A stretch of DNA of 64,000 nucleotides, from assembly GCA_026004615.1 (NCBI GenBank), contig BPJM01000003.1:186001-250000 (forward strand). The letters are read 5' to 3'. Source of the DNA: Planctomycetota bacterium. Lineage in GTDB: Bacteria > Planctomycetota > J058 > J103. The notes beneath the pieces are model-generated. The model did not search any database and was not told the DNA's origin. It worked only from the letters and a program-made list of their open reading frames with translations. Below are positions 1 to 64,000 of the stretch, one piece after another. The position numbers were made by a program, and so were the translations under genes. Position 1 is the stretch's first letter. Every line of letters begins with the position of its first letter.

Positions 1-1017
1 TACGACGCCCAGCTGGTGCTGCGGCCCGAGGCGCAGCGGCTGGAGGATGCTGCGCGCGAACAGATCGGGCAGCGGCTGCTCGTGCTGGCGGAACGGGCGG
101 CGGCCGAGGGGCTGCTCGAGCTCGCCGGGCTGCGCGCGCGCCAGGCGACGGAGCTCTGGCCGCGCCTGGAGCAGCCGGCGCGCGAACTGCTGCAGCGGCT
201 GGCGGCACAGCGCCAGACGCCCCGCGTGGTGGTGTTGCCGTTTCAGGACTACACCGGCCTGCCCGAGGCGGTGGCCGGCTGGGAGCAGCTGCTGCTCGCG
301 GCGCTGGCGGTGCACGGGGTCGAACAGGTGCTCGGGCTCGAGGAGTACCGGCGGCTGTTGCGCGAGCCGCGCCCGGCGCCGCGGCTGCGGCTGTTGCAGG
401 GCGAGCTGGTGCGGCTGGAGCAGCGGCGCGCCGCCGGTCCCGCCGCGGCCTGGACGCTGGCCGCCGAGCGGCTGCGCGCGCTCGAGGCCGAGCGCGCCGC
501 CGAGCGAGCACGCGCGCCCGAGGCGGTGGCCGCGCGCCTGGTGCTGGCGGCCGAGGAGGCGACGGCGGCGGAGCTGGCGCGCGTGGAGCGACGGCGCTCC
601 GAGATGGGACTGGAGCCGGCGCGCACCGAGCTCGCGCTCCAGCCGCTCGTGCTCTGGCTGCTGGAGGTGCGCTGGAGCCTGCACGACCCCGGGGCGGGCC
701 GTCACGAGCGGAGCGGGGCGTGGGTGCGCGCCGAGGCGGTCGCCGCTGCGCAGGCGGCCTCGGGGCGGGCGCAGCTGCTGCAGGCGGCCGCCGACGCCGT
801 CGCCGCTGCGGTGGCCGGCGGCACAGGCCAGCGCAGCGAGCGGCCGCACCCGGACCGGATCCGCGATCCGCGCGCGCGGCTGGACGCCCAGATCGGATTT
901 TTGGAGGCCGAGGGGGGCGCGGCACGCGACCCGAGCATGGCGCAGGCGGTGCTCGAGGCGACGGGCTACAGCTATGCCGAGGGGCGCACGTTGCTCGACC
1001 GCCTGACCCTGGAGTAG
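1..1017 (+). CDS. Unrecognised protein, C-terminal 338 residues (5' end outside window)
   Basis: The frame is open from the first base of the window and ends at TAG 1015-1017, so the true start lies upstream; the GTG at 16 is only the first internal start-like codon. The visible part is very rich in Ala, Arg, Glu and Leu and should be largely helical, with long heptad-like stretches at about residues 130-210. A short hydrophobic strand, VVVLPFQDYTG, near residue 76 resembles the first strand of CsgG/TolB-N-like envelope domains, but that is too little to assign a family. The downstream gene has its own promoter, so no functional link to hppA is implied. The reading frame is supported by length and codon pattern only; function is unknown. 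Confidence 0.6.
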   Translation, partial: YDAQLVLRPEAQRLEDAAREQIGQRLLVLAERAAAEGLLELAGLRARQATELWPRLEQPARELLQRLAAQRQTPRVVVLPFQDYTGLPEAVAGWEQLLLAALAVHGVEQVLGLEEYRRLLREPRPAPRLRLLQGELVRLEQRRAAGPAAAWTLAAERLRALEAERAAERARAPEAVAARLVLAAEEATAAELARVERRRSEMGLEPARTELALQPLVLWLLEVRWSLHDPGAGRHERSGAWVRAEAVAAAQAASGRAQLLQAAADAVAAAVAGGTGQRSERPHPDRIRDPRARLDAQIGFLEAEGGAARDPSMAQAVLEATGYSYAEGRTLLDRLTLE

Positions 1018-1147
1018 GCGTGCCGCGAGGAGCGATCCTGCCGGAGCACGCCCCCCTCTGCGCCGCGGGCGCCGGGTCTGGGCGCCGTGGGTGCTCGCGC
1101 CCGCCATGGCCGGTTCCGAAGGCGGCCGCAGAGCGAGGAGCACCCGG

Positions 1148-1176
1148 TTGACGAAAGGGCGAGCGATCGGTACACT
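1148..1176 (+). promoter_or_regulatory. Sigma-70 promoter of hppA
   Basis: TTGACG at 1148-1153 and TACACT at 1171-1176 are separated by 17 bases. Transcription would begin near 1183, about 65 bases before the GTG at 1249. The promoter lies downstream of earlier in-frame start-like codons such as GTG 1087, which argues for the later start. Confidence 0.65.
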
Positions 1177-1248
1177 CCCGGGCTTTCTCCGGCGGGCTTG
1201 CTCGCACGGCGTGAACTTCAACCCGGACGCAGAGCGGAGCGAACAGAC

Positions 1249-3543
<2,295 letters not shown>

Positions 3544-3572
3544 GCCGCACTGCGGGTAGACGGGGCTACGGC

Positions 3573-3992
3573 GTGGGCCCGGCGGCAGGCGGCGACGAGG
3601 AGACCTACGAGATCGCGCGGCTGTGCGCGCGCATCGCCGACCGGCACAAGGCGCGCGAGATCGTCATCCTCGATGTGGAACGGCTGCTGGTGATCACCGG
3701 CTGTTTCGTGATCGCCACCGGGGACAGCCGCAAGCAGCTGCAGGCGATCGCGGACGCGGTGCACGAGGCGCTGCGCGCCCGGGGGCTGCGCCGTTACGGG
3801 CTGGAGGGCTACGAGGAGGGGCGCTGGATCCTGGCGGACTACGGCGATGTGATCCTGCAGCTGCTCGACGCCGAAGCGCGCCAGCGCTATAACCTCGAGC
3901 TGATCTGGGGGGACGCCCCGCGCGTCGGCTGGGAGCCGGAGCAGGACTCCCCCCCGGCGCCCGGGGCCGCCAGGCCGCCAGCTCAGTCGTAG
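3573..3992 (+). CDS. rsfS: Ribosome silencing factor RsfS (Iojap/DUF143 family)
   Basis: Binds uL14 on the large ribosomal subunit and blocks subunit joining, saving energy when nutrients are scarce. The 139 residues contain the family pattern: an N-terminal helix with [10 protein letters not shown], the core strand [13 protein letters not shown] followed by [12 protein letters not shown], and the closing W[12 protein letters not shown]...[12 protein letters not shown] segment. The GTG at 3573 sits 29 bases after hppA and gives a normal length. The canonical VHVF before the terminal helix is replaced by LQLL. The last 10 bases overlap the 3' end of the convergent PQQ-repeat gene. The family assignment is secure from the motif order; co-transcription with hppA is inferred from spacing. 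Confidence 0.92.
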
Positions 3993-6316
3993 CGGGCACC
4001 CGCCACCCGCGCCCGGACCGTGCCGTCGGTGGCGCGTTCCAGCACCAGATAGGGGCGCGCAGGCGGGCTCAGCGGACGCGCCCAGGCCGACCAGCCGCCG
4101 CCCGGCGCCGGGACGACCTCGATGCGGTAGCCGCCGATCTCGCCCGGCGGCTCCGCCCCCCCGAGCTCGCGCAGCGCCGCGAGTGCTGCCGCCGGCTGCA
4201 AGCCCTCGCTGCCCGCGCCGTACAGGAGCGCCAGTCCCTGCAGCCCCTCGCTGCCCCAGCCCGAGCCCACCAGCCCCGCCGGCCACACGAAGGCCTGCTC
4301 GCCGGCGACCGCCGCCCCACCCCCTGGCAGCGCCACCACGTCGAAGCTGCCCATGGCGGGCAGCGCGCGCGCCCCCAGCGGCTGCAGCTCCGCGCCGCGC
4401 GCGCCGCCGCGGGCGCGCACCGCCAGGCAGAAGGCATCGACCCTGCTCCCGGCGTCACCCCCCGCCGCGGGCGCGCGCACCAGCGGCAGCTCGGTCCCCA
4501 GCGGCACCAGCGCCACCTCGCCGATCGACGCTCCCACCCCGCGCACCCGGGCATGCGCCGGCAACCAGAGCGGTAGCCCCGCCCGCTTGCCGGTCCGCCG
4601 CTCGACCAGGAACAGGCTCCGGTCGTCCGCGCACAGTGCCCACGGGCCGAGCAGCGCCACCGCGCGGCAGAACCGCTCCGAGGCGACCTGCCAGAGCAGT
4701 GCCCCGTCCGCGGCGCGGCGCATGCGCACCGTGCCGTCGGTGCGCGTGCTGAGCAGCACCGCCTCCGGCTGGTCCGCCGCCACCAGCGGCGGCCAGGGAG
4801 GGCTCGGTTCGCGCGGCTCCTCCAGGTCGATCGGCACCCCTGCGCCGGCCGCGGCTCCCGCTGGCGCTGCGTGCCAGAGCAGCCACCGCACCTCGCCGCT
4901 CAGCGCATCGAGCGCGCCCGCCACCCCCAGCGCCGTCGTCAGCACCACCGTTGCACCGGTCCGCGCCAGAGCTGCCTGCAGCGGCGCGCCGTCGTCGAAC
5001 GAGCGGGTGTAGCGGCGCGCGCACACAAACGTCCGCCATGCCAGCGAGAGCGGTGCCCGGCGGAACGCCGCCAGGTGCAGCTCGGGCTCGCTGGTGCGCC
5101 GCACCGCGGCGGCGAACAGCGCTCCGGGCGCGAGCAGCGGTGGGCTCGGCCACTCGACCCCGCGCAACCATGCCGCCGCCTCGGCGCCGAACGCCTCCGG
5201 CTCCGCGGTCGTGCCCACCAGAGCCCCTTGCCGCCCCAGGTCGAAGACGAAGAGGTCGTAGGCGGTGGCGAGCGGATCACCCGGCGGCGGGCCAAAGCCC
5301 GCCCCGCTCACCAGCCGCGGGTGTTCGAGTGCCACCGCGAGCACGCGTCCGTCCGCGCAGCCGCCCAGCCGCAGCGGTCCGGGGCTGGGCTCGGGCGGCG
5401 GGCTGGCGCCCGCTGGGAGCACCCGGATACCGCGCCCTGCTGCCGCGCCCGCCAGCGTCAGCACCACGCGCCCGGGACGTGGCACCGCCAGGCCGTCGGG
5501 CAGCGGGATCGGCTGGAGCGTGAGCGCGGCTGCCGCCCCCGCCGCCTCGCCCTCGCTGAGCGCGAGCGCCGGGGGGCGGACCGCCGGCAGGGGGGGCGAA
5601 CAGCGCGAGGGGCGGCCCAGCCAGGCGAGGCGGCGCGCCAGCGGCTGCTGCTCGTGCGCCGGCACCGCCAGCGCCGCCAGCTCGTAGCAGGAGGCGGCGC
5701 TGGCCCACTCCCCGCGCTCCAGCAGCCAGTCGCCGAGCAGCACCGCCGCGGCATGGCCGCTGGGGGTGAGGGTGAACCGGCGCGCCAGCTCTGCCAGGGC
5801 GAGCTGTTGCGCCGCTGGCGGCTCGGCGCGGGCGCGCGCCAGCGCGGCGTGCGCCTCGGGTTCGTAGCGCTGGCGGTAGGCCTGCAGCCCCGCCGGCGGC
5901 AGCGCCGCCAGCCGCCGCCGGAGCGCGCGCGCCAGCCCCTCGTAGAGCACCCCGGGGCGGGGCACGCCGTCCAGCGCTGCGAGTGCGCCGCCGGCTCCAC
6001 CGGGCGCACGCGGCACCACCCGCTCGCGCTCGGCGCCGAGCGCGAGCTCCAACAGCCGCTGGTAGCGCTCGGCAGCGCGCTGCCAGCGGCACGCGCGCGC
6101 GTCCTCGTCCGCCGCCAGCAGTTCGGCCGCCAGATCGCCGTCCAGCACGTCGAGGTAGATCTCGGGAGGGCCTGCGCGTGCCCGCGGCGCCGCGGCCGCG
6201 GGCGGCAGCGCGAGCACCGCCAGCAGGGCGAGCCAGCCGAGCCGCGCCGCCGCCCGGGCGCGCGGGCAGATCCCCCTCGGCGCGCCGCCGCCTGCCGGCT
6301 CGTCGTGCTCGCCCAC
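3983..6316 (-). CDS. Exported PQQ-type beta-propeller repeat protein with helical N-terminal half
   Basis: A 777-residue protein if it starts at GTG 6316, which is preceded by an AGGA stretch about seven bases upstream; ATG codons at 6394 and 6448 in the same frame are alternatives. A signal peptide is visible (Arg-rich stretch, then [18 protein letters not shown]). Residues about 45-230 form helical repeat-like segments, including a piece reading [20 protein letters not shown]. The remainder is beta-propeller-like, with PQQ-repeat signatures such as [10 protein letters not shown] and [10 protein letters not shown]. Such proteins act in the periplasm or outer membrane as scaffolds (BamB-like) or as inactive relatives of quinoprotein dehydrogenases; no cofactor ligands can be assigned. 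Its final 10 bases overlap the end of rsfS on the other strand. Precise function unknown. Confidence 0.8.
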
Positions 6317-6748
6317 CGCCAGTCCTGCACCCGCGCGCAACCGCCGGCAAGGCGCGGGCAACGCCGCCGGGGGCAGCCTCGCGCGCGCTGCCATCCGGGC
6401 CCACCGCGGGCCCGGGCGGCGGCACCCCCGGGATGCGCGCCCCTTCATGGTAGCGCAGGCCCGCGGTGGCGCAACGCGCCGGGCGGTGGCCCTCGCGGCC
6501 CCACACCGGGCGGTTCGTCCATGGCGTGACGCCAGGCTGCGTGCCTGGGGAGGGAGGGGCGCGGCGCGGGCGGTCGATCCGAAACGCCGGGCCTCGGTCT
6601 TCCATGTCACCGCGGGGGCGGAGGGGACGCGCTGCAGGCCGGTCGCGGGCCTCGGCCAGCAGGGGCGCCGCAGCTCCCGGCTGCGCGCGGCGTGCAGCCG
6701 CTCGATCTCCGCGGCCTGCGATCGGGGGGGAGAGCGCGGCCGGCCGCC

Positions 6749-9022
6749 TCACAGCGGGCGCAGCTCGACCGCGACCCCGTACTCGGGTTCGTGCGAGGCA
6801 GGATCGTAGGCGCGGGGCAGCAACACGTTGGCCTCCGGCCAGAACGCCTGCAGGTGACCCGGCCGGCACGGACCGACCAGCAGCGTGGCGCGCAGCGCTC
6901 CGAGCTCGCTCCGCACCTCGACCGGCGCTCCCTCCTCGAGCCCCAGCCGCGCCCGGTCCTCTTCCGCGACGATCACCGTGGTGCGGCCGGCCCCGGTGAA
7001 CGGGTCGCGCGCGCCGAGCCGCATCGAGTTGAACTGCTTGCCGCGCCGGGTGACCAAGAACAGCTTGCCCGGAGGAGGCTCCAGCTGCGGCAGCCGCAGC
7101 ACCGCGAAGCGCGCCCGGCCCTCCGGCAGGTTCGGGAAGCCGCCTGCACACAGCCGCGGCCCGCCCCACTGCACCGCGTCGCCCTCGCGCCGCAACCGCT
7201 CGATCCCGCGGTACAGCGGCATGAGCCGGCCCATCTCGGCCCGCACCTGGGCGACATCCCGGTAGCTGAACGGGGTCGGGGCCTGCGGTCCCAGCCCGTG
7301 CCGCGTGCGCCACAGCCGCTCGCCGATCCGCGCTGCGATCTGCCACTCGGGCAGCGCCCCGCGCACCCGCGGGCCGCGCACCTCGGGGCTGAACCGGATG
7401 CGCCGCTCGGTGGAGGTCGAGGTGCCGCCGCCGGGTTGCTCGTAGCGGGTCGCCGCCGGCAGCACCAGCACCTCGCCCTCGCAGTCCAGCAGCGTCGAGG
7501 TATTGAGCACGATATCCTGGTGCACCCGTAGCCGCACCGCCTCGTGCGCCGCGCGCGCGTTGGCGGTATCCGGCATCGTCTCCAAGAGGTTGCCCCCGAC
7601 CAGGTAGAGCAGATCCACCTCGCCCTGCGCGGCGCGGTCCACCGCCTCGGGCACCGACCAGCCGGGCCGGGCCGGGATGGGACCGCCCCAGGCCTCGGCG
7701 AACCGCCGCGCATTCCCTTCGGTGATCGGCAGCGCCCCGGGCAGCTTGCTCGCATCGGCGCCGCACTCCGCGGTGCCCTGCACCCCGCTGTGACCGCGGA
7801 TGGGCAACAGCCCCGCTCCGGGCCGGCCGACCATGCCGCGCGCCAGCGCCAGGTTGACCACCGCCCGCACGTTGTCGACCCCGAACCGCCACTGGGTCAG
7901 CCCCATGCTCCAGCACAGCACCGCGCTGCGGGCCTCGGCATACAGCCGGGCGAACCGCCGCATGTCGGCCTCGGCGAGCCCGCTGCTCCGCTCCAGCTCC
8001 GGCCAGGACATGGCGGCGAGCGAGCGCGCCAGCTCCTCGAAGCCGGTGGTGTGGCGGGCGATCCACTCGCGCTCGATCGCCCCCGTCTCGATCAGCGCCT
8101 TGAGCGCCCCGCTGATGAACGCGATGTCGCCGCCCGGCTTGACCGGGAAGTGCTCGTCCATGAGGGGCGTGCCGAACAGCGCCGAGCGCAGCATCGAGGG
8201 CACCCAGTACCGCTCCAGCCCCGGCTCCCGGAACGGGTTGACGACCACGATGCGGGCGCCGCGCCGCCTGGCGAGCGCCATGTACTTGGCGGTCACGGGC
8301 TGGTTGTTGACCAGGTCGGTGCCGAACAGCACCAACAGCTCGGTCTCGATCATGTCGCGCAGCGACACCGTCGGCGCCCCGTAGCCGATCGCCTGCGCGA
8401 GCCCGACCGCGCTGGCGGCATGGCACAGCCGCGCGCACGAGTCGATGTGCGGGGTGCCGGCCAGGCGCGCCAGCTTCTGCACCAGGTAGTAGGCCTCGTT
8501 GGTCAGCCCGCGGCTGGAGACGAAGAACGCCGCGCGGTCGGGCACCGCCTGCTGCAGCGCCGCCGCCACCTTCGCCACCGCCTCCGCCCAGCCCAGCCGG
8601 CGGAAACCCCGCTCGCCGCGCGCGCGCACCAGCGGATACGGCACCCGCCCCAGCCGGTGCAGCTCGGCGTTGCTGAGCCGGCGCAGCGCCCCGATGTCGG
8701 CCAGCAGGTGGGGCCGGATCTCCGGCATGGTGTTGAGCCGCAGCAGCGCCAGCCGGGTGGTGCACAGGTGGATGCCGTCCATGGCGTCGTCGTATAGCCC
8801 GCGCGGCCCCAGCGAGCACCCATCGCACACCCCGTGGCGCAGGATGCGCAGCGCATAGGAGAACCGGTCGCGGTTCTGCCACAGCGCGCGCAGCATCTCG
8901 CGGTAGTGGCGCGGCTTGTTCGGCACGAGCAAGCCGAACGGCACCCAGCGGCGCCAGCCCCGGGCGCTGCCGGCCGCCCGCCCGCCGCCGCCGCTCGCCA
9001 TCGGCAGCACGCGCCCGCTCAT
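6749..9022 (-). CDS. Molybdopterin oxidoreductase, FdhF/YdeP family
   Basis: A 757-residue relative of the formate dehydrogenase alpha subunit, expected to bind a bis-MGD molybdenum or tungsten cofactor. GVCDGCSLG gives Cys66 and Cys69, and the segment HIDSCARLCHAAS places Cys200 where formate dehydrogenase H has selenocysteine. Other family-like stretches are the N-terminal FFVSSRGLTNEAYY and the C-terminal FLVTRRGKQFNSM of the cofactor-binding domain. The iron-sulfur ligand set looks incomplete compared with FdhF, as in YdeP-like proteins, whose physiological substrate is not settled. It starts at ATG 9022, overlapping the fdhD stop as ATGA, so the two are translationally coupled. Formate oxidation is possible but not proven by sequence. 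Confidence 0.88.
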   Translation of the reverse strand: MSGRVLPMASGGGGRAAGSARGWRRWVPFGLLVPNKPRHYREMLRALWQNRDRFSYALRILRHGVCDGCSLGPRGLYDDAMDGIHLCTTRLALLRLNTMPEIRPHLLADIGALRRLSNAELHRLGRVPYPLVRARGERGFRRLGWAEAVAKVAAALQQAVPDRAAFFVSSRGLTNEAYYLVQKLARLAGTPHIDSCARLCHAASAVGLAQAIGYGAPTVSLRDMIETELLVLFGTDLVNNQPVTAKYMALARRRGARIVVVNPFREPGLERYWVPSMLRSALFGTPLMDEHFPVKPGGDIAFISGALKALIETGAIEREWIARHTTGFEELARSLAAMSWPELERSSGLAEADMRRFARLYAEARSAVLCWSMGLTQWRFGVDNVRAVVNLALARGMVGRPGAGLLPIRGHSGVQGTAECGADASKLPGALPITEGNARRFAEAWGGPIPARPGWSVPEAVDRAAQGEVDLLYLVGGNLLETMPDTANARAAHEAVRLRVHQDIVLNTSTLLDCEGEVLVLPAATRYEQPGGGTSTSTERRIRFSPEVRGPRVRGALPEWQIAARIGERLWRTRHGLGPQAPTPFSYRDVAQVRAEMGRLMPLYRGIERLRREGDAVQWGGPRLCAGGFPNLPEGRARFAVLRLPQLEPPPGKLFLVTRRGKQFNSMRLGARDPFTGAGRTTVIVAEEDRARLGLEEGAPVEVRSELGALRATLLVGPCRPGHLQAFWPEANVLLPRAYDPASHEPEYGVAVELRPL

Positions 9023-9861
9023 GCGAGTGCCCCCTCGATCCGCTCCGGGTGGGTATAGACGTTCATGCTCTCGCCCCGCAGGAAACCGATCAGCGTCAGT
9101 CCGGCGCGCTCGGCGAGCTCGATCGCCAGGCTGCTCGGGGCACTGACCGCCGCCAGCACCGCCGCCCCCAGCGCCACCGCCTTGGCGGCCAGCTCGTAGC
9201 TCGCCCGCCCCGACACCAGCACGAGCTGGCCCGCCGCCGGCAGCGCCCCCGCGAGCAGCCGCGCCCCCAGCACCTTGTCGAGCGCGTTGTGCCGCCCCAC
9301 GTCCTCGCGCGCACAGAGCAGCGCTCCGTCGCGGTCGAACAGCGCCGCCGCATGCAGCCCGCCGCTGCGGGCGAACCCGCGCTGCGCGGCCGCGAGCCGC
9401 TCGGGCAGCTGGTAGAGCACCGAGCGCCGCAGCGCTGGCGCGGCCACCGCCGGCACCCGCCCGAACCGCTCCAGCACCTCGCCGAGCGCGGTCTGCGCGC
9501 ACACCCCGCAGGCGCTGGTGGTCAGGAGCAGGCGGCGCGAGGCGGGGGTGCGGGCGCGGGCGGCGGGCGCGAGCGTGAGCGCGACCGCGAGTTCGCTCTC
9601 GGCGATCGCCGCTACGTCCCCGGGGGCGCGCACCACCCCCTCGGCGGCGAGCAGCCCCACCGCCAGCTCGCGGTCGTGCCCCGGGGTGCGCATCAGCACC
9701 GCCAGCACCTGGCCGTCCACGCGCAGCTCCAGCGGCTGTTCGAGCGCGACCGCATCCCGGCCCGGCTGCGGCGGCGCCTCGCCCTCCAGCCGCCGCACCG
9801 GCCAGTCGCGCACCAGGTGCGCGATCGCCGGCCCCTGCTGCTCCTGCTCGCGCGCCGCCAC
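9019..9861 (-). CDS. fdhD: Formate dehydrogenase accessory sulfurtransferase FdhD
   Basis: FdhD moves sulfur from a cysteine desulfurase to the molybdenum cofactor of formate dehydrogenase-type enzymes. In this 280-residue protein the sulfur-carrying CxxC lies in TSACGVCA (Cys118, Cys121), and the family motif EDVGRHNALDK is at 186-196, followed by VLVSGRASYEL. It overlaps the downstream oxidoreductase by four bases, a strong functional link: FdhD would activate that enzyme. The start is GTG 9861. A promoter -10 box ends only seven bases before it, so the mRNA may have no leader; an internal GTG at 9810 is a weaker alternative. Confidence 0.93.
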   Translation of the reverse strand: MAAREQEQQGPAIAHLVRDWPVRRLEGEAPPQPGRDAVALEQPLELRVDGQVLAVLMRTPGHDRELAVGLLAAEGVVRAPGDVAAIAESELAVALTLAPAARARTPASRRLLLTTSACGVCAQTALGEVLERFGRVPAVAAPALRRSVLYQLPERLAAAQRGFARSGGLHAAALFDRDGALLCAREDVGRHNALDKVLGARLLAGALPAAGQLVLVSGRASYELAAKAVALGAAVLAAVSAPSSLAIELAERAGLTLIGFLRGESMNVYTHPERIEGALA

Positions 9862-9868
9862 GGCACGC

Positions 9869-9898
9869 AGTATAGGACGGGCGGCGCCGCGCTGGCAA
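9869..9898 (-). promoter_or_regulatory. Sigma-70 promoter of the fdhD operon
   Basis: On the minus strand TTGCCA (9898-9893) and TATACT (9874-9869) are separated by 18 bases. Only seven bases lie between the -10 box and GTG 9861, implying a leaderless or nearly leaderless message. Confidence 0.65.
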
Positions 9899-10097
9899 AG
9901 CGCTCGCGCGGCCGCGCCGCCGCGCGCGCGCCGGCCCTCGCCCCGCCTTCACCCCGCCGGACAGCGGGAGCGACCAGGGGTGCGCCCCTGGCCGGACGCG
10001 CGCGTGCCCCGCCGCCCGCTCCTGCCGGCGGCCGCCGCCGCGCGGCCGCACCGAAGGGCCGTGGCACCCCCGGGTCCGGGCTGCGGAGGCGGTGGCT

Positions 10098-10685
10098 TCA
10101 CGGTCCGGGCCGCTCGAGATCGGCGATCCAGCGCTGCAGCTGCGCGAAGCGCTCCGGCTCCTCGAGCACCCGAGCGATCTCGCGCGCCAGCGAGCGGACG
10201 CGCGCCAGGTCCATGCGGTGACCGTGCAGCGCCAGAAGCCGTTCGATGTCCTGCTGGTCCTGGGGCCTGAAGGCCGTGAACTTGTAGACCACGAGATCCT
10301 CGGGGCTCGCGACCGGCAGCTCGATCCCTCCGGCAGACATCCGCTGCGCCCGCTCCAGCGCCTGGAGCTCGAAGGGAAGCCACCCCAGGCTCACGTCCAC
10401 CTCGACGCCCGTCGGCTCGTGCTCCAGGAGCAGCACCTGGTTGGCCTGCGCGAACGACTGCGCGTCCGAGATCCGCGGCACGATCCCATGCCGGGCGAAG
10501 GTGGCGAACAGCTCGGAGAGCGGGACCTCGCCTGCTGCGACCGTGACGTCGATGTCGCGGGTCAGGCGGGCAATCCCGTGCAGGACGACCGCCAGGCCGC
10601 CGATCAGCATGGAGCGCGCCGGCAGCGCGGACAACGCGGCCGCGACCGCCGCGAGCGCCCGGCGCAGCCTATCCGGGGGGCTCAC
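10098..10685 (-). CDS. Nucleotidyltransferase-fold protein (AbiEii-like), possible toxin of a small pair
   Basis: A 195-residue protein from GTG 10685; the frame is open to ATG 10766, inside the upstream gene. The nucleotidyltransferase core is visible: MLIGGLAVVLHG, then RLTRDIDVTV supplying the two metal-binding aspartates, then EVDVSLGW as the likely third acidic strand. The late segment SPEDLVVYKF is typical of the family. Relatives include AbiEii/MenT-type toxins that modify tRNA ends, as well as many uncharacterised proteins. The upstream 85-residue gene overlaps it by 17 bases in the same direction, giving a two-gene unit like a toxin-antitoxin pair. Family is clear; the toxin role is inference. 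Confidence 0.8.
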   Translation of the reverse strand: MSPPDRLRRALAAVAAALSALPARSMLIGGLAVVLHGIARLTRDIDVTVAAGEVPLSELFATFARHGIVPRISDAQSFAQANQVLLLEHEPTGVEVDVSLGWLPFELQALERAQRMSAGGIELPVASPEDLVVYKFTAFRPQDQQDIERLLALHGHRMDLARVRSLAREIARVLEEPERFAQLQRWIADLERPGP

Positions 10686-10926
10686 CGAACCGTCCGGTTC
10701 GCCAGGCCTGGCGCAGCCGCGCCCAGGCCGCGCGGGCGCGCTCTTCGCCCCGGAGGCGAACCGCATCCTTGGGTGCGGAGAACAGCTCGGGCCGGATCCG
10801 CCAGAGCGCCAGCGCCTCGGCGAGCGATGCCTGCGGCGCCAGCCGGCGGCGAGCCCGCTCGCGCCTGCTGCGGGCAGCGGCGGCTTCGTACCCGGCGATC
10901 ATCCTGCGCACCTGCGCCGGATCCAA
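10669..10926 (-). CDS. Small helical partner of the nucleotidyltransferase (antitoxin-like)
   Basis: An 85-residue, strongly Arg/Ala-rich protein predicted to be helical (AQVRRMIAGYEAAAARSRRERARRR near the N-terminus, shown here only to mark composition at residues 4-28). TTG 10926 is chosen because a GAGGG stretch lies about six bases upstream and no ATG precedes the conserved-looking N-terminus; a TATACT-like -10 lies at 10966-10961. The stop overlaps the nucleotidyltransferase start by 17 bases. I do not recognise a DNA-binding fold. Its position first in a two-gene unit before an AbiEii-like protein suggests an antitoxin or substrate-adaptor role, which is inference. Confidence 0.6.
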   Translation of the reverse strand: MDPAQVRRMIAGYEAAAARSRRERARRRLAPQASLAEALALWRIRPELFSAPKDAVRLRGEERARAAWARLRQAWRTGRFGEPPG

Positions 10927-10994
10927 TGCCTGCCCTCTCGGTGACGCCTGCTCCGCATGCAGTATACCGCGCCGCCTCTGCCGGCGCCGGCCGC

Positions 10995-12932
10995 TCAGCG
11001 CCCGCGCCGGCGGCGCAGCGCCTGGAGCTCGCCGCGCGGGATGGCCTCCAGCAGCTTGCGGGTGTAGGGGTGCTCGGGGCGCTGGTAGATCTCGGCAGCG
11101 GGTTTGAGCTCGACGATGTGCCCGCCGCGGTCCTCGGCCCGCAGGCGCGAGCGCTCCGGCTCCTGGAACAGCTCCGCCATCGCGGCGTTGGAGGCCATGA
11201 CCGCGACCAGGTCCGAGACGTAGCGCACCACCGCCAGGTCGTGGCTGATGAAGATGTAGGTGAGGCCGAACTCGTCCTGCAGGTCGAGCAGCAGGTTGAT
11301 CACCCCGGCCTGCACCGAGACATCGAGCGCGCTCACCGCCTCGTCGCACACGATGAACTCCGGCTCCACCGCCAGCGCCCGCGCGATGCCGATGCGCTGG
11401 CGCTGGCCGCCGGAGAACTCGTGCGGGTAGCGCGCCAGGTGCTCCGCCTTGAGCCCGACCCGCTCCAGCAGCCACACCGCGCGGTCGCGCCGCTCGGCGG
11501 CGCTGCGGTACAGCCCGTGCAACCGCATGGGCTCGGTGAGGGTCTCCTCGATGCTCAGGCGCGGGTTGAGCGAGCTGTACGGGTCCTGGAAGATGATCTG
11601 CATGCGGCGGCGCAGCGCGCGCAGCGCCCGGCCCCGCAGCGCGAGCACGTCCTGGCCGGCGTAGCGGATCGAACCCGCCCGCGGCTCGATCAGGCGCAGC
11701 ACCGTCCGCCCCAGCGTCGTCTTGCCGCAGCCGGACTCCCCCACCAGCCCCAGCGTCTGGCCGCGCCCCACCACCAGGTCGACCCCGTCCACCGCCTTGA
11801 CCCAGCCGACGGTGCGCCGCCACAGACCGGCGGTGATGGGGAACCAGGTCCGCAGCCCCCGGACCTCCAGCAACGGCTCGCCGAAGCCGGGCATGTCCTC
11901 GCGCCGCTTGCGGGCGCGCCCGGGGTAGTCGATCTCCAGCGCCGGGTCGGTCGGATCGAGATGCACCCCGCGCTTGTCGGCCCGGATGAAGTCGATGATC
12001 GTCGGCAGCCGCTCGGAGCGGGTCGCAAGCGTCGGCCGGCAGGCGATCAACCCCTTGGTGTAGGGGTGCTGCGGGTTGGTGAAGATGTCCCACACCGAGC
12101 CGAACTCCACGATGTGGCCGCCGCGCTCGAAGGCCGGATCGTGTTCGCGTCCGGTGCCGCGGTACAGCTCGCGCAGCGTCTCGCCCGGACACATGACCGC
12201 GACCTGATCGGTCATCTCGGCCACCACCCCGAGATCGTGCGTGATGAACAGCACCGCCATCCGGCGCTCGCGCTGCAACCGCTGGATCAACTCCAGGATC
12301 TGCTTCTGGATCGTGACGTCGAGCGCGGTGGTCGGCTCGTCGCAGATCAGCAGCTTGGGGTTGCAGGCGAGCGCCATCGCGATCATGACCCGCTGCTTCA
12401 TGCCGCCGGACAGCTCGTGCGGGTACTGGTGCATGCGGCGTTCGGGCATCGGGATGCCCACCTCGGCCAGCAGCTCGGTGGCGCGCTGCCAGGCCTGTTT
12501 CCAGCTCACCTGCTGGTGGGCGACGATCGCCTCCGCCACCTGCCAGCCGCACTTGAACACCGGGTTGAGGCTGGTCATGGGCTCCTGGAAGATGAAGGCG
12601 ATCTCCTCGCCCCGATAGCGGGGCATCTGCTCGATCGGCACCCGCAAGAGGTCGACCGTCTCGCCGTGCTTGCCGCGCCAGGTGATCGTCCCCGCGCGGA
12701 TCTCGGCCAGCCGCTCGGGCAGCAGCCGCACGATGGAGTAGGCGGTGACCGACTTGCCCGAGCCCGACTCGCCGACGATCCCCAGGGTTTCGCCCTCGGG
12801 CACCGCGAGCGAGATGCCGTCGACCGCCTTGACCGTGCCCTGCTCGGTGTGAAAGTAGGTGCGCAGGTCCTCGATCTCGAGCAGCGGCGGGGGGCTGGCG
12901 GGCGGGCCCGCCGCGGGATGGCTCGCGCTCAT
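10995..12932 (-). CDS. yejF: Peptide ABC transporter, fused double ATPase (YejF type)
   Basis: A 645-residue cytoplasmic ATPase containing two complete nucleotide-binding domains in one chain, as in YejF of the microcin C/oligopeptide importer. The first Walker A is GESGSGKS (54-61), with signature LSGGMKQR and Walker [13 protein letters not shown]. The second Walker A is GESGCGKT near 394, with signature FSGGQRQR and Walker [13 protein letters not shown], where Pro is replaced by Ala. Each half ends with the oligopeptide-transporter C-terminal extension (HPYTKGL and HPYTRKL). The ATG at 12932 is four bases from the permease stop, so it is the last gene of the operon. It powers uptake through the two adjoining permeases. 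Confidence 0.93.
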
Positions 12933-12936
12933 GGGC

Positions 12937-14319
12937 TCACCTCAGCCTGGCGTATTCCTTGGGGTCGAAGGCCTCGCGCACCGCCTCGCCGATCATCACC
13001 ACGCAGTACAGCGTCAGCGCGAACGCCAGCACCGGGATGACCACCAGTTCGGGGTGGTTGCGGATGTTCTCGGCGCCATCGCGCAGCAACCGCCCCCAGG
13101 ACGGCACCTCGGGCGGCAGTCCGAAGCCGAGGAAGTCCAGGGAGACCAGCGCCCCGATATAGGCGACCACATCGAACGGCATGAAGGTGACCACCGGCAC
13201 CAGGGCATTGGGCAGGATGTGCTTGCGCATGATCGTGCGGTCGGGCACCCCGAGCGCCCGCGCCGCCTGCACGTACTCGCGCGCCTTCTCGCGGTAGAAC
13301 TCCCCGCGCACGGTGTAGGTGATGCCCAGCCAGGAGCGGAGCACGATCAACAGCGCCGCCAGCTTGAGGAAGTCGGGCTGGGTGACCGCGGCCAGGATCA
13401 TCACGATGTACAGAAACGGCATCGAGCCCCAGATCTCGATCAGCCGCTGCACCGCGATGTCGATCCAGCCGCCGAAATACCCCATGATGGCGCCGGCGCT
13501 GATGCCGATGGCGTAGCCCACCAGCGCCACCACCAGCGCGAAGGCGAAGCTGACCCGGAAGCCGTACAGCAGCTGCGAGAGCACATCGCGCCCGGCGAAA
13601 TCCGTCCCCAGCAGCGGCCAGGGGCCGCCAACCGACATTGCCGCCGCCGCCCCGGCCTCGGAGCCGTGTCGCTTCCAGACCGCGGGGTACGGCGGGCTGC
13701 CGGGCAGGTGCACCAGCAGCTCGGCGGCGGAGAACGGATAGGGCGGCATGAGGATCTGGAGCAGGCCGGTGCGGATCTCGGCCGCCAGCCGGCGGTAGCC
13801 CCCGGCCTCGCGCACCAGCGCTGCCCGCTCGGCCTCGTCCGCCGCCCGCTCGGCGGCGAGCAGCCGGCTCGCCGCCAGCCGCTCCAGCGCCGCCGGCTCG
13901 GCGATCCACTGCGCCAGCCGCCGCCCATCCAGCTCGCCCTCGCCGAGCTCGGGCAGCCCGAAGTCCGCCCAGCGCGCGCTCGCCGGCAGCTCCGCCCACG
14001 GCCAGATGAAGTTGAGCCAGTCGGCGACCGCCGGCAGCTGGACCCGCTCGCCATAGCGGACATAGAGCGGCCTGTGGTTGACCACCAGCTCCAGGAACAG
14101 ACTCGAGGTGAACGCGGTGCTGATCAGTACGAAGCTCCAGTAGCCGCGCCGGATGCGGCGGAAGCGGCGCAGCCGGCGCGCGGTCAGCGGGCTGAGTTCC
14201 ATGCGCAGCCCACACAGCCGGCCCGCCCGCACCCAGAGCCAGGGCAGCAGCCGGTGCGCGAGCAGATAGCCCGCGCCCACCAGCCCCAGCAGCACCAGCC
14301 AGCCCGCCGTCGCCTGCAC
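12937..14319 (-). CDS. yejE: Peptide ABC transporter permease (YejE type) with large periplasmic insert
   Basis: A 460-residue inner-membrane permease. A first helix is followed by an RRFRRIRRG basic stretch and a second helix, then a long soluble segment (about residues 80-235) carrying an aromatic portion ([11 protein letters not shown]...[11 protein letters not shown]) and a charged helical portion. The BPD_transp_1 domain follows, with [18 protein letters not shown], five membrane segments and the cytoplasmic EAA-type loop [19 protein letters not shown]. The C-terminal [13 protein letters not shown] is typical of Dpp/Opp/Yej second permeases. GTG 14319 starts 19 bases after yejB. It forms the channel together with the YejB-type protein. 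Confidence 0.92.
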
Positions 14320-14337
14320 CGCGCGCCTGCCTCGCCC

Positions 14338-15870
14338 TCAACGACCGAACCGGATGCGGGGATCGATGAGCGCCCACACCAGGTCGCTCAGGATGTTGCC
14401 GAACAGCCGGATGAGCACGCCGAAGACCAGGATCCCGAGCACGATCGGATAGTCCCGCTGGATGATGGCGGTGTAGCCGAGCAGGCCCATGCCGGGGATG
14501 TTGCAGGTCAGCTCGATCAGGAACGAGCCGGCGAACAGCAGCCCGATCGCGTGCCCGATCCCGGCGGTGATGGGGATCAGGGAGTTGCGCAGCGCATGGA
14601 TGAAGATCACCCGCCGCTCCCCCAGCCCCTTGGCGAATGCCGTCCGGACATAGTCGGCGCCCAGGTTCTCCATCAGCGAGTTCTTCATGAGGATGGTCAT
14701 GGTGGCGAAGCCGCCCGCCACGTAGGCCGTCACCGGGATGACCATGTGCCGGAAGCGGCCCCAGGCGGCCTCCAGCCAGCCCATCTGCTCGATGCCCTCG
14801 GGCTTGTAGCCCCCCAGCGGCAGCCCCAGCGCCGGCGCCACCGTCGCCAATAGCAGCAGCGCCACCACGAAGCCCGGCAGCGCGTAGCCGAGAAAGACCA
14901 GCAACGAACTCGCCGCGTCGAACAGGCTGCGGTGCTTGAGCGCCTTGAAGATCCCGAGCGGGATGCAGACCAGCCAGGTCAACAGATAGCCCGCCAGGCC
15001 GAACTGGAGCGAGATCTCGAACTTGGACGCGATCAAACCCAGCACCGGCTCGCCCTGCGTGTAGCTGTCGCCGAACTCCAGCTGCAGGATGCCGGCCAGG
15101 CGGCGCTCGACCTTGTAGAGGCGGCCGTCGCGCTCGATCTCGAAACCATACTGCTCGCGCACCCGCCGCAGGTGCTCCTCCGCCAGGCGCAGCGCCCCGA
15201 GCAGCCGCTCCGCCTGGGCATGGAGTTCGGGCGCCTGCGCGCGCAGCTCCGCGCCCGCCTGCCGCAGGTAACTGCCGCCGGCGTAGGCGTGGCCGTGCGC
15301 GAGCAGCAGTTCCATCAGCTCGTCGCGCTTGCCGAAGCCCGCGGCGCGCAGCTGCTCGGCGCGATCGCGCACCGCTGCCGGCAGCTCTTCGGCACCGGCA
15401 AGCGGCCGCCACACCTCGCCGCGCAGCGCCACCAGGCCGTGCTCGGCGAGCAGCGCCGCCAGCCGCTCGCCCGTGCGCACCCGCGCGGCATTCAGCTCCT
15501 CCAGGGCCTGAAACGGCTCGGGATGCCGCTCGCGCGTGCTCGGGGGCACGCGGGTGCGGCGCTCGCGCGGCCACAGCCCCAGCCACTGCAGGTAGCCGAT
15601 CGCCACCGGCTGATCCAGCGCGTAGAAGCGCTGCAGCTCCAGCAGCCCCTCCTCGTCCAGATCGAGCGCGGTCTCGCCGCGGAACAACCCCGCGCCGCCG
15701 CCCCCGCCCGCCTCGCCCGCCATCGCCCCGAGCCGCATCGCTGCCTCGGCCTGCTCGATCGGCCCGCCCGGCACGTAGCGCAGGATCGTGTAGACCAGCG
15801 CCGTGATGGCGAGGAAGGTCACCGGCACCAGCAGCAGCCGGCGCAGGAAGTAGGCGGTCATGCCGCTCAC
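14338..15870 (-). CDS. yejB: Peptide ABC transporter permease (YejB type) with large insert
   Basis: A 510-residue permease, about 145 residues longer than typical YejB. Helix 1 (about 10-32) is followed by a long Glu/Arg/Ala-rich region to about residue 255 that looks helical and coiled-coil-like and should lie outside the inner membrane. The family pattern then resumes: LEFGDSYTQGEPVLGLI, helices, GGFATMTILMKNSLMEN, the EAA-type loop TAFAKGLGERRVIFIHALRN, and the terminal WALIDPRIRFGR. GTG 15870, with GGAAG about eight bases upstream, is preferred over ATG 15861. It lies 31 bases after the binding-protein gene in a four-gene operon. The function of the insert is unknown. Confidence 0.92.
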   Translation of the reverse strand: MSGMTAYFLRRLLLVPVTFLAITALVYTILRYVPGGPIEQAEAAMRLGAMAGEAGGGGGAGLFRGETALDLDEEGLLELQRFYALDQPVAIGYLQWLGLWPRERRTRVPPSTRERHPEPFQALEELNAARVRTGERLAALLAEHGLVALRGEVWRPLAGAEELPAAVRDRAEQLRAAGFGKRDELMELLLAHGHAYAGGSYLRQAGAELRAQAPELHAQAERLLGALRLAEEHLRRVREQYGFEIERDGRLYKVERRLAGILQLEFGDSYTQGEPVLGLIASKFEISLQFGLAGYLLTWLVCIPLGIFKALKHRSLFDAASSLLVFLGYALPGFVVALLLLATVAPALGLPLGGYKPEGIEQMGWLEAAWGRFRHMVIPVTAYVAGGFATMTILMKNSLMENLGADYVRTAFAKGLGERRVIFIHALRNSLIPITAGIGHAIGLLFAGSFLIELTCNIPGMGLLGYTAIIQRDYPIVLGILVFGVLIRLFGNILSDLVWALIDPRIRFGR

Positions 15871-15901
15871 CGCCGGCGCTTCCGCATGGGGCGAGCGCTC
15901 C

Positions 15902-17959
15902 TCACCGAGCCGCCTCCGGCCAGCGGCGGGGTGCAGGCAAGGCGTGCTCTTTCCACCACTGCTGCTCGACCTGGTCGTACTGCCCGAGGGGGTGGTCCGG
16001 GTGCAGCGCCCGGCCCGCGGCCCTGGCGCGCTCCAGCGCCGCCGCCCGCGCCTCGTCGTACCACCAGTACGCCAGCACGTTGTCCAGATCGCCCAGGAAC
16101 CGGTCCGCGTACTCCGGGGGCTGGCCGAAGCGATCCCAGTACAGAATCCGGAAGTACGGCGCGTACCAGCTCAGCGCGTAGTGGTGGGTGTCGAACACCA
16201 GCGCGTCCAGGCGCTGCAGCTGCCGCAGCCGCACCTCGGGATCGAACTCGTAGCGGTAGGCGTCCATGAGCGCGTCCGCCTCGGGCAGCGCCAGCCCGGT
16301 CAGATTGTTGGATTGCTTTTCGCCGGCGTAGCGGGAGTGGAACAGAAACTCGGGCTCGGGAAAGTAGCCCGCCGTCCAGTGCCAGTACACGAGCTGGAAC
16401 TTGTGGTCCCAGACCTTCTTGAGCAGCGAGGGGTAGTCCAGCTGTTTGAGCTCCAGCTCGATTCCCGCCTCCTTCCACAGCGTGCTCTTGACCAGCTCGT
16501 GGATGCGCAGGCTGGCCGCCGAGGGGTCGCTGATCTCCAGCGTCAGCTTGGGAAAGCGCCGCCCTGCGGCGTCCACCAGATAGCCATGCGCGTCGCGCGC
16601 GATCCAGCCGTCGGCAGCGAGCAGCCGGCGCGCTGCCTCGGGGTCGAAGCGCACGCGCGCGGCATCCGGCCGCGCCCACTTCTGGCCGGGGAAGTAGCTG
16701 TCGGTGTACTCGTACTGCTGGAAGAAGTACTTCTCGAACAGCGTCTCGCGGGGGAACAGGTGCGCGAAGGCGAGCCGCACGTTGCGGCTGTCGAACGGTG
16801 CCGTCCGCATGTTGAAGGCGTAGCCGCCGAACCCGTTGGGGCTCTGGTTGTAGATGCGGCGCTTCTGGATCCAGCCCCGTCGCAGCCGCGGCTCGCGATC
16901 GATCTCCTGGACCCAGCGCTGCGCGGCGTACACCAGGTACAGATCGAGTTCGTCCGCCAGGAACTTCTGGTACATGAGCTCGCGCGTCTTGATCACGTCC
17001 CAGCGGATGACATCGAAGTTGTACATCCCCCGCGCCTCGGGCCGTACACCCTCGCGCCACCACTCGCGCCGCCGCCGGAGCGCCAGCGAGCGCTCCTTGT
17101 CGATGTCCTGCCGGCGCAGCTCGTATGGCCCGCTGCCGGGCGGCAGCCGCCAGTTCCAGTCCTTGAGGTAGGTCTCCCCGTCCATGCGGATGTAGGCGGC
17201 GGGATAGATCGGGGTGCCCGCCACGGTCAGAAAGCTCCGCCAGCGCCGCTCCCGCGCCCTGACCTCGACCGTCAGTCGGTCCAGCACCCGCACCGACTCG
17301 ATCAGCTCGTCGTAGTAGCGGGCGGTGGTCGGATCGCGGCGGTCGGGATTGCGCAGGTGCTCGAAGGTCGCGAGCACGTCGTCGGCGGTCACCGGCCGGC
17401 CATCCGCCCAGCGCGCCCGCGGATCGAGCCGGAAGCGGAACGTCTGGCGGTCCTGCTCGATCTGCCAGTGCGTGGCGAGCGCCGGCACGTAGCGGTCGTG
17501 GTAGAAGTCGTAGCCCAACAACGGCTCGTAGACCAGACCGTGGATCGTGCTGAGGAAGCCCAGCCGGGCGTTCGGTCCCTCGGTGCGCACCGTGGGCGGG
17601 AAGGCCTGGATGGCGAGCCGGAGCGTGCCGCCGCGCCGCGCGCGCGGATCGGCGACCGAGGGTGCCGGCGGTCCGGTCTGCCAGGCCGCCGGATCGAATG
17701 GCAGATCGGGGGGGAAGCGCGGGTGGTAGTCCCTGCCCACCACCGGCGGCGGATCGACCGTGACCGCGGCCAGCTCCGCCAGCCGCTGCGCCAGCGCGTC
17801 CTCATCGCCGGCGAGCCCCAGCTCCGCCCACGCCGCCGCGCGGTCGCCGCTGGGCTCGGCGGCGCCGGAGCTGCTCTGCCCGCAGCCCAGCGCCGCGCCC
17901 AGCAGCGCGCCAACAGCGAGCAGCCCCATGGGCCCGATCACGCCGGGTCGGCCCGCCAT
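15902..17959 (-). CDS. yejA: Peptide ABC transporter substrate-binding lipoprotein (YejA type)
   Basis: A 685-residue family-5 extracellular solute-binding protein. The signal peptide ends in GAALGC, making Cys26 the lipid-modified residue; it would sit on the outer face of the inner membrane or in the outer membrane. After a linker with an unusual Ala-rich segment (about 30-75), the fold begins at RRGGTLRLAIQAFPP and shows family stretches such as WADGRPVTADDVLATFEHL and NMRTAPFDSRNVRLAFAHLF. It delivers oligopeptides (microcin C-like in enterobacteria) to the downstream permeases. ATG 17959 has GGAGG five bases upstream. It is the first gene of the operon, with a good promoter at 17995-18023. 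Confidence 0.92.
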   Translation of the reverse strand: MAGRPGVIGPMGLLAVGALLGAALGCGQSSSGAAEPSGDRAAAWAELGLAGDEDALAQRLAELAAVTVDPPPVVGRDYHPRFPPDLPFDPAAWQTGPPAPSVADPRARRGGTLRLAIQAFPPTVRTEGPNARLGFLSTIHGLVYEPLLGYDFYHDRYVPALATHWQIEQDRQTFRFRLDPRARWADGRPVTADDVLATFEHLRNPDRRDPTTARYYDELIESVRVLDRLTVEVRARERRWRSFLTVAGTPIYPAAYIRMDGETYLKDWNWRLPPGSGPYELRRQDIDKERSLALRRRREWWREGVRPEARGMYNFDVIRWDVIKTRELMYQKFLADELDLYLVYAAQRWVQEIDREPRLRRGWIQKRRIYNQSPNGFGGYAFNMRTAPFDSRNVRLAFAHLFPRETLFEKYFFQQYEYTDSYFPGQKWARPDAARVRFDPEAARRLLAADGWIARDAHGYLVDAAGRRFPKLTLEISDPSAASLRIHELVKSTLWKEAGIELELKQLDYPSLLKKVWDHKFQLVYWHWTAGYFPEPEFLFHSRYAGEKQSNNLTGLALPEADALMDAYRYEFDPEVRLRQLQRLDALVFDTHHYALSWYAPYFRILYWDRFGQPPEYADRFLGDLDNVLAYWWYDEARAAALERARAAGRALHPDHPLGQYDQVEQQWWKEHALPAPRRWPEAAR

Positions 17960-17994
17960 GAGATCCTCCGCATGGCCCGGAGCCAGGCCGTCCG

Positions 17995-18023
17995 TTTATA
18001 CGGCCGGCCGCCGCCACGGGCAA
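17995..18023 (-). promoter_or_regulatory. Sigma-70 promoter of the Yej-type operon
   Basis: Minus strand TTGCCC (18023-18018) and TATAAA (18000-17995) are separated by 17 bases. Transcription from about 17988 gives a short leader carrying the GGAGG ribosome site of the binding-protein gene. Confidence 0.7.
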
Positions 18024-18054
18024 GGGCGGGCCGCTGTGCGCGCCGCCGTTGTCC

Positions 18055-18792
18055 TCACCACCAGCGCGGCAGCAGCCGGCGGCGCAGCCACAGCCAGGGC
18101 CGGCCGAGCCAGCGCCGATACCGGCCGTGCAGCCACGGCGCCGGCTCGGCGCCGCCCACCCCCCACCAGTCCGGCGCCGCCAGCCCGTGCCGTCGCGCAT
18201 GCTTGCAGAGCTGGTAGCGATCCGAGCGCACCAGCGCCTCGAACAGCCGCGCGCCGAGCCCGCGCCGACGGCGCCGGCCGAACCAGCACGAGATCTGAAA
18301 ATCGATCAGCTGCGGCGAGCCGTCGGGCGCCACGATCACGTTCGCCTTCTTGGACAGATCGAGATAGACCAGCCCCCGGCCGTGCACCGCATCGAGCAGC
18401 CGCCCCAGCCGCAGGTAGAAGTCCGGCGGGACCAGCGGCTCGGCGATCTCGCCCCGCGCCCGGCCCTCGGCCGCCATCCGGGCGTTGAGCTCCTCCCAGA
18501 GCTGCTGCAGCGTGCGGCCCGGCACCCAGGCGTGCAAGAGCCACATCGGGGCCTGTACCGGGCCCAGCGCCGGCACCCCCGGGATGCCCTCGAGGCGGCG
18601 GTAGTTGCGCCGCTCCCGCCGCGCCAGCCAGCCCAGCGGGCGCGAGCGCTTGAGCACCCAGAGCCGGCCGTCGAGCTCGACCAGGTGGTTCTCGCTGAAG
18701 GCGTCGCGCTTGAGCAGCCGCACGTAACGGGCCCGCCGCCCCGCCAGGCGCAGCGGGCTGCCGGGCCGCATGCCCCGCCGCGGCAGCCCCAC
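18055..18792 (-). CDS. Kinase-like protein (Kdo/RIO-type small kinase fold)
   Basis: A 245-residue protein whose second half has a protein-kinase-like catalytic core: GRGLVYLDLSKKANVIV corresponds to the HxDLxxxN loop (Asp of LDLS, Asn of KKANV), and LIDFQIS stands where DFG is expected, with Gln replacing Gly. WVLKRSRPLG may hold the nucleotide-binding Lys. The size and basic C-terminus recall LPS core heptose/Kdo kinases and RIO-like kinases that act on lipids or sugars in Gram-negative bacteria. GTG 18792 begins three bases after the MgtC/DUF4010 gene stop, so the two form an operon. The target is unknown; pseudokinase behaviour is possible because of DFQ. Confidence 0.72.
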   Translation of the reverse strand: MGLPRRGMRPGSPLRLAGRRARYVRLLKRDAFSENHLVELDGRLWVLKRSRPLGWLARRERRNYRRLEGIPGVPALGPVQAPMWLLHAWVPGRTLQQLWEELNARMAAEGRARGEIAEPLVPPDFYLRLGRLLDAVHGRGLVYLDLSKKANVIVAPDGSPQLIDFQISCWFGRRRRRGLGARLFEALVRSDRYQLCKHARRHGLAAPDWWGVGGAEPAPWLHGRYRRWLGRPWLWLRRRLLPRWW

Positions 18793-18795
18793 GGC

Positions 18796-20127
18796 TCAGT
18801 GGGTCCAGACCGGACCGAAGCGGAGCACGAACCAGACGGCGAGCACCCCGCCCCCGATCAGCATCCCGAACGTCGGCACCAGCAGGCGGCGGAACCGCCC
18901 GCGGCCGAGGAAGATTCCATAGGCCGCCTTGAGCACCGTGTTGGCGAGCGCCGCGATCATCACCGCCGCCACCGCCTCGCTCGACGGCAGGGTGCCGCGC
19001 ACCATCTGGTCGGCGACGGTGAGCGCGATCGGGCGCACGTCGATCAGGCCGCCGGCGGCCGCGAACAGCAGCACCCCGGCCTCCCGGTAGTGCAGCCGCG
19101 CCAGCTCGCCGCCGAGCAGCATGGCGCAGAACAGCAGCCCGAACTTGAGCGCCGGGCCGAGCTGGAAGGGGTTCCTGATCGTGAGCTGTTCGGGCTCGGC
19201 CCGCGCGCCGTGGAACCAGAGGTAGCCGCTCGCCAGCGCCCCGAAGGCGCCGGCGGCGAGCAGCGGCAGCGCCACCTGGAAGGCCAGCTCGCGCTCGACG
19301 AAGGCGACCTCGATGATGGTGCGCGGGAACATGACGGTGCACGCCAGCACCGTGGCGAGGGCGAGCTGGGGAGCGACCTGTTCGTTCTCGCGGGAGCGCT
19401 CCGCCATGCTGGCGGTGACCGCGGTCGAGCTGGCCAGCCCGCCGAGCAGCCCGGTGAGCGCGATCCCGCGCCGCGCCCCGAGCAGCTTCGCCGCCACGTA
19501 GCCCAGAAAGCCGATCCCGGAGACCAGCACCACGAGCAGCCAGATATTGAAGGGGTTGAGCACGCCCAGCAGCTCCAGCCCCTCGATCTGCAGCCGCTCG
19601 TTGGGCAACAGCGGCAGCACGATCACGCTCACGATGGCGAACTTGAGCGTGGCGTAGATGTCCTGCGCCTCCATGCGGCGGGCAAGGGTGTGCAGCGGCT
19701 CCTTGAGCGACAGGATCAGCGTCACCAGCACCGCGAGTGCGGCCGCCAGCGCCATATGCCCCCAGAACACCAGTCCCCCGAGCAGGAACACCAGCAGCGA
19801 GGTGATCTCGGTGGTGGTGCCGTAGCTGGGCAAGGAGCTGCTCACGTAGTGCGAGATGGCGACCAGCAGCGCGAACCCGAAGAAGGCCGCGGGGAACAGC
19901 CACGGCTGGGCGTGCAACTCCGAGATCATGGCGGCGGTGCAGCCCATGAGCGCGATCGAGGGGAAGGTGCGGATGCCGGCGAACACCGGCCGGTCGCCCG
20001 CCTTGGCCCACTCGCGCTCCAGGCCCACCAGCAGCCCGATCGCCGCCGCGATCCCGAAGCGGGCCAGCAGCTCGAGCGACAGCCCCGCCCCTTGCACCCC
20101 TGCCGCCCCCGCCGCAGCCTGGTCCAC
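18796..20127 (-). CDS. MgtC/SapB family membrane protein with DUF4010 domain
   Basis: A 443-residue integral membrane protein with about 11 hydrophobic segments. The N-terminal MgtC/SapB-like part contains IGLLVGLEREW and FAGIRTFPSIALMGC, the family signature. The C-terminal half matches DUF4010 proteins, with GGLASSTAVTASMAERSR and IRNPFQLGPALKFGLLF. MgtC relatives affect magnesium and phosphate homeostasis or ATP synthase activity in other bacteria; the role of the DUF4010 fusion is not established. GTG 20127 has a GGAG about ten bases upstream. It is immediately followed by the kinase-like gene (three-base gap). Confidence 0.88.
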   Translation of the reverse strand: MDQAAAGAAGVQGAGLSLELLARFGIAAAIGLLVGLEREWAKAGDRPVFAGIRTFPSIALMGCTAAMISELHAQPWLFPAAFFGFALLVAISHYVSSSLPSYGTTTEITSLLVFLLGGLVFWGHMALAAALAVLVTLILSLKEPLHTLARRMEAQDIYATLKFAIVSVIVLPLLPNERLQIEGLELLGVLNPFNIWLLVVLVSGIGFLGYVAAKLLGARRGIALTGLLGGLASSTAVTASMAERSRENEQVAPQLALATVLACTVMFPRTIIEVAFVERELAFQVALPLLAAGAFGALASGYLWFHGARAEPEQLTIRNPFQLGPALKFGLLFCAMLLGGELARLHYREAGVLLFAAAGGLIDVRPIALTVADQMVRGTLPSSEAVAAVMIAALANTVLKAAYGIFLGRGRFRRLLVPTFGMLIGGGVLAVWFVLRFGPVWTH

Positions 20128-20301
20128 AGGTGGTATCTCCGCCGTCGCCGCGCCCCTGCCCGCAGGGCCGCCCGGATTCTACCCGCTGCGCCTGCCCTGC
20201 CCAAGGCGCGCCTGCGCCGGGGCGCCGGGCCGTGCTCGCCCTGCGGGGAGGGGAGGGCTCGGGGGCGGCGGAACGGGGCCGGCGTGTCCCCATGCGCCGT
20301 A

Positions 20302-20330
20302 TTGTCAGGACCCGGCCCCTCGGGTAAGCT
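20302..20330 (+). promoter_or_regulatory. Candidate sigma-70 promoter of the glutamate dehydrogenase gene
   Basis: TTGTCA at 20302-20307 and TAAGCT at 20325-20330, spacing 17. The -10 is imperfect. It would give a leader of about 70 bases before GTG 20409. Confidence 0.5.
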
Positions 20331-20408
20331 CGCGCATCTTCGCCCGGACGCCCGTGCGGGCGCGGGGCTTGCCCGCGCCGGCCCCGGGGCCGGGTGCGGA
20401 GGGCAGCG

Positions 20409-21689
20409 GTGAGCACGCAGAGCAACAGGACCGCGCCGTCGGGCTTCCTCGCCATGGTCGAGGAGCGCTACCGGCGCGCCGCCGACCTCATCCACCTGCG
20501 CGACGACGTGCGGCTGATCCTGAGCCAGCCCAAAAATGTCATCGAGGTCAACTTCCCCGTCCGCATGGACGACGGCAGCTACCGGTTGTTCCAGGGCTAT
20601 CGCGTCCAGCACAACAACATCCTGGGGCCCTACAAGGGCGGTATCCGCTACCACCCCGCGGTCTCGATGGACGAGGTCAAGGCGCTGGCTGCCCTCATGA
20701 CGTGGAAGTGCTCGCTGGTGGGGCTGCCGTTGGGGGGCGCCAAGGGCGGGGTCCGCATCGAACCACGGCGGCACTCGACCGACGAGCTGATGCGGGTGAC
20801 GCGCCGCTTCGCGCACGCGCTGGGCTCGAACATCGGGGTCGACTACGACATCCCGGCGCCCGATCTGGGGACCGACGCGCAGACCATGGCCTGGTTCATG
20901 GATACCTACATGAACTCGGTCGGCTACGCCACGCGCAACCTGCATCGCGGGGTGGTGACCGGCAAGTCGCTGACCTGCGGCGGCAGCCAGGGCCGCGACA
21001 AGGCAGTGGGCCAGGGCATCCTGGACCTGATCGAGGTCTGGTCGCGCGAGAGCGGCTTCCCGATCGCCGGGGCGCGCTTCATCGTGCAGGGCTTCGGGCA
21101 GGTCGGCTCCTGGACCGCGCTGCTGCTGGAGCGCGCGGGCGCGATCTGCGTCGGGGTGAGCGACTACCGCGGCTCGCTGGCCAATCCGGCCGGGATCCCG
21201 CTCCGGCGGCTGCGGGAGTACGTCGCCATCCACGGCACCATCGCCGGCTTCGGCGGCGCCGAGGCCGTCGACAGCGAGACCTTCTGGAGCCTGGAGTGCG
21301 ATTTCGCGATCCCAGCCGCGCTGGAGAACCAGATCGACGAGCGCGTGGCGGCGCGGCTGACCGCGCGCCTGGTCGTGGAAGGCGCCAACGGCCCGACCAC
21401 CCCTGCCGCCGAGCGGCTGCTGCTGGAGCGCGGGGTGACGGTGCTGCCGGATGTGCTCGCCAACTCCGGCGGGGTGATCGTCAGCTATTTCGAGTGGACG
21501 CAGAACAAGAACAACGAGCAGTGGGACCTCGAAGAGGTGGACGCGCGGCTGGCGCGTCGGATCGTGCGCGCCTACGAGAATGCGCGCGAGGTCGCCGCGC
21601 GCTACGAGACCGATCTGCGCACCGCCTGCTACATCGTCGCGCTCGAGCGGCTGGAGGCGGCCTACGCCGAGCGCGGCATCTTCCCGTGA
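20409..21689 (+). CDS. gdhA: Glu/Leu/Phe/Val dehydrogenase (glutamate dehydrogenase)
   Basis: Catalyses reversible oxidative deamination of glutamate to 2-oxoglutarate and ammonia with NAD(P). The 426 residues fit the hexameric short GDH class. Substrate-site motifs are intact: GPYKGGIRYHP, then PLGGAKGGVRI with the catalytic Lys, and DIPAPDLGTDAQTM. The Rossmann loop is FGQVGSW, and LPDVLANSGGVIVSYFEW closes the active site. GTG 20409 is preferred because GGAGGG lies five bases upstream; an earlier GTG at 20394 would include that ribosome site. It is transcribed alone; the next gene has its own promoter. Confidence 0.94.
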   Translation: MSTQSNRTAPSGFLAMVEERYRRAADLIHLRDDVRLILSQPKNVIEVNFPVRMDDGSYRLFQGYRVQHNNILGPYKGGIRYHPAVSMDEVKALAALMTWKCSLVGLPLGGAKGGVRIEPRRHSTDELMRVTRRFAHALGSNIGVDYDIPAPDLGTDAQTMAWFMDTYMNSVGYATRNLHRGVVTGKSLTCGGSQGRDKAVGQGILDLIEVWSRESGFPIAGARFIVQGFGQVGSWTALLLERAGAICVGVSDYRGSLANPAGIPLRRLREYVAIHGTIAGFGGAEAVDSETFWSLECDFAIPAALENQIDERVAARLTARLVVEGANGPTTPAAERLLLERGVTVLPDVLANSGGVIVSYFEWTQNKNNEQWDLEEVDARLARRIVRAYENAREVAARYETDLRTACYIVALERLEAAYAERGIFP

Positions 21690-21757
21690 GCCCCGCCGCC
21701 GCCGCCGGCCGCCCTCGCCGTGGCTCTCCCCGCGACAGCGCGGGCCGGCGGGCGCGG

Positions 21758-21787
21758 TTGCGCACTGCTGCGCGGGGGTGCTAGGAT
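21758..21787 (+). promoter_or_regulatory. Candidate sigma-70 promoter of the 137-residue protein gene
   Basis: TTGCGC at 21758-21763 and TAGGAT at 21782-21787, spacing 18, about 107 bases before ATG 21894. Confidence 0.5.
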
Positions 21788-21893
21788 CGCCTCCGGTCAG
21801 GGCCGTCCGGGGGAATGTGGAGAAGCGGGCGAGCGAGCGGTGCCGGCCCGGGCCCGGGCGGCACGGCCCGACGACCACGAGGAGGGAAACCCC

Positions 21894-22307
21894 ATGGCCG
21901 AGGGAGGCAGGTACTTCATCACCTATACCGGCAGCGGTGTCGCCGAACTCAAGGGCGCCGGTCTGTTCCAGACGAATACCTCGGCGTTCGTCGACGCCGA
22001 GATCGCCGAACTGGCCCGCCAGCACGGCAACTTCAAGGTCGAGGAACGCGAGCCGGGCGTGCCCGAGCCCGCCCCGGTCGCCGCGGCCACCGAGGCGACG
22101 AAGCCGGCTCCGGGCGGCGGTGGCGCGGCGGCAGGAGCAGGCTCCTTCGCCTCCTCCATGCCCTCGCCCTTCGCCGCCCCGCCGCCTCCGGCGGACGCGC
22201 CGGAGCACAAGAAGGCCGGTGGCGAGGCCAAGGACGCGAACAAGCAGGGCGAGGCGGCCCAGCCCGCCGCCCAGGCGGACAAGGGCAAGGAGTCGGACAA
22301 GGACTGA
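21894..22307 (+). CDS. Small protein of unknown function with disordered Ala/Pro/Lys tail
   Basis: A 137-residue protein starting at ATG 21894, with a strong GGAGGG ribosome site seven bases upstream. Residues 1-55 form a compact-looking domain (GRYFITYTGSGVAELKGAG, then a helix AFVDAEIAELARQ), and the rest is low-complexity Ala, Pro, Gly and Lys, ending in KGKESDKD, presumably disordered. There is no signal peptide or membrane segment. I do not recognise the family. It stands alone between gdhA and a convergent CinA-like gene. The strong ribosome site and candidate promoter support a real gene. Confidence 0.7.
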   Translation: MAEGGRYFITYTGSGVAELKGAGLFQTNTSAFVDAEIAELARQHGNFKVEEREPGVPEPAPVAAATEATKPAPGGGGAAAGAGSFASSMPSPFAAPPPPADAPEHKKAGGEAKDANKQGEAAQPAAQADKGKESDKD

Positions 22308-22379
22308 AGCATCGCAGCCGGAGGAGCCAGCCGGCCGCCGCGGATCGAGCGGGACCCAGGGGCGGGGTGGTCGCGGCGG

Positions 22380-23180
22380 CTAGCCCGCCCCGGCGGCTGG
22401 CTCTTGCTGCACCTGCTGCGGCGGCGCGCCCGAGTCCACCCGCACCACCTGTTCGGGGGGCAGCGCGGACAGCAGCGCCGCGAGCGCGCGCGCGACCCGG
22501 TCCTGCTCGCGCGACTCGATCGTCACCATGACCGCGTACTCCTCGGTGTCGTAACGCGGGTAGCTGCCGACGCTGACCCCGTGCGTCCGCTCCAGTTCGG
22601 CCAGCGTGCGGGCCAGCGCCGCCTCGTCCAGGCGTGTGAACACCCGCCGGAGGAAGATGGGCGACTGGCGGAAGCGCTCGCGGATCGCGGCGAGCTTGCG
22701 CCGGAAGATCGTCGGTTCCCCCGGCAGCACCACTACGTTGCGCACCGTCACCACGGGCACTGCCAGGCCCGCTGCCTCCAGCAGCACCGCGCTTCGCGGC
22801 AGATCCGCCATGCGCAACAGCTGCTCGTCGGTGCGCTCGCGGTAATAGGCCCGGATCGCTGCCTCCAGCCGCGGATGGCGCACCAAGGGTTCGCCGAACG
22901 CGCGGGCGATCGCCGGCAGGGTCACATCGTCGTGGGTGGGGCCCACCCCGCCCGAGGTGAAGACGTGGTCGAATCGCGCCGACAGCTCGCGGACCGCGCG
23001 CGCGATCGCCTCCAGCTCGTCGGCGACGATGCGCACCTCGCCGACCGGGGTGCCGACCGCCCGCAGCTCGGCGATGCAGGTCCGGGTGTTGCGGTCCTCG
23101 ACCTTGCCGGAGAGCAACTCGTTGCCGATGGCAAGCACCGCCGCAACCAGGGGGCGAGACCGCTCGGCTGCCGAGGCCAT
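22380..23180 (-). CDS. CinA-like protein with molybdopterin-binding (MoaB/Mog) fold
   Basis: A 266-residue protein matching the N-terminal domain of CinA: VAAVLAIGNELLSGKVEDRN, then RIVADELEAIARAV, and the phosphate-binding stretch HVFTSGGVGPTHDDVTL with the family TxGGxGPTxDD signature. VVLPGEPTIFRRK corresponds to the LPGxP motif. It lacks the C-terminal nicotinamide-nucleotide amidase domain of full-length CinA, so it is likely an ADP-ribose pyrophosphatase-like or regulatory stand-alone version. The C-terminus is a short Gln/Pro/Ala tail. ATG 23180 is used. The convergent neighbour ends 72 bases away. Confidence 0.88.
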   Translation of the reverse strand: MASAAERSRPLVAAVLAIGNELLSGKVEDRNTRTCIAELRAVGTPVGEVRIVADELEAIARAVRELSARFDHVFTSGGVGPTHDDVTLPAIARAFGEPLVRHPRLEAAIRAYYRERTDEQLLRMADLPRSAVLLEAAGLAVPVVTVRNVVVLPGEPTIFRRKLAAIRERFRQSPIFLRRVFTRLDEAALARTLAELERTHGVSVGSYPRYDTEEYAVMVTIESREQDRVARALAALLSALPPEQVVRVDSGAPPQQVQQEPAAGAG

Positions 23181-23437
23181 GGATCGAGCACTCCGCTCAG
23201 CGCGGCCGGCCCGGTGTGCGCCCGGCCCGGGCGGCCGGGCCCCCGGACGCGCATGCCAGCGGCCGGCCCCACGGGCCGGCGGTTCGAGGGGAGGCGGAGG
23301 TCGGCGGCGCCGGCAGGCGGCGGTCCAGGGCTGGCACAGCCGCGATCACGCCCTCCCACCAGCCGCCTGCCTTTGCGCGTCGCCACACCGCCTGGCGGGC
23401 GCATGCCCGCGCCGGCGAACGCGGTACACGCGCCGGC

Positions 23438-23683
23438 CTAATCGTCCTCGAAGTCCAGGTCCTCGTCCTCGTAGTCCTCCTCGTCGAAGTCCTCGTCCAG
23501 GTCTTCGTCGAAGTCCTCCTCGTCGTCGAACTCCTCGTCTTCGTCGTCGAACTCCTCGTCCTCGTCGTCGAACTCCTCGTCCTCGAAGTCGTCGTCATCG
23601 TCGGCGCCTCGTCCCATGGGGACGTTCGGCACCCGGTGCGCCCGCCAGGACTCGAGCACCGTCCGCTCGTGCAACCGGATCAT
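23438..23683 (-). CDS. Small acidic repeat protein
   Basis: An 81-residue protein with a basic N-terminus (MIRLHERTVLESWRAHR) and an almost purely Asp/Glu/Phe C-terminal two-thirds starting at residue 28. Its core is three tandem EEFDDED-type heptads at residues 36-56. The very low pI and regular Phe spacing suggest a flexible chaperone-like or nucleic-acid-mimicking tail. It is supported as a real gene by an excellent upstream promoter (23770-23798) and a GAGGG ribosome site before ATG 23683. A long antisense Thr/Arg/Ser frame is the shadow of the repeat. Function unknown. Confidence 0.72.
   Translation of the reverse strand: MIRLHERTVLESWRAHRVPNVPMGRGADDDDDFEDEEFDDEDEEFDDEDEEFDDEEDFDEDLDEDFDEEDYEDEDLDFEDD
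23516..23578 (-). repeat. Three 21-base tandem repeats
   Basis: Three adjacent 21-base units encode EEFDDED, EEFDDED and EEFDDEE inside the acidic protein. The units differ by only a few third-position changes, so copy number could vary between strains. Confidence 0.75.
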
Positions 23684-23769
23684 GTCTGCCCTCGCTCCTG
23701 AATGCGTAACGTTTTGCCAGGAAGAAAGTTGTGCCTCGTCCGCGAACCCCTCGCGAGGCTTGTCCCCGG

Positions 23770-23798
23770 TTTATAGTGGCGCCACCCGCCGATTGCAA
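23770..23798 (-). promoter_or_regulatory. Sigma-70 promoter of the acidic repeat protein
   Basis: Minus strand TTGCAA (23798-23793) and TATAAA (23775-23770), spacing 17. It gives a leader of about 80 bases, containing a CCTCGCGAGG palindrome, before ATG 23683. Confidence 0.72.
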
Positions 23799-23827
23799 GA
23801 GGGAAAGCTGTGGCGCGCCGCCGCGGC

Positions 23828-24346
23828 CTATGCGGCGCCCCTGCCGTTGCCGCCGGGCGGCGCCGCGCCCCGCTCGGCGGCGGGCTCGCTCCGCTCGCCG
23901 TCACCGCCGCCTGGCGGGCTGGTGCGCGGTTCGTGGCGGCCGCGCGCGGGGTAGGCGAGGCTGGCGCGGAGCGCCGCTGCGCGCTCGCCCGCCCTGGTGG
24001 CCGCCTCGAGCTCGCCGGCGCGCGCGAAGCAGCGGGCGGCGTGGAGTTCACGGCCTTCCGCCTCGGCGCGGCGTGCGGCCTCGGCCCACTGCGCGGGGCT
24101 CACCTCGCCAAGCGCCGCCAGCCGCTCGAGCAGGAACGGATCGCGTTCGATCGCCAGCCGTCGGAGTTCGGCGAGCGCCTCGCGGTTGCCGGTCCGCTCG
24201 AAGCAGTCCAGGGCGTCGGAGAGCCAGCCCGCCTGCAGATAGGCGCGGCCGAGCGCGTCGAGGTCCACCCCCGGGCGGTTGCCGGCGAGGATCTCGCGCC
24301 GCTCCAGCGCGTCCGGAAGCCCGCTTGCACTGCGGCGCCACGCCAT
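23828..24346 (-). CDS. Helical TPR-like repeat protein, unknown function
   Basis: A 172-residue protein with paired helices: VDLDALGRAYLQAGWLSDALD, then CFERTGNREALAELRRLAI, ERDPFLLERLAALG, and WAEAARRAEAEGRELHAARC, which read as TPR-like alpha hairpins with the usual Gly/Ala/Leu spacing. The last 35 residues are a low-complexity Pro/Gly/Arg tail. There is no signal peptide. It is likely a cytoplasmic adaptor. It sits 81 bases after the 39-residue basic protein gene and may be co-transcribed with it. Specific function unknown. Confidence 0.68.
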   Translation of the reverse strand: MAWRRSASGLPDALERREILAGNRPGVDLDALGRAYLQAGWLSDALDCFERTGNREALAELRRLAIERDPFLLERLAALGEVSPAQWAEAARRAEAEGRELHAARCFARAGELEAATRAGERAAALRASLAYPARGRHEPRTSPPGGGDGERSEPAAERGAAPPGGNGRGAA

Positions 24347-24427
24347 GGCGGTCTCATCCTGTCCGGGCTCGCGGGCGCTGGCCAGCCGAGCCAGGGCCCG
24401 CCGCCCTGCACTTGCGCGCGCGGCCGC

Positions 24428-24547
24428 TCAGCCGCGCGCCATCCGGTTGCGGCGCTTGCGGCGGCAGGGACGTACGCCGTGGTTGGCCTTGCGGATCATC
24501 TTGCCGCGGCGCTTGAAGTTCTCGCCCTTCATCTTGCGCAGTTTCAT
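24428..24547 (-). CDS. 39-residue basic protein resembling ribosomal protein bL37
   Basis: A tiny, extremely basic protein (about half Lys/Arg) beginning MKLRKMKGEN at ATG 24547, with AAGGA about eight bases upstream; the frame extends further upstream without a ribosome site. Its centre reads RKANHGVRPCRRKRRNR. The KANHGxRP core is very like the signature of bL37, the small extra large-subunit protein described in mycobacteria. Ribosomal proteins of this size bind rRNA by Arg/Lys contacts. The assignment rests on one short motif; another rRNA-binding microprotein is possible. It lies between a helical-repeat gene and the divergent squalene-hopene cyclase gene. Confidence 0.6.
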   Translation of the reverse strand: MKLRKMKGENFKRRGKMIRKANHGVRPCRRKRRNRMARG

Positions 24548-24903
24548 GCTCTGGGTCCTTGCAGGTGCGCGGCCAGCTGCGCTCACGGCCAGCGCGTCCG
24601 CCCGCCGGCTCCGCGCCACAAGAGCGCATGAGGGTAGGCGCTCCGAGCCCTTCTGTCAAGGCCACCCACCGCGCGGTGTAGCAACCCACCGCGCGGCCTT
24701 GCCCTGCGCCGCCTGGGGCGGCGCCGGGGGGCGGCAGAGGTCCGAATCCCAATACGACGTGGATCGGCGTCCTTGGTGTCGCGGTTTCTTCTCCAACCCG
24801 TTGCCCGCAGGCCATGGGGCTGGTATCCTCCCCCGCCTCTGGTGGCGCCCGCCCGCGCGGCCGGCGCCGCCAGCGTGCGAGGGCAACAGGGGGGAGCACG
24901 ACC
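24548..24903. other. Intergenic region between divergent genes
   Basis: A 356-base spacer. It holds the squalene-hopene cyclase promoter (24801-24829) and upstream sequence of the 39-residue protein gene. In 24620-24800 I see no gene, hairpin or repeat of note; a T-loop-like GGTCCGAATCC near 24739 is not part of a tRNA. Confidence 0.5.
24801..24829 (+). promoter_or_regulatory. Sigma-70 promoter of squalene-hopene cyclase
   Basis: TTGCCC at 24801-24806 and TATCCT at 24824-24829, spacing 17, giving a leader of about 68 bases before ATG 24904. Confidence 0.6.
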
Positions 24904-26949
24904 ATGGCGAACGCAACCGCCGCGACGCTGGCGCGGCTGCTGGGCGGACCGGTGCGCAAGGTCCCGCCGGCACCGCCGCTGCCCACCGAGGAGCTGCTGG
25001 AGCGCGAACTCTTGCCCGAGCCCCGGCCGGCCAGCGCCGCCCGCCTGCCGCGGGCCGGGCGCCAGCGGCTGGAGGGGGCACTGCAGCGCGCGACCGAGTT
25101 CTTGCTCGGCCTGCAGCATCCCGAGGGCTACTGGCTGGGGCCGCTGGAGTCCAACGTGCAGATCGAGGCGCAGTGGATCCTGTGCCTGCGCTACCTCGGG
25201 GTGGTGGACCCAGCGCGCGAGCGACGGCTGGTGGCCAGCATGCGCGCCTCGCAGCGGTCCGACGGCGGTTGGGCGCTGTACAAGGACGCCCCCGCGTCCG
25301 ATCTGTCCATCACGGTCCAGGCCTATTTCGCAGCCAAGCTCGCGGGCTGCTCCCCGGAGGAACCGTGGCTCGCCCGCGCCCGCGCCTTCGTCCGCTCCCG
25401 GGGCGGGGTCGAGAACAGCTCGGTCATCACGAAGATCTACCTGGCGCTGTTCGGCGAGTACGACTGGGAGGGCTGTCCGGCGCTGCCGATCTCGTTCATG
25501 CTCATGCCGCCGCGCTCGCCCTTCAATATCTATGAGATCTCGTACTGGGCGCGGACCTGCGTGGTACCCCTGCTGGTGCTCGCCCACAAGCGCCGCATCC
25601 ATCCCACCCCGGCCCAGGCGCGGATCCCGGAGCTGTTCGTGACGCCGCGCTCGGAGCTGCGGCACGACTGGCCGGTGCGGGCGCCGCTGCTGAGCTGGAA
25701 GCGGTTCTTCCGCACCGCCGACCGCGCGCTGAAGTGGTTCGAGCGGTTGAACCTGTCGCTGCCCCACCAGCAGCGGGCGCTGCAGTGCGCGGAGCGCTGG
25801 CTGCTCGAGCACCAGGACGCCGACGGCAGCTGGGGCGGGATCTTCCCCGCCATCACCCATTCGGTGATGGCGCTGCACGCGCTGGGCTACCCGGTCGACT
25901 CCGGCCCGGTGGCGCGCGGGCTACAGGCCATCCGCGATCTCGAGATCGAACGGGACGGACGCTTCTGGGTGCAGCCGTGCGCCTCGCCGGTGTGGGACAC
26001 CGCCTGGACGGTCGTCGCCCTGGGAGCGGCGGGGCTGGACCGCGACCACCCGGCGCTGCGGCGCGCGACCGACTGGCTGTACGAGCGGCAGATCCTGCGG
26101 CCCGGGGACTGGGCGATCAAGTGCCCCGGGGTCGAGCCCGGCGGCTGGGCGTTCCAGTTCCACAACGACTTCTACCCCGACACCGACGACAGCTCCGTGG
26201 TGCTGATGGCGCTGCTGCACAGCCACTACCGCGACGATCCGCAGCGGCGCCGCAGCTTCGATCGCGGGCTGAAGTGGCTGCTCGGGCTGCAGAACGACGA
26301 CGGGGGCTGGGGGGCATTCGAGCGCGCGGTCGACAACCCCATCTACGACGAGGTCCCGCTCAGCGACTCCACCTGCATGCTCGATCCGTCCGAGGCCGAT
26401 GTGAGCGGGCGGTGTGTGGAGGTGCTCTGCCGGCTGGGCTACCCGGCGGATCATCCCGCGCTGGCGCGCGCCATCCGCTACCTGCGCGCCGAGCAGCAGC
26501 CCGATGGCAGCTGGTACGGCCGCTGGGGGGTCAACCACATCTACGGCACCTGGTCGGTGCTGTCCGGGCTGGGCGCGGCGCGGCTGGAGCCCGGCCACCC
26601 GGCGCTGGCACGGGGAGCGGCCTGGCTGCGCGCGGTCCAGCAGCCCGACGGCGGCTGGGGCGAGTCGTGCCGCAGCTACGAGGGCGGGCCGCGGGGGGTG
26701 GGGCCGCCGACCGCCAGCCAGACCGCCTGGGCGGTCATGGGGCTGATCGCCGCCGGCCAGGCGGGCACCGAGGCGTGTCGCCGCGGGGTGCAGTGGCTGC
26801 TGGAGCGGCAGCGGCCGGACGGTGGCTGGGAGGAGGACGAGTACACCGGCACCGGCTTCCCGGGGATCTTCTACCTGCGCTACCACTACTACCCGTACTA
26901 CTTTCCGACGCTGGCCCTCGCGCGCTATCGGGCAGCGCTCGAGGGCTGA
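24904..26949 (+). CDS. shc: Squalene-hopene cyclase
   Basis: Cyclises squalene to hopene/diplopterol, the first committed step of hopanoid synthesis, on the inner membrane. The 681 residues are close to the family norm. The catalytic DxDD motif is DTDD at 426-429 (in FYPDTDDSS). Several QW repeats are visible, for example QQPDGSWYGRWGVNH, QQPDGGWGESC and RQRPDGGWEED. The C-terminal FPGIFYLRYHYYPYYFPTLALARY is characteristic of bacterial SHC. ATG 24904 is chosen for the GGGGAG site about eight bases upstream; the frame is open further upstream, past the promoter. It is monocistronic as far as seen; no other hopanoid genes are in the window. Confidence 0.95.
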   Translation: MANATAATLARLLGGPVRKVPPAPPLPTEELLERELLPEPRPASAARLPRAGRQRLEGALQRATEFLLGLQHPEGYWLGPLESNVQIEAQWILCLRYLGVVDPARERRLVASMRASQRSDGGWALYKDAPASDLSITVQAYFAAKLAGCSPEEPWLARARAFVRSRGGVENSSVITKIYLALFGEYDWEGCPALPISFMLMPPRSPFNIYEISYWARTCVVPLLVLAHKRRIHPTPAQARIPELFVTPRSELRHDWPVRAPLLSWKRFFRTADRALKWFERLNLSLPHQQRALQCAERWLLEHQDADGSWGGIFPAITHSVMALHALGYPVDSGPVARGLQAIRDLEIERDGRFWVQPCASPVWDTAWTVVALGAAGLDRDHPALRRATDWLYERQILRPGDWAIKCPGVEPGGWAFQFHNDFYPDTDDSSVVLMALLHSHYRDDPQRRRSFDRGLKWLLGLQNDDGGWGAFERAVDNPIYDEVPLSDSTCMLDPSEADVSGRCVEVLCRLGYPADHPALARAIRYLRAEQQPDGSWYGRWGVNHIYGTWSVLSGLGAARLEPGHPALARGAAWLRAVQQPDGGWGESCRSYEGGPRGVGPPTASQTAWAVMGLIAAGQAGTEACRRGVQWLLERQRPDGGWEEDEYTGTGFPGIFYLRYHYYPYYFPTLALARYRAALEG

Positions 26950-27003
26950 GCGCGCGGTGTGCCAGCCGCCGCCCGGCAGCCGGCCGGCGTGGCGGCTGGC
27001 CGC

Positions 27004-27552
27004 TCATCGCTCCAGCGGCCGGCCGATGCGGCGCAGGTTGGCGGCGTTCACCGTGACGTGCAACACGATGGGCGGCAGCACGCTGTCGGTGTACAGATAG
27101 AGCCAGCCCAGCACCGCGCCGAGCACCAGCGCGAACGCCGTCCACGGCCACAGCGCCCGCCCACCCACGTGCAGCACGCCGAAGGCGAGCGTCGCGGCGA
27201 TCAGCCCCGGCACCGGCCCGCCGAGCATGTCGGCGAAGGCGGGCTGCAGCGCGCCGCGGAACAGCAGCTCCTCCGCCACCCCGGAGGCGAGCGCGAGCGC
27301 GGCGACCTCGCGCCCGCGCAACGGGCCGAGCTTGTGGCGGAAGAACTCCGTCAGCCGCTGCGCCCATGCCCAGCGCCGCTCCGCCAGGCGCGAGAACGCG
27401 ATCGTGAGCGCCGCCGCCGCGAGCGCGATCCCGAGCCCCGCCACCAGCCGCGGCCCGAGCCCGAGCGGCACCAGCGGCGCGCCGCGCGCCGCGTTGAGCA
27501 GGCAGGCCAGCGCTGCCACTCCGAGATAGAAATAGCCAGCGATCCGGACCAT
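27004..27552 (-). CDS. CPBP-family intramembrane metalloprotease (CAAX/Abi-like)
   Basis: A 182-residue polytopic membrane protein. Motif 1 is AEELLFRG (Glu94, Glu95, Arg99), motif 2 is FGVLH (Phe124, His128) and motif 3 is HVTVN (His165, Asn169), the full set of putative zinc ligands and catalytic residues of CPBP glutamic/metallo-intramembrane proteases. Relatives process prenylated proteins, act as bacteriocin immunity proteins, or serve as sorting enzymes (myxosortase type) for C-terminal anchor signals. ATG 27552 lies only eight bases after a perfect TATAAT on its strand, suggesting a leaderless mRNA. It is divergent from rpoD. The substrate is unknown. Confidence 0.88.
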   Translation of the reverse strand: MVRIAGYFYLGVAALACLLNAARGAPLVPLGLGPRLVAGLGIALAAAALTIAFSRLAERRWAWAQRLTEFFRHKLGPLRGREVAALALASGVAEELLFRGALQPAFADMLGGPVPGLIAATLAFGVLHVGGRALWPWTAFALVLGAVLGWLYLYTDSVLPPIVLHVTVNAANLRRIGRPLER

Positions 27553-27560
27553 GGGCGCGG

Positions 27561-27566
27561 ATTATA
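27561..27566 (-). promoter_or_regulatory. -10 box TATAAT of the CPBP protease gene
   Basis: A perfect TATAAT on the minus strand ends eight bases before ATG 27552. No convincing -35 is seen at 16-18 bases upstream. It implies a start of transcription at or within about two bases of the ATG. Confidence 0.5.
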
Positions 27567-27681
27567 GGGGCGGGCCGTCCTGCCCGCCCCCCCCGCGCCC
27601 CCGGCGGCGACTGTCCGGAACCGGGCGGGCGTGGTATGCTGGGCCGTGCGCAGAGGGATCGTCCGAGGAGCGGCGCCGTCC

Positions 27682-29340
27682 ATGGCGAGACGCAAGGGGG
27701 GCCGAACCCGCACCAGCCAGCTCGCGCGCCTGCTGGAACGCGGCCACCAGCAGGGCTTTTTGACCTACGAGGAGCTCGGCATGCAGTGGCCGGGCCTGCT
27801 CGAGCAGCCCGAGGAGCTGGACCGGGTGCTCGATGCGCTGGAGGCCGAGGGGATCGAGGTCGTGCCGCGCGAGCAGGGCGCGGCCGAGGCGGCGCTGGAG
27901 GAGGAGTCGGAAGCCGCTTGCGCGCGCGACGCGGCTCTGGACGACCCCATCCACGCCTACTTCTCCCGCATGAGCGAGATCCCGCTGCTGAGCCGGGACG
28001 AGGAGTACGCGCTTGCGGTGCGCCTGGACGAGTGCAAGCGCGAGTTGCGGGCGCTGGTGTTGACCACGCGGCTGGGTTTCGCCGAGGCACGCAAGCTCTT
28101 GCGCAAGGCGACGACCAGCAAGCTCGTCTACGACCGGGTCGTGCGCAGCGAGCACAAGCCCCGGCGCAAGCAGGTGCTGGCCCAGATCGAGGAGCACCTG
28201 CGGGAGCTGGACTCGATCTGGGAGCTGGCCTGCGGGCACGCCGCGCGGCTGGGGCGCGGCCGCCGCCAGGACCGGCTGCGGCTCAAGGCGGAGCTGAACG
28301 AGCGGCTCGAACGGGCGCTCGGCATCCTGGAGTGCTACGAGATCGACGTCGCGCTGCTGCTGAAGTGGAAGCAGCGACTGGAGGAGGCGCTGCACCAGCT
28401 GCTGCGCTACCGCATCGACCGGCGGCTGGAGGCGCGCCGCCGCGGCGAGCACAAGCAGCCCGCCCGCACGGCGCGGGCCATCGATGCCGCCTCCGGCGAG
28501 CCTGCCCAGGACGCGCACTACCGCGAACTGCTGGCCCGGCACTGGGAGAGCCCGGGCGAGCTGTGGAAGCGGATCCAGCAGCTGCGCGTGGTCGCCGCGC
28601 AGTTCAACCAGGCCAAGCGCGAACTCAGCATCGGCAACCTCCGGCTGGTGGTCTCGATCGCCAAGCGCTACCGCAACCGCGGGGTCGGCTTCCTGGACCT
28701 GATCCAGGAGGGCAACACGGGCCTGTTGCGTGCGGTGGAGAAGTTCGACCATACCAAGGGCTTCAAGTTCTCCACCTACGCCACCTGGTGGATCCGCCAG
28801 TCGGTCACGCGTGCCATCACCGAGAAGTCGCGCCTGATCCGCACCCCGGTGCAGATGGCGGAGACGGTCGGGCGGCTCAAGCGGGCCGCGCGCGAGATCT
28901 ACGAGCGCACCGGGCGTCGCGCCAGCATCATCGAGCTGGCACGCCACCTGGATCTGGATGCCGACGACATGCGGACGGCGGCGGAGATCGCGCGCCGCCC
29001 GGTCAGCCTCAGCATGCCGGTGGGCGAGGGGCGCGATGGCGCGTTCAGCGATTTCATCGAGGACAAGGATGCCGACGACCCGACCCGCGGGGTGACCCGG
29101 GACCTGCTCCGGGAGCGGCTGGAAGCGGTGCTCGATACCTTGACCGAGCGCGAGAAGCAGATCGTCAAGATGCGCTTCGGGATCGGCGGCGAGACCTATA
29201 CCCTCGAGGAGCTGGGCAAGCGCTTCAACGTGACGCGCGAGCGGATCCGGCAGATCGAGATCCGCGCGCTGAAGAAGCTCCAGCACCCCATGCGGGCCAA
29301 GCGCCTGGAGAGCTTCCTCAGCGTGCTCGACCAGGACTAG
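27682..29340 (+). CDS. rpoD: Primary sigma factor of RNA polymerase (RpoD/SigA)
   Basis: A 552-residue housekeeping sigma-70. Region 1.1 is present ([13 protein letters not shown]...[13 protein letters not shown]), and region 1.2 reads [22 protein letters not shown] long, divergent, charged helical stretch (about 130-300) precedes region 2 (from [16 protein letters not shown] at 319 through [17 protein letters not shown]). Regions 3 and 4 follow, with [14 protein letters not shown] at 487 and the helix-turn-helix [24 protein letters not shown]. The spacer recalls planctomycete RpoD proteins. ATG 27682 has AGGAG 11 bases upstream; GTG 27646, just after a TATGCT box (27635-27640), is an alternative leaderless start. 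It would recognise the promoters listed here. Confidence 0.95.
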
Positions 29341-29368
29341 GCCCCACTGCCGTGCCGCGCGCGAGGGG

Positions 29369-29385
29369 CCGGCCCGCCGGGCCGG
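29369..29385 (+). terminator. Possible rho-independent terminator after rpoD
   Basis: A perfect 7-base-pair all-GC stem with a 3-base loop lies 28 bases after the rpoD stop. Only two T follow, so termination strength is doubtful. Confidence 0.35.
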
Positions 29386-29439
29386 GCCTTCGCGGTCGGC
29401 CTTGCGCGCGGCGGCTGCGGGCGCTTGCATGGCGGCATC

Positions 29440-30795
29440 ATGAGCGGCGGCGCGCTACCCGAGGCTGTGCACCAGGAGTGCCTCGCCCACCTGCAGGCGC
29501 TGCTGCGCATCGACACCAGCAATCCGCCCGGCAACGAGCGGCCGGCGGCAGAGTACGTCCGGGACGTGTTGGCGCGCGAGGGCATCGCGGCGCAGCTGTT
29601 CGAGCCGGCGCCCGGGCGCGCCAACCTGGTCGCCCGCCTGCGCAGCCGCGGTGCCGCCGCGCCGCTGCTGCTGAGTTCGCATCTCGACGTGGTGCCGGTG
29701 GAGCGCGAGCGCTGGAGCGTGGAGCCCTTCGGCGGCGAGGTGCGCGAGGGAGCGGTGTGGGGCCGCGGTGCCGTCGACATGAAGGGGATGACGGCGCTGG
29801 AGCTCACGAGCCTGTTGCTGCTGCACCGCTCCCGGGCGCCGCTGGCGCGCGATGTGATCCTGCTCTGCCTGGCCGACGAGGAGGCCGGCATGGAGTATGG
29901 CTCGCGCTGGATGGTGGAGCACGCCCCTGAAGCGATCCGCGCCGGCTGGTGCCTGAACGAGGTGGGGGGATTCTCGAGCAGCCTCGGAGGGCAGACGGTC
30001 TATCCGATCGGCGTGGCGGAAAAGGGCTTCGTCTGGCTCGAGCTGAGCGCCGAGGGCATGGCCGGGCACGGCTCTTTGCCGCCGCCCTCGGCCGCCATCG
30101 GCGAGCTGGCGCGGGCGCTGGTGCGGCTGGGGCGCCGGCCGCTCGCACGCCACCTCCACCCGGCCGCCCGGCGGTTCATCGCCGAGGCAGCGGCCGCCGC
30201 GGGCGGGCTGCGGGGGCTGGTGCTGCGCGCCCTGCTGCATCCGATCCTGGCACCGCTGGCGCTCCGGCTCATCGCCGCCGCCGAGCCCGACAAGGCCCGG
30301 GCGCTGTCCGCCATGCTCCACCTGACGGTCAGTCCGACCGTGCTGCGGGCGGGCAACAAGGAAAACGTGATCCCGAGCGTCGCCCGCGCGGTGCTGGACT
30401 GCCGCTTTCCGCCGGGCATGGACGCCGAGACCGCCATCGCGGCGGTCAGGCGGCGCGTGGGCCCCCGCCTTGGGGTGCGCGAACTGGCGCGCGGCCGGCC
30501 CACCCAGGCGCCGACCGCCACCGCGCTGTTCCGCCTGCTGTGCGAGACCGTCGAGCGGCGCGATCCGGGCGCCAGGGCGGTGCCCTGGCTGAATGTCGGT
30601 TTCACCGACGCCGCCGAGCTGAGCCGGTTGGGCATCTGCTGCTACGGCTTCTTCCCGCTCAAGCTGCCGCCCGAGCTGCCCTTCGCCGCGCTGCTGCACG
30701 GTCACGACGAACGACTGCCGCTCGCCGCGCTGCGCTGGGGACTGGAGACCTTCTACGAGGTCGTGCACGCGTTTGCGACCAGCGCCCAGGACTGA
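29440..30795 (+). CDS. M20-family metallopeptidase (ArgE/DapE/carboxypeptidase type)
   Basis: A 451-residue zinc amidohydrolase. The metal-binding motifs are in order: LLLSSHLDVVPV (His and Asp), GRGAVDMKGM with the bridging Asp, and CLADEEAGMEYGS carrying the catalytic Glu-Glu pair. The dimerisation lid (about 190-330) has the usual GHGSLPPPSAAI start. The final metal His would be in LLHGHDERLP. Such enzymes deacylate amino acids or trim peptides; the exact substrate cannot be told. ATG 29440 is used, with TTG 29425 as an alternative. It is 99 bases after rpoD and converges on the FHA gene. Confidence 0.9.
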   Translation: MSGGALPEAVHQECLAHLQALLRIDTSNPPGNERPAAEYVRDVLAREGIAAQLFEPAPGRANLVARLRSRGAAAPLLLSSHLDVVPVERERWSVEPFGGEVREGAVWGRGAVDMKGMTALELTSLLLLHRSRAPLARDVILLCLADEEAGMEYGSRWMVEHAPEAIRAGWCLNEVGGFSSSLGGQTVYPIGVAEKGFVWLELSAEGMAGHGSLPPPSAAIGELARALVRLGRRPLARHLHPAARRFIAEAAAAAGGLRGLVLRALLHPILAPLALRLIAAAEPDKARALSAMLHLTVSPTVLRAGNKENVIPSVARAVLDCRFPPGMDAETAIAAVRRRVGPRLGVRELARGRPTQAPTATALFRLLCETVERRDPGARAVPWLNVGFTDAAELSRLGICCYGFFPLKLPPELPFAALLHGHDERLPLAALRWGLETFYEVVHAFATSAQD

Positions 30796-30823
30796 GCGCG
30801 GCGGCGAAGAAGGCGCCGGGGGC

Positions 30824-30845
30824 GCGCACCGGCACCGGTGTGCGC
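30824..30845. terminator. Hairpin between convergent genes
   Basis: An inverted repeat GCGCACC...GGTGTGCGC in the 83-base gap between the M20 peptidase and the FHA gene. No T-run on either side; it may act as a weak bidirectional terminator. Confidence 0.3.
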
Positions 30846-30878
30846 GGCGGCGCGGGGCGGAGGGGAGCCGGGGCAGGG

Positions 30879-32405
30879 CTAGGGCGCGGGCGGCAGCAGC
30901 CCCGCGGGCAGCTCGGGCTGGCGGATCTGGCCGGCGCGGTGAGCGATGATCAGCGCGTCCACCACCCGCGGGTCGAAGCGGGCGGGGCTGTCCGCGCGCA
31001 GGCGCAGCAACGCCTCCTTCAGGGTGAGGCGGCGGCCCTGGGGCGGCTCGCCGATCACCATCAGCGCATCCAGCTGATCGGCCACCGCGAGGATGCGCGC
31101 GGCCAGCGGGATGCGCTCCCCGGGCAGCCCGTCGGGCAGCCCGCTGCCGTCCATGCGCTCGTGGTAGTGGCGGATCACCGGCAACACGAACTCCAGCCCC
31201 TCGATCCGCCGGATGATCTTCTCGCTGACCTCGTAGCGCCGCCGCAGCGCCTCGCGATCGCCAGCCGCCGGGTCGGCCGGCACCGCGGGGATCACGATGT
31301 GGTCGATGTTGTGCAACAGCGCTGCCATCTGGATGCGGTGCGACTCGGCTGCCCCCAGCCCCAGGGCGCCCGCGATGGCTGCGCAGTAGCTGGCGACGCG
31401 TGCCGAGTGGCCGGTATAGACGGGGTCCCGCATCTCGAGCAGCGAGGCGAGGGTCTGGACCGTGCTGAACAGCGCCCGTTCCTGCTTGCGCGCCAGCAGC
31501 AACCCCTGCAAGGCGATCCCGGCCTGCAGCGCCACCGCGCTCGCGAACTCCAGCTCCTGCAGCCCGAAGGGCTCGCGCTCATCGTGCGCGGCGACATACA
31601 GCACACCGTGGACGTGCTCCATGGCGAGCAGGGGGGCAGCGATCACCGAATGCGGCCGCCCGATGCCGATCGCCGAGCGGCGCGGATCGGGGCTCGGCCC
31701 GCGCGGCTCGCCGGTGGTGAGCAGCGGCCGGCCCGTCTGCACCACCTTGCGGATGGCGCCGGCGGAGATCACGGGCGCGCCGCGCTCGGCCAGCGCCGCC
31801 GGCTGGTAGCTCGCCTCCAGCTCCAGTTCCTGGGTGCCTTCGGTGCGCAAAAACAGGCAGACGTGGTCGGCCTCCAGCGCCGTCGCCACCAGCTCCACCA
31901 CCGACTGCGCCAGCTGGCGGGGCTCGCGCGCCTGCGCGATGAGCTGCGCGCACCGGTAGAGCTGCTTGATCTCCGGGCCCCGCTCCTGCACCTGGGCCGG
32001 CTCGGCCAGATCGTCCAGGTCACCGCTCAGGTGTTCGTCGATCCGGATGGTCGTGGTGGCATCGGCGTTCGGTGCCAGCCGTACCCGCCGGGCTGGATAG
32101 TGTGCCAGCGCCCCCCCGCCCTTGTCCTCGAAGATGAGCACGGTCGAGCCGATGCGCAGCTCGTCCCCATCGCGCAACAGCTCCTCGCGCACCCGCTCCT
32201 CGTTGACGAAGGTCCCGTTGCGGCTGCCCAGATCGCGGATGAAGTGCATCTCGCCGACCCGGAACAGCTCGGCGTGCCGGCGGGAGACGCCCTGATCCAG
32301 GATCTGGATCTCGGCGCGGTCGTCCCGCCCGATGATCAGCGGCGCTTCTCCGATCTCGAACACCGCCCCGGCGTTGGGACCGCTCTTGACGCGGACCAGC
32401 GGCAT
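30879..32405 (-). CDS. FHA-GAF-HD signalling protein with degenerate HD-GYP domain
   Basis: A 508-residue cytoplasmic signalling protein. Residues 1-95 are an FHA phosphothreonine-binding domain (IIGRDD, then VSRRHAE and LGSRNGTFVN). Residues about 150-300 are a GAF sensor domain (VLYVAAHDERE region). The rest is HD-GYP-like (GHSARVASYCAAIAG; HYHERMDGSGLPDG; LAARILAVADQLDAL). The key HD pair is HN (His365-Asn366 in LLHNIDH) and GYP is GLP, so cyclic-di-GMP hydrolysis is unlikely; binding or a scaffold role is possible. ATG 32405 at the FHA domain edge is preferred to ATG 32456. It lies 139 bases downstream of lolD on the same strand. Confidence 0.88.
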   Translation of the reverse strand: MPLVRVKSGPNAGAVFEIGEAPLIIGRDDRAEIQILDQGVSRRHAELFRVGEMHFIRDLGSRNGTFVNEERVREELLRDGDELRIGSTVLIFEDKGGGALAHYPARRVRLAPNADATTTIRIDEHLSGDLDDLAEPAQVQERGPEIKQLYRCAQLIAQAREPRQLAQSVVELVATALEADHVCLFLRTEGTQELELEASYQPAALAERGAPVISAGAIRKVVQTGRPLLTTGEPRGPSPDPRRSAIGIGRPHSVIAAPLLAMEHVHGVLYVAAHDEREPFGLQELEFASAVALQAGIALQGLLLARKQERALFSTVQTLASLLEMRDPVYTGHSARVASYCAAIAGALGLGAAESHRIQMAALLHNIDHIVIPAVPADPAAGDREALRRRYEVSEKIIRRIEGLEFVLPVIRHYHERMDGSGLPDGLPGERIPLAARILAVADQLDALMVIGEPPQGRRLTLKEALLRLRADSPARFDPRVVDALIIAHRAGQIRQPELPAGLLPPAP

Positions 32406-32544
32406 CGCCCAGCCTACCCTCGCCTGCGCGCCCCCCTCGAGGGTCTCCTCCAGCATAACCGGCGGCGGGCAGCTTGTCGCCCTGGGCCGCGGCGCCGCGC
32501 GTTCGCGCCGGCTCGCCCTCGCCGCTCTGCCCGGAGCGGGCCGC

Positions 32545-33262
32545 TCAGGCCTCCAGCCGCCCCGCCGACATGTGCAGCTCGCGGTCGGCGCGGGCGGCCA
32601 CCTGGGCATCGTGGGTCACGATGACGAAAGTGGTCTCGGTGGTGCGCTTGAGCTCCCAGAGCAGCTCCAGGATGCCCTGGGCGGTGCGCTGGTCGAGATT
32701 GCCGGTCGGCTCGTCGCACAGCACCACCTCGGGCTCGTTCATGAGCGCGCGCGCGATCGCCACCCGCTGCCGCTCGCCGCCCGACAGCTGCGGCGGGCGG
32801 TGGTGCAGCCGCGCGGCCAGCCCGACCTGCGCCAGCAGCTCGGCGGCCCGCGCGCGCGCGGCGCGCCGGTCGTAGCGCCGCGGGCGGTCGCGCACCATCC
32901 GGGCCAGGCAGACGTTTTCCAGCGCGTCGAGGTCGCGCAGCAGGTGATAGAACTGGAAGACGAAACCGATGCGCGCCGCCCGGTAGGCTGCGCGCTCGGC
33001 CGGGCCCAGCGCCAGCACGTCCCACCCCATCGATCCAGACCCGGCCCTGGTCCGGCTCTTCCAGCAGGCCCAGGATGTGCAGCAGGGTCGACTTGCCGGC
33101 TCCCGAGGGGCCGCGGATCGCCAGCAGCTCGTTGCGGCGCACCGTCAGGTCGACCCCGCGCAGCACCTCCAGGCGCTGCGGGCCCACGACGAAGCTCTTG
33201 ACCAGGCCCTCGGCCCGCAGCACCGCCGGCGCCGCTCCGGCCGCCGCGCCGCTGCTACTCAT
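32545..33262 (-). pseudogene. lolD: LolD-type lipoprotein-release ATPase, interrupted by a +1 frameshift
   Basis: Encodes the ATPase of the LolCDE complex that extracts outer-membrane lipoproteins. The first part starts at ATG 33262 and runs 79 residues, with Walker A GPSGAGKS (51-58), through RVWIDG. The rest is in another frame and contains the LolD-like FVFQFYHLL, signature LSGGERQRVAIARAL, Walker B VVLCDEPTGNLD and the VTHD switch. One extra G in the GGG at 33021-33023 causes the shift; removing it restores WIDGVDVLALGPAER and an intact protein of about 238 residues. The clean remainder suggests a sequencing or assembly error rather than decay. Overlaps the lolC stop by eight bases. Confidence 0.85.
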
Positions 33263-34598
33263 AGCGCAGCGCCTCCAGCGGATCGAGCCGTGCCGCCCGG
33301 TAGGCGGGGTAGAGCGCGAGCAAGAACCCCAGCACCACCACCGGCACCACACAGATCACCACCATCTCCGGGGTGACCCGGCTGGGGATCTCCTGCAGGT
33401 AGTAGATCGAGGGATCGAACACGCGCCGGCCGAGGAGCGGGGCGAGCACGTTGCGGTCGATCTCGTTGATGTACGCCACGAAGCCGAGCCCGAACACCAC
33501 TCCGAGCGCGGAACCCAGGATGGCGATCAGCCCGCCCTGCCAGAGGAAGATCGACATGATGCCGCGCCGCGTCGCTCCCAGCGCCGCCAGGATGCCGAGG
33601 TCCTTGATCTTCTCGACCACGCTCATGGTCAGGATCGAGGTCAGGTTCAATCCCGCCAGCACGATCAGGAAGAACACGATGAAGTAGATCAAAAACTGCT
33701 CGGTCTTGACCGCCTCCAGCAGATTCTGGTTGCGCTTGAACCAGGGCACCACCTGCAGGCCGGGGAGGTCCACCTCCCGGCGGATGCGCTCGGCGACGGC
33801 GGCTGCCTGCTGGTAGTCGTCGAGCTTGAGCGCGATCCCGGTGTGCCGCTCCCCGACGTCGAAAAACCGCTGCGCGGCGGCGATGGTCGTCAGCGTGATG
33901 CTCTCGTCCAGGTCGTACCAGCCGGACTGGATGACGCCGGAGACCTCGAACTCCATCTCCCGCACGTCCTCCTGGCGGATCTGCGTCGGGTCGCCTTCGG
34001 CGGCCGCCGGCGCGATCGCGACCAGCTTCACCTTGTCGCCGAGCTGCATGCTGAGCTGCACCAGCAGCTGGCCGCCGACCACCAGCGGCGGCAAGCCGCT
34101 GCGGGTGGGCCCGAAGGCCTCGGCCACGGTCGGCTTGCGGTTCGGGGTGCGGGCGATGACATCCGCCATGAGGCTGCGCAGCTCGGGGTGGCGCTCCACC
34201 TGCAGCTCGAGGATCTCCCGCTCCGACAGCAGGTAGTCCGCCAGCTTGCCGACCTGCACCTCCTTGGCCGGATCGATCCCGCGCAGCACCCCCGGCTTCC
34301 AGGTGCGGAAGCTCCGGATCACGACCTCGCTGTGCAGATAGGGTGCCGCGGCCTTGACGTGCGGGAGCGCGCGCAGCTGCGCCTCCAGCGCGGCGGCATC
34401 GGCGAGGCCGAACCCCCGCGTCTCCACGCTCACGTCGGAGATCGTGCTGCGGATCTTCTCGTGGAACTCGCGCTGGAACCCTCCCATCACCGCGGTGACG
34501 ATGAGCAGCACCGCGACTCCGAGCGCGAGCACGAAGATCGCCACGTAGCTGATCGCGCGCGAGCGCAGATAGCGCAGCGTCATGAAGCGCCGGTACAT
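33255..34598 (-). CDS. lolC: Lipoprotein-releasing ABC permease (LolC/LolE family)
   Basis: A 447-residue inner-membrane protein with the four-helix FtsX/MacB topology: helix 1 near 17-40 (YVAIFVLALGVAVLLIVTAV), a large periplasmic domain (about 42-300), and three C-terminal helices. The family segments GGFQREFHEKI and LTSILTMSVVEKIKDLGILAALGATRRGI, which contacts the ATPase, are clear. The C-terminus ends YPAYRAARLDPLEALRYE. With LolD it moves lipoproteins from the inner membrane to LolA, so the organism should have an outer membrane. A single permease is seen, so it may work as a homodimer (LolF-like). Transcription starts almost at ATG 34598. Confidence 0.92.
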   Translation of the reverse strand: MYRRFMTLRYLRSRAISYVAIFVLALGVAVLLIVTAVMGGFQREFHEKIRSTISDVSVETRGFGLADAAALEAQLRALPHVKAAAPYLHSEVVIRSFRTWKPGVLRGIDPAKEVQVGKLADYLLSEREILELQVERHPELRSLMADVIARTPNRKPTVAEAFGPTRSGLPPLVVGGQLLVQLSMQLGDKVKLVAIAPAAAEGDPTQIRQEDVREMEFEVSGVIQSGWYDLDESITLTTIAAAQRFFDVGERHTGIALKLDDYQQAAAVAERIRREVDLPGLQVVPWFKRNQNLLEAVKTEQFLIYFIVFFLIVLAGLNLTSILTMSVVEKIKDLGILAALGATRRGIMSIFLWQGGLIAILGSALGVVFGLGFVAYINEIDRNVLAPLLGRRVFDPSIYYLQEIPSRVTPEMVVICVVPVVVLGFLLALYPAYRAARLDPLEALRYE

Positions 34599-34607
34599 GG
34601 GGCAGGC

Positions 34608-34636
34608 ATGCTAGCCCCTCCGCCCGCGCTCGTCAA
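34608..34636 (-). promoter_or_regulatory. Sigma-70 promoter of lolC-lolD
   Basis: Minus strand TTGACG (34636-34631) and TAGCAT (34613-34608), spacing 17. Nine bases separate the -10 box from ATG 34598, so the leader is at most a few bases. Confidence 0.6.
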
Positions 34637-34705
34637 CTCGACCGGCCGCCCGTTGCGCAGGCTCCGGCGCGGGCTTTCGCCGCTCGGGGGAGCGTGTCCG
34701 AGGCC

Positions 34706-35092
34706 TCAGTTCAGCTCGGGCTGGACGCGATGGGACTCGACCAGGCGCGCGATGACGCGGCGGGCCGCCTGCGGCAAGGCCTCGAGCGCAATCCCGATGT
34801 GGTGCCGCCCGCCCCGCCCGCGCGCCACCCGCACCACCCGGCCATGCACCGGCAGGTGGCCCTCGCGGCAGCGCAGCACCACCACCACGCGGCGCCCGGG
34901 GCAGACCGGCACCGCCGACCGGAACAGCAGGCCGGTGCGGGAGATGTTGAGGACCCGGCCGTACAGCGGCTCGGTCCACTCCTGCTCGCCGGGCCAGGCG
35001 CCGGGTTCGGGCACCTCGTGCAGCCGCGCCCGCAGCGCCACCTCCACCCGCAGCGCGCTGCGGCGTTCGTCGATGGGTTCGACGACCGACAC
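34706..35092 (-). CDS. PilZ-domain protein
   Basis: A 128-residue single-domain protein. The cyclic-di-GMP-binding motifs are near canonical: ERRSALRVEV supplies the RxxxR element and LNISRTGLLFR the (D/N)xSxxG element, with Asn in the first position. The remaining strands (RVVVVLRCREGHLPVHGRVVRVARG) complete the beta-barrel. GTG 35092 is preceded by GGGAGGGG a few bases upstream and gives a compact domain; the open frame further upstream has no ribosome site. It would be a cyclic-di-GMP receptor acting on motility, polysaccharide or signalling partners, which are not in the window. Confidence 0.85.
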   Translation of the reverse strand: MSVVEPIDERRSALRVEVALRARLHEVPEPGAWPGEQEWTEPLYGRVLNISRTGLLFRSAVPVCPGRRVVVVLRCREGHLPVHGRVVRVARGRGGRHHIGIALEALPQAARRVIARLVESHRVQPELN

Positions 35093-35308
35093 CCGCCCCT
35101 CCCCCAGTCGCCGCGGATCGCCCTCCTCAGACTGGCATGCCGTGTCTCCGGCGTCAACCCGAGCTGCGGCGGGGCGGCGGCCCGAGGCCCGGCGCCCACC
35201 CGCCGCCTGGCCCCGCCCACAGCGTGCCGGCGCCGCGCGTAGCTGGAAACGCGCGCCAGGCTCGGCTACGATCGAGCGCGCGGCTACGGCGGAGGGGTAG
35301 GGCACGCG

Positions 35309-36530
35309 ATGGGCAAGCAGCGAGCGGCGCGCTGGCTCGGCGTGCTGGCCGTGCTGGGGGCAGCGCTCGGCCGCGGGGCCAGCGCCGCGGAAATCCGCAC
35401 CATCGCGGGCGAGTTCGAGGGCGAGCTGCTCGCGATCGCGCGCACCGCGCGGGGGGCTGGAGGTGCAGACGCGCGAGCGGCGGCTGCTGGCGGAGGAGGT
35501 GCGCGAGATCCGGCTCCAGCCACCGCCGGCCGGCCCGCCGCTCGCCCCGGTGCACCTGTTCCTGCGCACCGGGGACGAGCTGCTCGGCACCATCACCGCC
35601 GGCGATGCCGATGGGGTGACGATCGCGACCGCGAGTCTGGGCACCCTGACGGTGCCGCTCGATCTGGTGCGCGCGCTCGCCTGGCCCGAGGACTCCGAGC
35701 AGCTCGCTCGTTTTCGGCGCGAGGTGCTGCCCGAGGCGCCCGGCCGCGACGAGGTGGTGCTGCGCACCTGGTTGCGCCGGTCCGGCGCGCTGGAATCCGT
35801 CGGCCCTGACGGCGTGAGCGGGGAGTGGGACGCGCTGGGCTCCGCGCGCTTCGGGCGCGAGGAGGCGCTCGGCGTCCGGCTGGCGCCGCTCGGGCCGCTG
35901 CAGAGCGCCCCCCCCTCCCAGTCGGTGCAGCTCGAGCTGGCGGACGGCTGCCGTGTGGGCGGCGAGCTGGTGCAGCTCGCCGAGGGCAGGCTGCGCATCG
36001 CGCTGCCGTATGCGGGCGAGCGGGCGCTGCCGCTCGCGGAGGTGGCGGCGCTGTTCCTGCAGAGCGAGCGGTTCGTGTACGTATCCGACCTGGAACCGGT
36101 CGAGGTCGAGGAGCGCGCCCAGCTGATCTCCTTCGTCTTCGCGCATCAGCGGGACCGCACCGTCGCCGGCGGGCCGCTGCGGCTGGGTGGGCGGAGCTAC
36201 CGCAAGGGGATCGGGGTCCATGCCTACACGCGGCTGGTCTACGAGCTCGGCGGGCGGTACGTGCAGCTGCGCGCGGTGATCGGACTGGACGACGAGGCGC
36301 GCGCCATGCAGACCGTGGAGGGCACGGTGCGCTTTCAGGTGCGCGCGGACGGCCGCCCGCTGCTGGGCGCCGAGGGGGTGCTGCTGGATACCGAGGCGCC
36401 GCCCCGGCCGATCGAGCTCGAGCTGCGCGGGGTCCAGCGCCTGGAGCTGATCGCGGACTTCGGGCCGAGCGGGGACACGCTCGCCCGCGGCCTGTGGGCC
36501 GACGCCTTCCTGGTGCGGGCGAAGCCGTGA
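35309..36530 (+). pseudogene. Exported NPCBM/NEW2-like protein, interrupted by a +1 frameshift
   Basis: The first 45 residues from ATG 35309 form a signal peptide (WLGVLAVLGAALGRGASA) and the start of a mature domain (AEIRTIAGEFEGELLAIAR). The rest continues in another frame to TGA 36528-36530 and contains a beta-rich middle and a C-terminal NPCBM-like carbohydrate-binding module (LGGRSYRKGIGVHAYTRLVYEL, then FQVRADGRPLL). Removing one G from the run of six at 35451-35456 joins the frames smoothly (TARGLEVQTRERR), giving about 406 residues. A homopolymer sequencing error is the simplest reading. The stop overlaps the GTG of the next gene by four bases, so this is the first gene of a three-gene envelope operon. 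Confidence 0.75.
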
Positions 36531-39500
36531 GCGGCCGGCGTGCGGCACCGAGGCTCGCCGCCGGGGCGCTGGCCTTGGGGCTCGCGTTCGTGCCCGCCGC
36601 CCGGGCCGCCGCGCAGCTGGCGAGCCCGACGCCACCCAGCACGGCGCCGCCGGGTTTCGCCGAGGAGCAGGCGGCGCTCGCCGCGCAGGCGCGGCTCGCC
36701 CATGCCGCCGCCTGCGCCCACTTCGCGGCCGCATGGCGGGCGGCGCTCGCCGCAGGGAGCTGGGCGCACGCCGAGGTGTATCTGCACCAGCTCGCCGCGC
36801 TCGCCGCGCGCACCGCGCGCCACCGCGAGCTGTTGCAGGCGGTGCCGGCAGTACAGCCGCACTGGCCGCCGCTGTTGCGGGCGCGGGCCCGGGGCTACCG
36901 GGCCCAGGCGCTGCTCGCGCTCGGCCGGCCCGGCGAGGCGGAGCGCGAACTCGCGCCGCTGGGGTTCATCGAGCGGTTTGCGATCGCGGGCCCGTTCGAC
37001 AACGAGCGCGGCGGCGGCTTCGAGGTCGTCTACGGGCCGGAGCGGCCGGGCGAGGACGGGCCGGAGGCGCGCTACCCGGGCAAGGTGCGCGAGGTGGGCT
37101 GGCGCGCGCCGGAGCCCGCCACCTTCCTCGGGGTCTGTGATCTGGACGCGCTGCTGCGCCCCCATGACGAGGCGCTCGCCTACGCACGGGTCTACCTCCA
37201 CCACCAGGGCGATCCCCTGCCGGCGCTGCTCTGGATCGGCTCGGACGAGGGGCTCAAGGTCTGGTGGAACGACCGGCTGGTGCTGGCGCGGGACGTGGTG
37301 CGCGAGCGCTTTCCCGATCAGGATGCGGCGGCGGTCCTGCTCCAGCCCGGCTGGAACGAGCTGTTGCTCAAGGTGACCGAGCGCAAGGGGGCATGGGCCT
37401 TTCAGGTACGGCTGACCGACTGGCAGGGCGAGCCGCTCGCGCTGCCGGCCGCGCCGGCGCTGCCCCCCGAAGAGCGGCATGCCCCGCCGGGGGGCGAGCT
37501 GCCGCCGGTGCCGCCCCTGGACGCCCGCGCCTACTTCGCGGCCCGCACCGCCGCGCCCGGGGCCACCGCGCGCGACTGGTACCACCTCGGGGTGGTGCTG
37601 CGCACCTTCCACGCCCACGATGTCTCCGAGCATCCCGCCCGCGAGGCGTTCGCACGCGCCTGCGCGCTCGCTCCCGCGGTGGCGGCCTACCAGCTCGCGC
37701 TGGCGAGCGCGGCCGGGGTGGAGGACGAGCTCAGCGTGCGCCGCGAGGACGATCCGCGCCGGCACGCCCTGGAGCAGGCGCTGCGGCTCGATCCCGAGTG
37801 CGCCGCCGCCGCGGTCGCGCTCGCGCGCTACTATCTCGACCGGCAGCACAGCCCCGAGCAGGCCGCGGCTTACCTGGAGCGCGCGCGCGCCGCAGCGCCC
37901 GAGGCGGTAGAGGTGTACGAACTGGCGGTGGAGCTGGCCGCGCGGCGTGGCCGCGGCGCCGAGGCCGCGGTGCGGCTGCGCCAGCTCGCCGCCGCCCCCG
38001 CCGCCCTCAGCTCTTTAGCCGCGCTGGTGCAGCTCGCCGGCGCCGCGCGCGCCCAGGGCAGGATCGCCGCGGCGCAGGCGTGGCTGGAGCGCGCGCTCGC
38101 GCTCGAGGCGAGCCACGCGCCCGCGCGCCAGCAGCTGGTGGAGCTGCTCTGCGCGGCGGGCGCCCTGCCGGCGGCGATCGCGCGCCTGCAGGAGGGCATT
38201 CGCCTGGCGCCCTTCGCGCTGCAGTGGCGGGTGCGGCTGGCGGAGCTGCACCACGCGGCCGGCCAGCCGGCGGCCGCGGCGGCGGTGCTCGAGGACGCGC
38301 TCGCGATCGCACCCGAGGATGCGGAGCTGCACGAGCGCCGCGGCCGGATGCTGTTGCTCGCCGGCGAGCGCGCGGCGGCGCTCGCCGCCTTCGACCGCGC
38401 GCTGGCGCTCGATCCCCACCGCCCGGCACTCCGCCGCTACCTGGAGCTGTTGCGCGCGGGCGAGCGGCCGTTGGAGGACGCCTGGCGGATCGAGCTGGAG
38501 CCGGTGCTGGCGCGGGCGCGCAGCCTGCCGCTGGAGCCCCGGGTGGCCGCGCGGGTGCTGCTCGACCAGAGCGTGGTGCGGGTGGAGCGGGATGGGCGGG
38601 CGAGCCGCTTCCGCCAGCTCGTCCTCCGGCTGGAGAACGACGATGGGGTGGCGCGCCAGGGTCGTTTCGAGGTGAGCTACGCCGTCGGCGAGCAGCAGGT
38701 GCGCTTCCGCCGGGCCGCGGTCATCAAGCCCGACGGGCGGCAGCTCGAGGCCGTGCTCGCCGGGCGGCTCGCCACGGCGGGCCATGCTGCCAGCGGCGAG
38801 CTGACCCAGTACGCGCGCGCCAGCGTGACGCTGCCGCCGCGCGAGATCGGCGACGTGGTGGTGATCGAGTATCGGCTCGACGACCTGGTGCAATCGTTCT
38901 TCGGCGATTACTTCGGCCACGTGCATCTGTTCGCCGCGAACGAGCCGGTGCTCCGCTCGCGCCTGGTGCTGCTGGCGCCCGCCGAGCGGGAGCTGTACGT
39001 GCACGCCCGCCCGCCGGAGCTGAAGCCGCTCGAGGACCGCGAGCAGGACGGGCTGCGGGTGCGGATCTGGGAGCTCTGCGATCTGGCGCCCATCGAGCTC
39101 GAACCCGACATGCCACCGCTCGCGGAGCTCGCGCCCGCCGTCGAGATCTCAAGCTTCGACAGCTGGGACAGCTTCGCCCGCTGGTACTGGAACCTGATCC
39201 GCAAGCAGCACGAGGTCTCGCCCGAGATGCGGGCCAAGGTGCGGGAGCTGGTTGCGGGCGCGCGCACGCGCGAGGAGAAGATCCGCGCCATCTACGCCTT
39301 CGTCGCCCAAGAGGTGCGCTACAACGATCGCTGGGAGTTCGGCGTGCACGGCTTCAAGCCGTACAACGCCGCCTCGATCTTCGCCCGCCGCTTCGGCGAC
39401 TGCAAGGACAAGGCGCTGCTGATCAACACCATGCTGGGCGAGGTGGGCATCGAGGCCTACCCGGTGCTGGTCCGCGCCGCGCCGCGCCGGCCGGCCGAGG

Positions 39501-40378
39501 ACCTGGCGCTGCCGCTGATCAGCCACTTCAACCACTGCATCTCCTTCGTGCCGGGACCGGGTCCAGGCGGCGCGGACGGCTGGTTCCTCGACGGGACGGC
39601 CCAGTTCCACGACCCCGAGTCCATCCCGGGCATGGACGCCGGCGCGCGCGTGGTGGTCGTGCGCCCCCAGGGCGCCGAGCTGCGCCAGGTCCCGGTGCCG
39701 CCGCCGCTCGCGGGCAACGGGGTGCAGGAGCAGCAGACGGTGCGGCTGTTGCCCGGCGGCGGGGCGGAGATCGAGCTCGAGCTCAGCGCCGCGGGCGAGG
39801 CGGCGGCGCTGGTGCGCAACCTGCTCGCCAACCCGGCGCAGCGGCGGGAGGTGCTGGAGCGGGTATACGGCCGGCAGTTCGCCGGGCTGCGGGTGCTGGC
39901 GGTCGAGACCGGCGAGCTGGCGCCGCCCAGCGCGCCGCTGCGCGTGCGTGCTCGCCTGCAGGTGCCGCGCCTGCTGGAACGGGGCAGCGCGGGGCTGCAG
40001 CTGCGCGAGCTGGGCAACCCGCTGGAGCAGTGGCTGAGCGGGGTCGAGCGGCTCGGCCGGCTGGCCGGCAGCGCGGTGCGCCGCCACGACCTGTTGCTCG
40101 CGCCGCCGTGGGGCGTGTGGCAGCGGATCCGGGTCGAGCTGCCGTCCCGCCACGCCACCAAGAGCCTGCCCCCACCGGTGGAACTGCAGAGCGAGTTCGG
40201 CAGGTACCACAAGCGTTACCAGCTGCGCGAAGGGGCTCTGGAGATCGAGCGCCGGCTGGAGCTCAGCGCCCAGCGCGTGCCCGCGGAGCGCTACGAGGCC
40301 TGGCGCGCCTTCGCCACCGGGGTCGACCGCGCCGAGGAGCGGCGCGCGCTGCTCGGGTCGCTGGACCTGGAGGACTGA
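36527..40378 (+). CDS. Exported TPR protein with DUF3857 and transglutaminase-like domains
   Basis: A 1283-residue protein from GTG 36527, overlapping the previous stop as GTGA. After a signal peptide (LAAGALALGLAFVPAARA) come a PA14/discoidin-like part (AIAGPFDNERGGGFEVVYG; WWNDRLVLARDV) and TPR helices (about 350-660). A DUF3857 beta domain follows (FRQLVLRLENDDGVA; YARASVTLPPREIGDVVVIEY), then a transglutaminase-like core with the triad Cys959 (FGDCKDKALLI), a His at about 1000-1003 and Asp1022 (WFLDGTAQ). Such proteins are periplasmic; the transglutaminase fold may crosslink or cleave peptides. The following gene is a paralogue three bases away. Confidence 0.85.
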   Translation: MSGRRAAPRLAAGALALGLAFVPAARAAAQLASPTPPSTAPPGFAEEQAALAAQARLAHAAACAHFAAAWRAALAAGSWAHAEVYLHQLAALAARTARHRELLQAVPAVQPHWPPLLRARARGYRAQALLALGRPGEAERELAPLGFIERFAIAGPFDNERGGGFEVVYGPERPGEDGPEARYPGKVREVGWRAPEPATFLGVCDLDALLRPHDEALAYARVYLHHQGDPLPALLWIGSDEGLKVWWNDRLVLARDVVRERFPDQDAAAVLLQPGWNELLLKVTERKGAWAFQVRLTDWQGEPLALPAAPALPPEERHAPPGGELPPVPPLDARAYFAARTAAPGATARDWYHLGVVLRTFHAHDVSEHPAREAFARACALAPAVAAYQLALASAAGVEDELSVRREDDPRRHALEQALRLDPECAAAAVALARYYLDRQHSPEQAAAYLERARAAAPEAVEVYELAVELAARRGRGAEAAVRLRQLAAAPAALSSLAALVQLAGAARAQGRIAAAQAWLERALALEASHAPARQQLVELLCAAGALPAAIARLQEGIRLAPFALQWRVRLAELHHAAGQPAAAAAVLEDALAIAPEDAELHERRGRMLLLAGERAAALAAFDRALALDPHRPALRRYLELLRAGERPLEDAWRIELEPVLARARSLPLEPRVAARVLLDQSVVRVERDGRASRFRQLVLRLENDDGVARQGRFEVSYAVGEQQVRFRRAAVIKPDGRQLEAVLAGRLATAGHAASGELTQYARASVTLPPREIGDVVVIEYRLDDLVQSFFGDYFGHVHLFAANEPVLRSRLVLLAPAERELYVHARPPELKPLEDREQDGLRVRIWELCDLAPIELEPDMPPLAELAPAVEISSFDSWDSFARWYWNLIRKQHEVSPEMRAKVRELVAGARTREEKIRAIYAFVAQEVRYNDRWEFGVHGFKPYNAASIFARRFGDCKDKALLINTMLGEVGIEAYPVLVRAAPRRPAEDLALPLISHFNHCISFVPGPGPGGADGWFLDGTAQFHDPESIPGMDAGARVVVVRPQGAELRQVPVPPPLAGNGVQEQQTVRLLPGGGAEIELELSAAGEAAALVRNLLANPAQRREVLERVYGRQFAGLRVLAVETGELAPPSAPLRVRARLQVPRLLERGSAGLQLRELGNPLEQWLSGVERLGRLAGSAVRRHDLLLAPPWGVWQRIRVELPSRHATKSLPPPVELQSEFGRYHKRYQLREGALEIERRLELSAQRVPAERYEAWRAFATGVDRAEERRALLGSLDLED

Positions 40379-40381
40379 GGG

Positions 40382-43300
40382 GTGAGGGCAAGGTCGCTGG
40401 CGCGCGGCCACCTCGTGGCGCGGGCGCGGAGCTGTTCGAGGGCGCTCGGCGCGCTGCTGCGGGTGGGAGCACTGCTGGCGCTGCCGGGGGCTCTGCCCGC
40501 GGCGGGGGCAGCCGAGCCGCTGCTCGACGTGCCGGGCTACGAGGCGCTGACCTCGAGCGCGGAGGCGCGTGGCGACCTCGACGGCTTCGTGGCCCAGCTG
40601 ACCGCGGTGATCGCCGAGCGGCCCGGTTCGCAGGCGGGGGCGCTCGCGCTGGCGCGCCTGGCGGAGGTGCGGCGCCAGGCCCCGCGGGGCAGTGCGATCG
40701 CGCGGCCGGTGCTGGAGCGGCTGTTCGCCGAGCGCGCGTTTGCGGGCGCCGGGAGCGAGCCGGCGCTGCGCACCGCCAACCTCGACCGGGCGCTCGCGCT
40801 GCTGGCGGCGCTGCGCGCGGAGGCCGGCGACTGGCAGGGCGCGGCCGCCGTGCAGCAGCAGCGCGGCGTCGTCCGGCACTGGCTGCTGGCCGGACCGTTC
40901 GGGCTGAGCGGGCAGGGGGCGCACCGGCGGCCGTTCGCGCCCGAGCAGCTGCTCGCGCAGCCCGCTGCGCTGGCGGCCGCCGAGCCGCTGCCGCCCGGGG
41001 GTGGCCCGCCGCGGCCGCCCCGCCGCTGGCGGGCGTTCCGCGTGCCGGCCGCCGAGTCCGTGCTCCGCTTCGGCCACCGGGTGCAACCGGCGCGCGGGGT
41101 GGTCTACGCGCTGGCCCAGCTGCGCGCCGCGCCGGGAGCCCAGGCGTGGGTGAGCGCGGGCTCGAGCGGCTCGTACAAGGTCTGGTGGAACGGCGAGCGG
41201 ATCGCCGATGTCGACCGCGGCGCGGGCTACGCCCCGGAGGAGGTCCGCTTCCCGGTCCGCTTCGGCGAGGGCTGGCAGCGGGTGCTGATCAAGTGCGGGG
41301 GGGGCGAGGTGAGCCTGCGCCTGCTGGCCGCCGACGGCAGCGGTCCGCCGCCGGAGTTCGAGGTGCTGGCGAGCGAACAGATCGCGCCCTCTGGCCAGGC
41401 CGAGCTCGGCGTGCCGCTGCCCGCGGTCGCCGATCCGGGGGCGGAGGCCGTGCCGCCGCTGGAACGCGCGGCCCGCGGCTGGCTGCTGGCCGAAGCGGGG
41501 GTGGTGCCCGCGGGGCTGGCGGCGCTGCAGGCGGCCGCCCAGCAGCTGCCCGCCTCTGCGCACCTGCAGATGCACCTGGCGCGGCTGTACGAGCGGGCAC
41601 CGCACTATCCGCGCGAGCGGGCGCGCAACGAGGCGCGCCGGCACTGGCGCCGCGCGCTGCAACTGGACCCGGATCTGGTGCCGGCGCGGCTGTGGCAGGC
41701 GCGCGCGCTGGACGAGGACGGCAAACCGGTCGAGGCCTTCCGCGCCCTGCATGCGCTGGGTGCGCAGGCGGGGCTGGGGCAGGCGCACGCGGCCGCCGCC
41801 GCGATCGCGCGCCGCGAAGGCTGGGAGCAGCAGGCACGCGAGGAGCTCCTGGCATGGGCGGCGCTGGCGCCCGGGGACCCCGAGCCGCTGCTCGAGCTGG
41901 CGGAGCTGGAGCGCGAGCTGGGGGCGGCGCAGCGCGAGGAGCAGCTGTTGCGCGCCGCGGCGGCGCTCGATGCGACGCGGCTGGAGGCGGAGGAGCGGCT
42001 AGCGGAGCTGGCGATCGCGCGCGGGGCCGCCGCGCAGGCGGTGGCGATCCAGCAGCGCTTGCTCGCGCGCACGCCGGACGATCCCTGGCGGCTGCGCCAG
42101 CTGGCCGACGCGCTGCTGGCGGCAGGTGAGCCGGAGCGCGCGGCGGCGCTGCTCGTCGAGGCGGCGGAGCATGCGGGCGGGGACGCCCTCGCCTTCGAGG
42201 CGGCGGGGCGGCTGTGGCTGGAGCGCTGGGCGGAGCTGAGCGCCGGTCCGGATGGCTCTTTGCGCTGGCCGCCCCTGCCCGCGCCGCCGGGGGCCAGCGG
42301 CGGCGCGGGCAGCGGGGGGACGGCGCCAGCGGCAGGCGAGGGCGGTCCGGCCGCCGCCCGCGCGGCGCTGGGCGAGGGCGAGCGCGCGCTGCAGCGCGCG
42401 CTCGCCCTCGCTCCCCACCGCTACGAGCTGCGGCGGCTGCTGGCAGAACTGGGCGCCGGCACCGATCCCGACGAGGAGCTGCGCGCGCTCTGGATCCCCT
42501 TCGAGCAGGTGCTCGGCGCCGCGCCGCCCCCGGAGCGCTGGCCCGATGCGCACAGCGTCGCGCTGCTCGACCACATGATCACGCGCCTGTATCCGGATGC
42601 CTCGCGTGTGGACACCGTGCACCAGATCTTCCGCATCCAGGACGCCAAGGGCGTCGAGCGCCACCACACCCTGCAGGTGCCGGGCGAGGTGCTGGTGCTG
42701 CGAACGGTGGCGCCCGAGGGGAACAGCTACGAGCCGGTCCGGGTGGCGGGCAGCCCCGAGGTGCTGATGCCGAAGCTCGCCCCCGGAGCGGTGATCGAGC
42801 TCGCCTACCGGGTGGTGCACCCCGCGCCGCCGGTCCAGCTCGATACCGGCCGCTTCTATCTGAGTGACCCCGAACTCGAGGAGCCGTTCGCGCTCTCGCG
42901 CTGGGACGTGATCGCGCCGGCGGAACTGGCGCTGGAGCGGATGGAGCGCAACCTCCCGACGCCGGCGGCCGTGCAGGTGCGCGGCGATGGCACCGTGCAC
43001 CTGCGCTGGGAGCAGCGCCTGAGCGAGCGCGTGCGGCCCGAGCCGCTCATGCCGCCGCCGGATGAGATCGTGCCGTGGGTGCGGCTGCTGAGTCCGCTCG
43101 AACTCGAGGACGTGGCCGAGGTGTACGCCGAGCGGCTGGCCGGGCTGGCGCGCCCGAACCCGGAGCTGGAGGCGGCGGCCCGGGCGGCGATCGCAGGCCG
43201 CGAGGGCGCGCTGGCACAAGCCCAGGCGCTGTACGAGCTGGTCTGCGAGCGGGTGCGCCGGCCCGGTCCCGACTGGGAGGCGAGCCGGGTGTGGGCCGAG

Positions 43301-44248
43301 GGGGCGGGCGCGCGGCTGCCGCTGCTCCTGGCGCTGTGCCGGGCGGCCGGGCTGCCGGCGCACCTGGCCGTCACCGGCCCCAACCCGGCGCTCGTCCCCC
43401 CGCTCGACTGGACGCCGCCGCGCCCGGAGCTGTTCGAGGCCGGGCTGCTCGTGTATCTGCCCCTGGGCGAGGACAGCGGCGTCTGGGTGGCGGATGCGGG
43501 GCGGCTCGCCGCATTCGGCACCGTGCCGCTCCAGCTGGCCGGTGCCACCGCCTTGGTGCTCCAGCCCGACGGTGCGGTGCTGCGCGTGGTGCCGCCGCTG
43601 GGGCCCGAGGCGGTGCGCGTCGAGACCGAGCTGGAGGTGCGGCTGGTGGGCACCGATGCTGAGTTCGCACTCAGCACCGTGCTGCACGGCGTGCAGGGCT
43701 ACGCGCTGAAGGAACGGGTGGCGATGAGCCCCGAGCCCATGCTGCGCGGCTTCGTCGAGACGCAGGCGGCCCAGTTGTTCCACGGCGCGCGGCTGCAGGA
43801 GTTCGACTTTCCCGGGCTGCAGGCGCGCGGCGAGCCGTTCCGGCTGCGCTATCGGGCGCGGGCGCCGCGCGCGGTGAGCGAGCTCGGAGGGGCGCCGGCG
43901 GTGGCGAGCGGGCTGGTGCCGCTGCGCCTGGTGCGGACCTTCGGCGGTGTTTCCGAGCGCCGCCAGCCGCTGGCGCTACGGCTCGTGCAGATGCAGCGCG
44001 ACCGGGTGCGGATCGTGCTCGAGCCGGGCTGGGCGCTGGCGCGGGCGCCCGAACCGCTGCTGGTGCGGACCGCGATCGGCAGCTACACCCTGCGCGTGAG
44101 CGCCGGTCGCGACGAGGTGCAGCTGGAGCGGGTGGTGATCATCGAACCGGCGGTGCTGTCGCCGGCCGAGGTCGGGCCCCTGCTCGAGCAGCTGCGCCGC
44201 ATCGAGGAGGCGGAGGCGCAGCGCGTGGTGCTGCGGCGCGTGCGTTGA
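40382..44248 (+). CDS. TPR/DUF3857 paralogue with inactive transglutaminase-like domain
   Basis: A 1288-residue protein starting at GTG 40382, three bases after the preceding gene. The layout parallels its neighbour: signal peptide (ALLRVGALLALPGALPAAGA), a PA14/galactose-binding-like region (YKVWWNGERIADVD), TPR helices (about 360-640), a DUF3857-like beta part (QIFRIQDAKGVERHHTLQVPG) and a transglutaminase-like fold. Where the neighbour has FGDCKDKALLI, this protein reads EGAGARLPLLL, so the catalytic Cys is lost. It also has a long C-terminal beta region. It probably acts as a structural partner of the active paralogue. Paralogy is seen by domain order; interaction is inference. Confidence 0.82.
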   Translation: MRARSLARGHLVARARSCSRALGALLRVGALLALPGALPAAGAAEPLLDVPGYEALTSSAEARGDLDGFVAQLTAVIAERPGSQAGALALARLAEVRRQAPRGSAIARPVLERLFAERAFAGAGSEPALRTANLDRALALLAALRAEAGDWQGAAAVQQQRGVVRHWLLAGPFGLSGQGAHRRPFAPEQLLAQPAALAAAEPLPPGGGPPRPPRRWRAFRVPAAESVLRFGHRVQPARGVVYALAQLRAAPGAQAWVSAGSSGSYKVWWNGERIADVDRGAGYAPEEVRFPVRFGEGWQRVLIKCGGGEVSLRLLAADGSGPPPEFEVLASEQIAPSGQAELGVPLPAVADPGAEAVPPLERAARGWLLAEAGVVPAGLAALQAAAQQLPASAHLQMHLARLYERAPHYPRERARNEARRHWRRALQLDPDLVPARLWQARALDEDGKPVEAFRALHALGAQAGLGQAHAAAAAIARREGWEQQAREELLAWAALAPGDPEPLLELAELERELGAAQREEQLLRAAAALDATRLEAEERLAELAIARGAAAQAVAIQQRLLARTPDDPWRLRQLADALLAAGEPERAAALLVEAAEHAGGDALAFEAAGRLWLERWAELSAGPDGSLRWPPLPAPPGASGGAGSGGTAPAAGEGGPAAARAALGEGERALQRALALAPHRYELRRLLAELGAGTDPDEELRALWIPFEQVLGAAPPPERWPDAHSVALLDHMITRLYPDASRVDTVHQIFRIQDAKGVERHHTLQVPGEVLVLRTVAPEGNSYEPVRVAGSPEVLMPKLAPGAVIELAYRVVHPAPPVQLDTGRFYLSDPELEEPFALSRWDVIAPAELALERMERNLPTPAAVQVRGDGTVHLRWEQRLSERVRPEPLMPPPDEIVPWVRLLSPLELEDVAEVYAERLAGLARPNPELEAAARAAIAGREGALAQAQALYELVCERVRRPGPDWEASRVWAEGAGARLPLLLALCRAAGLPAHLAVTGPNPALVPPLDWTPPRPELFEAGLLVYLPLGEDSGVWVADAGRLAAFGTVPLQLAGATALVLQPDGAVLRVVPPLGPEAVRVETELEVRLVGTDAEFALSTVLHGVQGYALKERVAMSPEPMLRGFVETQAAQLFHGARLQEFDFPGLQARGEPFRLRYRARAPRAVSELGGAPAVASGLVPLRLVRTFGGVSERRQPLALRLVQMQRDRVRIVLEPGWALARAPEPLLVRTAIGSYTLRVSAGRDEVQLERVVIIEPAVLSPAEVGPLLEQLRRIEEAEAQRVVLRRVR

Positions 44249-44297
44249 GGCGACCGGTGGCTCGGCTCCGCCACCGTGACGAAGGAGCGAGGGGGGC

Positions 44298-45023
44298 ATG
44301 CCGGAGCTGGTGCTCTATCAGTACCCGGGGCTGGGGCGCGAGCGCTCGACGCTGTCCGGACCGTGTGCCAAGGTGCACATGGCGCTCGCCGTCAAGGGGC
44401 TGGACTACGAGGTGCGCAACCTCCGCACCCCGATGGAGGTGCGGCGGATCCACCCCCGGGGCCGGGTGCCGGTGCTGGACATCGACGGCGAGCGGGTGGC
44501 GGACAGCACCGACATCCTGACCGCGCTCGAGCGCCGCTTCCCCGAACCCCCGCTGCAACCGGCCGAGCCCTCCGCCCGCGCGCAGTGCAAGATCCTGGAG
44601 GACTGGGCCGACGAGGTGCTGTACTTCTACGTCGCCTATCTGCGGTGGCTGACCCCCGAGGGCTTCGCGCGCATCCGCCGCCACATCTTCGTGCGCTACC
44701 CCGCGCCGCTGCGCTGGCTGTTGCCCTGGATCGCCCGGCGCGAGACCCGCGCCCGCTACCGCGGCCAGGGGGTGGGGCTCAAGGACCAGGCGACGGTCGA
44801 GCGCGAGCTGCGCGAGTGCCTGCAGGCGCTGGATCAGCTGCTGGTGCCCGGTCCGTTCGTGCTCGGCGAGCAGCTCACGCGCGCCGACCTCGCGCTCTGC
44901 GCGATGGTGGATCAGCTCGCCGTGGCGGCATTGCTGCCCGAGATGGCTGCCGAGCTCCAGGCGCGCCCGGTGCTCGCGGCCTGGGCCGAGCGCGTGCATG
45001 CGCGCGCTCCCGCCGCGACCTAG
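44298..45023 (+). CDS. Glutathione S-transferase family protein
   Basis: A 241-residue two-domain protein. The N-terminal thioredoxin-like domain starts ELVLYQYPGLGRERSTLSG and carries the cis-Pro loop RVPVLDIDG and the glutathione gamma-Glu contact DSTDIL. The C-terminal domain is all-helical and includes FVLGEQLTRADLALCAM, the conserved N-capping/hydrophobic staple Asp motif. ATG 44298 has a GGAGCGAGGGGGG purine run upstream. Substrate unknown; GST-fold proteins can conjugate glutathione or serve as glutathione-dependent reductases. It is 49 bases after the transglutaminase-like paralogue and convergent with the hydrolase gene. Confidence 0.9.
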   Translation: MPELVLYQYPGLGRERSTLSGPCAKVHMALAVKGLDYEVRNLRTPMEVRRIHPRGRVPVLDIDGERVADSTDILTALERRFPEPPLQPAEPSARAQCKILEDWADEVLYFYVAYLRWLTPEGFARIRRHIFVRYPAPLRWLLPWIARRETRARYRGQGVGLKDQATVERELRECLQALDQLLVPGPFVLGEQLTRADLALCAMVDQLAVAALLPEMAAELQARPVLAAWAERVHARAPAAT

Positions 45024-45056
45024 CCGGCGTGCCGGCGGGCTGATGAGGCGTCCGGG

Positions 45057-46340
45057 TCACCGCCGCAGCAGCGACGTCCAGAACGCCGCCAGGCGTATCG
45101 CCTCGAGCCAGCTCTGCTCCTGCAGCTCGGCATGCACCACCAGTGGCGAGAGCAGGAGGTGGACCTCGGCGCCCTGCTCCCGGTAGCGCTGCGCCAGCCG
45201 CACCGACTCCGCGGGCGGGATCACGTTGTCCTGGCTGCCGTGCAACAGATACACCGGGCAGTGCGGCGGGGGGTGGCGCAGCGGCGAGAGCGCCTGCGGA
45301 CTGCGGAGCTCTCCCCGGCGCGAGGCGAGCAACGCGCCGAGCTCGGAGGTGCGGCGTTGGAGGCACAGCTCGGCCAGCCGCCGCGCCGCCTCAGGCAGTC
45401 GGCGAGCGCTGGCGCGGACCGCTTCGCTCTCCCCCTCGCGCAGGTAGGCGAGCAGCCAGCCGCGCAGGGCCTGCACCTGCGGCGCCGGCACGCACCGCTC
45501 CGCCAGCAGCCGGAGCAGCACCGCCACCGCATAGACGTGTGGCGGCAGCGGCTCGCCAGGCTCGGTGCCTCCGGTGCACAGATACTCGATCACCGCATCC
45601 AGATCCGCATGTCCGCCGAGCGCGAACGCGAAGTGGAGCCGATCGCGCAGCCCCGGCCGGCTCACCGCGCTCAGCATGAGGCCGCCGCCGAAGCTGACTC
45701 CCATCGCCCCGATCCGGCTGCTCGCAGCTGCGTCGCCCGGCGGCGGGTGCAACACCGTGCCGGCGGGAGCAGGCGCGCGGCCCGCCGGCGGGCCGGCTGC
45801 CGCTGCGCCGGCCAGGGGTGGTTGCGCGGACAGCTCGGGCTGCGCCAGCAGCCAGCGCGCGGCGCGCTCGATCTCTTCGACCGTGCGGGCGCCGAGCTCG
45901 AAGGCCACCAGATCGGGGAACTCCGGCGTCAGCACCGCGTAGCCGCTCTGCGCCAGCAGCCGCGCCAGGGTGATCAGGCGAGGCTCATCGATCCCGGCAG
46001 CGTGCAGCCCGTGCACGAACAGCACCGCGCGGCGCGGCGGGCGGCCTGGCGGCAGATACAGCCGGGCGCGCAGCGCCCGGCCGGCCGGCGCGTCCTGCAC
46101 CACGGCCGGGATGCGCACCGGCTGCACCTGCACGGATTCGGCGCGCGGCGCTACCCCGGCCTGCGCGGCCCGATAGCGCGCGAGGAACACCAGCCCCGGC
46201 AGCACCAAGCGCGCGAGCAGCAGATAGCCGAGTGCCAGCGCGGCGAGCAGCACGAGCGCCGCCGCGAGCAGCCGGCGGCGCAGCCGCCCGCTGGTCTGCC
46301 GCGAGCTGCCTGCCGCCGGTTGCGGCCGTGCCGCCTCCAT
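45057..46340 (-). CDS. Membrane-anchored alpha/beta hydrolase
   Basis: A 427-residue protein with an N-terminal membrane helix (about 24-52: LLAAALVLLAALALGYLLLA) and a periplasmic alpha/beta hydrolase fold. The oxyanion strand is AVLFVHGLHAAG, and the nucleophile elbow is GAMGVSFGGGLM with the GxSxGG serine. The acid is likely Asp of HGSQDNVIPP, and the base His of LVVHAELQ. A 100-residue helical cap sits between nucleophile and acid. A Pro/Ala-rich insertion precedes the elbow. An esterase or peptidase role is plausible; the substrate is not known. ATG 46340 is used, with a weak AGG before it. Confidence 0.85.
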   Translation of the reverse strand: MEAARPQPAAGSSRQTSGRLRRRLLAAALVLLAALALGYLLLARLVLPGLVFLARYRAAQAGVAPRAESVQVQPVRIPAVVQDAPAGRALRARLYLPPGRPPRRAVLFVHGLHAAGIDEPRLITLARLLAQSGYAVLTPEFPDLVAFELGARTVEEIERAARWLLAQPELSAQPPLAGAAAAGPPAGRAPAPAGTVLHPPPGDAAASSRIGAMGVSFGGGLMLSAVSRPGLRDRLHFAFALGGHADLDAVIEYLCTGGTEPGEPLPPHVYAVAVLLRLLAERCVPAPQVQALRGWLLAYLREGESEAVRASARRLPEAARRLAELCLQRRTSELGALLASRRGELRSPQALSPLRHPPPHCPVYLLHGSQDNVIPPAESVRLAQRYREQGAEVHLLLSPLVVHAELQEQSWLEAIRLAAFWTSLLRR

Positions 46341-46449
46341 CCTGCGCCCGCTCCGTAACGATCCCTCACCCCGGTCCCCGGCCGCACTTTACAGTCGCCG
46401 GCCCCCGCGGGCCAGCCGCGGCGTGCGGGACCGGCGCCGCGCCAGGGGC

Positions 46450-48285
46450 TCAGGGCACGCCCCGGCCCCGGCGGCGCAGCTCGGCCCCGATGGCGGGGAC
46501 AGCGCGGCGGCACAGCTCGCGCACGTACGGCACGCGATAAAACGGCACCAGCCGCTCGGCGAGCACCAGGTAGGTGCGGGCAGCGATGCGATTGGCCGGG
46601 CGGCGGGCCCGGCCGGCCCAGGCCTCGACCTCCAGGTTGGCCGCCAGGCGGCGCACCAGCACCTCGCGCTCGGCGGCGGCGATCTCGCGTACGAAGGTCT
46701 CGAACGCGCGCTCGGGCAGGTAGGTGACGCCGTGCGGATCGCGCCGGCCCCAGCGCGCGACGAACTCGTAGGCCTCGCCCGAGCCGCACCACAGCGCGCC
46801 GTAGACCGGGTGCTCGCACAGCGCCTCGGAGCCTTCGGCGAGCTCCGGGCCTCGCACCCACGACTCGAGCAGGTAGGCGCCGAGCTGGGGCCGCCGCCGT
46901 CCCGGCCGCACGGGCTCCGGGCCGAGGTAGGGGCGGTAGAGCAGGAAGCGGCCGGGCGGCGGTGCGTCGCGCTCGTGGTGCAGCCACCAGGCCTCGGCGA
47001 GCAGTTCGCGCGCCAGCTCCAGGGTGCAGGGCGCGAATCCCAGCGCCTCGCCGGCCGCGGCGCGCAGCAGCTGCTCCAGCCCCGCCGCCTCGCGCCACAC
47101 GGCCCAGGCGTCGGCGAGCCCCACGGTGTCCTCCAGCAGCAGCACCAGCCCGTCCAGCTCGCCCTCGTCGGTGCGGAAGTACAGCTGCAGGTGACGCGCT
47201 CCTGCCCCGTCGACGCCGCTCACCCAGCCATGGGAGAACTCTCCGGTGCGCGGTGGCCGCGAGGGCAGGCCGCGGCGGCGGCAGGCGGCGAGCTCGTGGC
47301 TGGCGCGCAGCTGCAGCTCCAGATCGCCCGGCCAGCGGCACAGCTCCTCGAGCACCCAGGCCGCCCGCCCGCTGGCCAGCGCGCCCAGCTGCTCCAGCGC
47401 GAGCTCGATCGGCTGGCGCTGGCACCGGCGTGCCGCTGCCTCGGCAGCGACCGTCCCCAGCACCAGCGCCCCGAGCCGGGGCTTGTCCTCGGCCAGTGCG
47501 ATCCCGAGCGCCAGCGCCTCCTCCAGCGGCTCGGCGCCGGGGGCGAAGGCGGCGGCCTGGTAAGGCGCGGCGAGCGGCGGCGGCAGCAGCGCGCAGCCGG
47601 CGGCGGCGCGCTCCGCATCGCCGTCCTCCCGGGCGCGCTCGCGCGCCAGCAGGCCCACCGAGACCAGACACCGCTCGGCGGTCTCCACATCCTCGGTCAG
47701 CTCCTCGCGCGCGCGCTCGCGCAACCGCGCGCAGGCGGCGTCGAAGTCGCGGAAGCAGGAGCGGAGCTGATCCTCCCGCAGCTGGCCGCCGCAGACCAGC
47801 AGCAGCGGCGCCAGCGCCAGCTTCACGTCGTCGAGCAGCTCCGGATCGCCCAGCGCGGCCTGGAGCACGGGCCGCGCCGCGCGCGCGAGCCGCTGCGCGC
47901 GCAGCGCCCCCAGCGCTCCCTCCCCGCAGCCGATGTACAGCAGCATGGCCGCGGACTGCCGCTGCTCGGGCCCGGCGCCGTAGGCCGCGAGCCAGGCGAG
48001 CTGGCGGCCCGGGTTGCCCAGGCCGTCGAACAGCTCCCGCAACATGAGATCGGGCGGGCCGTCGGCGTAGCGCGGCCGCCCGAGCGCGCGCAGCCGCTCG
48101 GCGACCTCTGCGGTGCGCGCCGGCCGGCGCACCGCCGGGCAGCCGCTGCCCGGCGCGGGCGAGGAGCCGGCCGCCGCACCCCCCCGCGGCGGCCGCGGTG
48201 CCGCAGCGGCGGCCCCGGGGTAGGGCGGCCGCTCGGTGCCCGGATGGCGCAGCGGCGGTCTGCGCGGGCTGCCCTCGCGGTCCAT
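46450..48285 (-). CDS. Unrecognised 611-residue protein with helical repeats
   Basis: Starts at ATG 48285 with GAGGGG about eight bases upstream. The first 55 residues are low-complexity Pro/Gly/Ala/Arg. Residues about 60-330 look like stacked helices (LAWLAAYGAGPEQRQSAAML; LDDVKLALAPLLLVCGG), reminiscent of HEAT/ARM repeats. The last 260 residues mix strands and helices (HLQLYFRTDEGELDGLVLLLED; DPHGVTYLPERAFETFVREI) and end in a basic helix. No signal peptide or membrane helix is seen. Its absence from families I know and its solitary position make function unassignable. A ribosome site and consistent frame support a true gene. Confidence 0.65.
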   Translation of the reverse strand: MDREGSPRRPPLRHPGTERPPYPGAAAAAPRPPRGGAAAGSSPAPGSGCPAVRRPARTAEVAERLRALGRPRYADGPPDLMLRELFDGLGNPGRQLAWLAAYGAGPEQRQSAAMLLYIGCGEGALGALRAQRLARAARPVLQAALGDPELLDDVKLALAPLLLVCGGQLREDQLRSCFRDFDAACARLRERAREELTEDVETAERCLVSVGLLARERAREDGDAERAAAGCALLPPPLAAPYQAAAFAPGAEPLEEALALGIALAEDKPRLGALVLGTVAAEAAARRCQRQPIELALEQLGALASGRAAWVLEELCRWPGDLELQLRASHELAACRRRGLPSRPPRTGEFSHGWVSGVDGAGARHLQLYFRTDEGELDGLVLLLEDTVGLADAWAVWREAAGLEQLLRAAAGEALGFAPCTLELARELLAEAWWLHHERDAPPPGRFLLYRPYLGPEPVRPGRRRPQLGAYLLESWVRGPELAEGSEALCEHPVYGALWCGSGEAYEFVARWGRRDPHGVTYLPERAFETFVREIAAAEREVLVRRLAANLEVEAWAGRARRPANRIAARTYLVLAERLVPFYRVPYVRELCRRAVPAIGAELRRRGRGVP

Positions 48286-48472
48286 GCGATATTCCCCTCG
48301 GACGGCATCCTAGAGATGGGGTCCGTCAGCGGCCGCCACCTACCCGCAGCCAACACCGGCAGGGGCGAGGACGGACCTCATCCGGAGGGCGCGGCCCGCG
48401 GCGCGGCGCGCACCGCGCTCGGCTGGGCGCCGCATCCGCGTGGGCCGCCGGGCGCGTTGCCGGAGGACCTCC

Positions 48473-49702
48473 ATGCGCGCAGCGGCATCATCCGGGTGCG
48501 CGCGGGCGGCGCTGCTCGTGCTCGCCCCGCTGCTGCTCGGTGCCGCAGCGGCGAGCGCGCGCGCCGGCGGCCTGGTGGCGGTGCCGGCGGCGGTGCCGGG
48601 CGAGCCGGCGGACGTGCCGGAGCGCTGGGCGCTCTACATGCACCACCTGCACACGGTCACCGGTTCCTGGGCCTACCGGGAGGGCGGAGCGGCTGCGGCC
48701 GCCCGGGGGCTGGACGCCGAGGCGTTTCGCACCCTGCGCCGCGATCTGGCGTCGATCGGGGTGTTCGCGATCGGCACCACCGAGCACAACACCCTGGCGC
48801 ATGCGGCGGTGCTCGAGAGGGCGGGGCTGTTGCCGGCGCCGGCGCCGCCGTACTTGCTGCTCGGCACGGAGTACTCGGGCGCCCGCTCGGGCCACCTCTC
48901 CATCATCCTGCCGCCCGGCGCGCGGAGCCTGCCGCCGCTGGTGCCGCGGGACGCCCACGCGGTGGACGCCGAGGAGCTGCGGCAGGTGATCGCCGAGGCG
49001 CACCGCGCCGGGGCGTTCACCGCCATCAACCACCCGTTTCTCGCGCGCTTCCCCTGGCCGTCGGAGCAGAGCCTGGGCGCGCGGGCGATCGAGGTCGATG
49101 CGCCCACGGCATTCGGTCCGACCCTGGTGCGCAACCTGCGCTGGTGGCACGAGCGGGTGCTCGCCGAGCAGCGTCCGATCGTGCTGATCGCGGGCGCGGA
49201 TTTCCACCTCGTCGGACCGCTGCGCCCGCGCTGGTTCCGCACCTACCTCAACCGGGTGCGGCTCGAAGGCGAGCCCGGCCCGGCGGCGCTGTTCGCCGGC
49301 CTGCTCGCCGGCCGGGTGCAGATCGCGCGGCCGCTTGTGTGGCAGGACCCGGCCGCGGTACCCCTGGTGCTCCTGGGGGTCGACCTCGACGGCGACGGGA
49401 GCTTCGCCGAGGGGCGAGCCGGTGCGCTGCTGCAACTGCCGGCCAGCTGCGGCCGGGTGCGGCTGCAGGTGCGCGTGCTCGGCGGTGCGGGCTGCGTGCT
49501 CGCGCTGTACGACGAGCGTGAGCCCGCGCACCCGGCGGCGGTGGCGCAGCTCGAGCAGTCGGATACCGCGCTGGCGTTCGACAAGCTGCTCGCGGCAGCG
49601 GCCGGGCTCTCGTTCGTGCGGGCGGAGGTGTACGATCCGAGCGGGCGCCGGCTGGTGCTCACCAATCCGATCTACTTCTACCGCGCCGCCGGGCGCGACT
49701 GA
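48473..49702 (+). CDS. Exported PHP-like metallohydrolase with variant metal ligands
   Basis: A 409-residue secreted protein; ATG 48473 has GGAGG six bases upstream, and a signal peptide follows (ALLVLAPLLLGAAAASARAG). The fold resembles the PHP (polymerase and histidinol phosphatase) family of CehA/McbA type: YMHHLHTVT in place of DxHxH, TTEHNT in place of TDHN, FTAINHPF, and AGADFH at the distal site. Two acidic positions differ (M-H for D-H, Glu for Asp), so metal binding may be altered. The C-terminal 120 residues are beta-rich. The much larger subtilase-PHP protein is 3 kb downstream on the same strand. Substrate unknown. Confidence 0.78.
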   Translation: MRAAASSGCARAALLVLAPLLLGAAAASARAGGLVAVPAAVPGEPADVPERWALYMHHLHTVTGSWAYREGGAAAAARGLDAEAFRTLRRDLASIGVFAIGTTEHNTLAHAAVLERAGLLPAPAPPYLLLGTEYSGARSGHLSIILPPGARSLPPLVPRDAHAVDAEELRQVIAEAHRAGAFTAINHPFLARFPWPSEQSLGARAIEVDAPTAFGPTLVRNLRWWHERVLAEQRPIVLIAGADFHLVGPLRPRWFRTYLNRVRLEGEPGPAALFAGLLAGRVQIARPLVWQDPAAVPLVLLGVDLDGDGSFAEGRAGALLQLPASCGRVRLQVRVLGGAGCVLALYDEREPAHPAAVAQLEQSDTALAFDKLLAAAAGLSFVRAEVYDPSGRRLVLTNPIYFYRAAGRD

Positions 49703-49796
49703 GCGCGGCGCAGGGGTGCGGCGGCCCGAGCCGGCGGGGCGAGAGCGGCGGCGGCGCACGCCAGCGGGCGAGCGCCCGGGAGGGGAGGTGACGCTC

Positions 49797-51026
49797 ATGC
49801 GCGAGACCAGGTACTTGCTCATCGGGGGCGGGCTGGCGGCCCACCGGGCGGCGCGCACGCTCCGCCAGCGCGATCCCGAGGGCGCGGTGCTGCTGGTCAG
49901 CGAGGAGCCGTACCCGCCGTACGACCGGCCACCCCTGTCCAAGGAGCTGTTGCGCGGGGAGCGGCAGGCCGAGCAGTGCGTCTACGAGCGTGCCGAGGCG
50001 CTGCGCGACGCCGGGGTGGAGCTGGAGCTGGGGCGGCGGGTGGAGGGGCTGGAGCCCGAGCAGCGTCTCGCCATCCTGCAGGGCGGCGAACGGGTGCGGT
50101 TCGAGCGGGCGCTGCTGGCGACGGGCGGGCGGCCGATCCCGCTGCGGGTGCCGGGCGCCGAGCTCGAAGGGGTGTTCTGCTTGCGGACGCTCGAGGATGC
50201 GCTGGCGATCCGGGCCGCGGCGCAGGCGGCGCGGCGCGCGGTCGTGGTCGGCGCCGGCTTCATCGGCATGGAGCTGGCATCCTCGCTGGTGGCGCTGGGG
50301 CTCGAGGTCACCGTGGTCGAGGCGCGCCCGCGCATCTGGGCGCACTTCTGCCCCGAGCCGGCGAGCGCCTTCTTCCGCCGCCACGCCGAGCAGCGCGGGG
50401 TGCGGTTCGTGCTCGGCACCACGGTCCAGCGGCTGCTCGGCGCCGGCGGGCGGGTGTGCGCGGCCGTGACCGCCCGGGGCGAGCGGCTGGAGTGCGAGAT
50501 GGTGTGCGTGGGGATCGGGATCCGGCCCGCGATCGAGCTGGCCGAGCGCGCGGGGCTGGAGCTCGAGGACGGGGTGGTGGTCGATGCGCGGATGCGGACC
50601 TCGCACCAGGCCGTCTGGGCCGCGGGCGACATCGTGCGCTATCCCGATCCCGTGTTCGGCCGGCGCCGGCGGGTCGAGCATTGGGGGCATGCGGAGCACT
50701 GCGGGCAGATCGCGGCGATCAACATGGCGGGCGGCGCGCAGGACTATGCCCTGCTGAGCTACGTCTGGAGCGACCTGTTCGATCTCCATCTCGAGTTCGC
50801 CGGGGACGAGAGCGAGTACGACCGGACGCTGGTGCGGGGCAGCCTGGAGCAACCTCCCTTCACGCTGTTGTACCTCAAAGGAGATGTCCTGCAGGCCTAC
50901 CTGGCGGTCAACGCCAGCCCCCGCAGCTTCGGCCCGCTGCGCAAGCTGATCCAGCGCCGGGTCTGCCTGGCGGGCCGCGAGCGCCAGCTCGCCGATCCGG
51001 AGTTCGAGCTGCGCGAGCTGTTGTGA
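49797..51026 (+). CDS. FAD-dependent NAD(P)H oxidoreductase (ferredoxin reductase/AIF type)
   Basis: A 409-residue flavoprotein. The N-terminal FAD-binding Rossmann motif is LLIGGGLAAHRAA, followed by YDRPPLSKELL. The NAD(P)-binding motif is VVVGAGFIGMELAS (about 140-155), and the FAD-closing AAGDIVRYPDP is in place, followed by the EHWGHAEHCGQIA stretch typical of putidaredoxin-reductase-like enzymes. It would pass electrons from NAD(P)H to a ferredoxin, Rieske protein or quinone. ATG 49797 has GGAGGT seven bases upstream. It is 94 bases downstream of the PHP gene and 115 bases upstream of the ThDP enzyme, which has its own promoter. Confidence 0.9.
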   Translation: MRETRYLLIGGGLAAHRAARTLRQRDPEGAVLLVSEEPYPPYDRPPLSKELLRGERQAEQCVYERAEALRDAGVELELGRRVEGLEPEQRLAILQGGERVRFERALLATGGRPIPLRVPGAELEGVFCLRTLEDALAIRAAAQAARRAVVVGAGFIGMELASSLVALGLEVTVVEARPRIWAHFCPEPASAFFRRHAEQRGVRFVLGTTVQRLLGAGGRVCAAVTARGERLECEMVCVGIGIRPAIELAERAGLELEDGVVVDARMRTSHQAVWAAGDIVRYPDPVFGRRRRVEHWGHAEHCGQIAAINMAGGAQDYALLSYVWSDLFDLHLEFAGDESEYDRTLVRGSLEQPPFTLLYLKGDVLQAYLAVNASPRSFGPLRKLIQRRVCLAGRERQLADPEFELRELL

Positions 51027-51063
51027 GCGGTCGGCGGCGGGGCTGTCGCGGCCGCCCCGCCGC

Positions 51064-51093
51064 TTGCCGCACGTGGGGTGAGTCCGCTATAGT
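51064..51093 (+). promoter_or_regulatory. Sigma-70 promoter of the ThDP enzyme gene
   Basis: TTGCCG at 51064-51069 and TATAGT at 51088-51093, spacing 18. The leader of about 42 bases contains AGGAGG before ATG 51142. Confidence 0.62.
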
Positions 51094-51141
51094 GCGCCCT
51101 TCCGGCCAGCGGTGGCAGGGCGGCAGGAGGAGTCCCGAGGC

Positions 51142-52800
51142 ATGGCGAGCGGCAACGGCGGCCAGCTCATGGCGCACGCGCTCAAGCGCGAGGGGGTCGA
51201 GGTGCTGTTCACCCTGTGCGGGGGACACATCACCCCGGCCTACCTGGCGGCCGACGAGCTGGGCATCCGCGTCATCGACTTCCGCCACGAACAGGCGGCC
51301 GCCATGGCCGCGGACGCGCTGGCGCGCCTGAGCCGCCGGCCGCAGGTCGCGCTGGTGACCGCCGGGCCGGGGGTGACCAACGCCGTGACCGCGGTGGCGA
51401 ACGCCGCCGCCGCCGACAGCCCGCTGGTGCTGATCGGCGGCAAATCGCCGTTTTACAACCTGGAGCAGGGCTCGCTGCAGGAGATGGAGCAGGTGGACAT
51501 GTTCCGGCCCATCACCTGCTGGGCGCGCTCGTGCTGGGAGACCCGCCGCATCCCCGAGTACGTCGAGATGGCGTTCCGCCACGCCCGCACCCAGCGGGCG
51601 CCGGTGTTCCTCGAGGTCCCCACCGATCTGCTCTACGGCTTCGGCGAGGCGGAGCTGCCGCCGCCGCTCAGCCCGGCCCACTGGGGCGGCCGGCCGCCGG
51701 CCGATCCGGCGCTGGTGGAGCAAGCGGCCCGGCTGCTGGCGCAGAGCGAGCGCGCGGTGCTGCTCGCCGGCTCCACGGTCTGGTGGGACGACGCGGCGGC
51801 GGCGCTGCAGGCGCTGGCCGAGCAGGCGCACCTGCCCGTGTACACCAATGGCATGGGCCGTGGGTGCATGCCGCCCGAGCACCCGCTGTTCTTCCAGCTC
51901 ACGCGGGGGCAGGCGCTCGGCGAGGCGGACGCGGTGGTGCTCATCGGGGTGCCGCTCGATTTCCGGATGGGGTACGGCCGCAATCTCGGCGAGCACACCC
52001 GGCTGATCCGCATCGAGAACCGGGCCGAACGGCTGGCGCACGTGCGCGCGCCGGCGGTCGGACTGTGCGGGGATGCGCGGGCGGTGCTGGAGCAGCTGTG
52101 CGTTGCGCTCGCCGCCGAGGGCGGCGGTGGCGCCGCCGCGCGTAGCGCGCGCCAGGGCTGGGTGCAGGCGCTGCGTGCCGCCGAGGAGCACAAGCGCGCC
52201 GCCCAGCGCGAGCAGGGCCGGTCCGACCAGGTACCGATCAGCCACCAGCGGCTGGCGCAGGAGATCGCGGATCTGGTCGATGCGGACACGGTGGTGGTGG
52301 GCGACGGCGGCGATATCGTCGGCTGCGCCGCCAAGTACATCCCGGTGCCCGCCCCCGGGCACTGGCTCGATCCCGGACCGTTCGGCTGCCTGGGGGTGGG
52401 ACCGCCGTTCGCGCTCGCGGCCAAGCTGTTCTGGCCGCACAAGAAGGTGATCCTGCTGTCGGGCGACGGGGCGCTGGGGCTCAACGGGTTCGACCTGGAC
52501 ACCGCGATCCGCCACCGGCTGCCCTTCGTCACCGTGGTCGGCAACGACGGTGGCTGGGGTCAGATCCGCAATCCGCAGACCCAGATGTTCGGCGAGCAGC
52601 GCACCCTGGCGTGCGAGCTGGAGTTCAGCCGCTACGACCGCTTCATCGAGGCATTCGGCGGGCGGGGCGAGCGGGTCGAGCGGCCCGAGCAGATCCGGCC
52701 CGCGCTCGAGCGGGCGCTGGCGGCGGAGACCTGCGCGCTGGTGGACGTGGTGATCTCCAAGCATACCATGGCGGGTTCCAACTACATGCGCGGGCTGTAG
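51142..52800 (+). CDS. Thiamine diphosphate-dependent lyase (acetolactate synthase/2-hydroxyacyl-CoA lyase family)
   Basis: A 552-residue ThDP enzyme with three domains. The cofactor-activating Glu is in [16 protein letters not shown], and the glycine-rich [17 protein letters not shown] completes the Pyr domain. The ThDP/Mg motif is [17 protein letters not shown]...[11 protein letters not shown], where GDG and the second-metal ligand Asn-Asp are present. The wording around NDGGWGQI is closer to ILVBL/HACL2-like and oxalyl-CoA-decarboxylase-type members than to biosynthetic IlvB, and no small subunit is nearby. It probably acts on 2-keto acids or 2-hydroxyacyl-CoA. ATG 51142 fits the ribosome site; the earlier start-like codon at 51112 lies within the leader. 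Confidence 0.88.
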
Positions 52801-52895
52801 GGGCGCGGCGCAGCACCAGCCGTTTCGCCCCCCGGGGCCAGCCAGCCGCCGGGCAGGGGCAGCGCGCGCGGGAACGGAGCAGGGGGAACGCTGCG

Positions 52896-55800
52896 GTGAG
52901 TCAGGGGCGAGCGTTGCGGGCCGGGGGGCGGGCAGCTGCCTGGCGCACGACGGGCTCCGGGTTGCGGATCGCAGTGGCCCTGGGCGTGCTCGCCGCCGCT
53001 GCGCCCGCACGCGCCGCGCCGCCGGGCGGCGAGCAGCTGGTGCTGCCCGCGCGCACCGGCGGCGCGCTCGCGCCCCCGGTGCGCCTGGCGGCCGGCGGGC
53101 GGAGCGATGCGTGCGGCTGTTGCACGGGCACCCCGCTCACCCCCTACGGCCGGTTTCTGCATGCGATCCGGCAGTGCGAGCGCGTGCGCCACCAGGTGGT
53201 GCGTGTCGAGCGTGCGGGCGCTCCCGCGCACGAGGCGGTGCGGGGCCAGGCGCTGCTGCGGCTCGCCCCGGGGGTGGAGCCGGCGGCGTTCGCGCGCGCC
53301 AGGGGGCTGGAGCTGGTGCGCGCGGTGGCGGCGCTGCGCGCCTGTGTCGTCGCGCGCCCGGGGGCCGATCCGGCCGCCCTCGCCGGCGAGCTCGCGGCTG
53401 CTCCCGAGGTCGAGCACGCCAGCCCCAACTGGGTGGCGCGAACCCTCGCCACCGTGCCCAACGACGACATGTACCACGCCCAGCGGGCGCGGCGGGCGCT
53501 GGGGCTGGAGGACGCCTGGGACATCACGCGCGGGGCCGGGGTGCAGCTCGCGGTGCTCGATACCGGGATCGACGCCGGCCATGCCGATCTGCAGGGAGCG
53601 CTGGCGGCAGGAGGCTGGCACGATGTCCTGGCGGGCTCGCCCCAGCCCTACGACGACAACGGACACGGCACCGCGCTCGCCGGCATCATCGCCGCGCGCT
53701 TCCAGAACCTCTTCGGCACCGCGGGGGTGGCCCCGGAGGCGAGTCTGCTCGCCATCAAGGTGGCGGACGCGGCGGGCGCGGCCAGCTTCGGCGACCTGAT
53801 CGCGGGGCTGGACGAGGCGACGCGCCGTGGGGTGCCGATCATCGTCATCGCGCTGGGGGCGCCGCTGGGCGATCCGCTGCTCGAGGCGGCACTCAAGCGC
53901 GCACTCGATGCCGGCGCGCTGGTGCTGGCCGCGGCGGGCAACGAGAACCTGGAGGTGCCGCTGTATCCGGCCGCCTACCCGGGCGTGCTGGCGGTCGGCG
54001 GCAGCGCCGGCAGCGGTGCCGCCGAGCCGGCGTTCGTCACCTGCCTGGGGCCGGCGGTGGCGCTGCTCGCCCCAGCCGAGGACGTGCTGACGACGCTGCC
54101 CGGCAACGTCTGGGGCTTCGCCGGCGGCAGCAGCGCCGCGGTCGCGCACGCCGCCGGCATCGCGGCGCTGGCGCTGGCGCAGAGCCCCGGGCTCGACCGC
54201 GCTCGCCTGAGCCAGGTGCTGCGTTACGGCAGCGAGCCCGTGCCGGCGCTGGATGGCCTGGAGGAGGTCTATCCAGCACGCCGCGTGCACGCGCTGCGCG
54301 CGCTGGAGCGGGCGCAGCCCGGTCACATCGACGTCGCGGTGGATGGGCTCTGGGTCGCGCCGGCTCGTCCCGCCCCGGGCGGGGCGGCGAGGGTGCGCGC
54401 CCGGGTGCGCAACGAGGGCAACGCTGCGCTGGGCACGGTCACCCTGCGCGCGCGCTACCTCGACGGCGGCCGGAGCGTCGAGATCGGGGTGGTGCAGCTC
54501 GCGGGGCTGCAGATCGGCGAGCAGCGCGAGGTCAGCTTCTCCTGGCGCCAGACCCCGCCCGCGGGCAGCTATCCGGTCGAGGTCGCCGCCGATCCGGTGC
54601 CGGGCGAGACCGAGCTCGGCGACAACGTCCGGCAGCGAGCGGTGACGATCGCAGCGGGGGCATTGCCGGACGTGCGGCTGGCGTTCCTGCAGGTACGGCC
54701 GGATCTCGACCGCGGCCGGGTGGAGGTCGAGGCGTGGGTGCGCAACCTCGGCCCCGCTGCGCTGGCCGACGTGGACGTGAGCTTTGTCGCCAACGGGCAG
54801 CCCTGGACGGTGATCCGCATCCCGCAGCTGGAGGTGGGGGGCGAGGCGCGGCTGCTGGCGCTCTGGCCGCTGCCGCAGGTGGTCCCGGAACTGGTGGCAT
54901 TCGAGGCGCGCGTGGCGCGCCAGCCCGGCGAGCTGTCGGTGTTCGACAACGCGGGCGAGGCGCGGGCGCGGCTCGGCACCCCGGCCACGCGCCCGCTCCA
55001 GGCGCTCTACCAGCAGTCCAACGGCGTCGATCTGATCCTGGATGCGCCATATCGGCTGGGGCCGCAGCGCCCCTATCTGCCGGTGCTGGTGTTCTGCCCC
55101 AGCAAGGCCGATCGCTCCACCAGCACCTATGTGACCATCGAGCGGGCGCGGCTGTGGTACCGCGATGCCCCGAGCCCCAGCGGCGGCTCCCCCGGAACGC
55201 TGCTCTACGAGGACACGCACGGGGCGCCGCCCGCGCATGCCGCCCCCGGCCTGGAGCTGCTGGATGAGGATGGCGCACTGCTGGTGCGCGGCGGTGCGCC
55301 GAGCCTCGATCTGTTCAACGACGAGGAGCTGCGGCTGAATGGGCGCTACAACCTGTTGCGGCTGCCGCGCGCGGCGCTGGGGGTGGCGGGCCCGCCGCCC
55401 AGCGCGCTCACGCGCTATCTGGAGGGGCGGCTGGAGTGGGCATTTCACCGCCGGCTGCTGTGGGTGTTCCGCATCACCCGCCACGGCAGCCACCGCAAGG
55501 TGCTCTCGGTGGTGTTCGGCCCCACGGACCTGCCGCGGCTGCCGGGCGAGGGCCAGTACTACGACGCGCACCTGCACACGATCGCCGAGTGGCACCACAA
55601 CAGCCCCTTGCAGCTGACCGCACCGCGCAAGAACTATGGCGGTCCGCTGCCGATGCTCAACGAGGCGGCCGCTGCCATCGGCTTCGTGCCGGACCCGAGC
55701 CAGGTCAAGGACCGGGTGGCGATCACCGACCACAACACCTTCTACAACACCTCGGTCGGCGACCCCAACCACCCCGACGTGCGCCCGCCCTTCGGGCCCA

Positions 55801-57731
55801 CCTCGCCCCTGCGCTCGGCGGCACCGGGCGGCGGGGTGTTCAGCGAGTTCGAGCGCTACCGGCAGATCTACGGGCTGAGCGCCGGCGAGGAGGTCGCGTT
55901 CAAGCAGCTCCAGCACAACGGCTTCGCGGGCTTCGGCGTCGACCTGCCGCTGGGCTCGCACCTGCTGCTGTACCGGGCCCAGCATATCGAGGGGCCGTGG
56001 CACGGCGGGGGGTTCTTCCCCGATCCGCAGGCGCCGCCGATCGACGTCGAGCTGGACACGCTGCTGCGCGATCTGGCGCAGACCCAACCGGCGGCGAACG
56101 CGCACGCCTTCGCCTTCGCCGCCCATCCCGACTCGGGGATGCTCGGCTGGGCGGACGACAAGTGGCGGCTGGCGCTCGGGCTCGATCCGGCGCTGCGCAC
56201 CATGGCGCACGTGCATCCGAACCCGCCCGGCTTCGTGTTCAAGGGATTGCAGGTCTGGAACGGCCGCGGGCACCGGGCGCTCGCCCCCAGTGGGATCGAT
56301 TTCGACGACCTCAATCCGTTCGCCGACCCCGTCTGGCAGCACGGCAACCAGGACTGGGATCGCCCGGTGGCGACCAACCTGGTCGCCTGGCACCGCGCGA
56401 TCGCGGCCAATCTCCGCTACAGCTTCGTGCACCTGCCCGAGCTGGTGTTCGTGCGCAAGGTGCTGGGGGTCGCCGGCTCCGATGCCCACGGCGACTTCAA
56501 CTACTCGGTCAGCCGGCTGGCGACGCCCATCCCGTTCAACTTCACCTTCAGCGTCGATTCGAGCTGGTTCGGCTGCGCGCGCACCTATGTCTTCACCCAG
56601 GGCATCGCGCTCGCGGATGCCGGCGAGCGGCTGGTGCGCGCCCTGGCGGGCGGGCGCTCGGTGCTGACCGACGGGCCGCTGCTCGCCTTCACCATCGATG
56701 CGGAGGGCCGTTTCGACAGCAGCGATCTGCGCTGGCACGACCAGCTCGATCAGGCGGCGGACGACGATGGCCTCATGGGTGGGCACGGCGCGTTCGACGG
56801 TGGCGGTACGGTGCTGGTGGTGCGCGACAACCCGCACGTGCACCTGCGCTACCGCTACGAGGAGCTGCCGGAGGCAGGTTCCAACGGCGGCCGCATCGAG
56901 GCGATCCACATCTACAAGGACGAGCCGCACGCGCCCAACCCCACGCGCTCGCGCGGGCGCTTCGAGCAGCCGTTGAGCGTGGGCAAGCTCGCGCCTGCGG
57001 GTCCGGGCCAGTGGCTGAGCGAGCGGCTGGATCCGGCCGAGGAAGGGCTGGTGCGCGAGCCGAGCGCGTTCTCGCTCGGAGCGTTCACCGGGGGCGATCC
57101 CGACACGGTCGTGCTCGGGATCGAGGAGCGGCGCTGCTACACCAACCCCATCTGGGCGCTGCCGGTGGCGGTGAGCGTGCAGGCCAGCCCCGCGCAGAGC
57201 GAGCTGCCGCCCGGCGCGCTGCGGATCGTGCTGGAGTTCCCGGTGAGCATGGATCCGACGGGAGGGGTGGTGGAGGTCAAGGAGCTGGATGCGAACGGGC
57301 AATCGAGCGGCCGCGCGGATCCGCCGCTCGCCACCCTGCAAGCCACCTGGAGCAGCGCGGGCGGGGTGCGGGATGCACGGCTGGAGCTCACCAACCCGCA
57401 GTCGATCCCGACCACGGGCCCCGAGTATCCCGCGCCCGGGCGCAAGAGCTTCGTCGTCTACTTCCGCGAGCCGCCGCGCGACGCGTTCGGCAACGCGCTC
57501 AATCCGCTGGCGTTCACCTTCGAGGTGGCGTGGGGCGGGCCCGGTGGCAGCACCGCCTCGCCGCAGAGCGGGCGCCGCGGCGGGGGCTCCGGGGGCGGCT
57601 GTGCGCTCGGCCGCGACGCCGGCGCCAGCGCCCGCGGCACGGCGCTCAAGACCGCCCAGGCCGCCTGGTGGCCGCTCGTGCTCGCGCTGCTGGCGCTCGT
57701 GAGCCTGCGCCGGCGCCGGGGGCGCGCCTGA
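52896..57731 (+). CDS. Secreted subtilisin-PHP fusion protein with C-terminal sorting-type tail
   Basis: A 1611-residue protein from GTG 52896. A signal peptide (RIAVALGVLAAAAPARA) and a propeptide-like region precede an S8 subtilase with intact residues: Asp222 (AVLDTGIDAGH), His257 (DNGHGTALAG), Asn349 (AAAGNEN) and Ser413 (GGSSAAVAHAAG). Two CARDB-like beta domains (about 475-700) follow, then a PHP metal-phosphoesterase-like domain with all motifs intact: DAHLH (890-894), TDHN (944-947), His1077 and GSDAH (1195-1198). The C-terminus has GGGSGGGCALG (Cys1569), a hydrophobic helix and RRRRGR, a MYXO/JDVT-CTERM-like sorting signal. Peptidase cleavage plus phospho- or nucleotide-processing is inferred. 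Confidence 0.85.
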   Translation: MSQGRALRAGGRAAAWRTTGSGLRIAVALGVLAAAAPARAAPPGGEQLVLPARTGGALAPPVRLAAGGRSDACGCCTGTPLTPYGRFLHAIRQCERVRHQVVRVERAGAPAHEAVRGQALLRLAPGVEPAAFARARGLELVRAVAALRACVVARPGADPAALAGELAAAPEVEHASPNWVARTLATVPNDDMYHAQRARRALGLEDAWDITRGAGVQLAVLDTGIDAGHADLQGALAAGGWHDVLAGSPQPYDDNGHGTALAGIIAARFQNLFGTAGVAPEASLLAIKVADAAGAASFGDLIAGLDEATRRGVPIIVIALGAPLGDPLLEAALKRALDAGALVLAAAGNENLEVPLYPAAYPGVLAVGGSAGSGAAEPAFVTCLGPAVALLAPAEDVLTTLPGNVWGFAGGSSAAVAHAAGIAALALAQSPGLDRARLSQVLRYGSEPVPALDGLEEVYPARRVHALRALERAQPGHIDVAVDGLWVAPARPAPGGAARVRARVRNEGNAALGTVTLRARYLDGGRSVEIGVVQLAGLQIGEQREVSFSWRQTPPAGSYPVEVAADPVPGETELGDNVRQRAVTIAAGALPDVRLAFLQVRPDLDRGRVEVEAWVRNLGPAALADVDVSFVANGQPWTVIRIPQLEVGGEARLLALWPLPQVVPELVAFEARVARQPGELSVFDNAGEARARLGTPATRPLQALYQQSNGVDLILDAPYRLGPQRPYLPVLVFCPSKADRSTSTYVTIERARLWYRDAPSPSGGSPGTLLYEDTHGAPPAHAAPGLELLDEDGALLVRGGAPSLDLFNDEELRLNGRYNLLRLPRAALGVAGPPPSALTRYLEGRLEWAFHRRLLWVFRITRHGSHRKVLSVVFGPTDLPRLPGEGQYYDAHLHTIAEWHHNSPLQLTAPRKNYGGPLPMLNEAAAAIGFVPDPSQVKDRVAITDHNTFYNTSVGDPNHPDVRPPFGPTSPLRSAAPGGGVFSEFERYRQIYGLSAGEEVAFKQLQHNGFAGFGVDLPLGSHLLLYRAQHIEGPWHGGGFFPDPQAPPIDVELDTLLRDLAQTQPAANAHAFAFAAHPDSGMLGWADDKWRLALGLDPALRTMAHVHPNPPGFVFKGLQVWNGRGHRALAPSGIDFDDLNPFADPVWQHGNQDWDRPVATNLVAWHRAIAANLRYSFVHLPELVFVRKVLGVAGSDAHGDFNYSVSRLATPIPFNFTFSVDSSWFGCARTYVFTQGIALADAGERLVRALAGGRSVLTDGPLLAFTIDAEGRFDSSDLRWHDQLDQAADDDGLMGGHGAFDGGGTVLVVRDNPHVHLRYRYEELPEAGSNGGRIEAIHIYKDEPHAPNPTRSRGRFEQPLSVGKLAPAGPGQWLSERLDPAEEGLVREPSAFSLGAFTGGDPDTVVLGIEERRCYTNPIWALPVAVSVQASPAQSELPPGALRIVLEFPVSMDPTGGVVEVKELDANGQSSGRADPPLATLQATWSSAGGVRDARLELTNPQSIPTTGPEYPAPGRKSFVVYFREPPRDAFGNALNPLAFTFEVAWGGPGGSTASPQSGRRGGGSGGGCALGRDAGASARGTALKTAQAAWWPLVLALLALVSLRRRRGRA

Positions 57732-58234
57732 AGCGCGGCGCGCCGGGCCGTATCCACACGCCGCGGCCAGGAGCGAGGGGCTGCACCCGATCCGCCCTGC
57801 TCGTGCGGGCCGGCTCGCCGCTGTAGCCTCGCGCCGGCGGCCGACGAGCGGCGGTGCCATCCGCCGCGCGCCGCGGTGGAGGAACGGCGAGGAGCACCGC
57901 GCGATGACGCGGCGCGGCAATCCCGAAACCCATTAAGTACGACGCATTTCCTTGTGTGCTGGGGGATTTCGCCGCCGCCGGGATTGACACGGATGACAGA
58001 ACGGATACAATGCCTGCGTGCCGGCGGTGGCTGTCGGGGTGGGGAGAGAGTGGCGACCGGCGCCGGGAGCGGCGGCGCGGTCGCAGCCCGCCAGCCGGCT
58101 CAGGCCAGGGTGGCCCGCCGGCCAGCCGATCGATCGACGATCCGCCAGCGGGAGGGTGTGAGGATCAGCCAGCTTCGCAGCAGCCACGACCGGACGCGGA
58201 TCGGCGCACGGTGCCCGGAGGGGAGAGGGAGCCT
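57732..58234. other. 503-base intergenic region with promoter and long leader
   Basis: No protein gene is supported here. The first part (57740-57930) shows nothing clear. At about 57930-57965 the sequence becomes unusually AT-rich for this genome (ATTAAGTACGACGCATTTCC), just upstream of a near-consensus promoter at 57984-58011. The remaining 217 bases would be the untranslated leader of the zinc-ribbon gene, GC-rich with CCGGCGCCGG and CGATCGATCG palindromes, and could hold a regulatory RNA structure or a separate small RNA. Confidence 0.55.
57984..58011 (+). promoter_or_regulatory. Near-consensus sigma-70 promoter upstream of the zinc-ribbon gene
   Basis: Perfect TTGACA (57984-57989) and TACAAT (58006-58011) with 16-base spacing; the strongest promoter sequence in the window. 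Transcription from about 58018 leaves a 217-base leader before ATG 58235. Confidence 0.75.
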
Positions 58235-58384
58235 ATGCTCTGCGAGAAGTGCGGCGCCACGATGATCTTCGATTACCAGGTCGAGGAGCGCAAGGTGCTG
58301 TTCAAGCTCTGGAACTGCGAGTGCGGCCACCGCTACCTGGAGCGCAAGAACCTCAGGCGCCTGGATCGGACCATGGCCAGATGA
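58235..58384 (+). CDS. 49-residue zinc-ribbon microprotein
   Basis: Begins at ATG 58235 after a GGAGGGGAGAGGGAG purine run. It opens MLCEKCGATMIF, and WNCECGHRYLE follows at 27-37; Cys3, Cys6, Cys28 and Cys30 form a CxxC/CxC zinc site. The C-terminus is basic (RKNLRRLDRTMAR), so it may bind nucleic acid or the transcription/translation machinery. The strong promoter with a long leader and a perfect palindrome downstream mark it as a discrete expressed unit. No specific family recognised; similar small zinc-ribbon proteins are usually regulators or ribosome/RNAP accessories. Confidence 0.75.
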   Translation: MLCEKCGATMIFDYQVEERKVLFKLWNCECGHRYLERKNLRRLDRTMAR

Positions 58385-58426
58385 GGCGCGCGTAGCTGGC
58401 GAAACCACGTGTCGGAACGCCGATGG

Positions 58427-58458
58427 GCGGCCGGGATCGAGCGCTCGATCCCGGCCGC
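58427..58458. terminator. Perfect 32-base palindrome, likely bidirectional terminator
   Basis: The two 16-base arms (left arm GCGGCCGGGATCGAGC) are exact reverse complements, forming a stem of about 14 pairs with a 4-base loop. It lies 42 bases after the zinc-ribbon gene and 33 bases before the end of the convergent SH3 gene. Only scattered T follow, so it may rely partly on the stem or also serve as a protein-binding site. Confidence 0.6.
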
Positions 58459-58491
58459 TGTGCTTTCACCGCCCGTGCGCCGGCGGTGCCC

Positions 58492-59391
58492 TCATGGCTT
58501 GAGCGCCTCCTCCAGCCGCCGCATCCGGCGGCGGTAGTCCTCCTGCAGGCGCAGCGCGATCTGGACCCGGCGGATCCCCGCCTCGGCCGCCTCCCGCACC
58601 GCCGCGAGCTGCGCCTGCTCGCGCGCGCGCTCGAACAGCTGCAGCGCCGGCCCGAAGTCCATGGCATCGAGGTCGGGTTTGTCCAGCTCCGCCAGATACA
58701 GCGCGTTCGCCCGCGCGAGCAGTTCGGCCGGCGAGGCTGAAGGCTCGGGGCTGGCGGCGGGCGAGGGGGCCGGGGCGCGGCCGGCCTCACCTGCCGGCGC
58801 GTCGCCGGCCGCGCCGGCACGGGCGGGGGCGGCCGCGGTGGGCGGGGTGTCCTCGAGCGCGAGCAGCTCGCCGTGCACGTACAGCCGCGCCCCCGGCGGC
58901 GCCTCGATGCGTACCCATTCCGGCCCTGCCTCGCTGACCCGCACCAGCTGGCCCTGTTGCAGCTGCGCGATCACGCTCGAGCGCAGATCGGGGCGGGCGC
59001 GCACGTTCACCCGGTCCTTGCGCGCGAGCGCCACTCCGCCCTCGCGCAGCTCGAGCAGCGCCGCGCTCACGAACGCCGGCACCGGCCGCTCGGGGCGTAC
59101 GCAGTACCAGCCGAAGCTGCTGCCCAGGATCTCGACCCGGCTGCCGCGCTCCAGCTGCCCCACCGCCTCGTAGGCGATCGAGGGGCCGGCACGCAGGTTG
59201 ACCTGCTCGCCGGTCACCACCCCGAAGCGCGCGGCGGACGGCAGCCGGGCAGCGGCGCCGTCCTGGGGCGGTGCCGGCAGCTGCGCTGGCGGCGGCGGGG
59301 CGGCTGGTGCCTGCGCGTGTGCCACCCCCGCGACGGCGAGCCACCCCAACCCGGCGCGCAGCGTCCAGACCCATGCGGTCTTCATGGCCAT
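58492..59391 (-). CDS. Exported protein with two bacterial SH3 domains and C-terminal coiled coil
   Basis: A 299-residue periplasmic protein. ATG 59391 has AGGGA about eight bases upstream; ATG 59385 is an in-frame alternative. The signal peptide ends near residue 26 (VAGVAHAQ). A Pro/Ala linker leads to SH3 domain 1 (GEQVNLRAGPSIAYEAVGQLE, about 57-110) and SH3 domain 2 (DRVNVRARPDLRSSVIAQL, about 120-175), both with the typical VNLRxGP opening. An Ala/Pro-rich linker is followed by charged helices (LDAMDFGPALQLFERAREQA; EDYRRRMRRLEEALKP). SH3b domains often bind peptidoglycan or proteins at the envelope. It is convergent with the zinc-ribbon gene. Confidence 0.85.
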   Translation of the reverse strand: MAMKTAWVWTLRAGLGWLAVAGVAHAQAPAAPPPPAQLPAPPQDGAAARLPSAARFGVVTGEQVNLRAGPSIAYEAVGQLERGSRVEILGSSFGWYCVRPERPVPAFVSAALLELREGGVALARKDRVNVRARPDLRSSVIAQLQQGQLVRVSEAGPEWVRIEAPPGARLYVHGELLALEDTPPTAAAPARAGAAGDAPAGEAGRAPAPSPAASPEPSASPAELLARANALYLAELDKPDLDAMDFGPALQLFERAREQAQLAAVREAAEAGIRRVQIALRLQEDYRRRMRRLEEALKP

Positions 59392-59618
59392 CGATCTGCT
59401 CCCTCGTTCGAACACCGCAGCGGCGAGCCGGCACCGCTCGCGCGCGGTCCCCGCGGCAGCAGACCTGGACGGCCCGGTGCCGCCGGCGCTACCATGCGGC
59501 ACGCTGAACCGGCGGCGCCGCGCGCGCGTCCAAGGCTGCTGCCGGCGCGCGAGATCCGCTGCGCGGTCGCCTCCAGCTGTCTAGATCGGATCGGTGGCGG
59601 AGAATCGTTAACCCCGGC

Positions 59619-62075
59619 ATGCCGAGCCCGTGCTGCCCAGCCAGCCCCTGCTGCGAGCGGCCGTACCGGCGGTGGCGCCCTTGGAGCCAGCGGCGGCGTT
59701 GCCCCTGCCAGCACTTGCCGCGCCGGCCGGCGGCGGGCGCAGCCGGGGGCCTACTCGCGGCGGGGCTGGTGCTGTTCGCTGCCTGCGCCGGGCCCGAGGC
59801 CGCCCGCGAGCACGAACACGAGGGGCTCCGCCTGCTCGCAGCCGGCAGGGCGGCCGAGGCGCGTGCGGAGCTGGAGCGCGCGCTGGAGCTCGATCCGGGG
59901 CTGTTGCGGGCCGCGGTGCTGCTCGCCGAGATGTACGAGCGCGGCGGCCAGACCGAGCGCGCCCTGGCGGTGCTGCAGGCGCTGGTCGAGGCGGAGCCGG
60001 ACCTCGGCCTGGGGCTGGTGCGGCTGGCCGAGCTGTACACCCGGCTGGGCCTGGACGAGCAGGCGCTGGCGCTGTACGAGCGCGCGGGCGCGATGGGGCT
60101 CGCGCTCGCCTACGTGCGCGCGCACCGGATCCACCGGCGCCGGGGGGCGGCTCGGCTGGCCGAGCAGGCACTGCTCAAGGCGCTGGCGCTGCACCCGACC
60201 TATCCCGAGGCGCTCTACGAGCTGGCGCGCCTGTACGACGAGCACGGCGCGCCCCAGGCGCGTGCGGCCTGGGAGCGCTACGCCGCGGTGGCGGCGGGGC
60301 TCGAGCCCGAGGCGGCGCGGCTCGCCGAGGCGCAGGCGCGGCTGTTGCGCCTGGGCGCGGATCTCGAGCCCCCCGTGGCCCGGGCGCTGCTCGCCAGCGC
60401 GCGCGAGCTGTTGCGCCCGCCGGCCGGCGGCCGGCTCGATCCGGGCGGTGCGGCGCGCTGGTCCGGCCAGCCGCCGGCGGAGCTCATGCGGCTGTTTCCA
60501 GGGCGGGTGATCGTGAGCGTGTACGCCGAGCTGCCAGGCGCCGCGATGCCGCCGCTGCGCGGAGTCGGCCGCGGCGAGACGCTCGCGGAGGGCCTGCTCG
60601 CAGCGGTGCAGCAGGCGCGCGAACAGCGCACCTATGCGCTGCTGTTCGCGCCGCGGCTGGCCCAGACGCGGCTGCGGGTGGAGCTGGAGGCGGCCCCCCC
60701 GCTGCCGATCGCCGCGGACGGCCGCGCCGCGGCCGGCGGCGCTGCCGACGAGCCCGCGCCGCCGGGCTTCGTGCCGGGGCGCCACGGGGTGGAGCTGCGG
60801 CTCGCCGACGGGCGCACGGCGCTGCTGACCGCGGCCGATCTGGCCGATCGCGGGCTCGCCGAACTGGGCGCGGCGCTGCGGGCGCTGGCCGCGGAGCTGG
60901 CGCTGGGGGCGGAGGGCTGGCGGCAGGGCCAGCTGTTCGCGATCGAGACCGCCGGCTATCTCGAGCGGACGGCCGGCGCGGCGGCGCGCGGCGCCAGCGG
61001 GCGGGACGAGCAGGGCGAGCGCGCCAGGGGGCCGGCCGCGGCTGCGGACAGCGCGGTGGTGCAGCTGGAAGGCGGGCTGGTGGTGCGCCCGCCGGCGGAT
61101 CGCGCCGCGGTGCGCGCGGCTGCCGCGGCCGCCGCCACGCACCTGGCGGCGAGCCTCGGCCGCGAGGGGTGGCTGGTGGCGGGCTACGATCCGGTCGCCG
61201 ATCGGCCGCTGGAGGGGGCGCTGTCCGGGCCCGCCCAGTGGCGGGCCGTGGCGGCGCTCGCGCAGGCGGCGCGGGTGCTCGAAGAGCGCCGGCTGGAGGA
61301 CGCCGCGCACGTGCTGCAGGCGGCGCTGCGCGCCGGCGCGCCGGCGGGCTCGGACCTCGAGGTGCTGGCGGAGCGGGCGCTGGCGGCGCTGGCGTGCGGC
61401 GAGGCGGAACAAGCCGCCGCGCTCGGCCGCGCGCTCGCCGCGCGGGCCGCCGCCGCTGCGAGCGCTCCGCCTGCCCCCCAGCCGCCAGGGGGGCAGGCCG
61501 CGGCGGCGGAGCTGCCGCCGCGGCTGGTGCGGGCGGCCGCCGCGCTCGCCGCCGCCGCCCCGCCCGGGCTCGAGACCGCCCCGCTCCTGGCGCTGGTGGA
61601 CGCGCAGCTCGCCCGCACCCTCGAGCAGGTGCGCGCGGCCGCGCCGGCCGGAGCCGCGCCGCTCGCAGCCGATCTGTTGGCCGCGGCGGCGCTGCGGGCG
61701 CCGCACACCCAGGCGGCGCAGGAGCTGCTCGCGGTTGGGCGGGCGCAGCTGCGCGCGCCGGCGCCCCCGTCCCCGGCCCGCCCGGTGGCGCTCGAACGGC
61801 TGGAGGCGCTGCTCGCGGTGCACACCGGCGGGGCGGACGATCCGCCCTGGCTGGGCCAGGCGCTCCAGCAGGCGGCGAGCGAACTGCTCATGCTCCAGCT
61901 CGACGAGCTGGCGCTGTATCCCTTCGCGGCGCGCCAGGCGGTGCGCGGCGCGCTGCGCACCGCGCCGCTCGATCCCACGGTGCGCAACGAGCTGGTTGCG
62001 CGCGCGGTCCAGGCGCTGCTCCAGGCCGAACCCCTCGTGCCCGAGCGCCAGCTCCGTTTCGCACCCGCGCGCTAG
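59619..62075 (+). CDS. TPR-repeat lipoprotein with unassigned C-terminal half
   Basis: An 818-residue protein from ATG 59619. The lipobox LFAAC places lipid-modified Cys56 after an unusually long, Cys/Arg-rich N-terminus; TTG 59715 would give a normal 23-residue lipoprotein signal and is a serious alternative. Residues about 60-230 are TPRs (EGLRLLAAGRAAEARAELER; GLDEQALALYERAG; YPEALYELARLYDEHG). The middle (about 285-450) is an alpha/beta region (GRVIVSVYAELPG...GETLAEGLLAAV; RLRVELEAAPPLPI) vaguely like AMMECR1-type folds. The last third is Ala-rich helix. It is probably an outer-membrane or periplasmic scaffold. Its stop TAG is shared in a CTAG with the convergent kelch gene. Confidence 0.78.
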   Translation: MPSPCCPASPCCERPYRRWRPWSQRRRCPCQHLPRRPAAGAAGGLLAAGLVLFAACAGPEAAREHEHEGLRLLAAGRAAEARAELERALELDPGLLRAAVLLAEMYERGGQTERALAVLQALVEAEPDLGLGLVRLAELYTRLGLDEQALALYERAGAMGLALAYVRAHRIHRRRGAARLAEQALLKALALHPTYPEALYELARLYDEHGAPQARAAWERYAAVAAGLEPEAARLAEAQARLLRLGADLEPPVARALLASARELLRPPAGGRLDPGGAARWSGQPPAELMRLFPGRVIVSVYAELPGAAMPPLRGVGRGETLAEGLLAAVQQAREQRTYALLFAPRLAQTRLRVELEAAPPLPIAADGRAAAGGAADEPAPPGFVPGRHGVELRLADGRTALLTAADLADRGLAELGAALRALAAELALGAEGWRQGQLFAIETAGYLERTAGAAARGASGRDEQGERARGPAAAADSAVVQLEGGLVVRPPADRAAVRAAAAAAATHLAASLGREGWLVAGYDPVADRPLEGALSGPAQWRAVAALAQAARVLEERRLEDAAHVLQAALRAGAPAGSDLEVLAERALAALACGEAEQAAALGRALAARAAAAASAPPAPQPPGGQAAAAELPPRLVRAAAALAAAAPPGLETAPLLALVDAQLARTLEQVRAAAPAGAAPLAADLLAAAALRAPHTQAAQELLAVGRAQLRAPAPPSPARPVALERLEALLAVHTGGADDPPWLGQALQQAASELLMLQLDELALYPFAARQAVRGALRTAPLDPTVRNELVARAVQALLQAEPLVPERQLRFAPAR

Positions 62076-63421
62076 GGGGTGATGATCTCGGCGCCGCGCA
62101 CGCTGTTGAGCCAGCCGTTGATGCCGCCGGTCACCAGCACCGTGCCGTCCGCGAGCGTGCACGCGGCGTCCATAGCCCGCTCCTGCTGCAGCTGCGAGCG
62201 GCTGACCGCCAGCACGTCCGGGTCCGCCGGGTCGTAGACCAGCCGCCACAGATCCGCAACCGGGTCGCTGTCGATGAAGTCCGCGGTGAACACCCCGCGC
62301 CCGTCGAAGAACAGCGAGCCGAAGCCGCCCGCCACCACCACCGTCCTGCCGTCGCCGGCCGCCGCCGCGGCGTGGAAGAACACCACGTCCCCGAGGTCGA
62401 CGTTGGACTTGAGCGAGACCACGTTCGGGGCGGAGCCCACGCCGTTGTCCGCGAGCGTGAAGACATCGGCGCGATCGAGGTGGTACTGGCGGAAGCCGAA
62501 GATGTTCTCCTCGATCTCGCCCAGCCCTCCGACCTCGACGATGGCATCGTCGCCGAGCACGCCCGGGGTGCCGTTGTCCACGTACGTGCTGGTGTGGTAC
62601 TGGCGTGCGATGAGAGCTGCGGTGGGACCGAGCACGTACACGCTCAGATCCTGGAGATCGATCGCGTTCGCCTGCGCGAGCACATCGCCGTCGTTGCGGC
62701 CGCCGGTCAGCAGCAGCCAGCCCGCCCGCAGGTTGGGCACGAACAGCAGCTGGTGGTTGTAGCGCTTGAGGAGCGGATCGGGTCCGGCACTGCTCGCGGT
62801 GATGGTCGCGCTCAGGGTGCGCCCGTCGGGCGCGTAGATGAACACCTCGGCGCGCGCGTCGTTGTCCTCGTCGCGGCCGCCGGCGAACGCCACCCGCCCG
62901 TCGGGCAGCGCCACCGCCCGCAAATCGAGCCGCTCGCCCCCCAGCGGCTCCACCACCTCCACCGTGCCGGGATCGCCCCCCGGCCCGTCGAGCGCGATGC
63001 GGACCGCGGTGCGGCGGGCGGCGCGGAACGGCCGGAACTCATCCCGCAGGTTGGTGATGCCGCCGGCGATCAGCAGGTAGTCATCGCTGGGATCGCCGGG
63101 CGTACCGGCGTCGGAGACCGCCCCGGCGCCGAAGGCGAAGCCGAGCGGCCCGGCGCTCAGCCCCGGCGCGAAGGCCCCGCTCGTGGGATCGAACAGCTCC
63201 AGGCGCTCGGGGAACTCCACGTCGTCTCCGCACTCGGTGCGGCGCACCCCGCCGATGATCGCCACCCGCCCGTTGGGCAGCGCCAGCTGCAGGTGGCCGT
63301 AGCGACCCGCGCGCAGATCGATCCCCGTCTTGCCCTGGCTGCCCTCGCACCGATCGACGCGGCAGCCGCCCGCACAGACCGCGATGAGCGCTGGGAGCAG
63401 CGCCAGGATCCGGGCTCGCAT
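62072..63421 (-). CDS. Kelch-type seven-bladed beta-propeller lipoprotein
   Basis: A 449-residue lipoprotein. ATG 63421 has GGAGGT six bases upstream. The signal peptide ends CAGGC, with Cys20 lipidated. Seven evenly spaced propeller strands end in double Gly: RVAIIGG, YLLIAGG, RVAFAGG, WLLLTGG, AIVEVGG, TVVVAGG and TVLVTGG, fitting a seven-bladed kelch/galactose-oxidase-like propeller. No catalytic residues can be assigned; such proteins bind ligands or partners at the cell surface. Four bases overlap with the convergent TPR lipoprotein gene at the stop codons. High confidence in fold, none in ligand. Confidence 0.88.
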   Translation of the reverse strand: MRARILALLPALIAVCAGGCRVDRCEGSQGKTGIDLRAGRYGHLQLALPNGRVAIIGGVRRTECGDDVEFPERLELFDPTSGAFAPGLSAGPLGFAFGAGAVSDAGTPGDPSDDYLLIAGGITNLRDEFRPFRAARRTAVRIALDGPGGDPGTVEVVEPLGGERLDLRAVALPDGRVAFAGGRDEDNDARAEVFIYAPDGRTLSATITASSAGPDPLLKRYNHQLLFVPNLRAGWLLLTGGRNDGDVLAQANAIDLQDLSVYVLGPTAALIARQYHTSTYVDNGTPGVLGDDAIVEVGGLGEIEENIFGFRQYHLDRADVFTLADNGVGSAPNVVSLKSNVDLGDVVFFHAAAAAGDGRTVVVAGGFGSLFFDGRGVFTADFIDSDPVADLWRLVYDPADPDVLAVSRSQLQQERAMDAACTLADGTVLVTGGINGWLNSVRGAEIITP

Positions 63422-63566
63422 GCCAGCACCTCCCTCCCCCTGGTCCAACCGCACCGTGCATCGCCGGGACGCGCGAGCACCCCCCGGTATTCGACCGCGT
63501 TCGCCCTCGCCGGCGCTCGTCCGGCTAGCCCGCGCGGGCGGTGGCGAACCGTCCTCGTGCTGACCC

Positions 63567-64000
63567 TCAGCCCTGGCGCGCGAGCCACTGCTCGATCCAG
63601 CCGAGCAGCTCCTGCAGCGCCGCGGGCTCGAGGTCGCCCATGTGCGCGATGCGGAAGGTCTGGCCCTTGATCTTGCCGTAGCCCTTGTCGAGCACGACCT
63701 GGTGCTCGGTCGCCAGCCAGGCCGCCAGCTTCTCGACGTCGATGCCGCGCGTGTTCGCGATGCAGGTCAGTCCCGGTGCCTCGTAGCCCGGCTCGGCGAA
63801 CAGCCCGAAGCCGTGCTCCAGCGCCCAGCGGCGGGTGCGCTCGGCCATGGCGCGGTGGCGCGCCCAGCGCGCCTGCAGCCCCTCCGCCTGCATGCGCGCG
63901 AGCTGGCGCTGCAGCGCGAAGATCTGCGGCAGCGCCGGGGTGGTCGGGGTCTGCTCCTGCTCGTGCCGCCGGTGGAACTCGAGCAGATCGAGGTAGTAGC
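63567..64000 (-). CDS. Class V aminotransferase, C-terminal part (alanine/serine-glyoxylate aminotransferase type)
   Basis: The frame is open through the right edge, and ATG 63893 is internal: codons before it read YYLDLLEFHRRH...QTPTTPALPQIFAL, the substrate-binding loop of AGT/SPT-type PLP enzymes. The rest shows PGLTCIANTRGIDVEKLAAWL and GYGKIKGQTFRIAHMGDL, the small domain with the RIxHxG motif of the family. The PLP lysine would lie outside the window, so activity cannot be judged. Members make glycine/pyruvate from alanine or serine and glyoxylate, or act as phosphoserine or 2-aminoethylphosphonate transaminases. About 144 residues are visible. Confidence 0.88.
   Translation of the reverse strand, partial: YYLDLLEFHRRHEQEQTPTTPALPQIFALQRQLARMQAEGLQARWARHRAMAERTRRWALEHGFGLFAEPGYEAPGLTCIANTRGIDVEKLAAWLATEHQVVLDKGYGKIKGQTFRIAHMGDLEPAALQELLGWIEQWLARQG

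Follow-up and report, generated by a model that had tools for sequence, protein, structure and literature searches.

An exported Planctomycetota protein predicted to join an S8 subtilase and a divergent PHP-type metallohydrolase in one chain

The gene at 52896-57731 on the + strand of the window, the whole 64,000-nucleotide stretch of DNA that was analysed, encodes a 1611 aa protein in which an S8 subtilase domain and a PHP-type domain, each with a catalytic set that reads as complete, are carried by a single exported chain. The fused layout is a genuine, previously undescribed protein family in which two known enzyme families meet in a new architecture; both domains occur in one frame in at least 33 further proteins, and no description of an S8-PHP chain was found in the literature searched, in agreement with an earlier note, made from the sequence, which knew of no characterised enzyme of this type. 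The protein is interpreted here as a probably surface-anchored chain of two hydrolases that would act on one composite extracellular substrate, a reading given a probability of roughly 0.55. The layout is conserved and multi-copy in poorly cultured Planctomycetota, and is only half recognised by curated family libraries; it also brings to light a divergent branch of the PHP domains with a full ligand set.

Gene and domain organization

The reading frame opens with a GTG codon at 52896, preceded about 9 nt upstream by the purine-rich AGGGGGA, and contains no internal stop; third-position GC is 0.91-0.95 in each 600-base block, the S8/PHP join included. The chain begins with a putative signal peptide extending to approximately residue 40. 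The features of the gene are collected in Table 1. A long antisense frame at 52782-57920 (-) was set aside, being taken for a mere shadow cast by the high GC content; where it matches between loci, the matches mirror those of the sense gene; a search of the plasmid collection gave no match.

Table 1. Predicted features of the 1611 aa protein and their positions in the window
Feature	Position	Strand	Basis
Whole gene, 1611 aa	52896..57731	+	single open frame, GTG start, GC3 0.92 throughout
Putative N-terminal signal peptide, probably cleaved behind residue 40 (APARA/A)	52896..53015	+	sequence reading
Propeptide-like region, residues 108-178	53217..53429	+	Fervidolysin_NPro-like 0.0019, ORF_2_N 6.4e-6, both below curated cut-offs
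S8 subtilase domain, residues 213-442	53532..54221	+	PF00082 8.5e-34; thermitase 5.1e-39; D/H/S kept 34/34
S8 D222	53559-53561	+	
S8 H257	53664-53666	+	
S8 oxyanion N349	53940-53942	+	
S8 S413	54132-54134	+	
First CARDB linker, residues 487-567	54354..54596	+	PF07705 7.6e-14, two stretches
Second CARDB-like linker, residues ~592-690, approximate boundaries	54669..54965	+	second PF07705 stretch; boundaries from sequence
Beta-sandwich domain before PHP core, residues 706-880	55011..55535	+	AlphaFold model, all-beta, high pLDDT
PHP-like metallohydrolase core, residues 885-1300	55548..56795	+	CehA/McbA profile match, AlphaFold model, PsfC as nearest PDB
C-terminal Ig-like beta domain, residues ~1425-1548	57168..57539	+	sequence reading; without Pfam match
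C-terminal sorting-type tail: Gly/Ser-rich GGGSGGGC, transmembrane stretch, RRRRGR	57579..57728	+	13 aligned family tails

The S8 half scores 117.6 bits against PF00082, for which the gathering cut-off is 21.8, and thermitase is its nearest solved chain in a search of PDB sequences; the Asp/His/Ser triad and the oxyanion Asn are all present. Models for the preceding propeptide-like region fall just under their cut-offs (PF22148, 19.0 vs 21 bits; PF18492, 26.8 vs 29.2 bits). The protein resembles the S8 subtilases (thermitase, subtilisin and mycosin-like proteins; PF00082) in the D/H/N/S order, in having a propeptide-like region ahead of the catalytic domain and in its probable secretion; it differs in that CARDB spacers and another enzyme-type domain follow in the same chain. 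The two PF07705 stretches bear out the CARDB-like linkers that the earlier note had placed between the modules.

The beta-sandwich that precedes the PHP core is also found in secreted relatives that contain only the PHP part, as matches to the 'link' HMM. Longer versions of the fused chain exist as well: three proteins (L053, L055, L056) are approximately 2000 aa in length; in these, about 400 additional residues precede the PHP core and the beta-sandwich region is matched twice, perhaps owing to a duplication, while a 3120 aa version (L068:3332-12691) has Ig-like, TSP3 and TIG domains ahead of S8 and PHP.

The PHP-like domain

The PHP core carries the ligand-type residues D890, H892, H894, D945, H946, E999, H1022, H1077, D1196 and H1198, which are invariant in 51 aligned sequences, together with E898; the motif set HxH, DH, E/H, HP, DxH is complete in the 1611 aa protein. 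The four S8 residues and the PHP landmarks DAHLH 890, TDHN 944, H1077 and GSDAH 1194 were found exactly where the earlier note had read them, its list of PHP ligands having missed the invariant E999 and H1022.

No Pfam model matches the core, other family members giving chance-level matches only, and a profile built from the PHP alignment retrieved no PDB sequence at E<=10. The NCBIfam model for CehA/McbA (NF038032) gives the core 22 bits against a curated cut-off of 80; the same model is matched at E<=1 by 46 of 54 family members, with a best value of 1.7e-13. Profile-profile alignment by hhalign to the CehA/McbA proteins of the same genome group reaches 98.3% (E 1.2e-14) and lines up HxH, DH, E, HP and DxH in identical order, with H1022 four columns out of register; the CehA/McbA set itself matches solved PHP chains (9etk, 3e0f, 3e38) at 2e-7 to 1e-5. 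Compared to CehA/McbA, the core is longer, rich in insertions and fused to S8, and displays DxHxHTxxEW and GSDAHGDF signatures. Due to the missing Pfam match and the score below the CehA/McbA cut-off, the second domain is considered to be a divergent PHP-type metallohydrolase, apparently a relative of CehA/McbA rather than a member.

The structure prediction that the earlier note had proposed gives confident models with the PHP ligands at or beside strands (residues 700-1425, pLDDT 90.8, pTM 0.93; residues 881-1305, pLDDT 86, pTM 0.86); D890/H892/H894, H1077 and D1196/H1198 directly follow strands, and E999 and H1022 lie on them. This placement matches expectation for a PHP barrel, and we infer from the models that the ligands are co-located in one metal site. 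A Foldseek search with the longer model (700-1425) yielded nothing beyond noise from beta-sandwich folds; with the PHP-only model a single PDB neighbour is credible, namely PsfC (7rty; prob 0.89, E 0.058, TM 0.56 on target), which belongs to the fosfomycin pathway in Pseudomonas. PsfC, which we take to be a PHP superfamily member, is the nearest solved fold, and the CehA/McbA set matches it weakly by sequence profile; it differs from the core in being a 245 aa stand-alone di-iron enzyme.

Distribution, conservation and evolution

The domain-architecture search, likewise proposed in the earlier note, took the form of a scan of named genomes that kept 79 loci, from which the 33 further S8-PHP frames come. 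They belong to 22 isolates (counted by genome name) and are mostly from Planctomycetota; outside that phylum are two proteins of Myxococcota (L067, L071) and a 1329 aa protein (L069) of Marinobacterium rhizophilum DSM 18822, a cultured organism in which the family becomes testable. When the whole chain was searched against 98 related genomes, each hit genome tended to yield several homologues covering the full length, with identities of 38-47%. Among 14 aligned homologues from other genomes (two of which end at contig ends) and the 1611 aa protein, no sequence departs from the S8 triad, the oxyanion Asn or the PHP ligands (15/15); in the wider family, all 34 S8 domains retain Asp/His/Ser and all 53 PHP domains retain the tabulated ligands, the 1611 aa protein being counted in both. 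Overall identity in the family is 28-50%, and the strict conservation of both catalytic sets at this level argues that both sites are under selection.

Within the phylum, the PHP part with its beta-sandwich is found at E<=1e-20 in 24 of 392 sampled genomes; ten of the 11 other members of the class are among these carriers, and the sole genome sampled from the same family lacks the pair at that threshold. The oxyanion Asn is replaced by Ser, Thr or Ile in seven of eight distant S8-PHP proteins (L066-L069, L073, L076, L077), which retain Asp/His/Ser; with this replacement, these seven proteases may have little or no activity.

A tree of the PHP domains shows a main Planctomycetota clade made up wholly of fused proteins, except for fragments at contig ends or frame breaks; elsewhere in the tree, fused and PHP-only proteins lie side by side. 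One protein classed as PHP-only (L075) is truncated where its contig stops, and could belong to the fused type. A single origin is compatible with the S8 domains of all the fused proteins (p-AU 0.599), a result that is not proof of it. PHP-only relatives that read as having their own signal peptide occur in Riflebacteria, Eisenbacteria, Pararhodobacter and Marimonas; no S8 frame was present in the fetched flanks of these loci, which indicates that the PHP part can do without S8 and that coupling of the two is not essential. Two PHP-only relatives adjoin acyl-hydrolase-type genes, one GDSL-like below the cut-off and one patatin; this association is anecdotal.

C-terminal tail and surface anchoring

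Tails from 13 family members align: a segment rich in Gly and Ser leads to a Cys present in every one, followed by a hydrophobic segment and then by Arg residues. This arrangement is reminiscent of the MYXO-CTERM system of the myxosortase MrtX, described as a tripartite build (PMC11980579), with which the tail shares the Cys motif, the transmembrane helix and the Arg cluster. The genome also encodes a CPBP protease related to MrtX (G000:C3:277202-277579). The system departs from MYXO-CTERM in that no NCBIfam CTERM model matches the tail at E<=5 and the CPBP protease, at 72.6 bits, is under the MrtX cut-off of 180. Further frames in this genome, several of them on contig G000:C1, are picked up by the tail profile, with a best value of 4e-6. 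Based on the tail the chain is probably anchored at the cell surface; the MrtX-like CPBP protease and the further frames with Cys tails suggest an unnamed planctomycete counterpart of MYXO-CTERM sorting.

Proposed function

Following Sec export the S8 part would remove its own propeptide as usual, and the tail would hold the chain at the surface; as in MYXO-CTERM, the tail Cys may be lipidated and the membrane helix removed by the CPBP protease. The PHP part is hypothesized to bind two or three metals and to hydrolyse an ester or phosphoester bond. The two sites, held apart by the spacers, would then both attack a single composite extracellular polymer or decorated protein. This reading is weakened by the lack of S8 in several secreted relatives, by the oxyanion replacement in distant members and by the scores of the PHP domain, which stay under all curated family cut-offs. 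If the two sites do work together, the chain would provide a route for degrading composite extracellular material; to our knowledge, degradation of such material by two sites joined in this manner is not described for subtilases.

The earlier note had taken the second enzyme for a phosphoesterase, an assignment that is not established: the closest branch includes carbamate esterases, and PsfC is reported to be a di-iron enzyme. The PHP part may instead be a carboxyl- or carbamate-type ester hydrolase, with both domains active; this idea is tentative, at somewhat below even odds, and is compatible with the two-hydrolase reading as it concerns chemistry only. It is favoured by CehA/McbA being the closest recognisable family, as CehA and McbA hydrolyse carbamate esters and His residues of their predicted PHP-like domain are essential (PMC8292978), and anecdotally by the acyl-hydrolase-type neighbours noted above; however, characterised PHP enzymes are mostly phosphoesterases, such as the secreted PHP phosphodiesterase Sb-PDE (PMC5460133), and the ligand set as read from sequence does not discriminate carbamate or carboxyl ester from phosphoester chemistry.

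An unlikely alternative is that the S8 part serves the PHP part, processing or releasing the metallohydrolase after export as a maturation in cis, with little substrate of its own. Self-processing is common among subtilases, and the propeptide-like region and long linkers would fit a maturing protease; the secreted PHP-only relatives that have no S8 frame in their fetched flanks speak against it. The earlier note's suggestion of a protease by which the second enzyme is exposed or set free is for this reason weakened as an obligatory mechanism.

A stronger form of the two-hydrolase reading would have the subtilase functionally coupled to a new iron- or mixed-metal PHP-type enzyme throughout a surface-anchored family, the product of one site being the substrate of the other. 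This is decidedly improbable; if true, the pair would open a polymer class that neither enzyme attacks alone.

It is very doubtful that either half has become a pseudo-enzyme retained for binding: the loss of the oxyanion Asn in 7 of 34 S8-PHP proteins would suit such a role, but the 1611 aa protein and its clade have lost neither the triad nor the Asn nor any tabulated PHP ligand. A di-iron redox function of the PHP part in place of hydrolysis is highly unlikely; the idea draws on PsfC, reported to be a dinuclear non-heme iron enzyme (PMC12871164), as the only credible structural neighbour, yet the Foldseek E value is only 0.058, the fold is a large one of which PsfC is a single example, the profile is closer to the CehA/McbA hydrolases, and an exported di-iron enzyme would be unusual. 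An assembly or frame artefact joining two genes, which the 77.7% completeness of the source MAG might invite, is ruled out by the same join in proteins of 22 other isolates and by even GC3 across it. Such an artefact was one of two findings that the earlier note said would refute it; the other, PHP-like motifs that do not meet in a predicted metal site, is countered by the position of the ligands at or beside strands of a confident model.

Gene neighbourhood

No conserved neighbour genes were seen around the homologues beyond close relatives, and the S8/PHP pair therefore looks self-contained; the neighbourhood gives no hint of the substrate. In this genome, four + strand genes at 48440-57731 run together. 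Three genes upstream of the fusion, at 48440-49702 (+), is a stand-alone CehA/McbA-like PHP protein that scores 72.9 bits against the cut-off of 80 and whose ligand positions, judged by alignment, seem intact. A ferredoxin-reductase-type FAD protein (49788-51026, +) and an acetolactate-synthase-like ThDP enzyme (51112-52800, +) separate it from the fusion, a gene order not seen around the homologues. A further frame of 1687 aa on another contig of the genome (L155:534-5597; G000:C10) has a CehA/McbA-type domain behind long beta-rich regions.
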